From: Pseudohalioglobus sediminis
Lineage (GTDB): Bacteria > Pseudomonadota > Gammaproteobacteria > Pseudomonadales > Halieaceae
Length of the DNA stretch: 64,000 nt
Assembly: GCF_008370495.1 (NCBI RefSeq)
Contig: NZ_VTUX01000002.1
Location: 62,001 to 126,000 of the forward strand
Reading direction: 5' to 3'
The notes below the pieces were generated by a model. It made no database searches and was not told the DNA's origin. It worked only from the letters and a program-made list of their open reading frames with translations. Positions within the stretch are counted from its first letter, which is position 1. Every line of letters starts with the position of its first letter. Both the position numbers and the translations under genes were made by a program. Below, one piece after another: positions 1 to 64,000 of the stretch.

Positions 1-2
1 AC

Positions 3-881
<879 letters not shown>

Positions 882-903
882 AACGGCGTTAGCGAGGCCC
901 AGC

Positions 904-2283
904 ATGCAATACCTGCCCATTTGTCTGAAACTCCATGGAGCGCCGGTTTTACTGGTGGGCGCGGGTACGGTGGCAACGCGCAAGGCGCGCTTGCTGCTGC
1001 GCGCCGGAGCAGATGTCACCGCAGTTGCGCCGGAGGCCTGCGCAGAGCTGCAGGCACTGCTGCAGGAGCATGGCGGGCATTGGCGACAGGGGTGCTACGA
1101 CACAGCCGACCTCGAGGGCAAAACACTGGTGGTCGCCGCCACACCGGTGGCTGAAGTCAATTATCGCGTTTATGAAGATGCCTGCGCCCTGGGAGTGCCG
1201 GTCAATGTCGTGGATGCGCCGGCGTATTGTAATTTTATATTCCCTTCCATTGTCGACCGCGATCCACTGGTAGTCGCCATCAGTAGCAGCGGCAGCAGTC
1301 CGGTTCTGGCGCGCCAGTTACGCCATCGCATAGACGCCATGTTGCCGGCGGCACTGGGACGCCTGGCGGCCTTTGCAGGCGGCCTGCGCGATCGTGTTAA
1401 ACAGGCCATCCCGGATGAGTCGGCCCGGCGCCTGTTCTGGGAAAAGTTGTTGCAGGGTGCGGTTGCCGAACAGGTGCTGGCCGGTAACGAGGCGCGAGCT
1501 GAGGCCTTGTTCGACGAGGCGATCGCGAGCGGGGCGAAGCAGTCGCAGGGCGAGGTCTACCTTATCGGGGCCGGCCCCGGTGACCCCGACCTGATGACAT
1601 TCAAGGCCGCACGTTTGTTGCAGAGCGCCGACGTGGTGCTGTATGACCGCCTGGTATCGACGCCGATAGTGGACATGGCGAGGCGCGATGCACAGCGCAT
1701 TTATGTCGGCAAGCGCAGGGGCGACCACGCGGTACCCCAGGGGCAGATCAACCAGCAGTTGCTGGACCTGGCCAGGGAGGGCAAGCGCGTTGTGCGCCTC
1801 AAGGGTGGGGACCCTTTCGTGTTCGGGCGCGGAGGTGAGGAAATCGAATTACTGGCCCGGCATGGCGTGCCTTTCCAGGTAGTGCCCGGTATTACCGCGG
1901 CTAATGCGGCTGCATGCTATGCCGGTATCCCGCTGACACACCGCGATTACGCCCAGTCAGTACGCTTCGTTGCCGGCCACCTGAAAGACAACAGCAGCAA
2001 CCTGGACTGGGGCGGCATGCAGTCTGAGTCAGAGACGCTGGTTTTCTATATGGGGCTGGTTGGATTGCCGGTGATCTGTGAACAGTTGCGGGCGCACGGC
2101 CGGCGACCGGACACGCCGATGGCGCTGGTGGAGAGGGCAACCCGCGAAGAGCAACGGGTGCTGACTGGCACACTGGCCACGATGGTGGATATCGTCGCCA
2201 GCGAAAACCCACAGGCGCCCACGCTGATAATCGTCGGCGATGTCGTGACCCTGCACCCGCAGTTGCGCTGGTACGGGGAGTAG
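904..2283 (+). CDS. cysG: Siroheme synthase (trifunctional CysG)
   Basis: Makes siroheme, the cofactor of sulfite and nitrite reductases, from uroporphyrinogen III. The N-terminal half (about 1-200) is the NAD-dependent precorrin-2 dehydrogenase/ferrochelatase module with a Rossmann motif VGAGTVATRKARLLL. The C-terminal half (about 217-459) is the SAM uroporphyrinogen methyltransferase, starting YLIGAGPGDPDLMT and containing LKGGDPFVFGRGGEE. At 459 residues it matches the usual CysG length. The ATG at 904 is chosen because MQYLPI fits the family start; an in-frame TTG at 853 would overlap serS. It lies just downstream of serS, probably co-transcribed. Confidence 0.96.
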   Translation: MQYLPICLKLHGAPVLLVGAGTVATRKARLLLRAGADVTAVAPEACAELQALLQEHGGHWRQGCYDTADLEGKTLVVAATPVAEVNYRVYEDACALGVPVNVVDAPAYCNFIFPSIVDRDPLVVAISSSGSSPVLARQLRHRIDAMLPAALGRLAAFAGGLRDRVKQAIPDESARRLFWEKLLQGAVAEQVLAGNEARAEALFDEAIASGAKQSQGEVYLIGAGPGDPDLMTFKAARLLQSADVVLYDRLVSTPIVDMARRDAQRIYVGKRRGDHAVPQGQINQQLLDLAREGKRVVRLKGGDPFVFGRGGEEIELLARHGVPFQVVPGITAANAAACYAGIPLTHRDYAQSVRFVAGHLKDNSSNLDWGGMQSESETLVFYMGLVGLPVICEQLRAHGRRPDTPMALVERATREEQRVLTGTLATMVDIVASENPQAPTLIIVGDVVTLHPQLRWYGE

Positions 2284-2305
2284 CGCCAGGCCTCGCTCTG
2301 CAGGG

Positions 2306-4417
2306 TTACTCCTTCTCGCCGGCGTTGAGTGCGAAGCGCTGCTGTTTCAGGACCAGTGCGTCCACCAGCACATTACCGGCCTCGCTGAGCAGTACATCCG
2401 GCTCGTCATCTTCCTCCTCCTCGCTGGCGAGGTCAGCGCCATCACCTTCAGCCTCGACGTCTTCTTCATCTTCCTCGAGTGACGCCAGCGGTTCCTCACC
2501 CTTGGCTTTGCGGCGCTTGTTCTCTATTTCCAGGGCCCTGTCTTTCTGGCTGTCGCGCAGTGCGAGCCGGGCTTTTTCGTTCAGCGGCAATTTTTCCAGT
2601 TTGCGGGTTTCGGCAGCCAGCGCTATGCGGTCCTGCAGGTAGATGAAATCAGGGTTGCTGAGACTGCGCTCCTCAAACAGTTCGGTCACGTGGGGCAGCA
2701 CTGTGCTCAGGTCGTCATACCGACGGTGGCGAACCGAGTTGATCTGGTCCCAGTTCAAAGCGTGCTCCAGCGCGCTCTCGCCGATTTCCTCGGTATCGAA
2801 CATGGTGGGGAACTCGATGTCGGGCACCACGCCCCGGTGCTGCGTGCTGTCACCGGATATCCGGTAGAACTTGCTCTCGGTAATTTTCAGTTGGCCTTCG
2901 GTAAGCGGGGTCAGGGTTTGCACCGTGCCCTTGCCGAAAGAGCGGTCACCGACAATGATTCCGCGCTCATAGTCCTGGATGGCACCGGCGAAAATTTCCG
3001 ACGCCGAGGCGCTGAGGCGGTTGATAAGCACCACCAGGGGGCCCTGGTAATAGTCGCCCTTGAGGCGTTTGCCGTCGCGCCAGACACGGCGCGAGGAGTG
3101 GCGTATCTGCACTGTGGGCCCGTATTCGATAAACAGGCCGGTCAATTCGTTGGCCTCCTGCAGAGAGCCGCCGCCGTTATTGCGCAGGTCGATAACCAGG
3201 CCGTCGATATTCTCATCCTGCAATTCGGTGAGCAGGCGTTTGACGTCACGCGTGGTGCTCTTGTAGTCCTTGTCTCCACGGCGCATGGCCTCGAAGTCGA
3301 TATAGAAAGCGGGAATATCGATCACCCCGACCTTCAGCGTCTGTTCACCGTTGGGAATCTCCAGGATCTCTTTCTGCGCCGATTGCTCTTCCAGCTTGAC
3401 TTCATTGCGCACGATGGCGAAGCGCTTGCGCTCATCCGTAGCCTTGGATTTTGCCGGGATGACTTCCAGGCGCACTGTTGAGCCTTTGGGGCCCCGAACC
3501 AGTTCCACCACTTCGTCCAGTCTCCAGCCGATCACATCCACCATTTCGCCGTCGTCACCCTGGCCGACAGCGACGATGCGGTCAGAGGGTTGCAATTCAC
3601 CTTGTTTGTCCGCTGGACCTTTGGGGACCAGGCGCACGACCTTGGTGTATTCGTCTTCCGCCTGCAGCACAGCGCCGATGCCCTCCAGCGACAGGCTCAT
3701 ATTGATGTTGAAATTCTCCGATCGCCGTGGCGAGAAGTAATTGGTGTGCGGGTCATAGAGCTCGGTCAGGGCATTGGCGTAAATCTGGAAAACGTCCTGG
3801 CTGTTGTATTGGGCGACGCGCTTGAGCTGGTTGCTGTAGCGGCGCGACAGGGTCTCCGGTATCTCCTCCGCCGGTTTGTCGGCGAGGCGGAGACTGAGCA
3901 CCTGGTTCTTCAGGTGTTTGCGCCAGCGCTCATCCAGTTCGGCGTTGTCTTTGGCCCACTGGCGGTCATCGGTATTGAGTTCGTAGTATTCGTCAGCGGT
4001 GAAATCCATGGCCGCAATGGTTTCCGGCAGCGATTCCAGTACCGTTTCCAGCCGGGCCTGTAAGCGCTCCTGGAAACGGTTGAAGATGGTGAAACCGGCG
4101 TCGAGGTTACCCTCGGGCAATTGTTCGTCCATTACCGAGCGATAGCGCTCGAAATCGGCAATGTCAGCAGCGGTGAAGAACATTTTGCTGCCGTCGAGGC
4201 TACTGATATAGGCGTCGAGGTGCTGGGAGGAGAGGGTGTCGTCATAACGCAGCTTGGCGTAATGGCGTTCCTCGAGTTGATCGATCAGTTCGATAATCGT
4301 GTCGCGCTGTGTATCCGAATATTCTATCAGCGCGGAGGCAGGCAGGGCGATCGCGCCAAGTACAAGAGTCAGGGTAACGCGGCGGCATGCGGCCTTGATG
4401 AAACGAAAGCTTTGCAA
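2306..4417 (-). CDS. prc: Carboxy-terminal (tail-specific) periplasmic protease
   Basis: Degrades periplasmic proteins from non-polar C-termini and processes murein-associated targets. Order: N-terminal hydrophobic export segment (about 12-30), helical N-terminal domain, PDZ domain (about 240-325), S41 peptidase domain (about 360-540) and a helical C-terminal domain. The catalytic dyad is readable as Ser471 in LSASASEIF and Lys496 in SFGKGTVQ, 25 residues apart as in E. coli Prc. Length 703 is close to the usual 660-690. A strongly acidic, low-complexity stretch occupies about residues 645-675. It converges on cysG with 22 bases between stops. Confidence 0.96.
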   Translation of the reverse strand: MQSFRFIKAACRRVTLTLVLGAIALPASALIEYSDTQRDTIIELIDQLEERHYAKLRYDDTLSSQHLDAYISSLDGSKMFFTAADIADFERYRSVMDEQLPEGNLDAGFTIFNRFQERLQARLETVLESLPETIAAMDFTADEYYELNTDDRQWAKDNAELDERWRKHLKNQVLSLRLADKPAEEIPETLSRRYSNQLKRVAQYNSQDVFQIYANALTELYDPHTNYFSPRRSENFNINMSLSLEGIGAVLQAEDEYTKVVRLVPKGPADKQGELQPSDRIVAVGQGDDGEMVDVIGWRLDEVVELVRGPKGSTVRLEVIPAKSKATDERKRFAIVRNEVKLEEQSAQKEILEIPNGEQTLKVGVIDIPAFYIDFEAMRRGDKDYKSTTRDVKRLLTELQDENIDGLVIDLRNNGGGSLQEANELTGLFIEYGPTVQIRHSSRRVWRDGKRLKGDYYQGPLVVLINRLSASASEIFAGAIQDYERGIIVGDRSFGKGTVQTLTPLTEGQLKITESKFYRISGDSTQHRGVVPDIEFPTMFDTEEIGESALEHALNWDQINSVRHRRYDDLSTVLPHVTELFEERSLSNPDFIYLQDRIALAAETRKLEKLPLNEKARLALRDSQKDRALEIENKRRKAKGEEPLASLEEDEEDVEAEGDGADLASEEEEDDEPDVLLSEAGNVLVDALVLKQQRFALNAGEKE

Positions 4418-4743
4418 AATGGTATCTACCAGACAGAGTGATGAATGCAGTGGGTAAGTGTAACGCGGCTCACCGCCGGTTCAAGGCGGGAACATGCATT
4501 TATTCAGATACACGAACCCATAAAAAGTTCACTGGCGACAGAGCAGGCATGGCCTCTGCCTGCGGGCAGCAACCCAAAACGAGAATTAAATATAATAACT
4601 AATAAAAACATATAGATGAAGAAGTAATCTAAAGCTAATTCTATTTTAGGCTCACGGCTGAAGCCGCCTGGAGGAGCGCATTGCAGCCGTGACGCCGGCC
4701 GCCGGCAGGGGCGAGTTCCCCCCGGCCACCCTGTGGGAGACGG
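4418..4743. other. Gene-free stretch upstream of prc with an AT-rich tract
   Basis: No convincing gene is seen. The stretch lies between the end of the hotdog-like gene and the start of prc, both on the minus strand. Bases about 4575-4655 are markedly AT-rich against GC-rich surroundings and are a likely place for the prc promoter. A perfect 7-base inverted repeat, GCAGGCA at 4543-4549 and TGCCTGC at 4557-4563 with a 7-base loop, sits on the prc-proximal side of this tract. It has no adjoining T-run, so it is not a clear terminator. Confidence 0.5.
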
Positions 4744-5454
4744 TCAGCGCTTGTCCAGTAGTATCCAGGTGGAGCGCGCGCGGGCCAGCACCACGCCATC
4801 GCCAGTGGCGATCGCGGTGCCGGCATACAGCTTGCGCCCAACCTCCCCGAGGGGCCAGGAATAGACGACCAGTTCCTGGTCTCCCGGCACCGGCGCCAGC
4901 CGTTCCCCCTCGAGTTCACCCAGCACCGCATGCAGCAGGCGCTCGCCGGCGGCCGCGAAATAGCCCGGACAGTCCAGGGCGCTCCAGACTATCTCGGGGC
5001 GCACCTCGCCGTCTTCGTTGAGCACGTCTGCTGTTGGTCGCCAGGGGCAGGCGAGCAGATCCCAGTTGCCTACCGGACCGGGGAACAACTGGAGGCCGTC
5101 TTCCTCGGGCCGGTTCGGGCCGCAGACGAAACAGGTGCCAAAAACGTGCTGCTCGTAGCATGGGAACCGCGCCCGGGCAGAGCGAGCGGTGTCCAGGCCA
5201 GGCGCTGGCGGCACGTCCAGTTGTAATTCGCAGGGCGCGCCGTTGGCGACCAGGATGCCGTCCTCACGCAGGGCGACCGAGCCGTCGCTGTTGCATTCGA
5301 GTGCCAGCGGGGTATCCAGCGGGGGCGGGATGTGCAGGCGCACGCGGGCCGCACCGGCTATATGGTTGGCAATGATGCCGCAACTGTAACCGCCATTGCC
5401 GGAAGTGGGTGGGCCGTTGAAGCGCTGCGGAATGCTCAGGAATTCACTGGACAT
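4744..5454 (-). CDS. Hotdog/thioesterase-like protein of unknown substrate
   Basis: I do not recognise a named gene. The 236-residue protein begins with RFNGPPTSGNGGYSCG and has a second conserved-looking block FGTCFVCGPNRPEEDGLQLF, followed by EIVWSALDCPGY and a C-terminal strand LARARSTWILLD. This layout resembles double-hotdog acyl-CoA thioesterase-like proteins found near acyl-CoA genes; the fold is inferred, not shown. No signal peptide is visible. The ATG at 5454 is followed by MSSEFLSIPQRF. It is divergent from the gamma-glutamyltransferase gene, with about 195 bases between. Confidence 0.6.
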   Translation of the reverse strand: MSSEFLSIPQRFNGPPTSGNGGYSCGIIANHIAGAARVRLHIPPPLDTPLALECNSDGSVALREDGILVANGAPCELQLDVPPAPGLDTARSARARFPCYEQHVFGTCFVCGPNRPEEDGLQLFPGPVGNWDLLACPWRPTADVLNEDGEVRPEIVWSALDCPGYFAAAGERLLHAVLGELEGERLAPVPGDQELVVYSWPLGEVGRKLYAGTAIATGDGVVLARARSTWILLDKR

Positions 5455-5649
5455 GATGCGGGTTCCTTGAAGTCGTATTACTCCCCACGGGGAGGCCAGC
5501 GTCGAAACTGGCTCAGTGTTGTGTATCCCCAGTGTAACGTGTGCGACACGATCGGCGCAGCACCGCTTTCAAGCAAGTAACTACTGCCACGGTGCACAGA
5601 GGCTGACTCTCTGTTTTAATGGGCGCTTTCAATACCTTAGAACATACCT

Positions 5650-7413
5650 ATGCACGCCTGTCGAATCGCAATCTCTGTATCGCTCACCCTGGCCATATTC
5701 CTGGTCACTACCGGGTGCTCTTCAGCACCGGATACGCCGAAGGAGGAGGCCGGCAGGTCGGCCTGGACTGCTGGTGCAATGGCAACTGCGGCGAACCCGC
5801 ATGCCGTGGAGGCAGCCATGGCTATGTTGCGTGCCGGTGGCCATGCCGTCGATGCAGCGATCGCCGCCCATGCCGTGTTGGGGCTCGTCGAGCCGCAGAG
5901 CTCCGGACTCGGTGGTGGCGCTTTCATGCTGGTATACGAGCGCGAAGACGGGCAGATGGTGTTTCACGACGGCAGGGAGATAGCGCCCGCCGGTGCCACC
6001 GTGGACATGTTCATGCGCGACGGGAAAGTCATGGGCTTCCTGGACGCCTGGCAAAGTGGCAAGTCGATCGGTGTACCCGGGGTGGTCGCCCTGTATGAAG
6101 ACACGCACCGTCGTTACGGTAAATTGCCCTGGGCAAGCCTGTTCCAGCCAGCTATCGACCTTGCCCGGGAGGGCTTTGTGGTCTCGCCGCGGATGGCCAA
6201 CTTCCTGCCGCGGGTAGCAGAACTTGGACGGCTGGATGAAAACCCCGGAGCGGCGGACTATTTTTACCCCGATGGTGTACCCCTGCAAGCGGGCCAGCAC
6301 CTGCAGAACCCGGAGTACGCAGACACACTCACTCGCATTGCGCGTGAGGGCAGCAGTGCCTTCTACAGTGGTGAGATCGCCCGCGCCATTGCCGAGCAGG
6401 CGCAGGCCGGGCCGGAGCCGGGTACATTAACGGTGGAGGATATCGCCGCCTATCGCACCCGGGAACGTAAAGTGCTGTGCCGCCCGTTCCGGGACAACCG
6501 CGTCTGCGCCCCGGTAGCGCCTTCCTCGGCGACAGCGCAGTTGATGATGTTGTCGCTCTACGATGCCTTCACCGACCAAAACAGTGACAGGAACACCCAG
6601 CTTCGCGCCATGGTGGATGCCCAGCGTCTCGCCTATGCGGACCGCGATCACTACTACGGTGACCCGGATTTCGTGTCCGTGCCACTACAGCCTCTGCTTG
6701 CCCCCGACTATTTGCGCCAGCGCGCAGCGCAACGTTTTGCGCCGGACGCGCTGCCCCGCCACGGCAACCCCTTTGCAGCAGGGCAGCAGGCGGCTCAGCA
6801 GCTTCTGTGGGGTGCAGATACGACAGAGGAGGTGGCCGGGACTTCGCACCTGTCCATCGTTGATGCCGAGGGGAACGCGGTTTCCATGACCGCAACGGTA
6901 GAGGCGCCCTTCGGTTCCGGGCGCTGGGTTGCCGGCTTCCTGCTGAACAATGAAATGACCGACTTTGCGCGGGAATACACACCGGGCGAGGCACCGCAGG
7001 CCAATGCCGTGGCGCCGCGCAAGCGGCCGCGCTCGTCAATGTCGCCGATAATCGTGTTCGACGCCAAGGACGAATTGCGCATGGTGACCGGCTCGCCAGG
7101 GGGCAACTCTATCCCGGCGTACGTGTTCAAGTCACTGGTGGCGGTGCTCGACTGGAATATGACGCCGCAGGAGGCCGCGGACTATCCCAATATCGTGGCG
7201 CGCGGCAAGGACGTGCGCGTGGAAGTCAGCGTGGCACCCGGCCAGGAGATCGCCGATCTCCTCGAACAGGCGGGCTACAGTGTGCAGCAGCGCGAGGGAG
7301 AGAACTCCGGCCTGCACCTGATTGTGGTTGCCGACGGTCAGCTGAGCGGTGCCGCGGATTCTCGGCGCGAGGGCACTGTCGGTACGCTACCCGCGCCGCA
7401 GCAAGCCCGCTAG
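5650..7413 (+). CDS. ggt: Gamma-glutamyltransferase, predicted lipoprotein
   Basis: Hydrolyses or transfers the gamma-glutamyl group of glutathione and related peptides outside the cytoplasm. The N-terminus is a lipoprotein signal ending in LVTTGC, so Cys23 would be lipidated and the enzyme membrane-tethered rather than free in the periplasm. The autoprocessing nucleophile is Thr398 in EVAGTSHLS, dividing a large subunit from a small one. Downstream FGSGRWVAGFLLNNEMTDF and GSPGGNSIP match the small-subunit active site. At 587 residues it is a normal GGT length. Its stop overlaps the convergent crotonase stop by four bases. Confidence 0.93.
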   Translation: MHACRIAISVSLTLAIFLVTTGCSSAPDTPKEEAGRSAWTAGAMATAANPHAVEAAMAMLRAGGHAVDAAIAAHAVLGLVEPQSSGLGGGAFMLVYEREDGQMVFHDGREIAPAGATVDMFMRDGKVMGFLDAWQSGKSIGVPGVVALYEDTHRRYGKLPWASLFQPAIDLAREGFVVSPRMANFLPRVAELGRLDENPGAADYFYPDGVPLQAGQHLQNPEYADTLTRIAREGSSAFYSGEIARAIAEQAQAGPEPGTLTVEDIAAYRTRERKVLCRPFRDNRVCAPVAPSSATAQLMMLSLYDAFTDQNSDRNTQLRAMVDAQRLAYADRDHYYGDPDFVSVPLQPLLAPDYLRQRAAQRFAPDALPRHGNPFAAGQQAAQQLLWGADTTEEVAGTSHLSIVDAEGNAVSMTATVEAPFGSGRWVAGFLLNNEMTDFAREYTPGEAPQANAVAPRKRPRSSMSPIIVFDAKDELRMVTGSPGGNSIPAYVFKSLVAVLDWNMTPQEAADYPNIVARGKDVRVEVSVAPGQEIADLLEQAGYSVQQREGENSGLHLIVVADGQLSGAADSRREGTVGTLPAPQQAR

Positions 7414-8174
7414 CCGACCCGGTTACGTATATACGCTTCCCGCGCGGCGTCGCACTCGGCATCGGCCAGCGCGGCAATCAAGCTGTCTGCATCGGACCAG
7501 GCGCGATCAGTGCCTACCATATTGGCGGTCACGGCATTGGTGTGACGCTTGGTGGCGAACACCGGGATAGCGGGCTTGGCGGCAATGGCTGCGGCCATTT
7601 CGTGGGCGGCATCCTGTAACTCAGACTCATCGACGACGCGGTTCAGGAAACCGGCTGACTGGGCCTCGCCTGCATCGAATTCACGACAGGTGATCACCAG
7701 TTCCTTGGTCAGCGCCGGGCCGATCTCCCGCACCAGTCGAGGTATACCGCCCCAGGCCAGCGGAATGCCGAGGTCGACTTCGGGGATTGAAAAGCGTGCA
7801 GAGGTGGTAGCCAGGCGTAAGTCGCAGGCTGCGGCAACGACAAGCCCTCCGCCCACGCACCAGCCGTGCACTGCGGCGATAGCTATAGCGCGCATGTTTT
7901 CCAGGGCCTCCGCCATGCGCCGGCCGGCGTCGGCGGCCTGCCTGAGCGCACTGTCACCGAGCGTGGGGAAGCCCTGCAGGTCAGCGCCTGCTGAAAAAGC
8001 GCGACCGCGTCCGGCTACAATCACTGCGCGTATTTCGCTGTTGGCGTCAAATTGCCTGGCGGCATCAGCCAGTTCCTCGAGCAGTTGGGTGGACAGCGCG
8101 TTGAGTCGCTGTGGGCGGTTCAACCAGATGCGCCCAATGGCGCCATCGGTTTCGATCTCGAGCGTTTCGTACAT
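7410..8174 (-). CDS. Enoyl-CoA hydratase/isomerase family protein
   Basis: Crotonase-fold protein of 254 residues expected to act on an acyl-CoA thioester. The oxyanion-hole regions are visible as AFSAGADLQGF and GWCVGGGLVVAAACDL. Both positions equivalent to the paired hydratase glutamates look occupied: Glu in SIPEVDLGI and Glu in LTKELVITC, consistent with true hydratase activity. The ATG at 8174 (MYETLEIETDG) is preferred over an upstream TTG at 8192. It converges on ggt and stands apart from the other acyl-CoA genes in this window, so its pathway is unknown. Confidence 0.88.
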   Translation of the reverse strand: MYETLEIETDGAIGRIWLNRPQRLNALSTQLLEELADAARQFDANSEIRAVIVAGRGRAFSAGADLQGFPTLGDSALRQAADAGRRMAEALENMRAIAIAAVHGWCVGGGLVVAAACDLRLATTSARFSIPEVDLGIPLAWGGIPRLVREIGPALTKELVITCREFDAGEAQSAGFLNRVVDESELQDAAHEMAAAIAAKPAIPVFATKRHTNAVTANMVGTDRAWSDADSLIAALADAECDAAREAYIRNRVG

Positions 8175-8380
8175 GGGGTCGCCTGCCTTCAAGGGTTAAT
8201 ACCGTACACGTTATGTTAACTCCGGCGGCGGCTAATAAGAACCGTGCCAAAACCTGGGCGCTGTGGTTTTCTGTCTGCAGGAAAAAACCGCTGCGGGTGC
8301 TATGCTTATTGCTCGTTCGATCGCGAGCGACAACGGGCCACCGGCCCCGGTTAATACTAGCGTTAACTATGGAGATACAC

Positions 8381-8635
8381 ATGAAAACCGCCTCTCTTAT
8401 ACTGGCACTTGCAGCCGTCGCTGCCGCGCCCCTGGCCTCAGGCCAGGACCTTGGCAAACTCGCTGAATCGGTGGACACCGACAAGGCGATGGAATCGGTT
8501 GACCAGGACAAAATGACCGAGGCCGTGTCTACTGATGGCGTTGATATGAAGAAGGCCTATGACGCAGTGGATAAGGAAAAAGCCGTCGAAGCCGTGGACA
8601 TGGAGAAGGCCAAGGAAGCCCTGACCTCAGACTGA
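8381..8635 (+). CDS. Small exported protein with VDxxKAxEAVD repeats
   Basis: No recognised family. An ATG at 8381 follows GGAG with six bases spacing, giving 84 residues. Residues 1-22 form a clear Sec signal peptide with an Ala-rich core and likely cleavage after ASG. The mature part is almost entirely imperfect repeats of about 8-11 residues built on VD-x-x-K-A-x-E-(A/S)-V, rich in Asp, Glu, Lys and Ala, with no Cys or aromatics apart from one Tyr. It should be highly helical or disordered and periplasmic. It stands alone, followed by a hairpin, so is probably monocistronic. Confidence 0.75.
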   Translation: MKTASLILALAAVAAAPLASGQDLGKLAESVDTDKAMESVDQDKMTEAVSTDGVDMKKAYDAVDKEKAVEAVDMEKAKEALTSD

Positions 8636-8661
8636 TATCGCTTGCCGGTAAATGATGACCG

Positions 8662-8689
8662 CGCCCGCTGGCTCAAGCGCTTGCGGGCG
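8662..8689. terminator. Candidate bidirectional terminator hairpin
   Basis: Arms CGCCCGC (8662-8668) and GCGGGCG (8683-8689) are perfectly complementary and enclose AAGCGCTT, itself self-complementary. The stem is followed by a T-rich TTCCTTTC on the plus strand. It lies between the end of the small repeat-protein gene and the end of the convergent VOC gene, slightly overlapping the latter's stop, so it could serve both. Confidence 0.45.
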
Positions 8690-9098
8690 TTCCTTTCAGT
8701 TCAACCGTGTTGCCCTCGGGGTCGCGAAGGTAGATGGAAGGACCCATCCCCCCGGCGCCGTAACGTGTTGCCGGCTCATCCGCGTCCACTGCATGCCGCT
8801 GCAGGTGATCCAGTATGGCGTCTGCGTCCCAGGGTGCGACGCTGAGGCACACATGATCCATATTCGGCGCGTCATGATCGGGTGCCTTGCCCCCGTCCCG
8901 GCCCAGCGGCCCTGAGACATCGACAATGTCGATTAACGACAGGCCGGCGCGGAGTTGCGCCAGGCCAATGTCACCCGGGCCGCGCTCCAGCCTGCAGCCC
9001 AGCACATCACAATAAAACGCGACCAGCTTTTCCATATCGCGGGCCCGTATCACCACGTGATCGATCAGTTCGATGTTGATGGGGTTTGCCTGTTGCAT
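8673..9098 (-). CDS. VOC superfamily (glyoxalase/bleomycin-resistance fold) protein
   Basis: A 141-residue single-domain protein with the paired beta-alpha-beta-beta-beta layout of vicinal-oxygen-chelate enzymes. Candidate metal ligands are His in ELIDHVVIRARD, His in MDHVCLSV and Glu in DPEGNTVELKG near the C-terminus, the usual H/H/E pattern. No signal peptide is present. The substrate cannot be inferred: relatives include glyoxalases, dioxygenases and resistance proteins. The ATG at 9098 is the only good start. Its neighbours give no pathway context. Confidence 0.85.
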   Translation of the reverse strand: MQQANPINIELIDHVVIRARDMEKLVAFYCDVLGCRLERGPGDIGLAQLRAGLSLIDIVDVSGPLGRDGGKAPDHDAPNMDHVCLSVAPWDADAILDHLQRHAVDADEPATRYGAGGMGPSIYLRDPEGNTVELKGTPASA

Positions 9099-9209
9099 TG
9101 TCGGCGCCTCGACCAGTTGGTGACTTAATGGTAGACCACGTCGTTTGCGTTAGCAGCGGCAATTGCAAGCGCAGGCGACGCACAGCGTAGTGGCAGGAAC
9201 CAGGCCCGG

Positions 9210-9944
9210 TTACATCTTGCGCAACAGTGCCGAGGGCATCAGTTTCATCGCCTGCGCGACCAGCGTCCAGGGCCAGGGGGGTACGTAACGAAATGAAACC
9301 TGCTTCTCAATCAGGTCCACCATGACCCGGGTGCCGGCCGCCGCCGTTACCAGGAAGGGACGGCTGGCGAGGGCGCGGTTGATATCAGTGTCGATATACC
9401 CCGGCGCAAGTTCGGTGACTACAATATTCTGGCCGTGAACCTCACAACGCAGTGCCTCGAGGTATTTGCCCAGTGCAGCCTTGGTGGCGCTGTAGACGCC
9501 GGAATTGGGCATGCCCCGCACCGCGGCCACAGAGGTGATACCGACAAACTGGCCCCTGCCTTGTTCCCGAAACAATTCTATTGCCGCGTCGGCAGTAGCG
9601 ATAGCGCCGGTCAGGTTGACATCGATCATCTGCGCCATCTGTTGAAACTTGCCTTCGCCAGCTCGCGCCGGCTCACCGAGCCCTGCGTTGGCCACCACGA
9701 TATCCAAACCACCCAGTGCCGCAGCGGCCTCACGCAGGACGACTGGCACCCTGTCGAATTGCGATACATCCAGTTCGCAGATGATAACTTGCGGGGAACT
9801 CGCCTCCAGCTCTGTCTTCAGCTCAATCAGGTCCTCCTGCTTGCGTGCGGTCAGTGCCAGTTTGTAGCCACGTTGGGCAAAATGCCTGGCCATACCCTGG
9901 CCAAGTCCCCGCGTGGCTCCGGTAATCAATACAGATTTACTCAT
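9210..9944 (-). CDS. Short-chain dehydrogenase/reductase
   Basis: Classical SDR of 244 residues, NAD(P)-dependent oxidoreductase of unknown substrate. Visible motifs: glycine-rich TGATRGLGQG, NAG in VVANAGLGE, catalytic Ser in GITSVAAV and Tyr-x-x-x-Lys as YSATKAALGKY. The ATG at 9944 (MSKSVLITG) follows AGGGAG at good spacing; the longer open frame upstream is not credible. The C-terminal SFRYVPPWPW resembles membrane-associated SDRs acting on lipids, but this is only suggestive. Confidence 0.9.
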   Translation of the reverse strand: MSKSVLITGATRGLGQGMARHFAQRGYKLALTARKQEDLIELKTELEASSPQVIICELDVSQFDRVPVVLREAAAALGGLDIVVANAGLGEPARAGEGKFQQMAQMIDVNLTGAIATADAAIELFREQGRGQFVGITSVAAVRGMPNSGVYSATKAALGKYLEALRCEVHGQNIVVTELAPGYIDTDINRALASRPFLVTAAAGTRVMVDLIEKQVSFRYVPPWPWTLVAQAMKLMPSALLRKM

Positions 9945-10164
9945 GGCAATCTCCCTGCACAAACTCGCTTGCGAGGCTGCGCGGCTCCTGTGACGTTGTT
10001 GGCAGGCGCAGAGTATAGCAAGCGGAGATGGCATCGCAGCAGGCAGATAGCATGAAAAACAGCGTGGGGGGCGGTAAAGACGGGCGCAGCGTAAAGGCTC
10101 ACAGCGACGCACCCGCGAAACAGCGTGTCGTGTAAGAGGGCGGTTGTAATGAGTTTAAGAAAGA

Positions 10165-10182
10165 GCACACATCCATGTGTGC
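10165..10182. repeat. Inverted repeat GCACACAT/ATGTGTGC
   Basis: Two perfect 8-base arms (10165-10172 and 10175-10182) separated by CC. A related sequence, ATGTGCGC, recurs 17 bases downstream. It looks like a protein-binding palindrome rather than a transcript hairpin, because the two-base centre is too short for a stable loop. Confidence 0.5.
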
Positions 10183-10188
10183 GGCAAG

Positions 10189-10262
10189 CTATCCCTAGAT
10201 GTGCGCACTGCCCCGGGAATGCCCGGGACAACTGTCCCTGGGTGCGACTGTACTATCCCTAG
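10189..10262 (+). promoter_or_regulatory. Direct repeats of CTATCCCTAG, candidate operators
   Basis: The ten bases CTATCCCTAG occur exactly at 10189-10198 and again at 10253-10262, 64 bases apart, close to six DNA turns. Between them lies an additional inverted repeat GGGACA/TGTCCC (10225-10230, 10233-10238). The second copy extends to CCCTAGTTCC (10257-10266), whose exact reverse complement GGAACTAGGG lies at 10342-10351, just upstream of the promoter. This geometry suggests sites for a dimeric regulator, perhaps the adjacent LuxR-type protein itself. Confidence 0.5.
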
Positions 10263-10368
10263 TTCCCAACCTGATCACATCCTGTGTTTCAGATTGCAGT
10301 TCCACCTTAGTCAAAGTTGGGCCAGAGTAAAATAACCCATAGGAACTAGGGTTTTTTTGAGGCTTTCT

Positions 10369-10398
10369 TTGACCGCTTTTTTCTCGATGGTCTAATAT
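10369..10398 (+). promoter_or_regulatory. Predicted sigma70-type promoter of the response-regulator operon
   Basis: A -35 box TTGACC (10369-10374) and a -10 box TAATAT (10393-10398) are separated by 18 bases. This places the start of transcription near 10405 and gives a leader of roughly 23 bases before the ATG at 10428. The inverted copy GGAACTAGGG ends 17 bases upstream of the -35 box, a position typical of activator sites. Confidence 0.55.
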
Positions 10399-10427
10399 GC
10401 TGCGTATAGGAATATGGACTTGTACCC

Positions 10428-11096
10428 ATGCATATCATGCTGGTTGACGATCATTCCCTGATCCGTTCGGGCATCAGCGATAGCCTCGCCAAACACTATC
10501 CCGGGATTGAGATAACGGAAGCAGAGAGCAGTAAGGCTGCGCTCAGTCTCGCGCGTGAGCAGAGCATTGACCTGGCACTGGTGGACTTGTTCATGCCCGG
10601 CGAAAAGCTGTTCAGCCTGGTTCGCGAACTGGGCTCCAGGGATATGGATATCCCGTTTATTGTCCTGTCGTCGTCAGACAACCCATCGCACATTCGCAAG
10701 TGTATCGATCTTGGTGCGCTCGGCTATGTGCCGAAGTCCTCTGCACAGTCTGAACTGTTTGCCGCGGTAGACCGCGTGCTCGCCGGTGGTACCTATTACC
10801 CCTCGCCAGCGCTGCAAGCGCATCAGCCAGAGCCGGCTGCGGATGAAGAGCCGGTGTCCATGTCCTACGGCTACAACGAGGTCGAGAATATTCTCACGGC
10901 CCGGCAAATGGAAATTCTGGAACTGATTGCACACGGACAAACCAATAAGCAGATAGCCAACAATCTCGGGGTCTCCAACTACACGGTTAAAGTACACGTG
11001 AGCGCGGTATTCAAGGCGCTGGGGCTAAGCAACCGGTCCCAGGCAGCGATTCTTGGCGAGAAGATCGGTCTCTCATCGCAGGTAACGGGAAACTGA
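10428..11096 (+). CDS. LuxR/NarL-type response regulator
   Basis: Two-domain transcription regulator of 222 residues. The N-terminal receiver domain (about 1-118) has acidic pocket D7/D8, phosphoacceptor Asp53 in LVDLFMPG and conserved Lys103 in YVPKSS. The C-terminal LuxR-type helix-turn-helix (about 155-210) reads LTARQMEILELIAHGQTNKQ and then a recognition helix in NYTVKVHVSAVF. It is first in a run with a periplasmic binding protein, a hybrid kinase and a TonB receptor, so the kinase is its probable partner. The resemblance is to NarL-family regulators, some of which control PQQ alcohol dehydrogenases; that link is inference. Confidence 0.93.
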   Translation: MHIMLVDDHSLIRSGISDSLAKHYPGIEITEAESSKAALSLAREQSIDLALVDLFMPGEKLFSLVRELGSRDMDIPFIVLSSSDNPSHIRKCIDLGALGYVPKSSAQSELFAAVDRVLAGGTYYPSPALQAHQPEPAADEEPVSMSYGYNEVENILTARQMEILELIAHGQTNKQIANNLGVSNYTVKVHVSAVFKALGLSNRSQAAILGEKIGLSSQVTGN

Positions 11097-11130
11097 TTCT
11101 CTGCGGCGGCCATCAGGACGGTGCAGAGTG

Positions 11131-12084
11131 ATGGCTAACCAGCTCTATCGCCTGGCACTCTTCGCACTGGTCCTGGCCAGCCTGGTTTTCACTGCGCGGG
11201 CACAGGCCGATGTCGCCCGACCTTTGATCGTGACCAGCGCATTGAGCGGCGTATACGGCGAGATTCTCGAGCGACTGGAAGAGTGCTCGGCCTTCGCCAT
11301 CGACAAGCAAGTGATATCACTCAGCGATGCTGAGTTGAGCGAAGCATCGGTACGCAAGGCAGACTCGATAATAGCAATTGGTACGCGCGCATCAGCGGCG
11401 GTCTACGAACTGGCGCCGAGTGTGCCGGTATTGAGCGCGCTGATTACCGAAAGCGGCTTCGAGCATCTCGCCGCCAGGCACTATGGTTCCGTCGCGCAGG
11501 CGCTGGAGGCCGGGGTTTCGGCGATTTACCTGGACCAGCCTCCAGCGCGCCTGTACCGGCTGGGCATGTTACTTGTGCCCGACGCAGATCGAGTAGGCGT
11601 CATTGCCACTGACCCTGCCAGCGCGAGTATCGTCGATAATATCTCGGGCGACACAATAACCACTCCTGAACTGGAGTGGGTGACGCTGACCGATCTTGCC
11701 AAGCCCATCAAGCTTCTGGGGCCGTTGATGCAGCGCTCTGCGTTCGTGATTGCGCTGCCAGGGAAACGGGCGATAACGCTGTCCGCGGCGAAATGGATTC
11801 TTGAAATTGGTTCCAGTACCCGCACCCCGGTCATTGCCTATTCCCGCAAATACGCCACATCAGGCGCGCTCGCGGCGGTGTATACCTCCCCGGTCGATGT
11901 TGCCGACCAGGTTGCGGATGTATGCACGAGAACGCAGGGCTTCGCCAGCGGGCCAGCAGCGGTGTATCCACCGGAGCACTTTTCAGTCGAAATCAATGCC
12001 GCCGTGGCGCGAGTTCTGGGCATTCCTGTGCGCGACCCCGGCTATTATCGCGATGCCCTGATGCGCGCGGAGGGTCGACCATGA
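11131..12084 (+). CDS. Periplasmic ABC-type substrate-binding-like protein
   Basis: A 317-residue exported protein: signal peptide at residues 1-27 with the hydrophobic core LALFALVLASLVF and likely cleavage after ARAQA. The rest has the alternating strand-helix look of the TrpX-like (ABC_sub_bind) periplasmic binding family, for example DSIIAIGTRASAAVYELAPS and ADRVGVIATDPASASIVD. There is no ABC permease or ATPase beside it, and its stop overlaps the start of the hybrid kinase (ATGA at 12081). A ligand-sensing role feeding the kinase is therefore more likely than transport. Start may be the GTG at 11128 or the ATG at 11131. Confidence 0.75.
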   Translation: MANQLYRLALFALVLASLVFTARAQADVARPLIVTSALSGVYGEILERLEECSAFAIDKQVISLSDAELSEASVRKADSIIAIGTRASAAVYELAPSVPVLSALITESGFEHLAARHYGSVAQALEAGVSAIYLDQPPARLYRLGMLLVPDADRVGVIATDPASASIVDNISGDTITTPELEWVTLTDLAKPIKLLGPLMQRSAFVIALPGKRAITLSAAKWILEIGSSTRTPVIAYSRKYATSGALAAVYTSPVDVADQVADVCTRTQGFASGPAAVYPPEHFSVEINAAVARVLGIPVRDPGYYRDALMRAEGRP

Positions 12085-14753
12085 CGGCTCGTCAGCGCAG
12101 CGGTGGCGGTATGCGACGCAAAATCCTCCTGCTTGCGATCATTCCCGCGTTGAGTATCAGTATTATCCTGACCTGGTATTTCACCAGCACACGCCAGGCG
12201 CAACTGACGCGTGACCTGCAGTTACTTGGTCACACTACTGCCGAGCACCTCGCCATTGCCGGCAAATTGGCCCTGTTTGCGGACAACCTGGAAAGTCTCA
12301 GGCAAATTGGCCTGGGCCCATCCAGTAACCCGGCCGTAACCGGAGTCGCATTTCTGGACTCGTCCGCTGAACCCGTTTTGTTGTTAAGTGACTCCGGCGA
12401 TTTCCAGGTGCCGGGATTTTCCGGCGAACATATGTGGCAGAACAATCAGTACCGGGGAGATGAGATCTGGTATTTCCGCGCCCCGGTGATGCTGGAAACC
12501 GAAACCATGACGGACTATGACGAGGCCGGGGAGGGCGGGCAGGAATTGCTGGGCTGGTCTGTTATCGGCCTGTCGCAAATCGAGCTCTTTCGTGCGCAGC
12601 AGGAAAACCTGTTTGCTGGCTTTGTTATCTTCGCTATTGCCACCATCATTGCCGGCTTCGCCGCCTGGCTGATCGGGCACCAGATTTACCAGCCGGTGCG
12701 AGATCTCACTACCACTGTTGAAACCATGGAAGCGGGCGATCTTTCCGTTCGGGCACGGGTTGCGGGTGAACGCGAAGTCAGGATTCTTGCCCGCGTGATC
12801 AACCGCTTGGCGGCAAACCTTAACGAAACCAATATTCGCCTCAAGCAGGAGGTGGATGAGGCCACCGCGGACCTGCGCGATGCCATGAATGCAAAGGACG
12901 AGTTCCTCGCGCGTGTCAGCCACGAGTTGCGCACTCCGCTGACGACCATTATCGGCTATACCCACCGCCTGGAACGCTCGACATTGACCGCGGAACAGGC
13001 CGAATTCAGCCATGCCATCCAGCAGTCATCGGAGCTGTTGCTGGCGGTCATCAACGATATTCTCGACTTTTCCCGTTTACAGCATGGCGGGCTTGAGTTG
13101 GAAAGTATCGAATTCAACCTCGAGACCGCTCTGGAGGATGTGGTTGCCATGCATGCCAGCGGTGCCAGTGAGAAGTCGATAGAGCTGGTATTGCTTGTCG
13201 ATTCAGACGTCCCGCGCTACTGCCTTGGTGATGTCGTCCGCCTGAAGCAGGTGGTCAACAACCTGTTGGCCAATGCGGTGAAGTTCACTGAGCAGGGCGA
13301 AATCGTGGTGCATGCCGCCATGCAGGATGAGTCGGGCACGTCGCCGCCAGCAGGCGAAAAAAACAGCGGGGTTGGCATGGAAATCAGCGTGCAGGATACC
13401 GGCATCGGAATTGCGCCTGAGGCCATGGACAAACTGTTCACCTCTTTTTCCCAGGCCGATACCTCAATCAATCGACGCTTCGGTGGCAGTGGCCTGGGGC
13501 TGGTCATCTGTAAGCAGTTGGCGGACTTGCTGGGGGGGGATATCTCGCTGCAGAGTCAGGTCGGCGAGGGCACGCGAGCTTCCTTCTCGATTTCGCTGCG
13601 CCGGGCCACCGGTGCCAACCAGCACCTGCCGATCCCGCATCGTGAAGCAGCGGTCGCCGTCGTGGACGCCAACCGCTGGTCCAGGCGCGCGCTGCGCAGC
13701 CAGGTCACACACTGGACACGCCAGGTATACGCACTCGAATCAGTACAGGAACTTATCGATCTGCTCGACAACCCTGCCCCTGAACTGATGGCGGTACTGA
13801 TATCCGAACCACCAGGGGCAGTGCACGATGAAGCGCTGCAGCGCAAGCTGACCGGCCTGCGCGAGCACTATGAGGGCCCCATCGCGCTTATGCGTTATAT
13901 GCTGGAAACGCCGGACATGGAAGGCGAGGGTTGGCACCAGGCTTTGCAGCCAATGACGCTGCTTTCGAAGCCATCGCGCCGCCAGAGTGTACTGCAATGG
14001 CTGGATTCACTGGAGCAGGGCGATACTGCGGAAACGGAAGTACAGAACCCGCTGGACCCAGCGAGCGGCAGCCTTAATGGTATCGAGATAGTCATCGCAG
14101 AAGACAACCAGTTCAACCAGGATCTGTTCAGGATGGTGCTGGAACAGGAGGGGGCCACGGTGCGGGTGGCCAACAATGGCGCCGAGGCGCTACAGGCTTT
14201 TCGTGTATCAGGCGCGACCCTGGTATTGATGGATGCGCATATGCCCGAGGTCGACGGCATTCGCGCAAGCCAACAGATCGTCGAGGAAGCGGCCAGACTG
14301 GAGCGCGAAGTAGTCATTGTCGGCCTCACGGCGGATACTTCAAGCGCGGAGCATGAGCGCTTCATCCAGGCCGGGGCCGTGGAAGTGCTGTCGAAGCCGG
14401 TGAATGAGGATGCGCTCATCGAAACGCTCTGCAGGCACGCAGAAATGGCATACGATGGCGGAGCGAACCGCAGTATAATGGACCTGGACAGTACAGATGT
14501 AGCCCTGCATGCGGAATTGATGGCCCAACTGGGCGCGTTGCGACGAGACCTGGCGCAGGGCGCGTTTGAGCAGTGTCGCGAGATCCTGCACCAGCTCCAG
14601 GGATTATGTGGCCTTTGCGGCATTCATGACCTGCAGCATGGTTTGCAGCAGGTCAAAACGCTTCTGGCTAATAACGAGTTAGCACAGGCGGAACAGAAGA
14701 TCGTTGAGCTGGAGAACATACTGCTGCAAGAGAAGCGGCAGGCGAGGGTGTGA
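12081..14753 (+). CDS. Tripartite hybrid sensor histidine kinase with Hpt domain
   Basis: Inner-membrane BarA-like phosphorelay kinase of 890 residues. Order: TM1 (about 12-33), extracytoplasmic sensor region (about 36-175), TM2 (about 178-199), HAMP (about 199-253), HisKA with His281 in RVSHELRTPL, HATPase with N-box near 393, DTGIGIAPE near 439 and GGSGLGL near 470. Next come a degenerate receiver-like domain (about 522-637), a true receiver with Asp718 in LVLMDAHMPEVDG and Lys772, and a C-terminal Hpt-like helix bundle with His837 in ILHQLQGLCGLCG. It starts at the ATG overlapping the upstream stop. It probably phosphorylates the LuxR-type regulator encoded first in the cluster. Confidence 0.93.
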   Translation: MTARQRSGGGMRRKILLLAIIPALSISIILTWYFTSTRQAQLTRDLQLLGHTTAEHLAIAGKLALFADNLESLRQIGLGPSSNPAVTGVAFLDSSAEPVLLLSDSGDFQVPGFSGEHMWQNNQYRGDEIWYFRAPVMLETETMTDYDEAGEGGQELLGWSVIGLSQIELFRAQQENLFAGFVIFAIATIIAGFAAWLIGHQIYQPVRDLTTTVETMEAGDLSVRARVAGEREVRILARVINRLAANLNETNIRLKQEVDEATADLRDAMNAKDEFLARVSHELRTPLTTIIGYTHRLERSTLTAEQAEFSHAIQQSSELLLAVINDILDFSRLQHGGLELESIEFNLETALEDVVAMHASGASEKSIELVLLVDSDVPRYCLGDVVRLKQVVNNLLANAVKFTEQGEIVVHAAMQDESGTSPPAGEKNSGVGMEISVQDTGIGIAPEAMDKLFTSFSQADTSINRRFGGSGLGLVICKQLADLLGGDISLQSQVGEGTRASFSISLRRATGANQHLPIPHREAAVAVVDANRWSRRALRSQVTHWTRQVYALESVQELIDLLDNPAPELMAVLISEPPGAVHDEALQRKLTGLREHYEGPIALMRYMLETPDMEGEGWHQALQPMTLLSKPSRRQSVLQWLDSLEQGDTAETEVQNPLDPASGSLNGIEIVIAEDNQFNQDLFRMVLEQEGATVRVANNGAEALQAFRVSGATLVLMDAHMPEVDGIRASQQIVEEAARLEREVVIVGLTADTSSAEHERFIQAGAVEVLSKPVNEDALIETLCRHAEMAYDGGANRSIMDLDSTDVALHAELMAQLGALRRDLAQGAFEQCREILHQLQGLCGLCGIHDLQHGLQQVKTLLANNELAQAEQKIVELENILLQEKRQARV

Positions 14754-14772
14754 GGTGGTGCGGAAGTGGCAG

Positions 14773-16836
14773 ATGCGTGACAAGAAGAACCCGGCAATGA
14801 ATTCCACGTGGCGCATTGCGCTTGGCCTGCTGACGCTGGCCCAGGTAAGCGCTGCACATGCGCAGGAAGCTGATTATCTGACCGAGGAAGATGTCTTCCT
14901 CGACGTCCCCGTCGCCAGTGGTGCCAGCCGGTTCCCGCAGGCGCTGAACAAGGCGCCGGTGAGCGTTATTATCATCGATCGCGAAATGATCAAGGCGGCC
15001 GGGGTGCTCGAAGTGCCTGACCTGTTTCGGCTGCTCCCCGGTTTCCAGGTCTATTCCGCTGCCTACAACCATCCTGTGTTCAATTATCATACGCTGCCGG
15101 ATGGCTTCCCCAGTCGCATGGAAGTGCGCATCGATGGTCGATCGGTCTACGAACCCTTTACCAATACCGTGTTCTGGATCGTACAGGGTCTGGAAGTGGA
15201 GGACATCGACTACATAGAAGTGGTTCGTGGCTCAAATGTCTCCGCCTACGGTGCCAACGCCATCAACGGTTCAATCAATATTGTAACGCGTTCGCCTGTG
15301 GCAGCACCGGGTCTCACCCTCCGTGGCGCAGCCGGAAGCAACGATACCGAGAACCTGTCCATCGGCTACAGCGGGACCCATGAGGCTGTCAGCTATCGTA
15401 TTTCCGGGCGCCACCGCCAGAACAGCGGCTTCGGCAGCTTCGAGGGCCAGGACCTGGATGACGACAGCGAGGCGTGGTCGGTTACCGGTAACCTGCTGTG
15501 GACGCCATCCCTGCGCGATAAGGTCAGCGTGCAACTTGGCTACAGTGATAGCGACTTCACTTTCGACCAGGGCAACAGTAACGTTGAGCTTGACGAGTTG
15601 TTTCCCTGGGATATCCAGTATTCATACCAGCACGTCGACTGGCAGCATCAAATCAATCACCAGCACTCGCTGCGTGTGGCACTTACCCACAGTCGCAATG
15701 AGATCAATGCCATAGAACGGGAAGCGCTGCTTTCGGAGCTGATCGGGCTCCCCCCGGGCCTGATCTGGCCCGGACTGGATGATTTCGAATTGGTGCTGGG
15801 CATCGACGACGGCTACTCGGAACGCTACGATCTCGAACTCAGCCATACGGGCGAATCGGGTGAGCGACTCAAGTTCGACTGGGGTGCCAGCGCGCGGCGT
15901 GACCGGGCCAAGAGCCAACTCCACTTCAGCACGGAGTCCTCTGTATCAGAGAACTACTATCGGCTGTTTGGTAATGCTGAATACGATGCGCTGGACTGGC
16001 TGACCTTGAATGCAGGTGCCTCGCTGAGCTACAACGATACGGTCAAGGATCATAACTCCTGGCGTTTATCTGCCAACTTTCATGTCAACGCCAACAACAC
16101 GCTGCGCTTTGCCCTGAGTCGCGCCACGCGTGCACCCACGCTACTTACCGCTAACTATTTCCGTACAATCAACAATGGCGGCGTGGTCTACGACCTGGAC
16201 CTGATCAGTGACGAGGACATAGCCGAGGAGGAGCGCAAGGGAGCGGAACTGGGCTACTTCGGTTACTTCTTTGGCGGCAAGCTGACTACAGATTTGAAGT
16301 TGTTCTACGAGGACAACGAACACCTGATTGATGTGCAGACCGATCGTGACTACCGCGGCCCCCTGTCGGTGGATAACGAGGTGGCGTTCATGACCAACAG
16401 CCTGCAATCAGAGGACTATGGTTTTGAGGCCTACGTGAACTGGCGGCCGGACCAGGCCTGGCTGATTACCGCCCAGTACACGTGGATGGACATCGACGCA
16501 GAGCATGCGCGGCGCATCAACCCGGACAGGATCAGTGATCGCAGCGATGCGGTTGCCGAAAACATGGCCAGCATGATGGTCAACCGTGCCTTCGGACACG
16601 GCTTTCACGGCGCTTTTACCTGGTATTACCAGTCTGAGATCAACTGGAAGAGCGGCCCACCGGTTGAAGACTATGATCGACTGGACGTGAACCTGCGCAA
16701 GGAATTCCAGTTCGAGCGCTTCAGCGGTCGAGTTGAGTTTATCGCCCAGAACATTTTTGGCGACGATTATGCGGATTACCGGCCGTTTCATGAATTTGAT
16801 TCACGATATTACATCAGGCTGGTTACCGAATTCTGA
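14773..16836 (+). CDS. TonB-dependent outer-membrane receptor
   Basis: Outer-membrane gated transporter, 687 residues. A signal peptide (long basic n-region, core ALGLLTLAQVSAA, cleavage after AHA) precedes a plug domain (about 45-180) with SVIIIDREMIKAAG, DLFRLLPGFQVY and YIEVVRGSNVSAYGANAING. A beta-barrel rich in alternating aromatic strands follows, ending YYIRLVTEF with the terminal Phe required for Bam recognition. The ATG at 14773 has GGAAG six bases upstream; another ATG at 14797 is possible. It follows the hybrid kinase by 19 bases, so receptor and signalling genes are likely co-transcribed. The ligand is unknown. Confidence 0.92.
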   Translation: MRDKKNPAMNSTWRIALGLLTLAQVSAAHAQEADYLTEEDVFLDVPVASGASRFPQALNKAPVSVIIIDREMIKAAGVLEVPDLFRLLPGFQVYSAAYNHPVFNYHTLPDGFPSRMEVRIDGRSVYEPFTNTVFWIVQGLEVEDIDYIEVVRGSNVSAYGANAINGSINIVTRSPVAAPGLTLRGAAGSNDTENLSIGYSGTHEAVSYRISGRHRQNSGFGSFEGQDLDDDSEAWSVTGNLLWTPSLRDKVSVQLGYSDSDFTFDQGNSNVELDELFPWDIQYSYQHVDWQHQINHQHSLRVALTHSRNEINAIEREALLSELIGLPPGLIWPGLDDFELVLGIDDGYSERYDLELSHTGESGERLKFDWGASARRDRAKSQLHFSTESSVSENYYRLFGNAEYDALDWLTLNAGASLSYNDTVKDHNSWRLSANFHVNANNTLRFALSRATRAPTLLTANYFRTINNGGVVYDLDLISDEDIAEEERKGAELGYFGYFFGGKLTTDLKLFYEDNEHLIDVQTDRDYRGPLSVDNEVAFMTNSLQSEDYGFEAYVNWRPDQAWLITAQYTWMDIDAEHARRINPDRISDRSDAVAENMASMMVNRAFGHGFHGAFTWYYQSEINWKSGPPVEDYDRLDVNLRKEFQFERFSGRVEFIAQNIFGDDYADYRPFHEFDSRYYIRLVTEF

Positions 16837-17364
16837 CCTGCCCGATTCCCGGCGGTTCGAGGGAAAGTGGGTTTGTTAGCTCCTATGGGCTATTCCAAAT
16901 TATCCGCATCACCCTAGACTGGTAACTCGACATCCCATTGAATGATTGAGCGGTGCTGGAACCCCGGAGAGCAGTACGATTGTCTCCCCCAGCGACCGCT
17001 TCCCGGAAGGGTAGATGCTGTGGCTGACCTGACACCACCGATTATCGACGTAAATACCAACGCGGCTAACTGCGTCGTGTGTCCGACCTGTAGCGAGCCC
17101 TTTGTGCCACGCACAAAGACCCACGTATTCTGCACGCTGAAGTGCTTTATACCGCCGAAAAAGCGGCGCTGCTGCGCGGAAACACCTGCTGGCAAGCGCA
17201 GTCCCGGATAGAAACCGGAACAGCGCAGAGGAGGCTTTCCCGCCGCGATACCGGCACTCAACCCGTCTTTGCCTGCCGCTTGTTCAAGCAGTCAGCACAG
17301 TTGGCGACGCACATCAATCATTTCGAAACGCTCAAGCGACGAGGCGGTTCTTCCTGCACCAGCG
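16837..17364. other. Intergenic stretch between TonB receptor and TetR gene
   Basis: The receptor (plus) and the TetR gene (minus) converge here over 528 bases. The only supportable content is a possible short Cys-rich reading frame (17020-17211, listed separately). No strong terminator hairpin with a T-run, RNA gene or mobile-element end was seen in the rest. Confidence 0.5.
17020..17211 (+). CDS. Possible small zinc-ribbon protein
   Basis: A frame open from 16942 to 17211 contains VCPTCSEPFVPRTKTHVFC followed by TLKC: two Cys pairs (C-x2-C, then 13 residues, then C-x3-C) like small treble-clef zinc-finger proteins. A GTG at 17020 preceded by GGAAGG nine bases upstream would give 63 residues; an ATG at 16942 would give 89 but lacks an obvious ribosome-binding site. 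The C-terminus is basic (PPKKRRC). It could be a real mini-protein or a remnant of a larger zinc-finger gene; codon use gives no decisive answer. Confidence 0.4.
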   Translation: MADLTPPIIDVNTNAANCVVCPTCSEPFVPRTKTHVFCTLKCFIPPKKRRCCAETPAGKRSPG

Positions 17365-18015
17365 CTAGTCTGATTTACACAGGTAGCGCAGCAGCAGCGT
17401 GACCAGTTCCTGCCTGAAACTTGCCTGCTCGAGAAGCTCCGGTTCCTCCGAGCTTGCCGACAGCAATACACCTGAGAGAGCGTGGGAAGCAATCCGGCTG
17501 AGCTTGTCGATATCATTGCTCCTCAACTTCGCTTTGTGCCTTCGTAGAAAGCTGGCAAGCCACTCATCCCATCCGGGATGGCTGCGTGAAATCTGCAACT
17601 CATTGATCTGGCGGTGAATGTCAAAGCTGTGCTGGTAGGCGCGGTAGAACTCCGGGTCCATGCGCTGCAGCATAAGCCGTTGCTCGACCTCCATGTCTAC
17701 AATCGCTGCCAGCGTGTCTTCCAGTGAGACCCTGGAAAGTCGCTCAATCTCGACAACACGCTCCAGGGCCGCTGCCTTGTATTGCTTGACCTGTTCCTGG
17801 AAAACCTCCGCCAGTATGGCCTCCTTGTTCGGGAAGTATTGATACAGCGAGGCAATGTTGATGCCTGCCACATCGGCGATACGCTGTGTGGTCAGCTGCT
17901 CGGGGCCTTCCTCTTCCAGTATTTTCAGGCAGGCTTCCTGGATCGCCTTTACCAGCATGAGTGAGCGGCTTTGCTTGGGGCGTTTTCGCGGCTGCGGTAA
18001 ATCAGGCTTACTCAT
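17365..18015 (-). CDS. TetR/AcrR-family transcriptional regulator
   Basis: 216 residues. The N-terminal helix-turn-helix (about 20-70) reads TTQRIADVAGINIASLYQYF with following PNKEAILAEVF, a typical TetR signature; the C-terminal two-thirds is the helical ligand/dimer domain. The basic N-terminus (PRKRPKQSRS) is common in this family. It is divergent from an SDR gene starting at 18281, and the 265-base gap between them holds a long inverted repeat, so it probably regulates that operon and perhaps itself. The inducer is unknown. Confidence 0.92.
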   Translation of the reverse strand: MSKPDLPQPRKRPKQSRSLMLVKAIQEACLKILEEEGPEQLTTQRIADVAGINIASLYQYFPNKEAILAEVFQEQVKQYKAAALERVVEIERLSRVSLEDTLAAIVDMEVEQRLMLQRMDPEFYRAYQHSFDIHRQINELQISRSHPGWDEWLASFLRRHKAKLRSNDIDKLSRIASHALSGVLLSASSEEPELLEQASFRQELVTLLLRYLCKSD

Positions 18016-18140
18016 GCAAATGTAAGACGGTTATGATGGATTCCGGAATGTGCAATAAATCTCATGAACTATCAACAGGATAGGTGGCATCGCAGCGTCC
18101 TGGAATGCCAGTTGTTGCCGCCGGCAATAGGGGATTATGC

Positions 18141-18175
18141 TTTAGCTTTAGCACGCAACAGGCGCGCCTGCGTGC
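18141..18175. repeat. Tandem TTTAGC and extended palindrome between TetR and SDR genes
   Basis: TTTAGC is repeated twice in tandem at 18141-18152. It runs into GCACG (18151-18155), a three-base CAA bulge, the perfect 12-base palindrome CAGGCGCGCCTG (18159-18170) and CGTGC (18171-18175), complementary to GCACG. It lies in a divergent control region and is a candidate operator for the adjacent TetR protein, though a cruciform or RNA hairpin is equally drawable. Confidence 0.45.
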
Positions 18176-18280
18176 TGCAAACGGGGCTGGTCAGGAGGCC
18201 GCGCCAGTGACCGTGGGAACAGCAGTTCGAAAGAGTCGCATCGAGGCCGCAAATTAACCGCATGATTCTGGAGCACGAAT

Positions 18281-19120
18281 ATGGCTGTATTGAATGGACG
18301 CGTTGCCCTGGTAACCGGGGCCAGTCGCGGTATCGGCAGGGCTATCGCGCGCCGTTTCGCCGCTGAAGGCGCGGCGGTCGTGGTATGCGCTTCCCGAATG
18401 GGGGCGCACGGCGACCTCGAAGGGACGCTGGAGGGTACCGTGGCTGTGATCGAATCGGCGGGCGGAAAAGCAGCCGCCGTCGCTTGTGACCTGGCGGACG
18501 CTGAAGCGCGGTCGAACCTTGTCGAGCTCGCCAGCGCGCATTTCGGCGCCGTGGATATACTGGTCAACAATGCCGCGCGTGCAGATTACGAATTGCCCAG
18601 TATGAACTCCACGGCATCGCGAAATCGTGTTTTCGACCTGAATGTCAATGTGCCTGTTGAACTGTTGCAACAGGCACTGCCCGGGATGCGAGCAAAGGGC
18701 CGCGGCTGGTGTCTAAATGTTTCCAGCCGGACTGCTGAGCGGGTAGAGCCGCCTTATCCTGACTCAAAGGTCGCGGCACATGTTATCGGCCCCTACGGTG
18801 CTACCAAGGCAGCACTCAACCGCTACACCCAGGCACTCGCTGACGAACTCGCAGATGAGAATATTTTCGTCAACGCGCTGGCTCCCAACAATATTGTTCT
18901 CACTAATGTCGGCGAGGCGGTTGAGGCCATTGCCAGGCGCCGCCCGGATATGGTCGAGCCAGTTGAGATGATGGCGGAAGCCGCGCTGGAATTGTGCTGT
19001 GGCAGCCACGTTGGCGAAGTGGTCTACAGCCGGAACATTGTTCACGCGTCCGGGCGCAAGCTACATGATCTCTCTGGTAGGGAAGTTATCGGTGACGCAT
19101 TCACCCTCGGCAAACTGTAG
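18281..19120 (+). CDS. Short-chain dehydrogenase/reductase
   Basis: 279-residue SDR. Motifs: TGASRGIGRAIA, NNAARADY, Ser in LNVSSRTAER and active-site YGATKAALNRY. The segment PPYPDSKVAAHVIGP inserted before the catalytic Tyr, together with the long C-terminal tail, sets it apart from compact classical SDRs. The ATG at 18281 follows GGAG at 10 bases or less. It begins a plus-strand run with another SDR, a sulfotransferase and a DUF1214 protein, divergent from the TetR gene. Substrate unknown. Confidence 0.9.
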   Translation: MAVLNGRVALVTGASRGIGRAIARRFAAEGAAVVVCASRMGAHGDLEGTLEGTVAVIESAGGKAAAVACDLADAEARSNLVELASAHFGAVDILVNNAARADYELPSMNSTASRNRVFDLNVNVPVELLQQALPGMRAKGRGWCLNVSSRTAERVEPPYPDSKVAAHVIGPYGATKAALNRYTQALADELADENIFVNALAPNNIVLTNVGEAVEAIARRRPDMVEPVEMMAEAALELCCGSHVGEVVYSRNIVHASGRKLHDLSGREVIGDAFTLGKL

Positions 19121-19181
19121 CGGACCCGGCGAGCCTAATCAGTAGCGATTTAACGTTTGCAGACGAGTCATGGAGCACAGG

Positions 19182-19949
19182 ATGCTATTGGAAAACAAGG
19201 TTGGTCTCGTCACCGGTGGTGGTGACGGCATAGGGCGCGCAACGTCTATCGCGTTCGCGAAAGATGGCGCCAGGGTCGTCGTTGCCGATATTCGGCTGGA
19301 CATGGCCAATGAGACTGTCGGCATGATCCATGCACTGGGCGGGGAGGCCCTTGCGATCAAAGCCGATGTGGCGAATGGCGACGATGTAAAAGCCATGGTG
19401 GAGGCGGCTGTCGACACCTACGGATCGCTCGATTGTGTATCCAACAACGCCGCGGGAGGGGCGAAGTTTGCCACACTCCCGGAGATGTCAGAGGAGCATT
19501 GGGATCGCACCCAGGCTATCTGTCTGAAGGGTGTCTGGCTGTGCCTCAAGTACCAGATCCCCGCCATGCTGCAAACCGGTGGCGGTGCAATCGTCAATAT
19601 TGCTTCGCTGTCAGGCGTACGCGGTGAGGCAATGCAGTCACCGTACAGCGCCGCCAAGGGTGGAGTCATCGCACTAACACGCACCGCCGCGGCTGAGTGG
19701 GCGCGAGACGGTATTCGCATCAATGCGGTCAATCCCGGCGGGATTCTCACCGAAGGCATTCGCAACTACTTTGAGAAAGTACCCGGCGCCCGTGAGAAAA
19801 CGGAGGCAGTGCATGCGATGCGCCGACTGGGTAAGCCGGAGGAGGTCGCCGATGCTGTGTGCTATCTGGTGTCTGATCGTGCCTCGTTCATTACTGGCAC
19901 GACCCTGGACGTCGATGGCGGCATCATGGTGAACCCACATACCCTGTAA
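19182..19949 (+). CDS. Short-chain dehydrogenase/reductase (hydroxysteroid-dehydrogenase-like)
   Basis: 255-residue classical SDR: TGGGDGIGRATS, acidic Asp in VVVADIRLD (favours NAD over NADP), SNNAAGGA, Ser in NIASLSGVRG, YSAAKGGV and C-terminal GTTLDVDGGI. This pattern resembles 7-alpha-hydroxysteroid and related dehydrogenases but substrate cannot be fixed. The ATG at 19182 is chosen because GGAG lies six bases upstream; an earlier ATG at 19170 would include the same ribosome-binding site. 61 bases separate it from the preceding SDR. Confidence 0.9.
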   Translation: MLLENKVGLVTGGGDGIGRATSIAFAKDGARVVVADIRLDMANETVGMIHALGGEALAIKADVANGDDVKAMVEAAVDTYGSLDCVSNNAAGGAKFATLPEMSEEHWDRTQAICLKGVWLCLKYQIPAMLQTGGGAIVNIASLSGVRGEAMQSPYSAAKGGVIALTRTAAAEWARDGIRINAVNPGGILTEGIRNYFEKVPGAREKTEAVHAMRRLGKPEEVADAVCYLVSDRASFITGTTLDVDGGIMVNPHTL

Positions 19950-20116
19950 GCGGGCAGCATTCTCTTCATCAGTCCTGTCGACCTGCAAAATATAAGTCCG
20001 TCGCCGGCGGGGCTGTTCAATCGCATTAAAAGCAATCGATTCAACACCTTATGCGCCGTATCCTGATGCGCTAACGTCAGTTGTGCCGGTGCAGCTGCCT
20101 CGTTAACCTGTTCGCC

Positions 20117-21268
20117 ATGTTCTTTGACTATGATTACTGGTGGCGGGTCGTGCGCCACGTTTGGGGCTTGCGAGGCTGGGATGGTCGCACTGGCATGCTG
20201 CTGCGCCTGGTGGTGCTGGTCCCCCTGTTGAGTCTATTCCACGGCATCTGTTTTTTACTGGACTACCTGTTGTTCTGGCGTCTCTGGTCCCAGCGTGTCG
20301 AGCAGCCGGTATTCATCGTCGGGCACGGCCGTTCCGGCACCACCCTGATGCATCGCTTGATGAGTGCCGACGCGGAGCGTTTCAGTTATTTCCTCTACTG
20401 GGAGATGTTCTTTCCCTCGCTGTTGCAGAAGAAAGTCATCCGTGGCCTCGGCTGGCTCGACGCACGCCTGTTGCGTGGCTTTCTGCATCGCAAACTCAAG
20501 TCCTGGGATGACAAGACCTTTGGTCCGTATCGCCACATGCACTACATGAGCCTGTGGAGTGCCGAGGAAGACTGTTTTGCCATGGGCGCGGCTTTCGTCA
20601 CCCAGCAGTGGTCACTGGAAATCCCAATGATGGATGTGGTGGATTTTTTCCACGTGGACCAGATGCCCATCAAGCGCAAACGCTGGCTGCACCACTACCG
20701 GGAGTTGGTGAAGCGGCAGTTACTGCTGAACGGTGGCGACAGGATACACCTCGCCAAGAACCCGGTCATGAGTGGCTGGGTCGATGCACTGATCGGTGAG
20801 TTCCCTGATGCGCGTATCGTGGTGATGATGCGCGACCCCGGCGAGTGTATTCCCAGTTGCCTCAAACTGGTGGAGCTCACCTGGAAGGGTAAGGGTTGGA
20901 AGCCGTCTGACTATGAACGTTCCCTGGATATCCTGACCGACATATCCTTCGAGCATTTTGACAATCCGAGGCGTGTGCTCGCTGCGCATCCGGAAACCCC
21001 GAGCATCGTGGTGGACTATCGCGAACTCACCAGTGCGCCCCGTGAAACCCTGCATGCGGTTTACCAGGCTCTGGGAATGTCGGTCACGGCCGAGTTTGAC
21101 CGGTGGCTACAGGCCCAGGCTGAAAAAGAGAAGAAGCATCACAGCAAATTCGAGTACAGCCTGGGGGAGTATCGACTGACGCCCGCGGAGATTCGCCAAC
21201 GCCTGGAGCGTTTTTATGATCTCTACCAGTGGCATACCGCACCGGCCAGAGATAGCGCGGAGACGTAG
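20117..21268 (+). CDS. Membrane-anchored sulfotransferase-family protein
   Basis: 383 residues of the bacterial sulfotransferase family that uses PAPS as donor. The 5'-phosphosulfate loop is seen as FIVGHGRSGTTLMHRL (about 64-79) and the 3'-phosphate element as RIVVMMRDPGECIPS. An N-terminal hydrophobic segment, LLRLVVLVPLLSLFHGICFL, precedes the catalytic domain and should anchor it to the inner membrane, with the active site in the cytoplasm. The ATG at 20117 (MFFDYDYWW) replaces an upstream TTG. It lies between SDR and DUF1214 genes, so sulfation or another use of this fold in the same pathway is plausible but unproven. Confidence 0.85.
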   Translation: MFFDYDYWWRVVRHVWGLRGWDGRTGMLLRLVVLVPLLSLFHGICFLLDYLLFWRLWSQRVEQPVFIVGHGRSGTTLMHRLMSADAERFSYFLYWEMFFPSLLQKKVIRGLGWLDARLLRGFLHRKLKSWDDKTFGPYRHMHYMSLWSAEEDCFAMGAAFVTQQWSLEIPMMDVVDFFHVDQMPIKRKRWLHHYRELVKRQLLLNGGDRIHLAKNPVMSGWVDALIGEFPDARIVVMMRDPGECIPSCLKLVELTWKGKGWKPSDYERSLDILTDISFEHFDNPRRVLAAHPETPSIVVDYRELTSAPRETLHAVYQALGMSVTAEFDRWLQAQAEKEKKHHSKFEYSLGEYRLTPAEIRQRLERFYDLYQWHTAPARDSAET

Positions 21269-21354
21269 CGTACAGAGGTCTAACGGGTCGCAGTGAAAAC
21301 CAATATCCCGGGGAGGTTTGTCCACTTTCCCTGAAAAACAAGAGCATTAAGACG

Positions 21355-22749
21355 ATGACACATAAAGCACAAGACTCGAAAGCAGCGGAACTGGAATTAA
21401 AATCCGCGTTCGACGATTTCATGGCTGCCCTGCAGGATGCACGTGACACCATAGACGACCCACGTTATTTCCCGCCACAGCCAACTGAGCGCAACCTTGC
21501 TGAAGGCTATCGATACCTGTCGGGCTTTATGCATCACGCCATAGAACGCTGTTTTCACGACGACCCGGATTTTCCCGCGTTTCGCAATGCGCTCTCTGTG
21601 TACAACAAGTCCACCATAGATAACGCTGATGCGATCTATTTCTACGCGGGTATCGATGGCCGTAAAAACTATCGCGTCAGTGGCCGGACAGGCAATCACA
21701 GCCATTGGCAGGCAGGGCAGCGCTCCGGGGAAGGGCCGTTTGCACCCCAATACCTTATTTTTGAAGTGAGCAACGGGCCCTTGTCGGGGGATACCGGTGA
21801 TCTGCGTGAAGTCATGCCCGGCTACCGTACCGGTTTTGGCACTATCGATACTTCCACACTGGAGGTCGCCAGTGACGGTACCTTCGAGCTCATGCTGGGG
21901 CCTGAGAAGCCCGCAGGCTACAACGGAAATTTCATCTGCACGCGCAAGGCGCCGAGTAAGCAAAGCCCCGAGTCCGGTGATCGCTACGCTGAATATATTA
22001 GCGGCCGACAGCTTTTCTACGACTGGGAGCATGAAGAAGCCATTCACCTGCAGATCGAGTGCCTCGATACCGCAGGTACCCGGCCCGGCCCGCTGTCAGC
22101 AGCAACAGCGGCTGCCAACCTGCGCAACATGGGCAGAATTATTCGTGGCCAGATGCGTTTCTGGCTGCAGTTTTATGACGTGATTTTGAACTGCAACCAG
22201 ACCCACGAGGACAACGGCAGCCCATACTTCATGCCGGTCAATGCGTACAACACGCCTAACGCCGCGTCGAGCGATACCGGTGGCGGCATGAGCACCAATA
22301 TCTACGCCGGCGGCATTTACGACCTCGCCGAAGATGAAGCCCTGTACATCGAGGCGGAATTTACCGGCAACCCGGTCTACACCAGCCTGCACCTGGGCAA
22401 CCTGTGGGGAGAATCGCCGGACTATGCCAATCACCAGAGCAGCCTGAACCTGTCACAGATGTATATCGGGGCTGATGGCAAGCAGCGCTGGGTGGTTGCG
22501 CATCGGGATCCGGGCGTGCAGAACTGGATCGATACCACTGGTCTGCCCCGTGGCTACCTCAGTCATCGCTGGGCGTATTCGCAGCTACCGCCGCAAGCGG
22601 AGTGGCCGAAGATTTCCTGCAGGGTGATTTCCTTCGACGCTATACAGGAAACCTTCCCGGATGATCAGCCAGTGATAACGCTCGAGCAGAGGCGCGAGGT
22701 GATTCGCGGGCGCCAGCGCCATGTTCAACAACGCTACCGGGTCTTCTGA
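21355..22749 (+). CDS. DUF1214 domain-containing protein
   Basis: 464-residue soluble-looking protein without signal peptide. The C-terminal third carries the DUF1214-like pattern: GGGMSTNIYAGGIYDLAEDE, YIEAEFTGNPVYTSLHLGNL and a conserved NWIDTTGLPRGYLSHRW block. The N-terminal region is helical. DUF1214 proteins are frequent beside lipid and steroid catabolic genes in actinobacteria and proteobacteria but have no assigned reaction. It closes the plus-strand run starting at 18281; 86 bases separate it from the sulfotransferase. Confidence 0.8.
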   Translation: MTHKAQDSKAAELELKSAFDDFMAALQDARDTIDDPRYFPPQPTERNLAEGYRYLSGFMHHAIERCFHDDPDFPAFRNALSVYNKSTIDNADAIYFYAGIDGRKNYRVSGRTGNHSHWQAGQRSGEGPFAPQYLIFEVSNGPLSGDTGDLREVMPGYRTGFGTIDTSTLEVASDGTFELMLGPEKPAGYNGNFICTRKAPSKQSPESGDRYAEYISGRQLFYDWEHEEAIHLQIECLDTAGTRPGPLSAATAAANLRNMGRIIRGQMRFWLQFYDVILNCNQTHEDNGSPYFMPVNAYNTPNAASSDTGGGMSTNIYAGGIYDLAEDEALYIEAEFTGNPVYTSLHLGNLWGESPDYANHQSSLNLSQMYIGADGKQRWVVAHRDPGVQNWIDTTGLPRGYLSHRWAYSQLPPQAEWPKISCRVISFDAIQETFPDDQPVITLEQRREVIRGRQRHVQQRYRVF

Positions 22750-22766
22750 TAGCCCGGGCGTGAACC

Positions 22767-23780
22767 TCAAAGGTCCCGCATGTCACAGACCTGCGGCCAC
22801 ACTTCTGCCTCAAACAGCCTGAGGCTCTGCCAGGCCAGGTCAGGGTCCAGTCCGCCCAGCAGGGGAGTCAATATAAACGTTCGATTACGGCCCAGGCCCT
22901 TGATCATGTCCACAGCAGCTTCCGGCGTCAGCACCTGGTAAGCGCCACCGGCACGCAGGTTGTCGACATCGATGCCGCCGGCAAAGGGACCTGCCGCCTT
23001 GCCATAGGCCTCTACCGTCCATTCGGCATAGGACTCGACCACATGCTTTACATGGGGTGCGATACGCTTCCAGTCGGCATCCGGGTCTCTACTGACATGG
23101 GTGAATATGGGGCCGAGCGCCTTGAACGCGTTACCCGGGTCGGGCTTGCCCAGGTCGAGACAGGTTTGGCGGTAGATGTGCCAGTTTTCACCTGCAGGCG
23201 GGTAGTAGCCGTCGGCAATCTGCGCCGCACGCCTGGCCACTGCCGGGTGCGTGCCGCCCAGAAGCAGCCTGGGGGCGGGCTGCGGAACCGGGGTGATGGT
23301 GACACTACGGCCTTCGTATTCGAAGGTTTCCCCGGACCAGGCCTGGCGCAAGAACGTGAACGCGTTGACGTAGAGGTCCTTGCGATCCTCGCGGCGCTTG
23401 CCAAACATCTGGAACTCATAGGGTCGATAACCCGCACCGATCACCACTTCCAGGCGACCCTGGCAGAGAAACTGCGCAACCGACAAGTCCTCGGCAAGCT
23501 TGACCGGGTCATAGATCGGCGCCTGTATAACATTCGGGCGTACGGTAATGCGCTGTGTTCGGGCGCCGATGGCGGAAGCCATCGGAATAGGCGAGGGCAG
23601 GTAGCCGTCCTCTGACGCATGGTGTTCACCGAGTCCGACAGCATCAAATCCTATTCTGTCAGCCCAGGCGCACATATCCAGCGCAGCATCGTAGAGTTCC
23701 TGGGCGGGCGCACCGAATGCCGGCGCGCGCATATCAAACGAGATAACAAATTCCACCGGTACCACCTCGTTGCAGGTCAT
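22767..23780 (-). CDS. LLM-class flavin-dependent oxidoreductase
   Basis: Luciferase-like TIM-barrel monooxygenase/oxidoreductase of about 330 residues. Typical segments: FDAVGLGEHHASEDGYLPSP, ARTQRITVRPNVIQAP, GRLEVVIGAGYRPYEFQMFG and a C-terminal LLGGLDPDLAWQSLRLF. The reduced flavin (FMN or F420) is not distinguishable. The ATG at 23780 lacks a good ribosome-binding site; a GTG at 23756 (VEFVISFDMRAP), preceded by GAGG, fits the family N-terminus better. It resembles the LLM protein at 37873-38850, indicating a paralogous pair. Separated from the next LLM gene upstream by 95 bases. Confidence 0.88.
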   Translation of the reverse strand: MTCNEVVPVEFVISFDMRAPAFGAPAQELYDAALDMCAWADRIGFDAVGLGEHHASEDGYLPSPIPMASAIGARTQRITVRPNVIQAPIYDPVKLAEDLSVAQFLCQGRLEVVIGAGYRPYEFQMFGKRREDRKDLYVNAFTFLRQAWSGETFEYEGRSVTITPVPQPAPRLLLGGTHPAVARRAAQIADGYYPPAGENWHIYRQTCLDLGKPDPGNAFKALGPIFTHVSRDPDADWKRIAPHVKHVVESYAEWTVEAYGKAAGPFAGGIDVDNLRAGGAYQVLTPEAAVDMIKGLGRNRTFILTPLLGGLDPDLAWQSLRLFEAEVWPQVCDMRDL

Positions 23781-23875
23781 GATTGGTTTACCACCAGCCA
23801 GGTGCAGGGCAATGGCAAAGTTGCAGGATTAGGTGCCAGTCGCCACATTGGGCTCCCGTGGCATTCCTGTCGGGT

Positions 23876-24898
23876 TTATGCCTTCAGCCTGGCGATCGCC
23901 GCTGCGGCCAACGCGTCATCGGCAGGGTTTTCTGGCATGGGAAAGGTAATGCGCCGGCTAAGGTCGCCGTAGCGAGCGCGATAGATATCCACGATGTCGT
24001 CGTAGTCGCCTCTCGGTACAAACTTTTCCAACATGTCGTCGGTGATAATGGTGGGCATATCCTGCCAGTTGCCGGAGCGGGTCATGTCCAGCAACTGCTG
24101 ACCCTTGTCCTGCCAGCCGAACAGTTCCAGGCTGGGCCAGTAGGCTGGCGTAGAGTACAGAAAACCCAGCAGGTTGCGCTGCTTCTCCCTCTCCGCGGCG
24201 ACAGTGGCCTCGTCCTTGCCAGTAGCCGTCAGCGGGCCCAGAACCAGCTTGAAGTCATCGCCGGATCTGCCCGCCTTGTCAAAGCCGGCCTGCAGACGGG
24301 GCAGGCATACTTCCCTGATGTACTCCGGGGGCGTGTTGGTGGGATGGGTGATCATGCCGTCCGCAATGCGCCCCACCATGCGGGTCATGGCCGGGCCAAC
24401 GGCGCCACAGAGAACAGGGATATGCGGGTGGTCAATAGGACCCGGGTTAAAGAAGGGCTGCAGGCGGGTGAGTTGGTAGTGCTCGCCCTCAAAATTGAGG
24501 CGCTCACCGGTCTGGAAACTGTGGAAAATCGCCTTGATGGCCTGCACGTACTCCCGCATCTGCGGTACTGGTGAATCCCATCGCGCGGAATAGCGCTGCT
24601 CGATATTCTGCTTGATCTGCGTGCCCAGCCCCAGCTCAAAGCGCCCGCCGGACATCTTCTGCAGGTCCCAGCTGGCGATGGCAGTGACCATCGGACTGCG
24701 AGGAAAGGCGAGCAGCACCCCTGTGCCCACAATCAATTTCTGCGTGGAAGCCAGGGCCATGGTGGCGAGCAACAGGCCGTCGTGGATCGCATCGGGCACC
24801 TGCAGGCCATCGAAGCCCATGGCCTCGGCGCGGGCCGCGTGGGCACCGATTTCTCCTGGCCCCATGGTTTCGGGTGTGGCGGCGAATACCTGGAACAT
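23876..24898 (-). CDS. LLM-class flavin-dependent oxidoreductase (F420-type subfamily)
   Basis: 340 residues, luciferase-like fold. Features include GFDGLQVPDAIHDGLLLATM, KLIVGTGVLLAFPRSPMVTA, LQKMSGGRFELGLGTQ and PHIPVLCGAVGPAMTRMVG. It resembles the TIGR03617-type group known mainly from mycobacteria and marine proteobacteria. The ATG at 24898 faces the MarR gene across a 67-base intergenic region containing two near-identical palindromes, so it is likely under MarR control. A different subfamily from the neighbouring LLM gene at 22767. Substrate unknown. Confidence 0.88.
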   Translation of the reverse strand: MFQVFAATPETMGPGEIGAHAARAEAMGFDGLQVPDAIHDGLLLATMALASTQKLIVGTGVLLAFPRSPMVTAIASWDLQKMSGGRFELGLGTQIKQNIEQRYSARWDSPVPQMREYVQAIKAIFHSFQTGERLNFEGEHYQLTRLQPFFNPGPIDHPHIPVLCGAVGPAMTRMVGRIADGMITHPTNTPPEYIREVCLPRLQAGFDKAGRSGDDFKLVLGPLTATGKDEATVAAEREKQRNLLGFLYSTPAYWPSLELFGWQDKGQQLLDMTRSGNWQDMPTIITDDMLEKFVPRGDYDDIVDIYRARYGDLSRRITFPMPENPADDALAAAAIARLKA

Positions 24899-24909
24899 GT
24901 CTTGCCTCT

Positions 24910-24937
24910 TTGACTATTAAACAGATAAGCTTATTAT
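24910..24937 (+). promoter_or_regulatory. Predicted promoter of the MarR-SDR-crotonase operon
   Basis: TTGACT (24910-24915) and TATTAT (24932-24937) are separated by 16 bases and drive transcription rightward to the ATG at 24966. The -10 element is partly covered by the palindrome ATAAGCTTAT, the expected arrangement for repression by the encoded MarR protein. Confidence 0.5.
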
Positions 24938-24949
24938 AAGTTAAGCTTA
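24925..24949. promoter_or_regulatory. Paired palindromic operators for MarR-type repressor
   Basis: ATAAGCTTAT (24925-24934) is a perfect 10-base palindrome. TAAGCTTA (24942-24949), within TTAAGCTTAT, is a second copy whose centre lies 16 bases further on. Both fall in the short divergent region between the LLM gene and the MarR gene and overlap the predicted promoter. This is the classic geometry for MarR-family autoregulation and control of the divergent gene. Confidence 0.6.
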
Positions 24950-24965
24950 TTAATTGGGGAATGCA

Positions 24966-25418
24966 ATGCCAAGTGTAGAAAAGCATGAGATCGGCCAGGT
25001 GCTGATGCTGGCCTTGCAGGACTTCCAGCGGCGGCTTGACCGGGACCTGGAAAAGGCCGGCTTTCCCGGGATTCCGCAGCGCCACCGGGCGCTGTTTATG
25101 CACCTGGATAGCCACGGCGCGAGCCGCAGTGTGGAGCTGGCAGAGGCTGCGGGTATCCGCCCGCAATCGATGATGAAGATTGTGCATGAGCTCGAGGGGC
25201 TGGGACTGATCTGTCGCAGAACCGACCCGGAGGATTCACGCGCCAAGCTGATTGAGTTTACCGGGGAAGGGCAGCGCTTGATCGAACAGCTGACGCAATC
25301 CACCGAGCGGGTCTGGGCACAGTATGCCGGGCTGCTTGGCGAAAAAAAATTGGGGCAACTTATGAACTCGCTTAACGCCATGCTGATGCTGAGCCAACAG
25401 GAGAGGGCAGGACAATGA
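24966..25418 (+). CDS. MarR-family transcriptional regulator
   Basis: 150 residues with a winged helix-turn-helix: SRSVELAEAAGIRPQSMMKI as helix-turn-helix and RRTDPEDSRAKLIEFTGEG as the wing, the signature Asp-x-R of MarR proteins. The ATG at 24966 is preceded by GGGGA at five bases. Its stop overlaps the start of the next SDR (ATGA at 25415), so it heads an operon with an SDR and a crotonase. It faces the LLM oxidoreductase across palindromic operator-like DNA. Confidence 0.93.
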   Translation: MPSVEKHEIGQVLMLALQDFQRRLDRDLEKAGFPGIPQRHRALFMHLDSHGASRSVELAEAAGIRPQSMMKIVHELEGLGLICRRTDPEDSRAKLIEFTGEGQRLIEQLTQSTERVWAQYAGLLGEKKLGQLMNSLNAMLMLSQQERAGQ

Positions 25419-26254
25419 GCAAAAAAGTCGCATTTATTACCGGCGCCAGCCGGGGCATCGGTGCGGAAGCGGCGGTCGCATTGGCCCGGCGGGGTTATCG
25501 CGTGGCCATTACCGCGCGCACCCTGGCAGAGGGCGAGAAACATGACCATGTGGGCAGTGATGCGCCCCTGCCCGGCAGCCTGGAAGCCACGGCCGCCGCA
25601 GTGGAGGCGGCTGGTGGCGAAGCCTTATGCCTCAAGGCCGACATCCTTGATGAGCAAAGCATGGTTGACGCGGCACTGGCCGCGCTGGCCCGCTTTGGTC
25701 GCGTCGACCTGTTGTTCAATAACGCCGTCTACCAGGGGCAGGGGAATCAGGAATCAGTGCTGGATGTCACCCGGCAACAGCTTGACTGCATCTACCAGGG
25801 TAATGTTTTCACCCCACTGGCGCTGGTGCGCACCCTGTTGCCCGGCATGCTGGAGCGGGGCGAAGGTACGCTGCTGAATATGGTGTCCTACACCGCGTTC
25901 AACAACCCGCCGGCGCCGGCGGACAGGGGTGGCTGGGGCTTCGCCTACCCGTCTTCCAAGGCCGCCTTTGCCCGCATGGCGGGAGCGCTGCGTGTTGAAC
26001 ACGCCGGCAGCGGTGTGCGCATTTTCAATATCGAACCCGGCACCGTTGTCACGGAAGTAATGAAGGCTGTCGGGATGACGGAGGAAGTGATGGCCCGTTT
26101 CAAACCCTGCACGCCACAGGCGATCGCGGCAGTAGTGGCCTGGCTTGCGGAGAACGAACCACTCGCCGAGTGGCAACCGGAAGAGACGCTGGCTGCCCCC
26201 GCCATTGCAAAACAACTGGACCTGCTGCGGGTCCCATCACTGTTGGGAGACTGA
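25415..26254 (+). CDS. Short-chain dehydrogenase/reductase
   Basis: 279-residue SDR. Motifs: TGASRGIGAEAAVALARRG, FNNAVYQGQG (variant of NNAG), Ser in NMVSYTAFNN, YPSSKAAFARM as Tyr-x-x-x-Lys. An insertion TLAEGEKHDHVGSDAPLPGS follows the first beta-alpha-beta unit, as in SDRs that act on bulky substrates. It overlaps the MarR stop by four bases and is followed after one base by a crotonase with a GTG start, so the three are translationally coupled. Confidence 0.9.
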   Translation: MSKKVAFITGASRGIGAEAAVALARRGYRVAITARTLAEGEKHDHVGSDAPLPGSLEATAAAVEAAGGEALCLKADILDEQSMVDAALAALARFGRVDLLFNNAVYQGQGNQESVLDVTRQQLDCIYQGNVFTPLALVRTLLPGMLERGEGTLLNMVSYTAFNNPPAPADRGGWGFAYPSSKAAFARMAGALRVEHAGSGVRIFNIEPGTVVTEVMKAVGMTEEVMARFKPCTPQAIAAVVAWLAENEPLAEWQPEETLAAPAIAKQLDLLRVPSLLGD

Positions 26255-26255
26255 A

Positions 26256-27023
26256 GTGAACAAGGTATTACTGGAAAAACACGAAGGCTATGCGATTGTC
26301 ACGCTCAATCGCCCGGACGAAATGAATGCCCTGTCACGGGAGTTACGTGCGGACTTCGTCGAGGCATTCACCGAGTGTGCAAGCGACGAAGCGGTTCGCG
26401 TGGTTATTCTCACTGGCAAGGGCAGGGCGTTCTGCGCCGGCTTCGACCTCAAGGAGCTCGCCAGCAGTGACACCGACGCAGCGGAAGAGGCAGACAACAC
26501 GATTGCCCGGGCAATGGAGGCTTTCACCGGGCCAATTATCGGCGCGGTCAACGGCCATGCCATTACCGGCGGCTTCGAGATGGCCCTGGCCTGTGATGTG
26601 CTGATTGCCTCGGAGCAGGCGCGCTTTGCCGATACCCATGCCCGCGTGGGCATGCTCCCCGGATGGGGGCTCAGTCAAAAACTGCCGCGGCTGATAGGCA
26701 TGTCGCGCGCCAAGGAGATTTCCTTCACCGGATCACCCGTATTTGCCAGGCAGGCCTACGAATGGGGCCTGGTCAATCACGTCGTCCCCGCCGAGGAACT
26801 TATGCCGCGGGCGATCGCCATGGCAGAAGAAATGTGTCGCTGCGTGCCGCAGATACTCGCCCAGTACAAGCCGCTGATAGACGAGGGTTTCTGCAAGCCC
26901 TACGACGAGGCGCTGCGCTGGGAGGAAGCGAAAGCCATTGAGTCAGCCCGGCAGGCGATGGCGCATATGATTGCCCAGCGCCGGGAGAGCGTGGTCGCGC
27001 AGGGGCGCAGTGAGAAGGAGTAG
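26256..27023 (+). CDS. Crotonase-fold enoyl-CoA hydratase/isomerase-like protein
   Basis: 255 residues beginning at a GTG one base after the SDR stop. Oxyanion-hole segments are AFCAGFDLKELAS and GHAITGGFEMALACDV. The first catalytic glutamate position of classical hydratases is Thr-His in ADTHARVGMLPGWG, while the second is retained in AKEISFTGS. Loss of one glutamate suggests isomerase, hydrolase or another crotonase chemistry instead of simple hydration. It is very similar to the crotonase at 45946-46746, including the block GWGLSQKLPRL, pointing to paralogues. It converges on the DsbA-like gene. Confidence 0.88.
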   Translation: MNKVLLEKHEGYAIVTLNRPDEMNALSRELRADFVEAFTECASDEAVRVVILTGKGRAFCAGFDLKELASSDTDAAEEADNTIARAMEAFTGPIIGAVNGHAITGGFEMALACDVLIASEQARFADTHARVGMLPGWGLSQKLPRLIGMSRAKEISFTGSPVFARQAYEWGLVNHVVPAEELMPRAIAMAEEMCRCVPQILAQYKPLIDEGFCKPYDEALRWEEAKAIESARQAMAHMIAQRRESVVAQGRSEKE

Positions 27024-27028
27024 GGGGT

Positions 27029-27652
27029 TCACACTGGCAGCCGTGCCGCTATGGCAGCAAGCGTGGGTCGATAGTCCAGGTAATCGATGGGCACGGAAGA
27101 ATGTGTTCCAGCGTGAGCGAGAACCAGTGACGGAAAGCTGTAGACACCGAGGCGCTTACGCAGTGCAAACTCGTTTTCAAGTTCGGATTGAATGGCAGGG
27201 CTGTCCAGGTCTTGTGCAAACTGTTGTTTGTTGGGGCCTGTTTCCCGGGCAAGCTTGATCAGGGTCGAGGAGTCAGACGGGTTCATAGCCCGCAGGTAAT
27301 AGGCCTTCTGGACGGCGTCGATCATGGCCTGTTCAGCACCCTGGAGACGGGCGGCCAGTACAGCCCGGCAAGCCGGATAGGTGGAGCGGCGCGGCTGGCA
27401 CAGCCGCCAGAAATCAAAGTTGAATTCAGCCCCGGTTTTCGCCTGCACATCCCGCCAGTACCCGGCGATGGTTTCCTGCTGTGCTATCGGCATGGGTTCA
27501 TCGGTGTCGGGCGCGAGCCCGCCCACCACACTGACTACGCTCACATCAGCGGGCAGAAAGGCGCACAAGGTATCCCAGGTGCGGCGGTAGCCCCAGCACC
27601 AGCTGCACATCGGGTCGTGGACGTAATACAGCGTGGCAGCGGAGGCGGGCAT
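27029..27652 (-). CDS. DsbA-family (FrnE-like) thioredoxin-fold protein
   Basis: 207 residues with CxxC motif as MCSWCWG near residue 15 and a C-terminal LGVYSFPSLVL containing the cis-Pro region. The helical insertion SSTLIKLARETGPNKQQF is typical of DsbA/FrnE proteins. No signal peptide is visible, so cytoplasmic oxidoreductase or isomerase activity is more likely than periplasmic disulfide formation. The ATG at 27652 starts two bases after the stop of the upstream SDR, so the two are coupled. The redox partner is unknown. Confidence 0.85.
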   Translation of the reverse strand: MPASAATLYYVHDPMCSWCWGYRRTWDTLCAFLPADVSVVSVVGGLAPDTDEPMPIAQQETIAGYWRDVQAKTGAEFNFDFWRLCQPRRSTYPACRAVLAARLQGAEQAMIDAVQKAYYLRAMNPSDSSTLIKLARETGPNKQQFAQDLDSPAIQSELENEFALRKRLGVYSFPSLVLAHAGTHSSVPIDYLDYRPTLAAIAARLPV

Positions 27653-27654
27653 GG

Positions 27655-28410
27655 CTAGTGGGCGCCGCCATCGATGCGCAGGTTCTGCCCGTTGATAAAG
27701 TCCGCCCGCGGACTGCACAGGAAAGTCACCAGGTCGGCGACTTCCTGCCGTTCCGCAATGCGCCCGCAGGGATTGGGGAAGTCTCTTTCCACAATGAGTT
27801 TGACGACCTCGTCCCAGTCTTCGCTCCGGCCCAGTTTTCTGGCGAGCCTGCGATATCCCGCTTCGACCTGCTCCGTGCGCACAAAGCCCGGGGACACGGT
27901 ATTTACCGTGATGCCTGTGCCCGCCAGTTCGCGCGCCAGGCTGACTGCCATCGTGGCCAGGGCGCCCTTGGCTGAATAATACGCCGGGCGCAGTGCCGCG
28001 GGCTGGAAAGTGCCGACGGTACCGAGATTGATAATCCTGCCCCAGTTCCTGGCCTTCATGGCGGCTATACAGCCCTGTGACATGCGTACCGCTGACAGCA
28101 CATTCACCTGGTACATCTCGAGCCACTTGGCAGTGTCTGCTTCCTGCCAGCGATGGTTATCAGTTGTGCCGTAGTTGTTCACCAGGATATCAATGCCCAG
28201 GCCCATCGCAGCGACTTGCTCAAGCACCCGTTCGCATCCGGCCTCGCTGGTGACGTCACCCTCTACGGCCAGCGGCCGGGCAGGGCATACGTCGTTACCG
28301 TGGAAGATTACGCTCGCGCCCTCGGCCGCCAGCGCCTCGGCGATGGTCTCACCGGTGCGTTTGTCACTTCCCGTTACCAGGGCCGTCTTGCCCTGAAGTT
28401 GTAAATCCAT
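27655..28410 (-). CDS. Short-chain dehydrogenase/reductase
   Basis: 251-residue SDR. The glycine motif is altered to TGSDKRTGETIA (TGxxxGIG normally); NNYGTTDN stands for NNAG; catalytic Ser in NLGTVGTFQ is shifted or replaced by Thr and the YYSAKGAL motif is intact. The C-terminus reads FINGQNLRIDGGAH. Altered cofactor and Ser motifs mean the reaction may differ from ordinary SDRs. The ATG at 28410 follows CAGGAG at eight bases. The DsbA-like gene follows directly. Confidence 0.88.
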   Translation of the reverse strand: MDLQLQGKTALVTGSDKRTGETIAEALAAEGASVIFHGNDVCPARPLAVEGDVTSEAGCERVLEQVAAMGLGIDILVNNYGTTDNHRWQEADTAKWLEMYQVNVLSAVRMSQGCIAAMKARNWGRIINLGTVGTFQPAALRPAYYSAKGALATMAVSLARELAGTGITVNTVSPGFVRTEQVEAGYRRLARKLGRSEDWDEVVKLIVERDFPNPCGRIAERQEVADLVTFLCSPRADFINGQNLRIDGGAH

Positions 28411-28589
28411 GCACTGCGCTCCTGAGTTGCATGCGCATTGTGCCCAAAAGACTTACCGCACGGAAACAATACGTCGGCCTTTGCCAGGCCCGGAACGCCG
28501 TGCCTGACGACGGTAAACGGAGTCATACCGAAACAGGCATCACGGGCGCCGTACAGCACACGATAAGGCGCCCCGGAGAGCTACGTCCG

Positions 28590-28730
28590 ATGAGCACGAC
28601 AGCATCGCTGTATTTGCTTACCCAGAGCGCCTCACAGAAATGGCGCCTGCAGATGGAGCAGCGGGGGCACGATGCGGTGCGGGGCAAGCAGCCACCTGTG
28701 GATAGATACCGGGGTAAACACTCAATTTAA
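28590..28730 (+). CDS. Possible 46-residue micro-protein
   Basis: An ATG at 28590 preceded by GGAGAG about ten bases upstream opens a frame that ends at 28730. The product starts MSTTASLYLLTQSASQKW, is basic towards the C-terminus and has no Cys, signal peptide or membrane segment. I do not recognise a family. It could be a fortuitous frame; the ribosome-binding site is the only positive evidence. Confidence 0.25.
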   Translation: MSTTASLYLLTQSASQKWRLQMEQRGHDAVRGKQPPVDRYRGKHSI

Positions 28731-28761
28731 CATAATATATATTATGCGCACATGTGGATAA
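28697..28761 (+). other. Two DnaA-box-like 9-mers flanking an AT-rich palindrome
   Basis: TGTGGATAA (28753-28761) is the exact reverse complement of the consensus DnaA box TTATCCACA; TGTGGATAG (28697-28705) differs by one base. Both point the same way, 56 bases apart, and enclose the perfect 16-base palindrome CATAATATATATTATG (28731-28746). The combination resembles a small DnaA-binding locus or a regulator site; chromosomal origin genes (dnaA, dnaN, gidA) are not present in the window. Confidence 0.45.
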
Positions 28762-28770
28762 GTATCCGGT

Positions 28771-28809
28771 GGGGCCTATATTGGCCCTGAAACGGCCATT
28801 ACAGGCCCC
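28771..28809. repeat. Nested stem-loop
   Basis: Outer arms GGGGCCT (28771-28777) and AGGCCCC (28803-28809) enclose inner arms TGGCC (28782-28786) and GGCCA (28794-28798) around the loop CTGAAAC, with four-base internal loops on each side. It starts ten bases after the second DnaA-box-like sequence. No T-run follows, so it is not a standard terminator. Confidence 0.45.
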
Positions 28810-29369
28810 GATACCCGCTCCAGGCCAGTTTTGGGCGGTTTATCAGGGCTCTTACCGACATACGTTTTGTGTTCTACCGACACCGGCTGAAACTCTCGTG
28901 TTGTCAGCGCCCGCCGCGCCGTAAAGTTGATGCACTGCGGTTTGCACGGCCATGACTGTCGTCGCGTGTTGATCTGGCGCCTGCCGCGCGCGGGATCAGG
29001 AAATGCATCGCTGCGCTGCTGCTGCGTGAACGCGCACCACAGGCGTGCTTGTACTGCGCTGGTTCTGTTGCCCGCGTTGTACTTTCAGCTCTGACTATCC
29101 TGCTGTGGTCCTGACCGTGCGGCTGTCCTGGACAAGGGCTATGACTTCGGGGTTATTACAGGCAACTGCCTGGCACCATCAATATGCGTAAATATCCGTA
29201 TTGCCCAGGCCGGGTCGTGTGCGCGTCCTGCCATCCCGTCGATCGTATAAACGCCTATAGCGGCGTTCGTACAAGACTTTGCGATCCCTGAGCCGGTTCA
29301 ATCGCCCCCAGCGCTGAGCTCAAACAGGCTTTTGCCGGTGACCTTCCTTGCGGGCATATCACCTGGTGC

Positions 29370-29476
29370 CTGAACCTACGCTAAATAAAGGTATTATGTT
29401 AAATGAAGGGCTGGTCGCCTCTGCGTGAAACTAATTGCAAAGCTGTGCCCCCTGCACCTGCAGGACGAACCAGCCC
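29370..29476 (+). ncRNA. Speculative small-RNA unit
   Basis: A weak promoter (CTGAAC at 29370, TATTAT at 29392-29397, 16-base spacing) in an AT-rich patch is followed by a foldable segment. Outer arms GGGCTGGT (29408-29415) and ACCAGCCC (29469-29476) enclose an inner inverted repeat CCTGCA/TGCAGG (29451-29464). No known RNA family was recognised and no T-run terminator follows closely. Confidence 0.2.
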
Positions 29477-29666
29477 GTTACTGAAGAGCTAGCCAGGTGA
29501 TTTGGTGTGGCGAATAAGCAGGCAGCAGGCGCCTGAAGCGCAGCCCCTGTGTCGGTTTTCCATGCCGCTGCAGCATGTAGCGCTCAGGGCGCGCTGGCCA
29601 CACCGCGATTATGCGGCCTTCGCCATAACGCCCCGCCCTGCTGCTGCCGGGCCGAGCACCCTGCCC

Positions 29667-31766
29667 CTACTGCCTGGCGCTGGCCGCCGCTTGCTGGCGC
29701 TGATACAGCTTGTTGGCTTCCGTCAGCACATACTGGCGTATGGCCTCCGACTGTTTCTCATCCAGGTATGGCGCAAAACTGATCATGCCGCGCGCGCTCA
29801 ACACCCCTTCCAGTAGGATGTCCTGCCAGATATCGTGTACGGCTTTGCCTGAATAACGCAGGTCCGGGGTCAGGCCGCCGGTGCGCATGCTGTCGCCATG
29901 ACAGTAGCTGCAATGTCGCTGGTACAGGACCTGGCCCTGGGTCACCGCGTCCGCACTCGCCGTGACTGGCTCCGGCTTCGGCATTGCCCGTTCCTGATCC
30001 GGAACAGGCGGCAGTGTGGCCTCCCCTCCCAGCTTGAATACCAGCACCCTGGACAGGTTAGGGATCTTACGCCCGTGGAACAGCGGGCCGGCCTCGGCCG
30101 CCGCGCCGCCGCCGAAGCCCGCAGCGACTGCCACGTACTGCACACCGTCAATGGCATAGCTTACCGGCGCGGCCATGACCATGGTCTGAGCATCAAATGA
30201 CCAGAGCTCCTCACCTGTGCTGGCGTTATAGGCATTCAGTTGCCCGGTGGCGTTGCCACTGAACACCAGGTTGCCAGCCGTGCTGAGTACGCCGCCTCCA
30301 CCCAGCAGGCCGACGTCGGTGGACCAGCGCGCCGACTGGGTCAGCGGGTCCCATGCCAGCAACTGCGAGGTATAGACCTGGGCCAGCACCTCTTCCAGGT
30401 TCGGGATGTCTTCTACCACATTGCCCATGCGGTCAAAGCCGGTGTTCCAGTAGCCCTGGCCAGGCTGGCGGTCGCGTTCGTTGGTCGCCTGCAGGAAGCG
30501 TATGGGGATCGTGAGTTGCGGGATATAGACCAGGCCCGTTCCCGGGTGGAAAGACATCGGGTGCCAATTGTGTGCGCCGGCGTTGCTGGGCAGGCTGACG
30601 TTCTTGCCGTCGAAAACCCGGGCGTTTGGCGTTTCAACTGGTCGCCCCGTTTTCATATCCACGCCGCTTGCCCAGGTCATGGCGGAGTAGGCCTCGGCCG
30701 AGAGCAGCTCACCACTGCTGCGGTCGAGTACGTAGAAAAACCCGTTCTTGGGCGCCTGCATAAGCACCTTGCGCAACTTGCCGTCCACTTCAAGGTCGGC
30801 GAGGATCATGTGCTGGGTGGCGGTATAGTCCCAGGTTTCGCCGGGCGTGGTCTGGTAGTGCCAAACGTACTCCCCGGTATCGGGTCGCAGGGCGACGATC
30901 GAGGTCAGGAACAGGTTGTCGCCGCCGCCGGGGCTGCGCAGGGACTGGTTCCAGGGCGAGCCATTTCCGACGCCGATGTACAGCAGGTCGAGTTCCGGAT
31001 CGTAAACCATGGAATCCCAGACGGTGCCGCCACCGCCCCACTTCCACCATTCGCCGGTCCAGGTTTTCGCCGCCATCTCCAGTTCCGGCCTCTCGAAGCC
31101 GTCAGCGGGATTGCCGGGCACGGTGTAAAAGCGCCACGCCATTTTGCCGGTCTTGATGTCGTAGGCGCTGACGTAACCGCGCACACCCAGTTCGGCACCA
31201 CCATTACCAATCACAACCTTGTCGCCGGCTATGCGCGGGGCACCCGTTATCGTATAGGGTTGTTCGCGGTCAGTGGTCTGCACGTCCCAGATGACTGCGC
31301 CATCTTTGGCATTGAGCGCCACCAGGCGACCGTCATAGGTGCCGACAAAGACCATGCCATCCGCATAGGCCACGCCGCGGTTGACGGCATCACAACAGCC
31401 CTTGGCCAGGAACGCGCGGTCCACCTCGGGGTTATAGAACCACTTCAGCTCACCGGACTTGGCATCCAGTGCATAAACCATGGACCAGCTGCCGGAGACA
31501 TACAGGGTGCCGTCCACCATCAAAGGGGTGGCTTCAATGCCCCTGCGGGTATACATATTGAATGACCAGGCCAGGCCCAGCTGGTCGACGTTGTCAGTAT
31601 CGACCTGCTGTAGCGTGGAATGCCGTTGTTCGCCCCAGTCGTTGCCATGCAGCCGCCACTCCGTATCCGGCGCGGGCGGCCACTTCTCCGCCGCCAATAG
31701 CGGCAAGCTGCTGCCAAACGCGGCCAGGAGTATGGCTATGGAGGTGTGTCTGAGGCTGATTCGCAT
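29667..31766 (-). CDS. PQQ-dependent quinohemoprotein alcohol dehydrogenase (type II)
   Basis: Periplasmic alcohol dehydrogenase, 699 residues: signal peptide (about 1-26, cleavage after LLAA), eight-bladed PQQ propeller (about 35-580) and C-terminal cytochrome c domain with CSYCH (about 610-690). The adjacent-Cys disulfide over PQQ is Cys124-Cys125 in KGCCDAVNRG. Calcium ligands are probably Glu192 and Asn268, and catalytic Asp313 lies in GETWDYTATQ. Position +2 from Asp313 is Thr, not the extra Asp of lanthanide enzymes, so a calcium type is expected. The ATG at 31766 follows GGGAGA. No PQQ synthesis genes are in the window. Confidence 0.94.
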   Translation of the reverse strand: MRISLRHTSIAILLAAFGSSLPLLAAEKWPPAPDTEWRLHGNDWGEQRHSTLQQVDTDNVDQLGLAWSFNMYTRRGIEATPLMVDGTLYVSGSWSMVYALDAKSGELKWFYNPEVDRAFLAKGCCDAVNRGVAYADGMVFVGTYDGRLVALNAKDGAVIWDVQTTDREQPYTITGAPRIAGDKVVIGNGGAELGVRGYVSAYDIKTGKMAWRFYTVPGNPADGFERPELEMAAKTWTGEWWKWGGGGTVWDSMVYDPELDLLYIGVGNGSPWNQSLRSPGGGDNLFLTSIVALRPDTGEYVWHYQTTPGETWDYTATQHMILADLEVDGKLRKVLMQAPKNGFFYVLDRSSGELLSAEAYSAMTWASGVDMKTGRPVETPNARVFDGKNVSLPSNAGAHNWHPMSFHPGTGLVYIPQLTIPIRFLQATNERDRQPGQGYWNTGFDRMGNVVEDIPNLEEVLAQVYTSQLLAWDPLTQSARWSTDVGLLGGGGVLSTAGNLVFSGNATGQLNAYNASTGEELWSFDAQTMVMAAPVSYAIDGVQYVAVAAGFGGGAAAEAGPLFHGRKIPNLSRVLVFKLGGEATLPPVPDQERAMPKPEPVTASADAVTQGQVLYQRHCSYCHGDSMRTGGLTPDLRYSGKAVHDIWQDILLEGVLSARGMISFAPYLDEKQSEAIRQYVLTEANKLYQRQQAAASARQ

Positions 31767-31925
31767 TGCTGCTTTCTCCCTGGGCGCAGGCATCGCCGTC
31801 CATTGCGGCGGACCTGAGCCCGCGTTGCGTAATTATTATTACCGTGTGCTTTACCCGGGCATTCTATAACCCTATATCGCCCAAGGTACAGGAGCGCCTG
31901 CTTGCGGATATGCAAAGCGCATGCG

Positions 31926-33653
31926 CTACAGCTTGCCGTGCACCGGTGGTTCCGGCGTGGGTTCGCGACTTGCAAGCATGTCGAAGTCACAACCCAGGTG
32001 CGCCTGGTTGACGTGCTGCGAGAACAGTAAACCCCAGCCACGCTGGTAATGTGGCTCGGGCGCCTGCCAGGCCTTGCGGCGCTCGGCCAGGGTTGCTTCG
32101 TCAACGCAGAGGTTGATGGCGCGATTGGCCACGTCCAGCTCGATCTCATCGCCATCCTGCACCAGGGCCAGCGGGCCGCCGATCCATGCCTCCGGGCTGA
32201 CATGCAGCAAGCAGGTGCCGAAGCTGGTGCCGCTCATGCGCGCGTCACTGATACGCACCACGTCGCGTATGCCCTGCTCCGCCAGCTTGCGCGGGATGGG
32301 GATCATGCCGTTCTCCGCCATCCCCGGCCCGCCCAGGGGACCGACGTTGCGCAGCACCAGTACGCTGTCTGCATCCACGTCCAGATCAGGATCGTGGATG
32401 CGCGCCGCCAGGTCATCCGCGTTTTCAAATACCAGGGCTCGCCCACGGTGCTGCAGCAGGGACTGTTCCGCTGCGCTGGGCTTGATCACACAGCCATTGG
32501 GGGCGAGGTTGCCTTTCAGTACCGCCAACGCTTCCCGCGCCACGGGTTTGTCCATGGAGCGGATAACATCGTGATCGACAATTTTTGCGCCGGCGATATT
32601 TTCTCCCAGGGTGGCGCCGGTCACGGTGGCGCAATCCAGGTCCAGCACCGAGGTCATCTGTGTGAGCATGGCCGGCAGGCCGCCGGCATCGGCGAATTCA
32701 TGCATGATGTATTCCCCGGACGGTTGCACATTGGCCAGCACCGGCACCTGGCGCCCTATTTCATCGAAGTCTTCCAGGGTGAAATCAGTGCCTGCGCGAC
32801 GGGCGATGGCGATAAGGTGAATAGCGGCATTGGTGGAGCCGCCCAGCGCTACACAAGCCCTGGCGGCATTGTGCACAGAGCCATCGCTGATAATGTCGCT
32901 GGGTTTGATATCGTCCCATACCATCTGCACGATGCGTCGACCCGCAGCGGCCCCCTGCTGGTGCCCTCGTGAGTCCATGGCCGGTACCGAGGAGGCGCCG
33001 GTCAACGACATGCCCAGTACCTCAGCCAGGGCTGTCATGGTGGATGCGGTACCCATGACATTGCAGGTGCCGGGTGAACTCCAGATTTTTTGCTCTATCG
33101 CCTCCCAGTCATCCATGGGCAGGCGCCCGGCGATGAGGTCAGGTGCCCAGCGGAATGGGCCCGTGCCGCTGCCGAAACGCTCGCCGCGAAAAGTCGCGCC
33201 CATGGTGAAACCCGCCGGGCAATAGATCGCCGGGATATCCATGCTGATCGCACCCATCAGCAGCCCGGGTGTGGTCTTGTCGCAGCCACCCAGCAGAATC
33301 GCGCCGTCGATAGGATGGCAGCGCAGTATTTCTTCCGTTTCCATGGCCAGGAAATTCCGGTACAGCATGGCGGAAGGTTTGACGTAGCCTTCACCCAGGG
33401 ACATGGCCGGCAATTCCACCGGGAACCCGCCTGCCTGCCAGACACCGCGCTTCACCGCCTCGGCGCGATCACGCAAGTGGGCATGGCAGGGATTCATATC
33501 GCTCCACGTATTGACGATACCGATAACCGGCCGCCCCTGGAATTCCTCACGGCTGTAACCAGCCTGCAGTGCATGGCTGGTGTGCTCGGTTGAGCCGGGG
33601 CCCTCACCAAACCAGCGACGGCTGCGTAGTGTTTCCGGTGTTTTCCTGGCCAT
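31926..33653 (-). CDS. IlvD/Edd-family dehydratase, sugar-acid (L-arabinonate-like) type
   Basis: 575-residue iron-sulfur dehydratase. The three cluster cysteines are visible in NPCHAHL, GGCDKTTPG and GTCNVMGTAS. The N-terminus TPETLRSRRWFG and overall sequence are closer to pentonate (arabinonate/xylonate) dehydratases than to dihydroxy-acid dehydratase of branched-chain amino-acid synthesis, so a role in sugar-acid or polyhydroxy-acid breakdown is likely. Strong ribosome-binding site AGGGAG precedes the ATG at 33653. It is divergent from a Crp/Fnr regulator and near a 2-hydroxyacid dehydrogenase, which supports a catabolic role. The exact substrate cannot be fixed. Confidence 0.88.
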   Translation of the reverse strand: MARKTPETLRSRRWFGEGPGSTEHTSHALQAGYSREEFQGRPVIGIVNTWSDMNPCHAHLRDRAEAVKRGVWQAGGFPVELPAMSLGEGYVKPSAMLYRNFLAMETEEILRCHPIDGAILLGGCDKTTPGLLMGAISMDIPAIYCPAGFTMGATFRGERFGSGTGPFRWAPDLIAGRLPMDDWEAIEQKIWSSPGTCNVMGTASTMTALAEVLGMSLTGASSVPAMDSRGHQQGAAAGRRIVQMVWDDIKPSDIISDGSVHNAARACVALGGSTNAAIHLIAIARRAGTDFTLEDFDEIGRQVPVLANVQPSGEYIMHEFADAGGLPAMLTQMTSVLDLDCATVTGATLGENIAGAKIVDHDVIRSMDKPVAREALAVLKGNLAPNGCVIKPSAAEQSLLQHRGRALVFENADDLAARIHDPDLDVDADSVLVLRNVGPLGGPGMAENGMIPIPRKLAEQGIRDVVRISDARMSGTSFGTCLLHVSPEAWIGGPLALVQDGDEIELDVANRAINLCVDEATLAERRKAWQAPEPHYQRGWGLLFSQHVNQAHLGCDFDMLASREPTPEPPVHGKL

Positions 33654-33816
33654 ATATCTCTCCCTCTCCGCGTTGGCGACCAGGCCGTTTTCGACCCGGG
33701 ATCATCTGGGGAGATTAGATCATGCCACAACGATGGATACCGTCACCATTGCGACAATTCGGCAGGGGCTGACACCAGCATTGTGCAAGCGCTGCCGCCT
33801 GTGCTATCAAGTGAGC

Positions 33817-34533
33817 ATGAAAGCCATTCCACACCTCCACGACTTCATCAGCGAACTGCCTGCAGCTATTCAGGCGGAGATCGAGCACCTCAGTACGCAA
33901 CGACAGCTGGCCAGGGGTGAGGCGGCCTACCGCAAGGGGGATTTGCCCAACGAACTGTTTCGAATCGTCGAGGGCGCGATCAAGCTGTGCAATTTTTCCC
34001 TGGATGGAGCGGAGATCATATCCGGCGAGTTTCAGCCCGGCGACTGCTTTGGCGAGATGGGCGTCATCGACGGCATGCCCCGGGTCAGTCACGCCATTGC
34101 CAGCAAGGATACCCGGCTTCGCGTCCTGACCAGGGCCCGGTTCGAGGACCTGTGCCAGCGCTACCCCGAGATCAACCGCCAACTCAACCTGGTGCTTTGC
34201 CGGCGCGTGCGCTTCCTGTATTCACTCAACGATGAATTGCTGGGGCTGAAGTTGAAGATCAGGCTGGCTCGCGTCCTGCACCGGCTGGCCTATAGCCACG
34301 GCAAGCACAACGAACTGGGTGAGACCTTTGTCGAAACCTCACATGAGGAGCTCAGCAATATGCTGGGAGCCTCACGCCAAAGCGTCAGCAAGGAGCTCAA
34401 GTTACTGGAGCGCGAGGGCGATGTGGAGCTGCGCTACGGCAAGGTCTATTTTCATGACCTGGCCGCACTGGGTGAAAAATACGAGACCGCACTGGGCATG
34501 GAGCAATTCGCCCCACTCTACCCCAACAAATAG
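33817..34533 (+). CDS. Crp/Fnr-family transcriptional regulator
   Basis: 238 residues: cyclic-nucleotide-type beta-roll (about 20-125) with phosphate-cassette-like GDCFGEMGVIDGMPRVSHA, dimer helix (about 125-150) and a winged helix-turn-helix with HEELSNMLGASRQSVSKEL (about 176-194). The cassette has Arg-Val instead of Arg-Ser, so cAMP binding is uncertain. No good ribosome-binding site precedes the ATG at 33817; an in-frame ATG at 33730 would add a segment containing CKRCRLC, a possible iron-sulfur motif. It faces the IlvD/Edd gene across about 160 bases and may regulate it. Confidence 0.88.
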   Translation: MKAIPHLHDFISELPAAIQAEIEHLSTQRQLARGEAAYRKGDLPNELFRIVEGAIKLCNFSLDGAEIISGEFQPGDCFGEMGVIDGMPRVSHAIASKDTRLRVLTRARFEDLCQRYPEINRQLNLVLCRRVRFLYSLNDELLGLKLKIRLARVLHRLAYSHGKHNELGETFVETSHEELSNMLGASRQSVSKELKLLEREGDVELRYGKVYFHDLAALGEKYETALGMEQFAPLYPNK

Positions 34534-34543
34534 CGCAGCGGCC

Positions 34544-35473
34544 TCAGGTGCAGCTATCCAGCGGGCTGCCGGTTTCAAGGAAGCGCTCGATGTTGGCATA
34601 GGCGCGCATGGCCATATCGGTTCGACACTCCGCCGTGGCACTGCCGATATGCGGCAGCAGGGTTACGTTGTCGAAGTCAAACAGGGCCTCTGTTACCCGG
34701 GGCTCGAACTCAAATACGTCCAGCCCCGCGCCACCAAGATGCCCCTGCGCCAGGCTGGAAACCAGTGCCGCCTCGTCCACCAGTGCTCCGCGTCCGGTAT
34801 TGATCAGCACGGCACCGGGTTTCATGGCGGCAAGTGTGCTGGCATTGAGCAAATGCCGGGTATGCGACGTCAACGGGCAGTTGAGGCTCACCACGTCAGC
34901 CTGGGTGAGCATGTCTTCCAGCACCTCACAGTAAGTGGCATCCAGCGCGCTGTCCGCTTCCGGCTTACGCCTGGGGCCGTGGTAGAGCACGGTCATATTG
35001 AAAGCGCGGGCTCGCCTCGCCAGTGCCTGGCCGATGCCACCCATGCCGACAATACCAAGGGTTTTGCCGTGCACACGCGTGCCGAGCATACCCGCTCCCG
35101 CCCCCCAGTCACCGGCGCGCAAGGCACGCTCGCTGGCGCTGAGTTTTCGGCACGTGGCCAGTAACAGCGCCATGGCCAGGTCCGCGGTATCTTCCGTTAC
35201 CACCGGTGTGTTACTGACCGCGATACCGCGTGCAGATGCGGCCGGGAGATCAATATTGTCGATACCGGTGGCGATGTTGGCTATCAAGCCGAGTTCAGGC
35301 GGAAACCGCTCGATGAGTTCAGCCGGCACCGAATCGACGCCGGCGGCGAGGTAGATGCGCGCGCCGGCCAGGTCGGCAGGCCCTACCCGCACTTCGCCAA
35401 GCTGCTCCAGCGCGGCGGTAAACATATCTGGTAACGGCCGTGACAAGACGATCACCGGTCTGGATTGTGGCAT
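34544..35473 (-). CDS. D-isomer 2-hydroxyacid dehydrogenase
   Basis: 309 residues reducing 2-keto acids (hydroxypyruvate, glyoxylate or similar) with NAD(P)H. NAD-binding GIVGMGGIGQALARR; catalytic Arg in INTGRGALVDE, Glu in LDVFEFEP and His in LLPHIGSAT form the usual triad. The Arg-Arg-Lys after the second strand (HGPRRKPEA) favours NADPH. Ribosome-binding site GGGGAGAAG precedes the ATG at 35473. The upstream SDR on the same strand ends 42 bases away, suggesting an operon. It fits the sugar-acid context of the neighbouring dehydratase. Confidence 0.92.
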   Translation of the reverse strand: MPQSRPVIVLSRPLPDMFTAALEQLGEVRVGPADLAGARIYLAAGVDSVPAELIERFPPELGLIANIATGIDNIDLPAASARGIAVSNTPVVTEDTADLAMALLLATCRKLSASERALRAGDWGAGAGMLGTRVHGKTLGIVGMGGIGQALARRARAFNMTVLYHGPRRKPEADSALDATYCEVLEDMLTQADVVSLNCPLTSHTRHLLNASTLAAMKPGAVLINTGRGALVDEAALVSSLAQGHLGGAGLDVFEFEPRVTEALFDFDNVTLLPHIGSATAECRTDMAMRAYANIERFLETGSPLDSCT

Positions 35474-35515
35474 CTTCTTCTCCCCAGGTTGCAGTGTTAC
35501 TCGCCGCGCTGCCTG

Positions 35516-36289
35516 TCAGGCAACCGGCGGTTCCCAGTTTACCCCGTTAAGGTGGCTGCCACCGTCTGCGAACAGCGTGTTGCCGGTGAGGTATTGCGCG
35601 GCATCAGAGGCCAGGAATACGGCGACACCGCCGATATCATCAACCGGGTCACCCATACGTCCCATGGGGTTCTGCTGCAGTACCAGACTGGCGTTTTCCG
35701 GGGAGTGCTTCACGAAAAGATCATAGGCAGGCGTGCGCGCAGCCGGGCACAGGATATTGACGCAGATCCCGTACCGCGCCCACTCCCGCGCAGCAGTGCG
35801 CGACAGCGCTCGCAGGGCCTCCTTGGCGGCATTGTATTCGGCGGTGTAGGGATGGGCATTGACGCCATTGAGCGACGCCAGGTTAATAATCCTGCCCCAG
35901 CCGTTGTCGCGCATCGCCGGGAAGGCTGCCTGCATGGCCCACCAGGGCGCCATGAACCCACCCTCGAGGGCCCTGTTGAAGTCACTGTCAGTGCGGTTTT
36001 CCAGGCGTGCGGGCGGTGTTCCCGAGGGGTAGGCATTGTTCACCAGTATATCCAGCCGGCCGTGGGCAGCCAGCGTATCTGCCACGGCGTGCTCCACCTG
36101 TTCACGTTGACGGACATCGGTCTGAACAAACCGCGAGCCCGGCAGCGCCTCTGCGCACCGCTGGCCGCTCTCCGCATCGAACTCGGCAATCACCACGCTG
36201 GCACCTTCCCGATGCAGGCTGTGTGCAATCCCCTCGCCGACACCTTGCCCCGCTCCGGTCACCAGGGCGACTCTTCCTTGTAACGTCAT
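35516..36289 (-). CDS. Short-chain dehydrogenase/reductase
   Basis: 257-residue SDR: TGAGQGVGEGIA, acidic residue in VVIAEFDAES (NAD preference), NNAYPSGTPP, Ser in NLASLNGVN and YNAAKEALRAL. The N-A-Y-P variant and a C-terminal FADGGSHLNGV tail give it individuality. The ATG at 36289 is preferred over 36307 because GGAG lies six bases upstream. It is upstream of and in the same direction as the 2-hydroxyacid dehydrogenase. Confidence 0.9.
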   Translation of the reverse strand: MTLQGRVALVTGAGQGVGEGIAHSLHREGASVVIAEFDAESGQRCAEALPGSRFVQTDVRQREQVEHAVADTLAAHGRLDILVNNAYPSGTPPARLENRTDSDFNRALEGGFMAPWWAMQAAFPAMRDNGWGRIINLASLNGVNAHPYTAEYNAAKEALRALSRTAAREWARYGICVNILCPAARTPAYDLFVKHSPENASLVLQQNPMGRMGDPVDDIGGVAVFLASDAAQYLTGNTLFADGGSHLNGVNWEPPVA

Positions 36290-36555
36290 GCCACGCTCCA
36301 TCTGCATCGTGCCTATTGGTCTGGCGATGCTAACAGCTGTTGTAGGTGTTCGCGAACTCCGTCCGGGGGGACCCGCAAAGACAAGCGCAGCGATACAAAA
36401 ATTTGGCTCGATAGGCTCTTGTTATCACTTTATGAAGACCACACTATAGGCGCGCCGCGCCAAAATCATGCGGCCAATTTACCGACTTGTCAGGAACACC
36501 CCGGGGGCTCGCCAGGGGCACGCCGGTTTTAACCAAAAGGAGACGCTGGGTCTCG

Positions 36556-37836
36556 ATGAAAGTATTGCTAACCGTCACTTCATTACTCCTGTCCACGGCC
36601 TTGCTGCTCGTTGGCCACGGCCTGCAGTTGACCTTGCTCCCTCTGCGTGCGTCTTTCACGGGCATGTCAGAGTTCATAATCGGTTTGAGTGCGTCCAGCT
36701 ACTTCCTCGGTTTCATCGCCGGCTGCCTGCTGATCCCGCTGATCATTCGCCGTGTCGGGCATATTCGTGGCTTCGCTGTGCTGACCGCCATTATGATCTG
36801 CAGCCTGTTGTCGCTGGAAATGCTCGACTACTGGCCGGCGTGGCTGGTACTGCGCTTCCTCACCGGTGTCGCCATCAGCGGTCTGTATACGGTCATCGAA
36901 AGCTGGCTGAACAGCCAGGCCACGCCGGAATCCAGGGGTCGCATACTCTCCACGTACACCTTCATTACGCTGGTGGCGATGCTGGCCGGCCAGTTCCTGA
37001 TCAACGTCGGCCCTGTAGACAGCTCGGTGCCCTTCAGCCTGGCTACACTGTTCCTGGCCCTGGCGATTCTACCGGTGGGCATGACGCGCCGTATGGCACC
37101 GCAGCCCGTGGAGACCACGCAGATTCGTTTTACCCTGCTGTACAAGCGCTCTCGCTCAGCGTTTGCGGGCGCGCTGCTCTCGGGGCTGGTGGCAGGCAGT
37201 TTCTGGTCCCTGGGGGCAGTGTTCGCAAAGTCTTACAGCGTCACGGCGATGGAGATTACCTGGTTCATGAGCGCGGCCATTGGCGGTGGCGCACTGTTGC
37301 AGTATCCGATCGGTATGCTGTCTGACAAGATCGACCGGCGCCTGGTGCTGGCATTGTTGTGTATAGGGGGCGCGCTCACTTCCGCAGCGGTGGCCTGGAG
37401 CATCGGCCAGGCCTGGTACCTGGCCATGGTGTTCCTGTTTGGCGCCATGGTCCTGCCGATTTATGCCATTTCCCTGGCCACGGCTGCCGATGTATCGGCA
37501 CCCGAGGAGTTTGTTGAAATTGGCACCTCCGTCCTGTTACTGAACGCCGTAGGCGCCGCGATTGCGCCGCTGCCCCTGGGGCAGTTAATGGCTGTAGCCG
37601 GCGCATCGGCCTTGTTCTGGTCGTTCGCCGCCATTTGCCTGCTCATGGGTTTCTTCCTGGCACTGCAGATGCGCCACCCGCGCACAATCAGCGTAGAGCA
37701 GCAGACGCCCTTTGAAGCCGCCGGCAACGACGGTGCCCCGGTCGGTTTCGAGCTGGACCCGAGGGGGAACGACGATCTTGAGCCGGCGCCTGCCGAGGAC
37801 CTGGACGAGCTCGCGGATACTAACCGGGAGCGCTAG
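36556..37836 (+). CDS. Major facilitator superfamily transporter (YcaD-like)
   Basis: 426-residue, twelve-helix inner-membrane transporter. The second helix reads GLSASSYFLGFIAGCLLIPL, followed by the MFS loop RRVGHIRG and helix AIMICSLLSLEML; ESWLNSQATPESRGRILSTY matches the YcaD group, as does QYPIGMLSDKIDRR in the second half. A hydrophilic acidic tail of about 45 residues ends the protein. The ATG at 36556 lies 13 bases after AAGGAG, a long spacing, but no closer in-frame start exists. Substrate unknown; export of acids or small organics is possible. Confidence 0.88.
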   Translation: MKVLLTVTSLLLSTALLLVGHGLQLTLLPLRASFTGMSEFIIGLSASSYFLGFIAGCLLIPLIIRRVGHIRGFAVLTAIMICSLLSLEMLDYWPAWLVLRFLTGVAISGLYTVIESWLNSQATPESRGRILSTYTFITLVAMLAGQFLINVGPVDSSVPFSLATLFLALAILPVGMTRRMAPQPVETTQIRFTLLYKRSRSAFAGALLSGLVAGSFWSLGAVFAKSYSVTAMEITWFMSAAIGGGALLQYPIGMLSDKIDRRLVLALLCIGGALTSAAVAWSIGQAWYLAMVFLFGAMVLPIYAISLATAADVSAPEEFVEIGTSVLLLNAVGAAIAPLPLGQLMAVAGASALFWSFAAICLLMGFFLALQMRHPRTISVEQQTPFEAAGNDGAPVGFELDPRGNDDLEPAPAEDLDELADTNRER

Positions 37837-37872
37837 GCGCGTGACGCAAGGCGCAACAGATAAGTAGTGGGT

Positions 37873-38850
37873 TCACTGCAGTAACGGCAGCACCTTCTGC
37901 GCATAGAGCTCGAGGCTTTGCCAGGCGGCGTCCACAGGCACGCCGCCACACAGTGGCGCGAGATTGATTGAGCCTTTGCTGGCAATCACCGCCGCGGCTT
38001 CGTCCGGGCTGAGAATGGCGTATTTACCTTCCGCCCTGAGTTGCTGCAGGTCTTCTGCAGCGGACTCCGCATATGCCCTGCGGCTGGGATGCCGCCACTT
38101 TGCATAAGACATCGCATCATAGAGCAGGTAGGGCCCCAGTTCCGCCCAGGCTGCGTCAGGGTCCTCCGCAATCAGTGTCAGGCAGGGCTCGCGCGGGTAG
38201 ATAATAAAGCCATTGTCGAAACCCTGTTGAGCACAGGCTTCGCGGTAGTAGTCACCGAGACTGGGGTCATCGATTGCCGGGGCAAAATACAGGCCGAACC
38301 TGGCTGCCCTGCGCGCTGCCGCGCGACTGTTGCCACCGACGAAGACGATATCCCGTGCCGGCCTCGCCAGCGCGGGGACCAGTTGGCATGGCGTACCGTG
38401 ATGATCAAAGGCTTCGCCGGACAGTGCCTGCAGCAGCAAGGTTAGCTTGGCGTCAAAGATGCGACCGCGGCTGGCCCAGTCAACACCAAAGGTATCGTAT
38501 TCGAGCTGTCGGTAGCCCAGCCCAAGGGTCAGGTTGAAGCGGCCCTCGCTGACGCTGTCCAGCGCCACGACGTCCTCGGCAACCCGCAGCGGGTCATGTA
38601 ACGGCAGTTGCAGTGCGCTCACGCTGATGGCAATGCGCCGGGTGCGCGCTGCGGCCGCCATGGCCAGGGCCAGCGGCGCGCTGAGAAAGCCGTCCGGGGT
38701 ATTGTGATGCTCTGAGAAAGCGGCGACCGAGAGCCCCTGCTGGTCTGCCCACTCAATCATCTCCAGGCAGGCGCGCATGCGCTGCTGGGCGCTATCGGGG
38801 CAGAATGGCGCCTGCCGCAGGTCGAACTGCAGTATGGCTAGCGGGGGCAT
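37873..38850 (-). CDS. LLM-class flavin-dependent oxidoreductase
   Basis: 325-residue luciferase-like protein. Key segments are LSVAAFSEHHNTPDGFLSAP, LQLPLHDPLRVAEDVVALD, EGRFNLTLGLGYRQLEYDTF and the C-terminal VPVDAAWQSLELYAQKVLP. Segment by segment it follows the LLM protein at 22767-23780, so the two are paralogues, perhaps acting on related acyl-CoA substrates. It ends an operon: the NTF2-like gene stops 16 bases upstream, and the acyl-CoA dehydrogenase precedes that. Flavin type is not decidable. Confidence 0.87.
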   Translation of the reverse strand: MPPLAILQFDLRQAPFCPDSAQQRMRACLEMIEWADQQGLSVAAFSEHHNTPDGFLSAPLALAMAAAARTRRIAISVSALQLPLHDPLRVAEDVVALDSVSEGRFNLTLGLGYRQLEYDTFGVDWASRGRIFDAKLTLLLQALSGEAFDHHGTPCQLVPALARPARDIVFVGGNSRAAARRAARFGLYFAPAIDDPSLGDYYREACAQQGFDNGFIIYPREPCLTLIAEDPDAAWAELGPYLLYDAMSYAKWRHPSRRAYAESAAEDLQQLRAEGKYAILSPDEAAAVIASKGSINLAPLCGGVPVDAAWQSLELYAQKVLPLLQ

Positions 38851-38866
38851 ATTGCGGCCGCTGCCA

Positions 38867-39325
38867 TCAGCCGCCTTTGCCCTGGGCGTCCCGCGCCTTC
38901 AGCCAGCGCGCCACCATGCCACCCATGCGCTGTCTATCGTAAGCATCCTCTTCATAGCTGAACAGACCGTTGCCGGCGTAGTGGAGGATGGTGATATTGG
39001 GCTCCTCATAGATCTCTCCATCGCCGAGATCCTCCATACGATTGAGTACCTCGCAGATAATCCAGCCTTTATCCTCGTCGATGCTGTACCAGCGAATGGG
39101 GAATGCGGTCATGCTGCTTGCCGGGAATGCGCCCATCGTCTTGCTGATCCACTGGTAAATATTCTCCCGACCCCAGAAACGCCCATACTGGTGTTCAAAG
39201 TACGTGGCGTCCAGTGTGAACCGGTCTGCCCAGTCCCGCCAGTCGCCCTCCTGAGCACCTTTCAAAGCCGCTTGCTGGTAGTCATCAAACGCCTGCTCGA
39301 GTTCTGCCCTGCTCCACCTTCCCAT
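38867..39325 (-). CDS. SnoaL/NTF2-like protein
   Basis: 152 residues with the cone-shaped NTF2 pattern: N-terminal helices (AELEQAFDDYQQAALKGAQE), then WADRFTLDATYFEHQYGRFW and later beta-strands MTAFPIRWYSIDEDKGWII. Relatives act as isomerases, cyclases or dehydratases on lipid-like substrates, but catalytic residues cannot be assigned here. It sits between an acyl-CoA dehydrogenase (25 bases upstream) and an LLM oxidoreductase (16 bases downstream) on the same strand, indicating a shared pathway. Confidence 0.82.
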   Translation of the reverse strand: MGRWSRAELEQAFDDYQQAALKGAQEGDWRDWADRFTLDATYFEHQYGRFWGRENIYQWISKTMGAFPASSMTAFPIRWYSIDEDKGWIICEVLNRMEDLGDGEIYEEPNITILHYAGNGLFSYEEDAYDRQRMGGMVARWLKARDAQGKGG

Positions 39326-39350
39326 TCTATTCCCCTGTCGTTGCCGTCAG

Positions 39351-40523
39351 TTACAACTGGTATTGCCGCGTGGCCAGGTCACGCATGATTTCCTCGGAGC
39401 CGCCGCCAATGGCGTTGACCCGCACCTCGCGGTAAATCCGTTCCACCTTGTTACCGCGGATATATCCGATACCGCCCAGAATCTGCATCGCTTCCCTGGC
39501 ACAGAACTCCATGGTCTGGCTACACTGTACCTTGAGCAATGCGATATCACCGAAGTTGGCCCGGTTTTCAATCATCGCCAGGCTCAAGTGCTGGATGCAC
39601 GCCTGGCAGGCGTTGATCCGCTGCTTCATGTCGGCGATCTTGTGGCGAATCACCTGGTGATCGGCGAGGCGCTGGCCAAAGGTCTGCCTGTCACGCGCCC
39701 AGTTCACCGCCTCCTCGAGGCAGACCCTGGCGCTGGCTTCCATCATGACGCACATCGCCATGCGCTCGGCGTTGAAATTGTTGGCGATTACCAGGAACCC
39801 GTGACCCTCCTCTGCCAGCAAGTTATCCGCCGGAACCCGCACAGAGTCGAAATGGATCGTTGCCGTATCGCTACACCACCACCCCTGCTTTTTATCCAGC
39901 GGCGTGCGACTGACACCTTCTGCAGCGGCGGGAATCACCAGCACCGATACGCCGGCGGCGCCATCACCACCGGTTCTCACGCCCGTGGTGAACCAGTCCG
40001 CGCCCATGCCGCCGGAGATAAAGGTTTTACTGCCGCTCACGACGTAGCTGTCACCGTCGCGCACAGCCCTGGTCTGCAGGTTGGCGACATCCGAGCCTCC
40101 AGATGGTTCGGTAATCGCCAGGGCGATACGTTTGTCCCCGGCCAGCACCGGTGGAATTACCTCCTGTTTCAGCGCCTCACTGCCAAATCCAAGCACCGGT
40201 GGCAGGCCGATACCATGGGAAAGCAGCGTGCTGGGCAGGCCACCAAGGCTGGTCCGGGCCAGTTCCTCGCTGAGAATGTTCTGGTGCCACAGATCGATAC
40301 CTGCGCTGGTGCCGCCGTACGCTTCCGGGTAGCCGAGACCAAGCAAGCCGAACTCTGCCGCCCTGGGCCAGAGTGCATCGGGCACAAAACCCTGCTCATC
40401 CCATTCATCGACATGCGGCACGACCTCCCGCTCCAGGAATCGACGCAACTGTTCGCGCCACGCTTCATGAGTCTCGTTCAGGTGTGGGTTGTAAAGGCGG
40501 GCACTATCAAAGCTCAGCGACAC
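39351..40523 (-). CDS. Acyl-CoA dehydrogenase
   Basis: 390-residue FAD flavoprotein that introduces a 2,3 double bond into an acyl-CoA. FAD/substrate signature ALAITEPSGGSDVANLQT and the C-terminal QILGGIGYIRGNKVERIYRE are clear. At the classical catalytic site the motif is AIGGGSEEIM, with Gly where medium-chain enzymes have Glu, so the base is probably the Glu in NFNAERMAM, as in isovaleryl-CoA-type enzymes. The GTG at 40523 follows GAGAGGAAA and is preferred over a TTG at 40568. First gene of a three-gene operon with the NTF2-like and LLM genes. Confidence 0.92.
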   Translation of the reverse strand: MSLSFDSARLYNPHLNETHEAWREQLRRFLEREVVPHVDEWDEQGFVPDALWPRAAEFGLLGLGYPEAYGGTSAGIDLWHQNILSEELARTSLGGLPSTLLSHGIGLPPVLGFGSEALKQEVIPPVLAGDKRIALAITEPSGGSDVANLQTRAVRDGDSYVVSGSKTFISGGMGADWFTTGVRTGGDGAAGVSVLVIPAAAEGVSRTPLDKKQGWWCSDTATIHFDSVRVPADNLLAEEGHGFLVIANNFNAERMAMCVMMEASARVCLEEAVNWARDRQTFGQRLADHQVIRHKIADMKQRINACQACIQHLSLAMIENRANFGDIALLKVQCSQTMEFCAREAMQILGGIGYIRGNKVERIYREVRVNAIGGGSEEIMRDLATRQYQL

Positions 40524-40731
40524 AGGTTTCCTCTCGGGCGGGTTATTATCTCTTTTTCCGAGCGCCAACTATAACCGTGTCCAGCGCTGAGTTTAAGCGC
40601 TGCTGGTTTAACTAGTCACCGTTAGCAGGCGGGACGTGCCGTCTGATTATCGCTATATTCATTTTGACCGGGCGCGCGCAAGCTATGCAGCGCCGGCAGA
40701 CAACAGGCACATTGAATACAGGGGGCAGCCC

Positions 40732-42204
40732 TTGAGCAGCCATCGACAACAATGGCAACAACTGCTGGAAGAACTTGCACAGCGCCAGGGGCTTGCGCAA
40801 GCCATGGGCGGTGCAGAGAAGCTCACCCGCCAGCGCAGCAAGGGGCGACTCAACGCTCGCGAGCGGGCGGCGCAGTTGTTCGACGCGGACAGTTTCAACG
40901 AGATCGGCGCCCTCGCCGGCGGCAACCACCCTGCCGGGCACCCGCCGCTCGCCGGTGATGGCGTCATCGGCGGTACCGGCCTGGTCGAAGGGCGCACCGT
41001 GGTCGCACTGCTGGAAGATTTTACCGTGATGGGCGGCTCCATCGGACATGCCAATGCCGCGAAACGCGCCCGCCTGGTGCGCCTGGCATCGGAGCAGCAA
41101 CTGCCGCTGGTGATCGTGCTGGACGGTGCGGGAGAGCGCATGGGCAATGCCGCGGAGCGCTACCCCAATGCCCCCAACGATCTGCAACTGGTCGCCGACC
41201 TGCAGGGCAAGGTGCCGGTGGTGACCCTGGTACTGGGGTCCTCCGCCGGTCACGGAGCGCTCACCGGCATGTTCGCTGACCTCGTTATCATCAACCAGGG
41301 CGCCAGCCTGTTTACCGCCGGGCCGCCCCTGGTTGAGGCGGCACTGGGCATCAAGGTGACAGCGGAGGAGCTTGGCGGGGCGGTGATGCATACTTCGGAA
41401 AGCGGTGTCGCCCATAACCTGGTAAGCACGGAGGCGGAAGCCTTTGCCCAGGCGCGCCGCTTTCTGTCCATGCTGCCACTGCGTGCAGGCGAAGCACCGC
41501 CGCAATCCCGGGACAGCGTCGGCGCCGATGCGAACGACGTGGATGCGCTGCTCGATATCATACCGCCCGGCACGGACCGCGCCTACGACATACGTGAAGT
41601 GCTGGCAACCCTGGCGGACGCAGGCAGTGTTATGCCGTTACAACCCGATTACGGTCGCTCAATGGTCTGCGCGCTGTGCCGATTCGGTGGTGTGGCAGCC
41701 ATGGTCATTGCCAACCAGCCCATGGTGTTCGCCGGAGCCATCACCTGTGAAGCGGCACAGAAAGCCACGCATTTTATCGACTTGGCGCATAACTTTGGCC
41801 TGCCCCTGGTGTCCCTGCTGGACAACCCCGGGGTCATGCCTGGACCCGAGGCTGAGCGCGCGGGTGTACTGCGCGCAGCGGGTCGCATGTTTGCCGCGCA
41901 GCGTCGCTACCGTGGCCGCAAGGTCGTGGTGACCTTGCGCAAGGCCTTTGGCTTCGGCTCGTCTGTCATGGGCATGAACCCGTGGGACAGGCAGGCAATA
42001 AGCCTCGCCCTGCCCTCGGTGAATCTCGGTGGCATACCGGCCCTCGGCGGTGCCCAGGCAGCGCGCAGCAGTGCCGAGGAATCGGCGCAGGTGCAGGCCA
42101 ACCAGTCCGGCGCCTGGGTGCCGGCAGACGCGATGGCGTTTGACAAGGTTATCAATCCCGTTGCCCTGCGCCGTGAAATTATCGCGGCACTGCAACGCGA
42201 CTGA
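40732..42204 (+). CDS. Biotin-dependent acyl-CoA carboxylase, carboxyltransferase subunit
   Basis: About 490 residues of the carboxyltransferase (beta) family acting on propionyl-, methylcrotonyl- or geranyl-type CoA. Two crotonase-like halves are visible: N-terminal KLTRQRSKGRLNARERAAQL, GSSAGHGALTGMFADLVIIN; C-terminal VSLLDNPGVMPGPEAERAGV and KVVVTLRKAFGFGSSVMGMN. The TTG at 40732 after AGGGGGCAG fits the family N-terminus; a GTG at 40636 is the alternative. No biotin carboxylase subunit is nearby, so the partner is elsewhere or the chemistry differs. A CoA-transferase gene follows after 51 bases. Confidence 0.85.
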   Translation: MSSHRQQWQQLLEELAQRQGLAQAMGGAEKLTRQRSKGRLNARERAAQLFDADSFNEIGALAGGNHPAGHPPLAGDGVIGGTGLVEGRTVVALLEDFTVMGGSIGHANAAKRARLVRLASEQQLPLVIVLDGAGERMGNAAERYPNAPNDLQLVADLQGKVPVVTLVLGSSAGHGALTGMFADLVIINQGASLFTAGPPLVEAALGIKVTAEELGGAVMHTSESGVAHNLVSTEAEAFAQARRFLSMLPLRAGEAPPQSRDSVGADANDVDALLDIIPPGTDRAYDIREVLATLADAGSVMPLQPDYGRSMVCALCRFGGVAAMVIANQPMVFAGAITCEAAQKATHFIDLAHNFGLPLVSLLDNPGVMPGPEAERAGVLRAAGRMFAAQRRYRGRKVVVTLRKAFGFGSSVMGMNPWDRQAISLALPSVNLGGIPALGGAQAARSSAEESAQVQANQSGAWVPADAMAFDKVINPVALRREIIAALQRD

Positions 42205-42255
42205 CGCCGGTTATTTACACGCAACGACTCCCCATCTACGCAAGAGGCAATAGTG

Positions 42256-43470
42256 ATGGATATCGAACTGGACAGTGACGGCGCAGGCCCGCTCAAAGGC
42301 ATTACCGTACTCGACGTAACCAGCATGATTACCGGTCCGCTGTGCAGCCAGATGCTGGGTGACCTGGGCGCCGATGTCATCAAGGTGGAGCCCACCCATG
42401 GCGAGGTGGCCCGCTGGATGATGCCCCCGGAAAACGGCGGCCTGACCGGCTTTTACTGCCAGATGAACCGCAACAAGCGCAGCATCGCCATCAACCTGCA
42501 GCAAGCCGAGGGGGTCGAGATACTGAAAAAGCTGGCAGCGCAGGCTGACGTGCTGGTTGAAAACTTTCGTGGCGGTGTCGCCGACAGGCTCGGAATTGGC
42601 TACGACGCGCTGCGACCCCTCAACCCGCGGCTGATTTATGTCGCCATCACCGGCTTTGGTCCCAGTGGACCCTACGCGGAGCGCCCCGCCTACGACCCGA
42701 TCGCACAGGGCCTGGTCGGCATGATGCCGATACAGGGCAAGCCCTTCGGGGGCAAGCCGCAACTGATCCAGTCCGCCATTGTCGACAAGACCACAGCCAC
42801 CACTGCCGCGGGTGTGGCGCTGGCAGCGCTTTATGCCCGCGACGCCGGTAACGGTAGCGGCCTCGGGCAGCGCGTCGACGTCCCCATGATCGATGCCTAC
42901 GCGGCCAATTCCCTGCCCGACATGCTGGCAGTGGACAGCTTCCAGCCCTCGGCGCTGCCCGATGCCGAGCCGCTTGCGGTGCTGCGCACCTTTGCCACCC
43001 AGGACGGTTACGTGGTGGGCATGGCCTTGCAGGACAACCACTTCCGCGGCCTGTGCGAAGCGCTGGAATGTACGCAACTGCTGCAGCGTGAAGGCATGCG
43101 CAATGTCGGCGAGCGCATCAGCGACTTCGAACCCTGGCTGGATGCTATTGAGGCGGAGATCGCACGCTGGCCAACTGATGAACTGCTGTCACGGTTCGAG
43201 AAGCACGGCGTGCCCTTTGGCAAGGTGAAAACCGTTCGCGAATTTGCCGAGGACCCCCAGGCGCAACACAACCGCACGGTGTTCGATGCGGAGCATCCCC
43301 AGTTAGGCACCCTGCGCTACGTGCGCTACCCGGGGCACTTTTCCGAAACCCCCGCCAGTTTGCGCCTGCATCCACCGCGACTGGGTGAGCACAGTGACGC
43401 GATCCTGCAGGCCGCTGGTTATTCTGCGGCGTCCATTGAGGCATTGCGCGAAGCGGGTGTGGTGGCCTGA
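42256..43470 (+). CDS. CaiB/BaiF (class III) CoA-transferase
   Basis: 404 residues moving CoA from one acyl-CoA to a free acid. Signature VLDVTSMITGPLCSQMLGDL, GADVIKVEPTHGE, NKRSIAINLQQ, VLVENFRGG and the catalytic Asp in SAIVDKTTATTA are visible, with AITGFGPSGPYAERPAYDP in the middle. The ATG at 42256 follows GAGG at eight bases; a GTG at 42253 is adjacent. It is probably co-transcribed with the carboxyltransferase gene. Its stop abuts the convergent ABC1 gene with no base between. Confidence 0.93.
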   Translation: MDIELDSDGAGPLKGITVLDVTSMITGPLCSQMLGDLGADVIKVEPTHGEVARWMMPPENGGLTGFYCQMNRNKRSIAINLQQAEGVEILKKLAAQADVLVENFRGGVADRLGIGYDALRPLNPRLIYVAITGFGPSGPYAERPAYDPIAQGLVGMMPIQGKPFGGKPQLIQSAIVDKTTATTAAGVALAALYARDAGNGSGLGQRVDVPMIDAYAANSLPDMLAVDSFQPSALPDAEPLAVLRTFATQDGYVVGMALQDNHFRGLCEALECTQLLQREGMRNVGERISDFEPWLDAIEAEIARWPTDELLSRFEKHGVPFGKVKTVREFAEDPQAQHNRTVFDAEHPQLGTLRYVRYPGHFSETPASLRLHPPRLGEHSDAILQAAGYSAASIEALREAGVVA

Positions 43471-45501
43471 TTACGGCCCCGCAGTTGTTGCTCCCTCGCG
43501 ATTCCAGATCAGCCCGACCGGCAGGTCCCTGGCTACCTGGCGCAGCAGGCGCCGGCGGTATCCTGTGGCCTGCCGATAACCCTCCAGCGAGGGAAAACGG
43601 CACATAACAATCATCGCGTCCTGCGCCAGCGCCAGGCGCGATACGCCGCTGTAAATACCGAGGTAGGAACCCACCATGGCCGTGATCGACCGGGTCAGGT
43701 GCATGTAATTGCCATCAATAACAATACCCTGGCGACTCATCACCGTACCCAGGCCAATGGCCAGGTCAAAGCGGGACTTGAGACCCTCCACGCCCTCCCG
43801 GTACAGCACCAGCGGGAAATCAAGCCCGATGGGCTCAACCGGGTTCTCCTGCAGTGTTTCAACGATATGCCCGAGCATTTCCTGGCGGCGCTGCAGCAGT
43901 GCATCGCCGTCGCTGGACAGGTCGATCATGGCGTCTGCGATCGCGGTGGCGTCAGCGGCAAAGACAGCCTGCAGGTAGCGCAACGCCGGTCGCCAGATCG
44001 GGCCGACGTCTACGCTGTTGCCCCAGTCGATGAAATACAGGCGCTGTTCGTCGTCGACCAGCAGGTTGCCGGGGTGCAGATCGCCGTGGAACTCGCGGTA
44101 CACGAGCATGTGCGACAGCACGGTATGCAGGAACGCGCGACCCACCTTGCGTCGCGCGCGCTGCGCCTTGCGCTTGCCGAGTGCATCAAATGCCGTGGAC
44201 AGGCTGCTGGCGCCCTCAACGTACTGCATCTCTATCACGCGTCGCGTGGTCTGGTACACCTGCGGCACGTGCCAGCCGCCCGTGTAGCCTGCGCGTTCTG
44301 CAAAGCGTGCCTGCACCGCAGCCTCGGCCTCAAAGTCCAGTTCGGCGCGGAAGCCCTCTACGAAAACGTCCACCTGGTCCAGCCATGAGGACAGGAATGG
44401 CGACAGCTTGGAGTGCGGCGCCCAGTACTGGCTGCTGAGTATCGCCAGCTTGATCACCGTCTTGCCAATGATGAACTCGCGTTCGAGGTTGTGTCGACCC
44501 ACCTTCACCACCAGGGTTTTCAGTTCCTGGCGGCCACGTCGGTTGCGCACCGGTTTTTCCGCCACGAACACGGAGGCAATGGAACCTGACTTGAGCGGTT
44601 TGGACGCGTCGAAGTTGTAGTAACGCTGCCCCGGCAACTCGCCGAAACTCTCCATGAACGCCTGCTCGACTTCCGCCGGCGTCATCGGTTCCACGTCTTC
44701 CTGGAACACCTCCAGCGCTGCGCTGATCTCCTCCGGCAGGAAATCCGATCCGGAGGCAGCCACCTGCGCCATCTTGATGAAGAAGGGGCCAAACTCCCGC
44801 ACCATTTGCGCCACGATGGCAGCTTGCGCCTTGAAATCCTCGGGGTCGGTTTCGAAAAACTCGCGGATATACGCCAGGGCGCCGATCTGTCGCCTGAAGA
44901 TGTCAAGGTCGGAACGCAACACGCCGGTCTGGTCGAAAATCTCACGCAGATGCCGATTGTTGCTGTGCCGCATGTGCTTGAGCTGATTGATCACCCTTAC
45001 CAGCAAGGGCTCGTAGGCGTTGGCGACGATGCGCGCCACCTCCAGGCTCACTTCCCCGAGCCCCTTGAGCTCGGGTTCACTCATCAGGTCGTTAAAAAAC
45101 TGCCAGAACTCTTCGGTGACCTGTTCAGGGATAGGAAACACAGAGCGCGCAGTAACCTGGTCCATGAGAAAGCGCAGCAGGTTCTCCGTGCTCTGCTCAT
45201 TGGGCAGGATGTTGTCTTCACGCAGGCGGCGTGTGAGTTGGGTAAGCTGGGCGGTAACGGGATGGGTCTGCAGCGACTCAAACAGCGCATCCAGGGCGTC
45301 GTGCAGTTCGGCTTCCGTGACATCGGCATGGCGGTTGAGCAGTGAAGCCAGGGGCCGCAAGGCCACATATACGCGCGCCATGCCCGAGGCATACTCGCCA
45401 GTGGATCGCAGGACACGGGTAGTCTGTTCGCGCAGCACAGGCAGCCACTCTTCCAGCTTGATGGTGCTTTCCGCGTCCCTTACGGGCTCTGTTTGCGACA
45501 A
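43471..45501 (-). CDS. ABC1/UbiB-like atypical kinase-family protein with altered motifs
   Basis: 676 residues. The C-terminal half carries ABC1-type features: GSIASVFVAEK as nucleotide loop, LVVKVGRHNLE with the invariant Lys, HGDLHPGNLLVDD catalytic loop and FIDWGNSVDVG as metal motif. The inhibitory KxGQ motif of UbiB/ADCK3 reads KMAQ in FFIKMAQVAASG. The N-terminal 200 residues are helical and unlike UbiB; no membrane helices are evident at the C-terminus. The TTG start at 45501 has AGGGA upstream. A role in quinone or lipid metabolism is inferred from the family only. Confidence 0.85.
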   Translation of the reverse strand: MSQTEPVRDAESTIKLEEWLPVLREQTTRVLRSTGEYASGMARVYVALRPLASLLNRHADVTEAELHDALDALFESLQTHPVTAQLTQLTRRLREDNILPNEQSTENLLRFLMDQVTARSVFPIPEQVTEEFWQFFNDLMSEPELKGLGEVSLEVARIVANAYEPLLVRVINQLKHMRHSNNRHLREIFDQTGVLRSDLDIFRRQIGALAYIREFFETDPEDFKAQAAIVAQMVREFGPFFIKMAQVAASGSDFLPEEISAALEVFQEDVEPMTPAEVEQAFMESFGELPGQRYYNFDASKPLKSGSIASVFVAEKPVRNRRGRQELKTLVVKVGRHNLEREFIIGKTVIKLAILSSQYWAPHSKLSPFLSSWLDQVDVFVEGFRAELDFEAEAAVQARFAERAGYTGGWHVPQVYQTTRRVIEMQYVEGASSLSTAFDALGKRKAQRARRKVGRAFLHTVLSHMLVYREFHGDLHPGNLLVDDEQRLYFIDWGNSVDVGPIWRPALRYLQAVFAADATAIADAMIDLSSDGDALLQRRQEMLGHIVETLQENPVEPIGLDFPLVLYREGVEGLKSRFDLAIGLGTVMSRQGIVIDGNYMHLTRSITAMVGSYLGIYSGVSRLALAQDAMIVMCRFPSLEGYRQATGYRRRLLRQVARDLPVGLIWNREGATTAGP

Positions 45502-45630
45502 GTATTGTTCCCTGCCGCGTGCTGCGGCATCAGTTTTACTCAGGGGTACATCTACTGCGTCAGGTTACTGCGTGGCACCAGATGTTGTGGTCATTGTCTA
45601 TGATCGCCGTCGCCCGGACAAGTGCCAATA

Positions 45631-45930
45631 TCAGGGCAGGACCAGCTTGTAAGGTTTGACGATCACCTTGCGGGTGACCCCGTTCAGGGCGTAAGGATCC
45701 GAATCTGCCCAGGCCTGTGCCGCCTCAAGCGAATCAAAGTCAGCCACGATCAGGCTACCGGTAAAACCCGATTCACCGGGCTCCTCGGTGTCGACCGCCG
45801 GGTGCGGCCCTGCGATCAGCAGGCGCCCCTGGTCGACAAGTTCCTGCAGACGTTGCAGATGTGCCTGCCGATTGGCTTTGCGGCCGGCCAGGCTGTTCTC
45901 AACATCCTGGGTCATGATGGCGTACCACAT
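45631..45930 (-). CDS. yciI: YciI-family protein
   Basis: 99-residue YCII fold: N-terminal MWYAIMTQDVENSL, conserved-looking HLQRLQELVDQGRLLIAGPHP with the His usual in this family, and C-terminal SLEAAQAWADSDPYALNGVT with an Asp-Pro-Tyr. The role of YciI proteins is still unclear; some may hydrolyse small lactones or act as dimeric binding proteins. It follows the crotonase gene by 15 bases on the same strand, so the two likely form an operon. Confidence 0.9.
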   Translation of the reverse strand: MWYAIMTQDVENSLAGRKANRQAHLQRLQELVDQGRLLIAGPHPAVDTEEPGESGFTGSLIVADFDSLEAAQAWADSDPYALNGVTRKVIVKPYKLVLP

Positions 45931-45945
45931 GTTCCCCTCCTCCCT

Positions 45946-46746
45946 TTACTTGCGCTTGCTGCGCGCCTTGAGTTGTGACAAACGTTCTGCCATGGCAGTC
46001 ATATCCACCGCGCTGTTGTAGGCCCGTGCCGCATCACCTTCCACATCCAGTCCATGCGCCAGGCTGGTTTCCCAGCCCTTGTTCATGACCTGTTTAATGC
46101 GGTACAGCGGTTCCGGGAGGCAGGTGGCGATCTCGCGAGCGGTCTCCAGCGCCGCGCCGAGCAATGCATCGTCCGGCAGCACGCGATTTACCAGACCCCA
46201 CTGCAGGCCCTCCTCGGCGCTGTAGTAGTTGCCGGTAAAACTGATTTCCCTGGCCCTGTTGATACCCACCAGTCGCGGTAGTTTTTGTGATAAGCCCCAG
46301 CCGGGCAACAGCCCGACCCGGGCGTGGGTATCGGCAAAGCGCGCGCTCTCAGCCGCGTAAATAAAATCGCAGGCCAGGGCCAGTTCGAAGCCGCCGGTCA
46401 CGGCAACGCCATTTACCGCCGCAATGATGGGCTTGGGGCAATCATTAAAGGCCTGCAGCAGGGGTGCATTCGGCCCCAGTGACACCCCATCGGACATTAA
46501 CGAGCCATCGCCTGACAGCACTTTCAGGTCGACGCCGGCGGAGAATGCCCGACCAGTTCCCGTCAGCACAATGGCATGCACCGCATTGTCTTCTGCCAGG
46601 TGCAGCATCGCATCACGCAGGCCATCGAGACAGGTCCTGGTGAGTGCATTGAACTGCTGCGGGCGATTCAGTTTCAGCAAGGCCACGCCCTCGCCACGGC
46701 TTAGCAACAGTTCGCCATCAGCGAGTGATTTTTCTGGTCCCAACAT
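45946..46746 (-). CDS. Crotonase-fold enoyl-CoA hydratase/isomerase-like protein
   Basis: 266 residues. Oxyanion-hole regions AFSAGVDLKVLS and GVAVTGGFELALACDF. The first catalytic glutamate position reads Thr-His in FADTHARVGLLPGWG, the second is retained as REISFTGN, the same substitution as in the crotonase at 26256-27023. The two share the block GWGLSQKLPRL and most surrounding residues. The ATG at 46746 lies 26 bases from a 17-base palindrome. It is divergent from an acyl-CoA dehydrogenase and leads into yciI. Confidence 0.9.
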   Translation of the reverse strand: MLGPEKSLADGELLLSRGEGVALLKLNRPQQFNALTRTCLDGLRDAMLHLAEDNAVHAIVLTGTGRAFSAGVDLKVLSGDGSLMSDGVSLGPNAPLLQAFNDCPKPIIAAVNGVAVTGGFELALACDFIYAAESARFADTHARVGLLPGWGLSQKLPRLVGINRAREISFTGNYYSAEEGLQWGLVNRVLPDDALLGAALETAREIATCLPEPLYRIKQVMNKGWETSLAHGLDVEGDAARAYNSAVDMTAMAERLSQLKARSKRK

Positions 46747-46772
46747 AAAGTCTTTGCCCTCTGTAGACAGTT

Positions 46773-46789
46773 ACCCGCATTATGCGGGT
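46773..46789. promoter_or_regulatory. Perfect palindrome in the crotonase/acyl-CoA dehydrogenase divergent region
   Basis: ACCCGCATTATGCGGGT: 8-base arms (46773-46780 and 46782-46789) around a single T. A second inverted repeat, GCCGGC at 46793-46798 and 46809-46814, follows. The position in the 185-base divergent region suits an operator shared by both genes; no regulator gene is adjacent. Confidence 0.45.
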
Positions 46790-46931
46790 TGAGCCGGCAA
46801 ATAACAGTGCCGGCAGACAATCATTGAAGCACTCAAGACGATGCCTGATAGCGGATGGCAGGCCGAACCATTTGAGTGATGGCGCCAGCCTTCCTATGAT
46901 TGACGCTTAACACCTGACGGAGTCTCACACC

Positions 46932-48155
46932 ATGTACCAGTTCAGCGAACGTTCCCAGCAGCTACAGGCGCAGCTCAAACAATTCATGCAGGAGCATATT
47001 TATCCCAGCGAGGAGAATTATGCCCGGCAGTTGCATGAGGCTACCGATCGCTGGGCCCCGCTGCCACTTATGGATGAACTCAAGGAGAAGGCACGGGCAG
47101 CGGGCCTGTGGAATCTCTTCATACCGCCTTCGCTGGCCGAATTCGCCGATCACGACGGCCTCAGCAACTTCGACTACGCGCCGCTGGCGGAAATCATGGG
47201 CCGCGTGCTCTGGAGCCCGGAGGTATTCAATTGTAACGCGCCCGACACCGGCAACATGGAAGTGTTCATGAAGTACGGTACCCGTGCGCAACAGGAGCAA
47301 TGGCTGACGCCGCTGCTGAATGGCGAAATACGCTCAGCCTATGCCATGACCGAACCACAGGTCGCCTGCTCGGACGCGACCAATGTGGAGTTGCGTATTG
47401 AACGCGACGCTGACGAGTGGGTGCTCAACGGTCGCAAGTGGTTTACCTCTAACGCCATGCACACGCGCACTGCGGTGTTTATTGTCATGGGCAAGAGCGA
47501 CCCGGACAACCCAAACCGCCACCAGCAGCAGAGCCAGGTGCTGGTGCCTCGCGACACGCCGGGGGTGGAAATCACACGTGCACTGACGACTCTTGGCTAC
47601 GATGACGCACCGCTGGGGCATGCAGAAATGCGCTTCGACAATGTACGCGTGCCAGTGGACAACATGTTACTGGGTGAAGGCAGGGGCTTTGAAATAGCCC
47701 AGGGGCGTCTGGGCCCGGGCCGCATACACCACTGCATGCGGCTGATAGGCATCGCCGAGCGCTCACTGGAGCTGGCGTGCCAGCGCTCGGTATCGCGTAC
47801 CACCTTTGGCCGTACCCTGGATCGTCACCAGTCGGTGCGCGAAGACATTGCCAAGAGCTTCTCTGAAATCGAGATGGCTCGACTCCTGGTGCTGAAGACT
47901 GCCGCGCGCATGGACGAAGTGGGCGCGAAAGGAGCCATGGAAATGATCGCTGCCAGCAAGATCAGTGTGCCTATCATGATGCAGCAGGTTATTGATCGCT
48001 GTATGCAGTTGCACGGCGCCGGCGGGTTGACCGAGGATTACTGCATGGCCGAAGGTTTCAATTATGCGCGCTGGTGCCGCCAGGCGGATGGTCCCGACCA
48101 GGTACACCAGATGGCGTTGGGGAAAATGGTCATCAAGCGTCACACTGAACAGTAG
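46932..48155 (+). CDS. Acyl-CoA dehydrogenase (ACAD10/11-like)
   Basis: 407-residue FAD-dependent acyl-CoA dehydrogenase. Signatures: AYAMTEPQVACSDATNVELR for the flavin/substrate region, RTTFGRTLDRHQSVREDIAK in the helical C-domain and ARWCRQADGPDQVHQMALGK at the C-terminus. The A-D-G-P-D-x-V-H element marks the ACAD10/11-type group, in which the usual catalytic Glu is replaced. The ATG at 46932 has GGAG about ten bases upstream. An SDR starts 9 bases after its stop, so both work together. Chain length preference unknown. Confidence 0.92.
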   Translation: MYQFSERSQQLQAQLKQFMQEHIYPSEENYARQLHEATDRWAPLPLMDELKEKARAAGLWNLFIPPSLAEFADHDGLSNFDYAPLAEIMGRVLWSPEVFNCNAPDTGNMEVFMKYGTRAQQEQWLTPLLNGEIRSAYAMTEPQVACSDATNVELRIERDADEWVLNGRKWFTSNAMHTRTAVFIVMGKSDPDNPNRHQQQSQVLVPRDTPGVEITRALTTLGYDDAPLGHAEMRFDNVRVPVDNMLLGEGRGFEIAQGRLGPGRIHHCMRLIGIAERSLELACQRSVSRTTFGRTLDRHQSVREDIAKSFSEIEMARLLVLKTAARMDEVGAKGAMEMIAASKISVPIMMQQVIDRCMQLHGAGGLTEDYCMAEGFNYARWCRQADGPDQVHQMALGKMVIKRHTEQ

Positions 48156-48164
48156 GCCCAGAGT

Positions 48165-48944
48165 ATGCATGCAACAACACAATCACTTTTCAGCCTGGCG
48201 GGCAAAACTGCCCTGGTTACCGGCGCATCCAGCGGCCTGGGCGCCCACTTCGCCAGCGTACTGGCGGCAGCCGGCGCTAACGTGGTGGCGGCGGCACGCA
48301 GGCAGGAGCGACTGGATTCGCTGGTCGCGCAAATCACTGACAACGGCGGCAAGGCCACAGCAGTGGCCATGGATGTCACTGATGGCGACAGCGTCAACGC
48401 GGCGCTGGACGAGGCAGTTGACGCTTTCGCAGCCGTGGATATTCTGGTGAACAATGCCGGTGTAGCCGGCTCCCGCTTTTGCCTCAACGTCGATGAGCGT
48501 AACTGGGACTACATCATGGACACCAACCTCAAGGGCGCTTGGCGCGTGGCGCAGGCAGTCGCCGCGCGCAGCGTGGCGGCGCATCGCCCCTGCAGCATCA
48601 TCAATATCGCCTCCATACTCGGCCTGCGGGTGGGCTTTGGTGAAAGCGCCTATGGTGTGTCCAAGGCAGGTGTGGTCCAGCTCACGCGTGCCCTGGCCCT
48701 GGAACTGGCCGCCAAGGATATTCGTGTGAACGCGATCTGCCCCGGGTACTTTGCGACTGAGATGAACAGTGATTACCTGCACTCGGAAGAAGGCCAGGCT
48801 TACCTGGAACGCACCCCGGCCCGACGCATGGGCGAGCTGGATGAACTCAGCGGCCCCCTGTTGCTGCTGGCCTCCGGCGCCGGCAGTTTCGTCAACGGCG
48901 CGATCATCCCTGTGGATGGTGGCCACCTGGTCAGTTCGCTGTAA
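48165..48944 (+). CDS. Short-chain dehydrogenase/reductase
   Basis: 259-residue SDR with TGASSGLGAHFA, NNAGVAGSRF, Ser in NIASILGLR, YGVSKAGVVQL and C-terminal GAIIPVDGGHLVSSL. The Arg-Arg after the second strand (AAARRQERL) suggests NADP(H). Close coupling to the acyl-CoA dehydrogenase (9-base gap) indicates a beta-oxidation-like step on the same substrate, for instance 3-hydroxyacyl-CoA oxidation. The SulP gene follows after 84 bases. Confidence 0.92.
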   Translation: MHATTQSLFSLAGKTALVTGASSGLGAHFASVLAAAGANVVAAARRQERLDSLVAQITDNGGKATAVAMDVTDGDSVNAALDEAVDAFAAVDILVNNAGVAGSRFCLNVDERNWDYIMDTNLKGAWRVAQAVAARSVAAHRPCSIINIASILGLRVGFGESAYGVSKAGVVQLTRALALELAAKDIRVNAICPGYFATEMNSDYLHSEEGQAYLERTPARRMGELDELSGPLLLLASGAGSFVNGAIIPVDGGHLVSSL

Positions 48945-49028
48945 GCGGTGGCCAGAGTTTCCGGTTTCGTTGTCATTATGTTGAACGCTTCGCACCCGCA
49001 GCCGCGCGCTACCAAATAGGAGATGCCG

Positions 49029-50738
49029 ATGGCGCCGGAATGGCTACGGGACTATCGCAAGGAAACCTTCGTCAGCGACCTGTTGGCAGGGATTATCGTC
49101 ACCATCATGCTGATACCGCAGTCGCTGGCCTATGCGTTGTTGGCCGGTCTGCCCGCCGAGATGGGTTTGTATGCCAGCATCCTGCCGCTGGTGGCCTACG
49201 CACTGCTGGGCAGCAGTCGCACACTCTCGGTGGGGCCGGTGGCGGTCATATCCCTGATGACAGCGATGGCGGTGGGCGATATAGCCGCTTCAGGTTCGCC
49301 CCATTACATCGAGGCCGCCATTGTGCTGGCAGCGCTATCCGGTGTGCTGTTGCTGTTGATGGGCGTCCTGCGCCTCGGCTTTCTCGCCAACCTGCTGTCT
49401 CACCCGGTAGTGTCCGGTTTCATAACCGCCTCTGCCGTGATCATCGCTGTGGGGCAGTTCCGCCACTTGCTGGGTATTCCGGCGCAGGGCGACAATCTCA
49501 TCGCCCTGCTCGCGTCGCTCTTCGCCAATATCGGCGCCACCAACTGGATTACCCTGGGTATCGGCCTCGGCGCCACCGGCTTCCTGATATGGTCTCGACG
49601 GGGGCTGTTGCGCCTGTTGCTCCGGCTCGGGCTGCCCGAGCAGCTGTCGCGCATCCTCGCCAAAGCCGGCCCCGTACTGGTCATTCTGGTAACGGTGGCG
49701 CTGAGTTACCTGTTCCAGTTAGGGGCGCACGGAGTTGCCCTGGTCGGCGAAGTACCACGCGGGCTACCCGACCTGGCACTGCCCTCCTTCGACGCTGAAC
49801 TATGGTCCCAGCTACTGGTTTCAGCGCTGCTTATCTCCATTATCGGGTTTGTCGAATCGGTTTCCGTGGGCAAGACACTGGCCGCCAAACGCCGCCAGCG
49901 GATAGATCCCAATCGTGAGCTGGTTGCGCTGGGCGGTGCCAATGTGGCTTCGGCATTCTCCGGCGGATTTCCGGTAACCGGCGGTTTTTCCCGCTCGGTT
50001 GTCAATTTCGATGCCGGCGCGCAAACCCCCGCCGCGAGTATACTGGCGGCCATGGGCATCGCCCTCGCGGCGCTGTTCCTCACCTCACTGCTCTTCTACC
50101 TGCCCAAGGCAACGCTCGCCGCCACGATTGTCGTCGCCGTAAGCAGCCTGGTGGACTTTGGCCAGATCCGCCGCGCCTGGCACTACTCGCGCTCGGACTT
50201 TATCGCCATTGTCACCACTATCATCGCCACGCTCACCCTGGGTATAGAGCTGGGCGTGCTGGCCGGCATCCTGTCTTCCGTGCTGCTGCACCTTTACAAG
50301 ACCACGCGGCCCCATATCGCCATCGTCGGCGCCGTGGCCGGGACGGAACATTACCGCAACGTGGAACGCCACAACGTCATCACCCATCCCAACCTGGTCT
50401 CACTGCGAATAGATGAAAGCCTGTATTTTGCAAACAGCAGTTACCTCGAGGACTATATATATCGCCTCGTGGCCGAAAGTGACCAACTGGAGCACGTGAT
50501 ACTGCAGTGCACAGCAGTCAACGAGATCGACATGAGTGCGCTGGAGACGCTGGAAGCAATAGATCACCGTTTGCAGGAACAGGGCATACGCCTGCATCTG
50601 AGTGAAGTGAAAGGACCGGTCATGGACGCCCTGCAAAGCGTGGACTTCCTGCGACAGTTGTCCGGCGAGGTTTTTCTCAGTCACCACCAGGCTGTGAAAG
50701 CGCTGAAGCGGGACGAGATCGAGCCCTACATAATCTGA
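49029..50738 (+). CDS. SulP/SLC26-family anion transporter
   Basis: 569-residue inner-membrane carrier for sulfate, bicarbonate or other anions. The N-terminal region has the family signature MLIPQSLAYALLAGLPAEMG and about 12-14 hydrophobic segments; a cytoplasmic STAS domain occupies roughly residues 430-555 (VILQCTAVNEIDMSALETLE). The ATG at 49029 is preferred to 49023 because AGGAG then lies at proper spacing. Substrate cannot be told from sequence; members in marine bacteria often move bicarbonate or sulfate. Confidence 0.93.
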   Translation: MAPEWLRDYRKETFVSDLLAGIIVTIMLIPQSLAYALLAGLPAEMGLYASILPLVAYALLGSSRTLSVGPVAVISLMTAMAVGDIAASGSPHYIEAAIVLAALSGVLLLLMGVLRLGFLANLLSHPVVSGFITASAVIIAVGQFRHLLGIPAQGDNLIALLASLFANIGATNWITLGIGLGATGFLIWSRRGLLRLLLRLGLPEQLSRILAKAGPVLVILVTVALSYLFQLGAHGVALVGEVPRGLPDLALPSFDAELWSQLLVSALLISIIGFVESVSVGKTLAAKRRQRIDPNRELVALGGANVASAFSGGFPVTGGFSRSVVNFDAGAQTPAASILAAMGIALAALFLTSLLFYLPKATLAATIVVAVSSLVDFGQIRRAWHYSRSDFIAIVTTIIATLTLGIELGVLAGILSSVLLHLYKTTRPHIAIVGAVAGTEHYRNVERHNVITHPNLVSLRIDESLYFANSSYLEDYIYRLVAESDQLEHVILQCTAVNEIDMSALETLEAIDHRLQEQGIRLHLSEVKGPVMDALQSVDFLRQLSGEVFLSHHQAVKALKRDEIEPYII

Positions 50739-50796
50739 AACGCCTGCCCCACTCTGCTATCATCGCAACGACTCCTGATTCAAACGGCCTGGTTGT

Positions 50797-53499
50797 ATGA
50801 ACCCTCTGCTTAAGGCTGGCGCGTTCCTCGTGCCGGTGTTGTTGATCGCTGTGCTCGCCATCCTCACTGAAGAGCCCGAAGACAGTAAAGATACTTGCGC
50901 GAACCCGGACAGCGATGTCGCCGCGGCCATCCTGGCAGACTCGGCACATGACCAGGATGGGCTCGCCAACCGTGCCATCCTGCAGCGTGGTCGCTGCCAG
51001 CAGCCCAAAGCCGCAAATGCGGACCAGGCCGCGGCGGCAAGCGCGGCCGCAGAGGCACTGGCAGCCGATTCATTGACGGGCGCGGCAAACCCGGCGGAGA
51101 CCAAAGCCGACAAGCCCGCCGCGCAGGTGGAACAGGGTGCCGCACCTGAGCAGGCGTCCCCTGCTGAGGCCAAGGACCGGGACGGCCAGCAGGACATGCC
51201 GACCGACGACCCCTCGGGCAATGCGGCACCTATTACCCCACTGTCGTCGACCAATACCGTCGCCAACCCGGGTCACCAGGCAACAACGCAGGCGGCAGCC
51301 CCTCCGGTCACGGTGCCCACTGGAACCGCAACCGAGATCGTGCAGCACCGCTGCATGGTCTGCCATGGATGCTACGACGCCCCCTGCCAGTTGAAACTGG
51401 AGGCACAGGCCGGGCTGGAGCGCGGTGCCAGCAAGGACCTGGTTTACAACGGCGGGCGCTTGATCGAGGCCAATATGACACGCCTTTTCGATGACGCGCT
51501 CACCGAGAGAGGCTGGCGCAAGAAAGGCTTCTACCCGGTGCTGGACAAGGAACAGCCCGAGCGCGGTGTCATGTACCGGCTGCTTGAGCTGAAGCAGGCA
51601 CACCCCTTGCCGACAGATGGGCCGATGCCGGAGGGGTTCGATTTCTCCCTGGCGCGTGACCAGCAGTGCCCGAGACAGGACGAGTTTGACAGTTACGCTG
51701 AGGATAAGCCGCTGTGGGGAATGCCCTACGGCTTGCCAGGGCTCAACCCGGAACAACACCGGACCCTGACCTCGTGGCTGGATGACGGTGCCCCGGCACC
51801 CGCACTGGCAACGCTGCCGGCCGCACAGCAACAACTGGTCACGGACTGGGAGACCTTTCTCAACGGCGACACCCCCAAGCAGCGGCTGATGGCGCGCTAC
51901 GTCTATGAACACCTGTTCCTGGCCAGTCTTTACCTGGAGGCAGGCGAGCAGCCGGTCTGGTTCCGTCTGGTGCGCTCCCGATCCGAACCCGGCAAGCCTC
52001 TGGACTTGATCGCCACGCGCCGCCCCTACGATGATCCCGGGGTCAAACGGGTGTATTACCGGTTGCAGCGCATGCCGGTGCAAGCGCTGGCCAAGATCCA
52101 CATGCCCTACCGCTTCGATCAGGCGCGCATGGATTGGTACCGGGGTCTGTTTCTCGAGCCGGCATACGAGGTCCCGAGCCTGCCCGGTTATGAGCGCGAA
52201 GTTGCCTCCAATCCCTTTAAAACCTTCGTCGACATTCCGCTGCCCTCGCGCTATCGCTTCCTGCTGGAAGAGGCGCGCTTTACCATCATGAACTTCATCA
52301 AGGGGCCGGTCTGTCGTGGCCAGATCGCCCTTAACGTCATCGACGATCACTTCTGGGTGGTCTTCGCCGACCCGGAGCGTATGGATATGGATGTCGATGC
52401 CCGTTTCCTGTCCAGCGAGATGGACAAGATGCGCCTGCCGACCCCGGCCACCGGCACAGTCATCGACCTGTTCAGTTGGTCACGCTACGCCAAGGCTCAT
52501 GAAAAATACCAGCGCGCCCGCTCACGTTTCATTCGCAAGCGATCGCAGCAGGGCGAGCGGCTCACCCTCGATTCAGTCTGGGATGGTGACGGCAATAATG
52601 CCAACGCCTCATTGACCATATTCCGTCACTTTGACACCGCGTCTGTGGAAATGGGCCTGCTTGGCGCTGTACCCAAGACGGCCTGGGTTATCGATTACCC
52701 GCTGCTGGAGCGAATTCACTATCTGCTGGTTGCCGGCTTTGATGTTTACGGGGCGGTTTCACACCAGCTGGAGTCCCGCTTGTACATGGACTTCCTGCGC
52801 ATGGAGGGAGAATTCAATTTCCTGTTGTTCATGCCAGCAGAACAGCGCCTGCCGATGTGGGACTACTGGTATCGGGATGCGCCCAAGGGGGCCCGTGAGC
52901 ACTTTATTGAACGCAACGCACTGGTCAGCGAAACCACGGACATCAAATACGAGACCGACAACCCCAAGGCCGAATTGCTGCTGGCCCTGCGTGAGCGCAT
53001 CCACGGCGCTAAAGCGGCGAAGTTTGACTACAAGCGCCCCGAGGACAAGGATATTGCGGCACAGTTGGCGGCTATTGAGGCAGAGGTTGGCGCGCACAAC
53101 AGCTTCATGCCCGATGTCAGTTTCGTCAACGTGATCGGCCCGCAGCGCGACCGCTTTTACACCCTGATCAGCAACTCTGCCCACTCGAATATTGCGCAAC
53201 TGTTTCGCGAGGACAAACGCAGGTTGCCGGCAGAGGATTCCATGTCGATAGTGCGCGGCTTTATCGGCGCCTATCCGAACTATTTTTTCCAGGTAGAGGT
53301 GAAGGAATTACCGCAGTTTGCCAGCGCTATCGCGGCGCTTGGCAGCGCCGATGACTACCGCAAGTTCCGCGCCCGCTATGGCGTGGCGCGCAATGCGTCC
53401 TGGTTCTGGCGCTTTGCCGACAAGGCCCACGCCCGTTACCAATGGCTGGACCCTGTCGAGTTTGGACTGTTCGACCTGAATCGTTACAACGGTTACTGA
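50797..53499 (+). CDS. cti: Periplasmic fatty-acid cis/trans isomerase with long N-terminal linker
   Basis: Converts cis-unsaturated membrane fatty acids to trans in response to solvent or heat stress, giving rapid membrane stiffening. A hydrophobic N-terminal segment (about 6-23) exports or anchors it. The heme c motif CMVCHGCYDAPC is at about 186-197 and the rest matches Cti, including YRFLLEEARFTIMNFIKGPV and DHFWVVFADPE. At 900 residues it exceeds the usual 760-790 because an Ala/Asp/Pro-rich, low-complexity linker of about 105 residues (70-175) separates export signal from heme domain. It abuts convergent sohB with no spacing. Confidence 0.93.
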   Translation: MNPLLKAGAFLVPVLLIAVLAILTEEPEDSKDTCANPDSDVAAAILADSAHDQDGLANRAILQRGRCQQPKAANADQAAAASAAAEALAADSLTGAANPAETKADKPAAQVEQGAAPEQASPAEAKDRDGQQDMPTDDPSGNAAPITPLSSTNTVANPGHQATTQAAAPPVTVPTGTATEIVQHRCMVCHGCYDAPCQLKLEAQAGLERGASKDLVYNGGRLIEANMTRLFDDALTERGWRKKGFYPVLDKEQPERGVMYRLLELKQAHPLPTDGPMPEGFDFSLARDQQCPRQDEFDSYAEDKPLWGMPYGLPGLNPEQHRTLTSWLDDGAPAPALATLPAAQQQLVTDWETFLNGDTPKQRLMARYVYEHLFLASLYLEAGEQPVWFRLVRSRSEPGKPLDLIATRRPYDDPGVKRVYYRLQRMPVQALAKIHMPYRFDQARMDWYRGLFLEPAYEVPSLPGYEREVASNPFKTFVDIPLPSRYRFLLEEARFTIMNFIKGPVCRGQIALNVIDDHFWVVFADPERMDMDVDARFLSSEMDKMRLPTPATGTVIDLFSWSRYAKAHEKYQRARSRFIRKRSQQGERLTLDSVWDGDGNNANASLTIFRHFDTASVEMGLLGAVPKTAWVIDYPLLERIHYLLVAGFDVYGAVSHQLESRLYMDFLRMEGEFNFLLFMPAEQRLPMWDYWYRDAPKGAREHFIERNALVSETTDIKYETDNPKAELLLALRERIHGAKAAKFDYKRPEDKDIAAQLAAIEAEVGAHNSFMPDVSFVNVIGPQRDRFYTLISNSAHSNIAQLFREDKRRLPAEDSMSIVRGFIGAYPNYFFQVEVKELPQFASAIAALGSADDYRKFRARYGVARNASWFWRFADKAHARYQWLDPVEFGLFDLNRYNGY

Positions 53500-54564
53500 T
53501 CAGACCGGGGGGCGACCCTGGCCGCGCTGCCATAGCTTGAGCAGCGCGCCCTCTATGGCCCCCTCGGTGGCCATGCCGAGCTTTTCCTGCCAGTTTTTCT
53601 TCAGCACGAAGCGGACGTCGTATACATCCCAGTCCTGCAGTTTCTCCTGGATGAAGGCGTCGGACGTCTGCAGTGTATCCACCAGTTTCTCTTCCAGGGC
53701 TTTCTTGCCGTACCAGACCTCTCCGGTGGCCACGCCGGCAATGTCGACCTGGGGCCTGTTTTCGGCAACAAATTCCTTGAACAGGCCGTGGGTTTCCTCC
53801 AACTCCTCGACGAACTTCTGGCGCCCCTTGTCGGTATTTTCGCCAAACATGGTCACGGTGCGCTTGAACTCACCGGCGGTATAAAGCTCGAAATCGATAT
53901 CGTGCTTTTTCAACAGGCGGTGAAAGTTGGGTACCTGCGCCAATACGCCAATCGAGCCGACCACAGCGAACGGCGCGGCGATGATCTGGTTGGCGACACA
54001 GGCCATCATGTAGCCCCCGCTGGCGGCAACCTTGTCCACGGACACGGTCAGCGGCACCCCGGCATCGCGAATGCGCCGCAGTTGACTGGCCGCCAGGCCA
54101 TAGCCGTGCACCAGCCCGCCGGGGCTCTCCACGTTGACCAGCACTTCATCACCTTCCTCGGCCTGGTTCAGTACCGCAGTGATTTCCTCGCGCAGGTTGT
54201 TGGTGCGACTGGCGCGGAGGTCGCCCTCGAAATTCATGACGTACAGGCGCTTGCGACGGTCAGCCTGCTTGCCCTCTGTCGCGGATTTGCTCGCTTTCCT
54301 GGCGGCCTTGGCTTCCTGTTTCTCCTGCTTGCGTCGGGCTTTGCGCGCAACCTTGAGCTGCTGTGGATCGGTGACGACCTGGTCAATACTTTCACCAATC
54401 TGCTTGTATTTCTCGTTCAGGTTGCGAATTTCAATATGACCTTCATGCTGTTCAGCCTTGCTGCGCTGCCCGATCGCAAAGAGACCCGCAAAAACGATCA
54501 GCACCGCTGCGACCAGCGTGATGGCCTGGGCCAGAAACAGCCCGAACTCGTAAATGTATTCCAC
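53500..54564 (-). CDS. sohB: SohB-type S49 peptidase
   Basis: Inner-membrane signal-peptide-peptidase-like serine protease, 354 residues. N-terminal membrane segment LAQAITLVAAVLIVFAGLFA, a charged Lys/Arg/Glu-rich linker (about 68-106), then the S49 domain with nucleophile Ser182 in VDKVAASGGYMM and general base Lys234 in TAGEFKRTVT, plus VLVNVESPGGLVHGYG. This is the SohB arrangement with a single S49 domain. It lies 3 bases after nudC on the same strand, so the two are co-transcribed. Confidence 0.94.
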   Translation of the reverse strand: MEYIYEFGLFLAQAITLVAAVLIVFAGLFAIGQRSKAEQHEGHIEIRNLNEKYKQIGESIDQVVTDPQQLKVARKARRKQEKQEAKAARKASKSATEGKQADRRKRLYVMNFEGDLRASRTNNLREEITAVLNQAEEGDEVLVNVESPGGLVHGYGLAASQLRRIRDAGVPLTVSVDKVAASGGYMMACVANQIIAAPFAVVGSIGVLAQVPNFHRLLKKHDIDFELYTAGEFKRTVTMFGENTDKGRQKFVEELEETHGLFKEFVAENRPQVDIAGVATGEVWYGKKALEEKLVDTLQTSDAFIQEKLQDWDVYDVRFVLKKNWQEKLGMATEGAIEGALLKLWQRGQGRPPV

Positions 54565-54567
54565 CTG

Positions 54568-55389
54568 TTACTCCGCTTTGACTAACGTGTTGATGTAATG
54601 GCCGATCAATTGACCTGCGACCGAGGCGGGTGGCGGTACGCGCGGCAGATCCCGGAAGTGAAACCAGTCGGCTTCAGCGATTTCGCTGGGGTCACAAACG
54701 ATGTCTCCACTCTCATACTCGGCGAAAAAGCCCAGCATGAGCTGGTTGGGAAAGGGCCAGGATTGTGACTGGAAGTACTTTAGATTACCCACTGTGACCC
54801 CGACTTCCTCCTTTACCTCGCGAATCAGGCACTCTTCGACGCTTTCACCTGCTTCGATAAAACCGGCAAGCGTGCTGTACATGCCCTGCGGGTGGTTGCG
54901 GCCGCGTGCCAGCAACAGCTCCTCTCCGCGCGTGACCAGCACGATGACGCAGGGCGCTATACGCGGATAACAGGTCACACTGCAACGCGCGCAACGCATG
55001 GCGCGTTCGCGGGTATCCGCCTGCATGCGCTCGCCGCAGCGGCCGCAGAACTGGTGATCCCGCTCCCAGTCCAGCAGTTGCGCTGCCCGACCAGCAAGGG
55101 CGAACAGTTGCTCGTCTACCCGCCCGACCAGGTGCCACAGGCTGCCGACCTGGTAGGTGTCTGGCTCCAGTTCGTGGGCTTCATCGATCTCGAGGGCAAA
55201 ACAGGGCTGTTCTTCCCAGTAGCCGACAAAGTGGCTGCGGCGTACATCCCAGCCGCCCAGCCGGACCGCTTCTTCCTGCAGCAGGCAAGGCATGGTCGAG
55301 CGCATATCACTAACCAGCTTGCCTCTCTGGAAGACGACCAGAAGCCGGGGGATGCCCTCCGGGGGTGGCTCGTTGTCGGGTCTGAACAT
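54568..55389 (-). CDS. nudC: NAD+ diphosphatase / NAD-cap decapping Nudix hydrolase
   Basis: Hydrolyses NADH and removes the NAD cap from RNA 5' ends. The zinc ribbon is C-x2-C in QFCGRCGERM and C-x2-C in MRCARCSVTC. The Nudix box is complete: GFIEAGESVEECLIREVKEE with following VGV. The NudC-specific SQPWPFPxS motif appears as SQSWPFPNQ, a Pro-to-Ser change in its second position. The ATG at 55389 (MFRPDNEPPPEG) gives 273 residues; an upstream TTG at 55440 is less likely. First gene of a nudC-sohB pair, divergent from nhaB. Confidence 0.94.
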   Translation of the reverse strand: MFRPDNEPPPEGIPRLLVVFQRGKLVSDMRSTMPCLLQEEAVRLGGWDVRRSHFVGYWEEQPCFALEIDEAHELEPDTYQVGSLWHLVGRVDEQLFALAGRAAQLLDWERDHQFCGRCGERMQADTRERAMRCARCSVTCYPRIAPCVIVLVTRGEELLLARGRNHPQGMYSTLAGFIEAGESVEECLIREVKEEVGVTVGNLKYFQSQSWPFPNQLMLGFFAEYESGDIVCDPSEIAEADWFHFRDLPRVPPPASVAGQLIGHYINTLVKAE

Positions 55390-55546
55390 GGCGGGGTATC
55401 TGGACAAAATGACCGCGTATGGTAGTCGTGCCAACGCCAACGGGCAAGTAGACCAATGTCAGTAAGAATTTTACGGGTTTAGCCGCCAACAGGATGCCAA
55501 ATTAGCGTAGAATGCGCGCTCCAAATTTTCAGGCTTGTCACGAACC

Positions 55547-57052
55547 ATGAGCGACTCAGTAATCAGTGCCTTCTGGAAAAACTTCCTCGGCCCATCCCCG
55601 GTCTGGTACAAGCAGACCATCATCGCCTTCCTGCTAATCAACCCGGTGATACTGCTGCTTGCCGGGCCCTTCGTGACCGGCTGGCTACTGATCGCCGAAT
55701 TTATCTTCACCCTGGCGCTGGCACTGCGCTGTTACCCGCTGCAGCCGGGTGGCCTGCTGGCCATCGAGGCGGTGCTGCTGGGCATGACCTCACCGGAAGC
55801 GGTCTATCACGAGACGCTGGCCAACTTCGAAGTCATTCTGTTGCTGATGTTCATGGTGGCCGGCATCTATTTCATGAAAGAGATGCTGCTGTTCGTATTT
55901 ACCAAGATCCTGCTGCAGGTGCGCTCGAAGGTCGTGCTTTCGCTGCTGTTCTCGCTGGTTGCAGCCTTCCTGTCCGCTTTCCTCGACGCGTTAACGGTAA
56001 CCGCGGTTCTGATCAGTGTTGGCGTGGGCTTTTACTCGGTCTATCACAAGGTGGCCTCCGGCAAGGGCCTGAGCCAGGATGACCACGACCACTCCAGCGA
56101 CGACGGCGTACAGGAGAGCAGCCGCGAGGACCTCGAAGATTTCCGCGCCTTCCTGCGCAGCCTGCTGATGCACGGCGCAGTGGGCACTGCCCTGGGCGGC
56201 GTCTGCACCCTCGTGGGAGAACCGCAGAACCTGTTGATCGCAACCATCGCGGAATGGGATTTCGCCCGCTTTGTCACAGTCATGGCCCCGGTTACCCTGC
56301 CGGTGCTGGTCGCCGGGTTGGGCACCTGCATGCTGCTGGAAATGAGCGGTAAATTTGGCTACGGCGCGCAGCTTCCGGCCCGTGTGCGCGAGGTGCTGGA
56401 AGAGTTTGAAGCCAAGGAACAGAGCCAGCGCAATACCCGCACCAATGCCCGCCTCGCGGTTCAGGCCCTGGTGGCACTGATCCTGGTGATGGCGTTGGCC
56501 ATGCACTGGGCAGCGGTTGGCCTGGTTGGCCTGATGGTGATTGTGCTGCTGACCGCGTTCAACGGCGTGGTGGAGGAGCACCAGATCGGGCACGCGTTTG
56601 AAGAGGCCCTGCCCTTCACCGCCCTGCTGGTGGTGTTCTTTGCCATTGTCGCCGTGATCCACGACCAGCATCTGTTCACCCCGGTCATCGATACGGTACT
56701 GGCCATGGATTCCGAGATCCGCCCGGCGATGTTCTTCCTCGCCAACGGGGTCCTGTCGATGATCAGCGACAACGTGTTTGTTGCCACCGTTTACATTACT
56801 GAAGTCAAGACCGCCCTCGATGCAGGGCACATTTCGCGTGCCGAATTTGACCAGCTGGCGGTCGCCATCAATACCGGCACCAACCTGCCGAGTGTGGCCA
56901 CGCCCAACGGCCAGGCGGCCTTCCTGTTCCTGCTGACTTCGGCACTGGCGCCGCTGATCAGGCTGTCCTACGGGCGCATGGTGATCATGGCCCTGCCCTA
57001 TACGCTGGTGATGGGCGGCGTGGGCCTGGTGTGCGTGAGCCTGTTTATCTGA
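55547..57052 (+). CDS. nhaB: Na+/H+ antiporter NhaB
   Basis: Inner-membrane electrogenic sodium/proton antiporter for pH and sodium balance, typical of marine bacteria. 501 residues with about 10-12 membrane segments; recognisable NhaB regions are [18 protein letters not shown] at the N-terminus, [36 protein letters not shown] and [18 protein letters not shown], then [20 protein letters not shown]. An acidic His-containing cytoplasmic loop lies around 170-195. The ATG at 55547 is preferred over the TTG at 55535. It converges on dnaQ. Confidence 0.95.
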
Positions 57053-57065
57053 TCGATCCGCCGGT

Positions 57066-57776
57066 TCAGCTGTCCTGCCAGAGCACTTTGCCACCGCTGC
57101 TGCCGGCGATGGCTTCCAGCTGGGCGCGGTGAGCTGCCAGCTCCTCTTCTGATGCCTGGATGACCGGCAGCGGCGCGCGCCCGGCCGGCAGGCGGACAAT
57201 GCGCTCCACCCTGGCCTCTCCATCAGATGAATCGTTTTCCGACAGCTGGAATGTCGTCTGACCCCCGGTCATGGCCAGGTAGACGTCGGCCAGTATCTCC
57301 GCGTCCAGCAGGGCGCCGTGCAGGTCACGCTGGGAGTTGTCGACATCGTAGCGCTGGCACAGGGCGTCAAGGTTGTTGCGCTGGCCGGGGTGTTTCCCGC
57401 GCGCCATCACCAGGGTATCGATTACCCGGCAACGGTCCTCAAGCGCTGGCGCATCGCTGTCCAGTCGCTTCAACTCACTGTTGAGAAAGCCCATGTCGAA
57501 GGGCGCGTTGTGGATTATCAATTCCGCACCGTCAACGAACTCGAGGAAATCCTGGGCTATCTGCGCAAACAGCGGCTTGTTGGCGAGAAATTCATTGGTG
57601 ATCCCATGGACTTCTATAGCGCCCTGGTCGATCTCGCGCTCCGGCTTGATGTATTGATGGTAGTGATTGCCGGTTAGGCGGCGGTTATCCAGCTCAACGC
57701 AGCCTATCTCGATAATCCGGTGGCCCTGGGACACCTCCAGTCCTGTAGTTTCGGTATCCAGTACTATTTGACGCAA
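57066..57776 (-). CDS. dnaQ: DNA polymerase III epsilon subunit (proofreading exonuclease)
   Basis: 3'-5' exonuclease that corrects replication errors in the Pol III core. Exo I is DTETTG with Asp7 and Glu9, Exo II HNAPFDMGF, and Exo III epsilon LHGALLDAEILADVYL with the catalytic His and Asp. A beta-clamp-binding motif follows the exonuclease domain as QTTFQL, and the C-terminal tail should bind alpha. TTG at 57776 is the start, supported by AAAGGA at eight bases and the family N-terminus. rnhA follows upstream on the same strand, separated by 21 bases. Confidence 0.95.
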   Translation of the reverse strand: MRQIVLDTETTGLEVSQGHRIIEIGCVELDNRRLTGNHYHQYIKPEREIDQGAIEVHGITNEFLANKPLFAQIAQDFLEFVDGAELIIHNAPFDMGFLNSELKRLDSDAPALEDRCRVIDTLVMARGKHPGQRNNLDALCQRYDVDNSQRDLHGALLDAEILADVYLAMTGGQTTFQLSENDSSDGEARVERIVRLPAGRAPLPVIQASEEELAAHRAQLEAIAGSSGGKVLWQDS

Positions 57777-57797
57777 GTCGTTTTCCTTTTGTTGAAT

Positions 57798-58232
57798 CTA
57801 GGCCAGTTCGTCGATGCCGCGGTTGGCCAACTGGTCGGCAATGTCATTTTCACGATGGCCGCTGTGGCCCTTCACCCAATGCCACTCCACCTGGTGGCGC
57901 TGGTTCTCCCGGTCGAGCTCCTGCCAGAGATCCACGTTCTTGACGGGCTTCTTGCCCGCGGTTTTCCAGCCTTTCTGCTTCCAGCCGTCCAGCCAGCTAC
58001 TGATTCCGTTTTTGACATAGACAGAATCGGTCGTCAACACCACGTGGCAGGGCTCCTTGAGGGCGCGCAGGCCCTCAATGGCAGCCTGTAATTCCATGCG
58101 ATTATTGGTGGTGTGCCCCTCCCCGCCGTAGAGCTCGCGCTCCTTGCCCTGGTAACGCAGCAACACGCCCCAGCCACCCGGCCCCGGATTGCCGCGGCAG
58201 GCCCCATCGGTGAAGATTTCAACTTTCTTCAA
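57798..58232 (-). CDS. rnhA: Ribonuclease HI
   Basis: Cleaves the RNA strand of RNA-DNA hybrids. 144 residues against 155 in E. coli. Catalytic carboxylates are Asp9 ([14 protein letters not shown]), Glu47 ([13 protein letters not shown]), Asp69 ([11 protein letters not shown]) and Asp133 ([11 protein letters not shown]), with His123 in VKGHSGH. The basic handle region [18 protein letters not shown] is present. Its ATG overlaps the stop of the upstream methyltransferase gene (ATGA), a typical translational coupling. With dnaQ and gloB it forms a conserved gammaproteobacterial cluster. Confidence 0.97.
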
Positions 58233-59080
58233 TGCAGCACGTCTCCGCTGGGGTTACGCGCTACCTTGCCGGTGCTGCGCGATGGCACGTTGGGCGTGGG
58301 GCTGGGTGCCACCGCAGGTTTGGGGACTGCAAGGTCGATTAACTTCTCACCGTGGCGACGCAGCAGTGAGCGCGGCCGGTTCTGTGCTACCACGGTCTTC
58401 ACCGCGTGCAGCAGATAGACACCGCCCAGTGGCACGTTGTGCTGGCCCAGCCAGATGTCGATGGACTCCATACCCCGGCGCAGCCTGCCGCCACCGAACG
58501 GAGGCAGCGCGTACAGGTAGTGGCTGTCCTGCAGCTCACATCCCAGCAGGTGCATCCAGTCGGTAAGGCGGCGGGCACTCACCGGCTCATACTGGCGCCA
58601 GGCAGATCGCCGCGAGAGGCCACGACTGGCGGTCAGCAGCCCGCGCAGGCTGAACGGATTGAAGCCAACCATCAGCAGCTGGCCCTGCGGCGTGAGCACC
58701 CGCTGTATTTCGCGCAGGACCTGGTGTGGATTGTCGACAAATTCCAGGCAGTGATGCCCTATCACCACGTCCACACTGTCACTCTCGAGGGGAATCTCGC
58801 CGCTCTCACACAGCAGGCCAATGTTGTTTGCCGGCCGGTTACTGGCGTGAATGCGGTGGTGGATCCTGCAGTCGCCGAACAGCGCGTGTTCACGCACCGG
58901 ACCGAGTTGCAGGATGTGGTAGCCGAAGGCGTTTTCGAGGTGCGGTCGCAGGCTGGCGCGCAATTGTCCCAGCATATATTGACCCCGGTCGCTGTCGTAC
59001 CAGGATTCCAGTTCCGTCAAAATGTCGTTAAACTGATCGCTCACTTGCCGGGCCTGTCCTATTGCTGAACCACGGCCCAT
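58229..59080 (-). CDS. Class I SAM-dependent methyltransferase (YafS-like)
   Basis: 283 residues. Rossmann-like methyltransferase with a [20 protein letters not shown] motif IV region and [20 protein letters not shown]; motif I is diverged ([13 protein letters not shown]). The position divergent from gloB and upstream of rnhA is the same as E. coli yafS, whose function is unknown. The ATG at 59080 leaves only 35 bases to gloB; a GTG at 59044 fits the usual N-terminus ([17 protein letters not shown]) and leaves room for promoters. The C-terminus is a basic, Pro/Ser-rich tail. Confidence 0.88.
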
Positions 59081-59115
59081 GTTACTGTATTTCTATCCAA
59101 TTGAAACGCCATACC

Positions 59116-59889
59116 ATGTTGAACATAGAACCTATCCCCGCATTTAACGACAACTATATCTGGTTGATCAGTTGCCCTGACAGTAAACGTGCCTTCGTGG
59201 TGGATCCGGGTGATGCCGCGCCGGTGGAAGCCGCCCTCTCAGAGCGTGAACTGTCCCTTGCCGGCATCCTCGTTACCCATCACCACTTTGACCACACCGG
59301 TGGTGTGGCTGAACTGCAACAGCGGCACGCTGCGCAGGTCTTCGGTCCGCACAACGAGGCGATAGAGGGTGTCGATGTGCGCTTGGGAGCCGGCGACGAG
59401 GTGGAGGTTTTTGGCCAGCGTTTCACCGTGCTGGAAGTACCCGGCCACACCCTGGACCACATCGCCTACTACCACGAGGGTAATACACCACTCTTATTCT
59501 GCGGCGACACCCTGTTCGCCGCCGGCTGCGGCCGCGTATTCGAAGGCACGCCGCCAATGATGCACGCGTCCTTGCAGCAACTGGCAGCCCTGCCTGGAAA
59601 CACACAGGTTTACTGTGCCCACGAGTACACACTCGCCAATCTCGCGTTTGCCCGTGCCGTGGAACCCGGGAACCAGCGCCTGGCCCAGCGGATGCAAGAC
59701 GCCCAGGCGACACGTGACCGCGGTGAACCCACCGTTCCGTCTACCGTGGCGCTGGAGTTGTCCACCAACCCGTTCGTACGCTGCCAGCAACCGGAACTGT
59801 TGGCCTCGCTGCGTGAGCAGGGCCGGCTCGAAAGCGATGATCCCGACGCTGTCTTTGCCACGGTGCGTGGCTGGAAAGACAGTTTTTAA
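59116..59889 (+). CDS. gloB: Hydroxyacylglutathione hydrolase (glyoxalase II)
   Basis: Cleaves S-lactoylglutathione to lactate and glutathione in methylglyoxal detoxification. Metallo-beta-lactamase fold of 257 residues: NIEPIPAFNDNYIWLI at the N-terminus, metal-binding THHHFDHTGG, LEVPGHTLDHIAYY, LLFCGDTLFAAGCGRVFEG and VYCAHEYTLANLAFA; the C-terminal STNPFVRC matches the substrate-binding region. The ATG at 59116 is chosen over an upstream TTG at 59062. No clear ribosome-binding site, but the family start is unmistakable. Confidence 0.96.
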   Translation: MLNIEPIPAFNDNYIWLISCPDSKRAFVVDPGDAAPVEAALSERELSLAGILVTHHHFDHTGGVAELQQRHAAQVFGPHNEAIEGVDVRLGAGDEVEVFGQRFTVLEVPGHTLDHIAYYHEGNTPLLFCGDTLFAAGCGRVFEGTPPMMHASLQQLAALPGNTQVYCAHEYTLANLAFARAVEPGNQRLAQRMQDAQATRDRGEPTVPSTVALELSTNPFVRCQQPELLASLREQGRLESDDPDAVFATVRGWKDSF

Positions 59890-59987
59890 GGTAATCAGCA
59901 AAAATCACTGGTCATAGCGCCTCACCCACCTAGAATGGGCATTCGCGGCCCTGCTTCAGTCGAAATGAGATATTATTCATTAAATAC

Positions 59988-61328
59988 ATGATGTTACGGT
60001 ACATACTTCTAGTTATTTTTACATCATTGGCGCTGTCCGCTTGCCAAACGGCACCCGTCGAGGAGGCTGTGATAGCTGAGACTGCACTGCCGCAGCCCGC
60101 CGAGGAGGAAAGCTTTTTCGAACCGGTTGCCGCACCGGCAAAGAAAGTCGCCCGGCCACCCGGGAACCTGTGGCAACGCATCCGGCAGGGGCTGACCTGG
60201 CAGAGCCTGCACAATGAACAGATCGGCAGGGCCCGCGACGCCTACCTGCGCCAGCCCAACTACCTGTCGGTGGTCGCCGAGCGCGCCAGGTTTTATCTCT
60301 ACTACATCGTCGAAGAAGTCGAGCGCCGCGACCTGCCCATGGAGTTGGCGCTGCTGCCGCTGGTGGAGAGCACGCTGAACCCTTTCGCCACATCTTCCGA
60401 ACAGGCCGCGGGCCTGTGGCAAATCATGCCCGCCACGGGCAAGCAGCTCGGATTGCAGCAGGACTGGTGGTATGACGGACGCAGGGACCTTCGTGACTCG
60501 ACCCGGGCGGCACTGGATTACCTCGAGTACCTCAACGACGCCTTCGACGGCGACTGGATGTTGACGCTCGCTGCGTATAATTCAGGCAAGGGCCGGGTTA
60601 TGCGCGCCCAGAAGAAAAACCGCAACCGTGGCCGCCCGACTGACTACTGGTCCCTGGACCTGCCCCGTGAAACCCGCAAGTACGTGCCGCGACTTATTGC
60701 CCTCAGCCAGATCGTGGCCTACCCCGAGGCGTTCAACCTGGACATTCCGCGAGTCCCCAACAAACCTGCCTTTGCTGTTGCCGCGACCGATGGCCAGATT
60801 GAAATGGCGCGTGCCGCTGAACTCGCAGCCGTGGAGATGCATGTGCTGGAGGCCCTCAACCCAGGGCAACTGCGCTGGGCCACCTCCCCTGATGCGACGC
60901 AGGAACTGCTGCTGCCCGTTGATCGCGCGCCCCGCTTTGAAAGCGGCATTGCCAACCTGACCGAAAACGATCGCGTACGCTGGGAGCACTACAAAATACA
61001 ACGTGGAGACAACCTGATACGCATTGCTCGCAAGTTCGACACGGAGGTAGGGCTGCTGCGCGAGGTCAACAATATCCGGGGCAACATCATCCGCGCCGGT
61101 GACACCATGATGATCCCGTATGGCAGCGATTGGGCCAGCAGCCTGGCCATGACCACCAAGTCCGAGCGGCAACAACAGACTTACCGGGTGCGCCGCGGTG
61201 ACTCGCTGTATCGCATAGCGGGTAAATTCAAAGTATCGATCAATGACATCATCGCCTGGAATGCCCTGAACCCTGGCGACTACCTGCAACCGGGGCAGCG
61301 CCTGACGCTCTATGTGGGTGGCAGCTGA
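59988..61328 (+). CDS. mltD: Membrane-bound lytic murein transglycosylase D
   Basis: Cleaves peptidoglycan glycan strands with anhydro-muramic acid formation. Lipoprotein signal with LALSAC (Cys19) anchors it in the outer membrane. The SLT family 1 domain (about 95-240) contains catalytic Glu127 in LLPLVESTLNPFA and AAGLWQIMPATGKQLGL. Two LysM repeats (about 336-378 and 397-441) start YKIQRGDNLIRIARKF and YRVRRGDSLYRIAGKF and bind peptidoglycan. ATG at 59988, with another at 59991. Follows gloB as in many gammaproteobacteria. Confidence 0.95.
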   Translation: MMLRYILLVIFTSLALSACQTAPVEEAVIAETALPQPAEEESFFEPVAAPAKKVARPPGNLWQRIRQGLTWQSLHNEQIGRARDAYLRQPNYLSVVAERARFYLYYIVEEVERRDLPMELALLPLVESTLNPFATSSEQAAGLWQIMPATGKQLGLQQDWWYDGRRDLRDSTRAALDYLEYLNDAFDGDWMLTLAAYNSGKGRVMRAQKKNRNRGRPTDYWSLDLPRETRKYVPRLIALSQIVAYPEAFNLDIPRVPNKPAFAVAATDGQIEMARAAELAAVEMHVLEALNPGQLRWATSPDATQELLLPVDRAPRFESGIANLTENDRVRWEHYKIQRGDNLIRIARKFDTEVGLLREVNNIRGNIIRAGDTMMIPYGSDWASSLAMTTKSERQQQTYRVRRGDSLYRIAGKFKVSINDIIAWNALNPGDYLQPGQRLTLYVGGS

Positions 61329-61334
61329 TAAAGA

Positions 61335-62453
61335 ATGCCCGCCACGGCGCCCACACTGCTGTCCTGCTCCCAGGGGGACTTCGAACTCAGCCGCCATCCG
61401 CGGCGCAGGCGCGAGACGCTGCAGGCCTGGTGCGCTGCAGATCTGCTGTTGCTGGAAGCCGTCGACAAGGCCCGCGGCAACACCCTGGTAGTCAACGACG
61501 ATCACGGGGCACTGAGTATTCCGCTGTCAGCGCAGGCTCTGTGGACGGACTCTGCCCTGTCAGCGCAAGCGGTAGCCGATAATGCGCGGCGCAATGGCTG
61601 CGACCCGCCGGTTGTGTTCTGGAGCACGCAAGAGCCGCAGGGAGACTGGCCACAGGTGGTCATGCGCATACCCAAGCAACTCGCCTACTTCGAGTTTCAG
61701 TTGTCCCGATTGGCTCGCCTGCTGCCGCAAGATGCGAAGCTGTACTGCGCAGGCATGGACAAGCACCTGCCCAGGCAAACCGGCCAGTTGCTGGAGCGGT
61801 ACTTCCGTGTGGTGGAGCGCCATCCCGGCCAGCGCAAGGCGAGGCTGTTCACGGCGTGCCAGCCGGTGCGCGATGCACCCGCAGCGGACGTCGACTCACA
61901 CTATTTCTGTGCACCGGTCGGCCACCAGATGCTCTCACAGGCCAACGTTTTCAGCCGTGACGGCCTCGATATCGGCACCCGCTTCCTGCTCGACAATCTG
62001 CACCGCGTCGCCCCGGTGGACCAGGCTGCCGACCTGGCCTGTGGTAACGGTGTCCTGGGCATTGCGGCGATGCAACAGGGTATCGCCGGGGCGGTGACTT
62101 TTGCCGATGAGTCGGCGATGGCGATTGCTTCTGCCAGGCACAACGTACAGGCAATCCTCGGCAATGAGACGTCCGCCACTTTTCACCACGGCGATGGCCT
62201 GCTCGAGTGCGAACAGCAATTTGAGCTGATTCTCTGCAATCCTCCTTTCCATCTTGGCCATACCGTGGACGAATTTGCCGGGCGCCGCCTCATCCGCCAG
62301 TGCGCTGTCGCATTACGCCCGGGTGGACAACTGCTGCTGGTTGCCAACCGCCATCTCAACTACGCAGGGGAGCTCAAGCGTCGGTTCTCGCGGATCGAGC
62401 AAACGGGCCAGAACCGGAAATTCCGGCTGTGGCAGGCAACCCGCAGTTGCTAA
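61335..62453 (+). CDS. rlmG: 23S rRNA (guanine-N2) methyltransferase, RlmG-type
   Basis: 372 residues: a degenerate N-terminal methyltransferase-like domain (about 1-180) and a C-terminal catalytic domain with motif I AADLACGNGVLGIAAMQQ and the base-methylation motif IV as LILCNPPFHLG. This two-domain arrangement fits RlmG, which methylates G1835 of 23S rRNA, better than the related RsmC (which has a similar layout), so the choice between them is not absolute. It starts 6 bases after mltD's stop. Confidence 0.85.
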   Translation: MPATAPTLLSCSQGDFELSRHPRRRRETLQAWCAADLLLLEAVDKARGNTLVVNDDHGALSIPLSAQALWTDSALSAQAVADNARRNGCDPPVVFWSTQEPQGDWPQVVMRIPKQLAYFEFQLSRLARLLPQDAKLYCAGMDKHLPRQTGQLLERYFRVVERHPGQRKARLFTACQPVRDAPAADVDSHYFCAPVGHQMLSQANVFSRDGLDIGTRFLLDNLHRVAPVDQAADLACGNGVLGIAAMQQGIAGAVTFADESAMAIASARHNVQAILGNETSATFHHGDGLLECEQQFELILCNPPFHLGHTVDEFAGRRLIRQCAVALRPGGQLLLVANRHLNYAGELKRRFSRIEQTGQNRKFRLWQATRSC

Positions 62454-62538
62454 GGCTGGCAAGGGTGGCTATCTTTACGACTGCCGGAACACCGGGCGTC
62501 GCCTGGGTACGGCAAACCCACCTCGAAAAGGATTACCC

Positions 62539-63141
62539 ATGCAAAAAATCGTCAACAATATTCTAGGCACCGCGGCACTGATTGCTGCCGCCGTCATGAT
62601 CCCGTTCACCGCTACCGCGGATGAACACGCAAAAGAGCCCACCTCAGGCGGTCGCGCCATGGCCATTGAAATGGAGGCCGAAGTCACCGCCGTAGATGCT
62701 GAAACACGCCAGGTTACGCTGACCGGAGCCGACGGCAGGTCGCTTACCATCACCGTACCGGAAGACGGCATAGCCATCGAAACCGTGGGCGTGGGTGACG
62801 TGCTTCGTGTCGGTTACCTGGCTGCGCTGGAGGGAGAACTGCGAGCCCCTACCGAGGAAGAGAAAGCCGATCCTTTCGTTGAGATTCGTGATGCCGCCCA
62901 GGGAGAGGTCGAGGGCACTGATGTTGTCGGTGCCGGCCGTGTCATCCATGCTGTATGCACTATCGAGGGCATGAACCGCCTGCTGGGCACGGTGACCGTG
63001 CTGGATTCCAACGGCAAGGTGCACGTCATTGCCGATGTAGAGCCCGAGAAAATGTCCGGCGTCACCCTCGGGCAGACTATCGTCCTGACCTTTACGGAAG
63101 CGGTTGCGGTAAGCCTCGAGCACGTATCCAAGGCTGAGTAA
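62539..63141 (+). CDS. Exported protein with two related beta-rich halves
   Basis: No recognised family. An ATG at 62539 follows AAGGA at eight bases; residues 1-28 form a Sec signal peptide (core LGTAALIAAAVMI, likely cleavage after ATA). The 200-residue product has two similar beta-rich units: about 44-100 (EVTAVDAETRQVTLTGADGR) and about 145-195 (LLGTVTVLDSNGKVHVIADV), each suggesting a small barrel as in OB-like or DUF5666-type domains. An acidic linker separates them. One Cys. It is followed by a terminator-like hairpin shared with convergent cobB. Confidence 0.75.
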   Translation: MQKIVNNILGTAALIAAAVMIPFTATADEHAKEPTSGGRAMAIEMEAEVTAVDAETRQVTLTGADGRSLTITVPEDGIAIETVGVGDVLRVGYLAALEGELRAPTEEEKADPFVEIRDAAQGEVEGTDVVGAGRVIHAVCTIEGMNRLLGTVTVLDSNGKVHVIADVEPEKMSGVTLGQTIVLTFTEAVAVSLEHVSKAE

Positions 63142-63153
63142 GTCATGCTGATC

Positions 63154-63181
63154 CTGGCCGGCAGCGTTTTTAGCCGGCCAG
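63154..63181. terminator. Candidate bidirectional terminator hairpin
   Basis: CTGGCCGG (63154-63161) and CCGGCCAG (63174-63181) form a perfect 8-base stem around a 12-base loop containing GTTTTT. It lies between two convergent genes and covers the cobB stop codon. There is no long T-run outside the stem on either strand, so termination efficiency is uncertain. Confidence 0.4.
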
Positions 63182-63889
63182 TATTTCCTCAACCACTTCA
63201 GCCACTTTCTCGGTGGCCAGCCCCCTGCGCTGATGGTGGAACACCCCTGTAACCTCACTCACCTCCCGGTTGATTTCCAGGGTCATGGCGCCGTACGCCA
63301 GGGCCTGGCGTACGAACCCCGCAGCGGGGTACACCACACCCGATGTGCCGACCGCTATGAACAGGTCGCACCGCGCCAGCTGGCCCTCAATATGTGGCAT
63401 AAAGTAAGGCATCTCCCCAAACCAGACCACGTCGGGTCTGACGCCGCCGACTGCGCCACAGTCAGGGCACGGGCTGCTGTGATCGTAATCCTGCCGCGGC
63501 CGATGGCGTTCACCACAAAGCTGGCAAAGAGCGGAACGCAGTTCGCCATGCATATGGCAAACCTGTTCACTGCCACCGCGCTCGTGCAGGTCGTCAACAT
63601 TCTGCGTGACCAGGAACACCCGGCCGGGAAAATCGCGCTGTAGCCGCGCAATGTCCCGGTGGGCGTTATTGGGCTCGACCTCGCCCAGTTTGTTGCGGCG
63701 CGCGTTATAAAAACGATAAACCAGGCCGGGATCACGGGCAAAGGCCTCGGGAGTGGCAATCTGCATCGGGTCATGGTTTTCCCATAGACCGTCGGCATCG
63801 CGAAACGTGGGGACCCCGGATTCGGCGGAGATACCGGCTCCGGTGAGTATGACAATGTGTTCGATTTGGCGGTCATTGAACAGCGGCAA
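63170..63889 (-). CDS. cobB: NAD-dependent protein deacylase (class III sirtuin, CobB-like)
   Basis: 239-residue sirtuin removing acyl groups from lysines with NAD+. Visible: GAGISAESGVPTFRD, TQNVDDLHERGG, catalytic His114 in CHMHGEL and a zinc site Cys122/Cys125/Cys141/Cys144. Tyr61 and Arg64 (FYNARRNKLGE) match the Tyr-x-x-Arg pair that binds acidic acyl groups in SIRT5 and class III bacterial sirtuins, so desuccinylase or demalonylase activity is likely besides deacetylation. Start is TTG at 63889; no closer alternative fits the family. Convergent with the exported-protein gene. Confidence 0.92.
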   Translation of the reverse strand: MPLFNDRQIEHIVILTGAGISAESGVPTFRDADGLWENHDPMQIATPEAFARDPGLVYRFYNARRNKLGEVEPNNAHRDIARLQRDFPGRVFLVTQNVDDLHERGGSEQVCHMHGELRSALCQLCGERHRPRQDYDHSSPCPDCGAVGGVRPDVVWFGEMPYFMPHIEGQLARCDLFIAVGTSGVVYPAAGFVRQALAYGAMTLEINREVSEVTGVFHHQRRGLATEKVAEVVEEILAG

Positions 63890-63949
63890 GGACTTTTACC
63901 CCGGATAAGGCTACATTTACCCGGCATTAAAACGTATCAGGAGACCCTC

Positions 63950-64000
63950 GTGAAGTTTGTACTGTCCACCTCATTCAGCACCGTCGCCCATCTCACTGAG
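63950..64000 (+). CDS. LLM-class flavin-dependent oxidoreductase, 3'-truncated by the window edge
   Basis: Only the first 17 codons are present. A GTG at 63950 has AGGAG seven bases upstream and encodes KFVLSTSFSTVAHLTE after the initiator, a characteristic N-terminus of luciferase-like F420/FMN oxidoreductases. The identification rests on this short stretch. If right, it is the fourth member of this superfamily in the window. Confidence 0.55.
   Translation, partial: MKFVLSTSFSTVAHLTE

Follow-up and report, generated by a model that had tools for sequence, protein, structure and literature searches.

The window analysed here (64,000 nucleotides of Pseudohalioglobus sediminis) contains four genes that probably form a self-contained trans-envelope sensing operon: a TonB receptor (TBDR) would import a ligand, a periplasmic binding protein (PBP) would present it to the sCache_4 domain of a hybrid kinase, and a relay would reach the operon's own regulator. 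The module belongs to a recurrent class-wide arrangement though it is unique in its own family, and the window copy is a divergent, dedicated variant with its own regulator. The features are as follows.

10428-11096, + strand: LuxR-type (REC-HTH) response regulator, 222 aa, with Response_reg and GerE domains; phospho-acceptor D53.
11131-12084, + strand: PBP, ABC_sub_bind-like, 317 aa from ATG, with a DQPxxR motif and a signal peptide.
12081-12084, + strand: ATGA shared by the PBP stop and the kinase start, read directly in the sequence.
12081-14753, + strand: GacS/BarA-type hybrid kinase, 890 aa, with sCache_4, HAMP, HisKA (H281), HATPase, a degenerate receiver, REC (D718) and Hpt (H837).
14773-16836, + strand: TBDR without STN domain, with Plug and OMP_b-brl_3.

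In the preliminary description of this DNA, the four genes were said to be contiguous and on one strand, with a PBP/kinase overlap of 4 bases and a TBDR start 19 bases past the kinase stop. The sequence was checked and agrees on each point: all four are on the + strand, the overlap is the ATGA listed above and the ATG at 14773 follows the stop at 14753. The LuxR and PBP genes are 34 bases apart. Alternative starts are a GTG at 11128 for the PBP and an ATG at 14797, before a good signal peptide, for the TBDR. Both flanking genes are on the - strand (an SDR gene ending at 9210 and a TetR gene at 17365-18015). Among the ten flanking ORFs scanned, none encodes an ABC permease or ATPase, a sigma factor or an anti-sigma factor, as had been described.

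The receptor matched Plug (PF07715, 48.9 bits) and OMP_b-brl_3 (29.2 bits), with no STN domain in its Pfam list to E 0.1. Since an STN domain and flanking sigma/anti-sigma genes are both missing, the earlier statement that the route is unlike sigma/anti-sigma TonB signalling was borne out, and the module falls outside the FecA-FecR-FecI type, in which a TonB receptor is tied to gene control. The nearest named NCBIfam model, matched by all 31 aligned receptors, is that of the TOL_0244 receptor (NF053590, of the TOL_0244/OmpS receptors), yet the window receptor, at 178.1 bits, falls far short of the cut-off (645). According to the available part of the source, TOL_0244 is up sevenfold on C28 alkane (PMC6304351); given these scores, this alkane link is not transferable to the window receptor. 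Alkane sensing was rejected as a general reading, single species aside, because the cut-off is far off and because the owners of the module include methylotrophs, Gallionellaceae and Thiobacillus.

The window PBP scored 21.0 bits against PF04392 (ABC_sub_bind), below the Pfam cut-off of 25.9. Despite this score, fold and profile searches with it led to ABC_sub_bind, and all 39 aligned PBP relatives matched PF04392 at E<=0.01. Structure comparison of its AlphaFold2 model (pLDDT 91.9) gave a type I solute-binding fold, the closest solved folds being 6hnj, 3lkv and 3lft (Z across the three: 22.3, 20.3, 19.2). The solved structures of the same superfamily include TorT together with its sensor TorS, and XylFII together with LytS. 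The DQPxxR motif was present in 139/153 sensory PBPs and in 0/4 PBPs that were set aside because they grouped with importer-linked PBPs. The window PBP lies on a long tree branch, with at most 31% identity to any relative.

The kinase has the domain order sCache_4, HAMP, HisKA, HATPase, REC, Hpt, which by Pfam places it with GacS-GacA/BarA-UvrY kinases. All domains are at or above their Pfam cut-offs (Hpt 24.7 vs 24.6; sCache_4 25.7 vs 22.1), H281, D718 and H837 are invariant in a 32-row alignment, and no recognisable receiver was found at residues 521-640. Its alignment to E. coli BarA spans residues 10-859 and scores 281 bits; that to RcsC is confined to residues 250-788 (212 bits). The kinase scored 471.6 bits against the BarA equivalog NF008318, whose cut-off is 890, and was therefore filed as GacS/BarA-type, not as BarA. 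E. coli BarA has reportedly been proposed as a sensor of acetic or formic acid. In profile searches, the top match of the window sensor was the GacS periplasmic domain (5o7j, E 1.2e-15), and the sensor aligns to the BarA N-terminus (hhalign 99.9). In structural comparison, 4u64 (Z 11.9) and CitA domains came on top among the 50 matches listed. The 5o7j structure was not among these 50, an absence that carries no weight. Kinases coupled to a PBP have a (S/A)E(Y/F)G motif (E or D in 80/89, Y or F in 85/89); the window sensor has K and L there instead. Like E. coli barA, which lies beside rlmD, 15/40 class loci adjoin an rlmD-cluster gene (one representative identified). In contrast, E. coli barA has no adjoining PBP or TBDR gene, and the window kinase is not at relA-rlmD (its neighbours are the SDR and TetR genes) and has its own non-GacA regulator.

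That regulator scored 73.5 bits for Response_reg and 66.3 bits for GerE. Its top NCBIfam match was ErdR (119.4 bits), and GacA/UvrY (NF007018) gave only 75.2 bits for a cut-off of 280; both scores are below cut-off, which leaves it outside the GacA/UvrY family. D53 is invariant in a 12-row alignment. In the tree, its nearest neighbours are regulators heading other module copies, and it clusters with the regulator of module L039 (88/85).

Recurrence was examined in 77 class loci and in 80 named loci, the best 80 of 193; the two samples overlap partly (L040 and L098, for example, share a regulator sequence). Labels for the neighbours came from phmmer comparison with the four window proteins and from ABC ATPase and GGDEF motifs, on greedy ORF calls, which is not a full annotation. 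A7 comprised 70/76 length-filtered named PBPs, A8 and A9 comprised 64/71 named outputs (600-1100 aa) and A10 comprised 35 of those 64. The PBP was found in 1/140 family genomes, the window's own, and in none of the 139 others sampled. The preliminary description had named conserved gene order as the check on its reading and missing synteny in relatives as grounds against it. The four genes are absent in close relatives, so the objection holds there; it does not hold for the class, as many gamma- and betaproteobacteria keep the receptor, PBP and sensor genes together as neighbours. A TBDR lies at -1 of the PBP in 52/76 class loci and 62/78 named loci, and a signalling gene at +1 in 60/76 and 71/78, respectively. 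TBDR and output genes are almost missing at other offsets; such fixed positions exceed chance. Where the flank was sufficient, both partners were present in 41/58 class loci and 49/62 named loci, and 12/58 well-flanked class loci had no TBDR nearby. The window order, with the TBDR last, is atypical; the one locus resembling it among those read is L062, where an aminotransferase gene intervenes.

Two kinds of output occur, His kinases and GGDEF-EAL proteins, and sCache_4 is present in 33/35 kinases and 29/29 GGDEF-EAL proteins examined. At least two output switches are forced by starred tree branches, and 7-8 are needed by the tree itself. Across 369 class genomes, the PBP lies directly upstream of 61/111 sCache_4 stretches, a count that may be low since at most six candidates were scored in many genomes; conversely, sCache_4 is just downstream in 61/78 PBP hits. 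The 4-base overlap recurs in 78/132 PBP/output pairs of relatives. In a mirror-tree test, distance correlations showed joint inheritance, with no special PBP-sensor tie (partial correlation of 0.29 for PBP and sensor and of 0.29 for PBP and core).

By this sensing mechanism, the TBDR would carry a ligand from outside over the outer membrane. The PBP would bind it in the periplasm and present it to sCache_4, not to an importer; this presentation is suggested by the neighbourhood, the translational coupling and the swapped outputs. Phosphate would then pass from H281 to D718, H837 and D53 of the regulator (the residues are present, the transfer is predicted), and the operon-first regulator would set gene expression. 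The fixed order, the sensor kept across outputs, the overlap, the DQPxxR motif, the SBP fold and the grouping of regulators favour a sensing operon; the missing (S/A)E(Y/F)G motif, the long-branch PBP, the TBDR in last place, the loci without TBDR, the distance correlations, SBP and kinase neighbours elsewhere that do not bind each other and the higher-scoring GacA-like regulator outside the operon count against it. The route from receptor through PBP and kinase to regulator, as first proposed, thus stands in part: the conserved receptor/PBP/sensor neighbourhood and the intact relay residues agree with it, but the regulator is optional and a better GacA-like candidate exists elsewhere.

It is unlikely that the PBP is instead a scavenger or buffer, or an orphan importer part with its permease elsewhere, the receptor and PBP being an uptake pair that the kinase only regulates. 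The PBP fold is that of a family of real importers, the TrpX type (3lft, 3lkv, 6hnj), and in two divergent relatives (L193 and L229) the gene adjoins BPD_transp_2 permease and ABC_tran genes. Neighbouring SBP and kinase genes may also not interact: in one study, binding was reportedly absent for two pairs from P. aeruginosa (PMC11113362). However, no permease or ATPase gene accompanies the window PBP among the ten flanking ORFs, nor most of its relatives. The preliminary description would have been contradicted by a PBP gene regularly accompanied by a full ABC transporter, and this is the case in only 2/77 class loci, which rank with the five weakest hits; no importer was found in the other 75, nor within three genes of the PBP in the 80 named loci. 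The ATPase at L221 is part of an MlaD set. Moreover, the PBP gene is start/stop-coupled to the sensor gene, not to the receptor gene, and the PBP remains with sCache_4 when the output becomes GGDEF-EAL.

A rather improbable variant makes the LuxR-type gene a bystander and a GacA-like regulator elsewhere the kinase partner. The LuxR-type gene is present in only 14/77 class loci and 2/80 named loci, and is thus an optional part of the module; a GacA-like regulator on C18 outscores it (120.3 vs 74.4 bits), and in 8 genomes of the genus no regulator exceeds the cut-off of 280 bits. Against this, the regulator comes first in the operon and 16/17 module regulators lie together in one tree, in a weakly supported cluster. 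Of 40 loci, moreover, 11 have the LuxR gene and 15 an rlmD neighbourhood, with 0 shared (hypergeometric 0.0019), as expected if detached modules carry their own regulator.

It is very doubtful that the kinase itself is the ligand sensor, BarA-like, with PBP and receptor adjusting the set point or serving another process. In favour of this reading, 50/111 sCache_4 stretches have no detected PBP upstream, the 10 of those 50 that were checked with a PBP profile all have none within ~1.5 kb, and protonated acetate is proposed as BarA ligand (PMC8639471). The BarA pocket positions L95, T98 and I136 show no consensus in coupled sensors and vary in 10 uncoupled ones too, which favours neither side.

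By gene arrangement, an SBP gene tied to that of a sensor and no importer genes in the flanks, the window module is a candidate member of the SBP-coupled sensor kinases. TorT-TorS, LuxP-LuxQ and XylFII-LytS are such kinases without an importer. Just as torT adjoins torS in E. coli, the window has a type I solute-binding protein beside a hybrid kinase with a periplasmic sensor. It differs from these systems in its SBP family (ABC_sub_bind, with DQPxxR), its sCache_4 sensor and its dedicated TonB receptor; to our knowledge, none of the three has such a receptor. In Vibrio, the importer-free binding protein NspS acts on the GGDEF-EAL protein MbaA. GGDEF-EAL outputs also occur among relatives of the module, with different protein families, and we know of no TonB receptor gene with NspS-MbaA.

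SBP-coupled kinases have been described, as have TonB receptors. For a unit of receptor, PBP and sCache_4 sensor with interchangeable outputs (phosphorelay or c-di-GMP), no description was found in the open-access literature searched. GacS ligands remain unknown according to the part of the literature source available (PMC7695008), and the wider PBP-sCache_4 coupling bears directly on that signal. It is possible, though tentative, that across much of the gamma- and betaproteobacteria GacS/BarA-type sensors and their sCache_4 c-di-GMP counterparts read a TonB-imported compound presented by a DQPxxR PBP, not a periplasmic metabolite directly, the Pseudomonas and E. coli sensors having lost or never gained both feeders. 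If so, the missing GacS signal would be a TonB-dependent ligand. A receptor and PBP beside similar sensors elsewhere may help to find what GacS/BarA detect, and should the PBP carry the ligand, the question of the GacS signal turns into plain biochemistry.

A PQQ dehydrogenase had been suggested as a target. One is encoded at 29667-31793, on the other strand and 13 kb off, with nothing tying it to the module, and this candidate was rejected.

PBP relatives were found neither in plasmids nor, by single-protein pattern searches, in viral contigs or genome_contigs. Horizontal gain of the module is suggested by its absence in family relatives, a synteny break and a lower G+C content, and it may instead have been lost in the relatives. 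Synteny with G029 and G031 ends at the TetR gene adjoining the module, whose G+C is slightly lower (0.579 vs 0.608 and 0.606).

The four genes of the module lie on a single strand at the positions put forward in the preliminary description, with the same spacing: the second and third genes overlap by 4 bases, and a gap of 19 bases separates the kinase gene from the receptor gene. The genes are as follows.

10428-11096 (+): LuxR-type regulator, first gene (Pfam REC and GerE)
11131-12084 (+): periplasmic binding protein (PBP), second gene (Pfam ABC_sub_bind, 21.0 bits, below the cut-off)
12081-14753 (+): kinase, third gene (Pfam sCache_4, HAMP, HisKA, HATPase, REC and Hpt)
14773-16836 (+): TonB receptor (TBDR), fourth gene (Pfam Plug and barrel family)

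No STN domain was found in the window receptor with Pfam. The ten flanking ORFs encode dehydrogenases, a TetR protein, a glyoxalase, a hydratase, a sulfotransferase, a luciferase-like enzyme and two proteins without matches; as the same description had it, ABC and sigma/anti-sigma genes are absent among them. The genome is receptor-rich, with the TonB receptor barrel family matched 54 times.

Among 140 family genomes, the window PBP was detected in its own genome alone. Kinase matches across the family (at most six per genome were scored) all begin at residue 174 or beyond, so none reaches the sensor; of the own genome and 12 others from the family, only the former gave an sCache_4 match. Just two further sites of the own genome match the kinase at 1e-20, both without the sensor. 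Two of seven congeners have 79% identical counterparts of the TetR gene adjoining the module; there, genes on the far side of the TetR gene are conserved and the module genes are absent on its near side.

PBP relatives were found in 73 of 369 class genomes, and the neighbourhoods of all 77 other PBP matches were read. Of 76 loci, 52 have a TBDR gene at offset -1 from the PBP and 60 a signalling gene (the output, a kinase or GGDEF-EAL protein) at +1; the remaining offsets are almost empty. Well-flanked loci (4 kb or more upstream of the PBP and 3.5 kb or more downstream; n = 58) contained a TBDR in 46 cases, an output in 48, both in 41 and neither in 5. A further set consists of the 80 highest-ranking of 193 matches in named genomes, from Oceanospirillaceae, Porticoccaceae, Sedimenticola, Methylotenera, Thiobacillus, Thauera, Azospira and others; here the counts were 62 of 78 for TBDR at -1 and 71 of 78 for an output at +1. 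A true importer (BPD_transp_2 and ABC_tran) was present at two class loci, L193 and L229, both among the five weakest PBP matches of the class search. The third ATPase near a PBP (L221:4953-10384) belongs to an Mla-type ABC set (ABC_tran, MlaD, auxiliary lipoprotein), and an sCache_4 kinase follows the PBP there.

Outputs in the best 80 of 193 named matches were 38 kinases and 33 GGDEF proteins. Among those examined, sCache_4 was carried by 33 of 35 kinases and all 29 GGDEF-EAL proteins. On the PBP tree, made by a quick method and with many long branches, the output label requires 7-8 changes, at least two of them forced by starred branches (shuffled labels, about 32-34). Of 132 PBP-output gene pairs, 78 share a 4-base overlap. 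Swapped outputs, the kept sensor and the gene overlap together form the main argument that the PBP would serve the sCache_4 domain. The c-di-GMP version of the module (sCache_4 and HAMP GGDEF-EAL proteins after the PBP) occurs at L054, L066, L094, L096, L101, L104 and other loci.

The 369 class genomes contained 111 sCache_4 stretches, of which 61 were immediately preceded, on the same strand, by a detected PBP; at least one such pair was present in 59 of the 97 genomes having sCache_4. Among the other 50, at least two (genomes G191 and G194) place the PBP on the opposite side of the kinase, and a PBP-profile check of ten of the 50 found no PBP inside the examined locus. Coupled and uncoupled sensors therefore both occur. 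The larger find is that more than half of the sampled class sCache_4 sensors, 61 of 111 counting the PBP only, appear to have a TBDR-PBP feeder pair attached.

The window kinase aligns with E. coli BarA along its length (27%, 281 bits) and with RcsC, ArcB and EvgS in the catalytic part only. The first match of its sensor profile was the solved GacS detector domain 5o7j (E 1.2e-15; PMC5595915). By these two results the kinase is of GacS/BarA type, yet it is neither BarA nor GacS by score, place or partner. The E. coli gene order is relA-rlmD-barA. Near the PBP in 40 class loci, rlmD-cluster and cysM-cluster genes (one representative of each identified) were found 15 times each; the 15 rlmD loci and the 11 LuxR-gene loci showed zero overlap (hypergeometric 0.0019). 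Within the module, the LuxR-type regulator is an optional component. A possible alternative kinase partner is a GacA-like response regulator on own-genome contig C18 (G000:C18:36456-37046 (-), locus L268), which scored 120.3 bits with the GacA/UvrY model, above the operon regulator.

The window PBP model (pLDDT 91.9) was nearest to 6hnj, 3lkv and 3lft (Z 22.3, 20.3 and 19.2), the last of which, by its title, was solved with L-Trp. A DQPxxR motif was present in 139 of 153 sensory PBPs versus 0 of 4 grouping with importer-linked ones. The ligand cannot be read from the predicted fold or this motif.

Several observations count against the route proposed for the window module. Its sensor has K and L at positions that coupled sensors keep as (E/D) and (Y/F), its PBP and regulator form long branches in trees, its gene order is unusual (receptor last), and joint-inheritance statistics did not single out the PBP-sensor pair. 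The optional status of the regulator and the more GacA-like regulator elsewhere in the genome point the same way. Adjacency alone can mislead: two neighbouring SBP-kinase pairs of P. aeruginosa showed no binding (PMC11113362).

The unit is real and recurrent, and the route first proposed accounts for it best; the first steps of this route and its last are what we infer: the TBDR would import a ligand across the outer membrane, the PBP would present it to the sensor and, last, the regulator would control a regulon. No description of a TBDR, PBP and sCache_4 unit was found in searches limited to open-access papers. The feeder pair on sCache_4 sensors offers a handle on the GacS signal, given as unknown in PMC7695008.

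A PQQ target had also been suggested; a PQQ-dependent dehydrogenase propeller lies at 29667-31793 (-) in the window, with no tie to the module seen. A fatty acid cis/trans isomerase, an envelope-stress enzyme, is encoded at 50797-53499 (+) (CTI, 849.5 bits).
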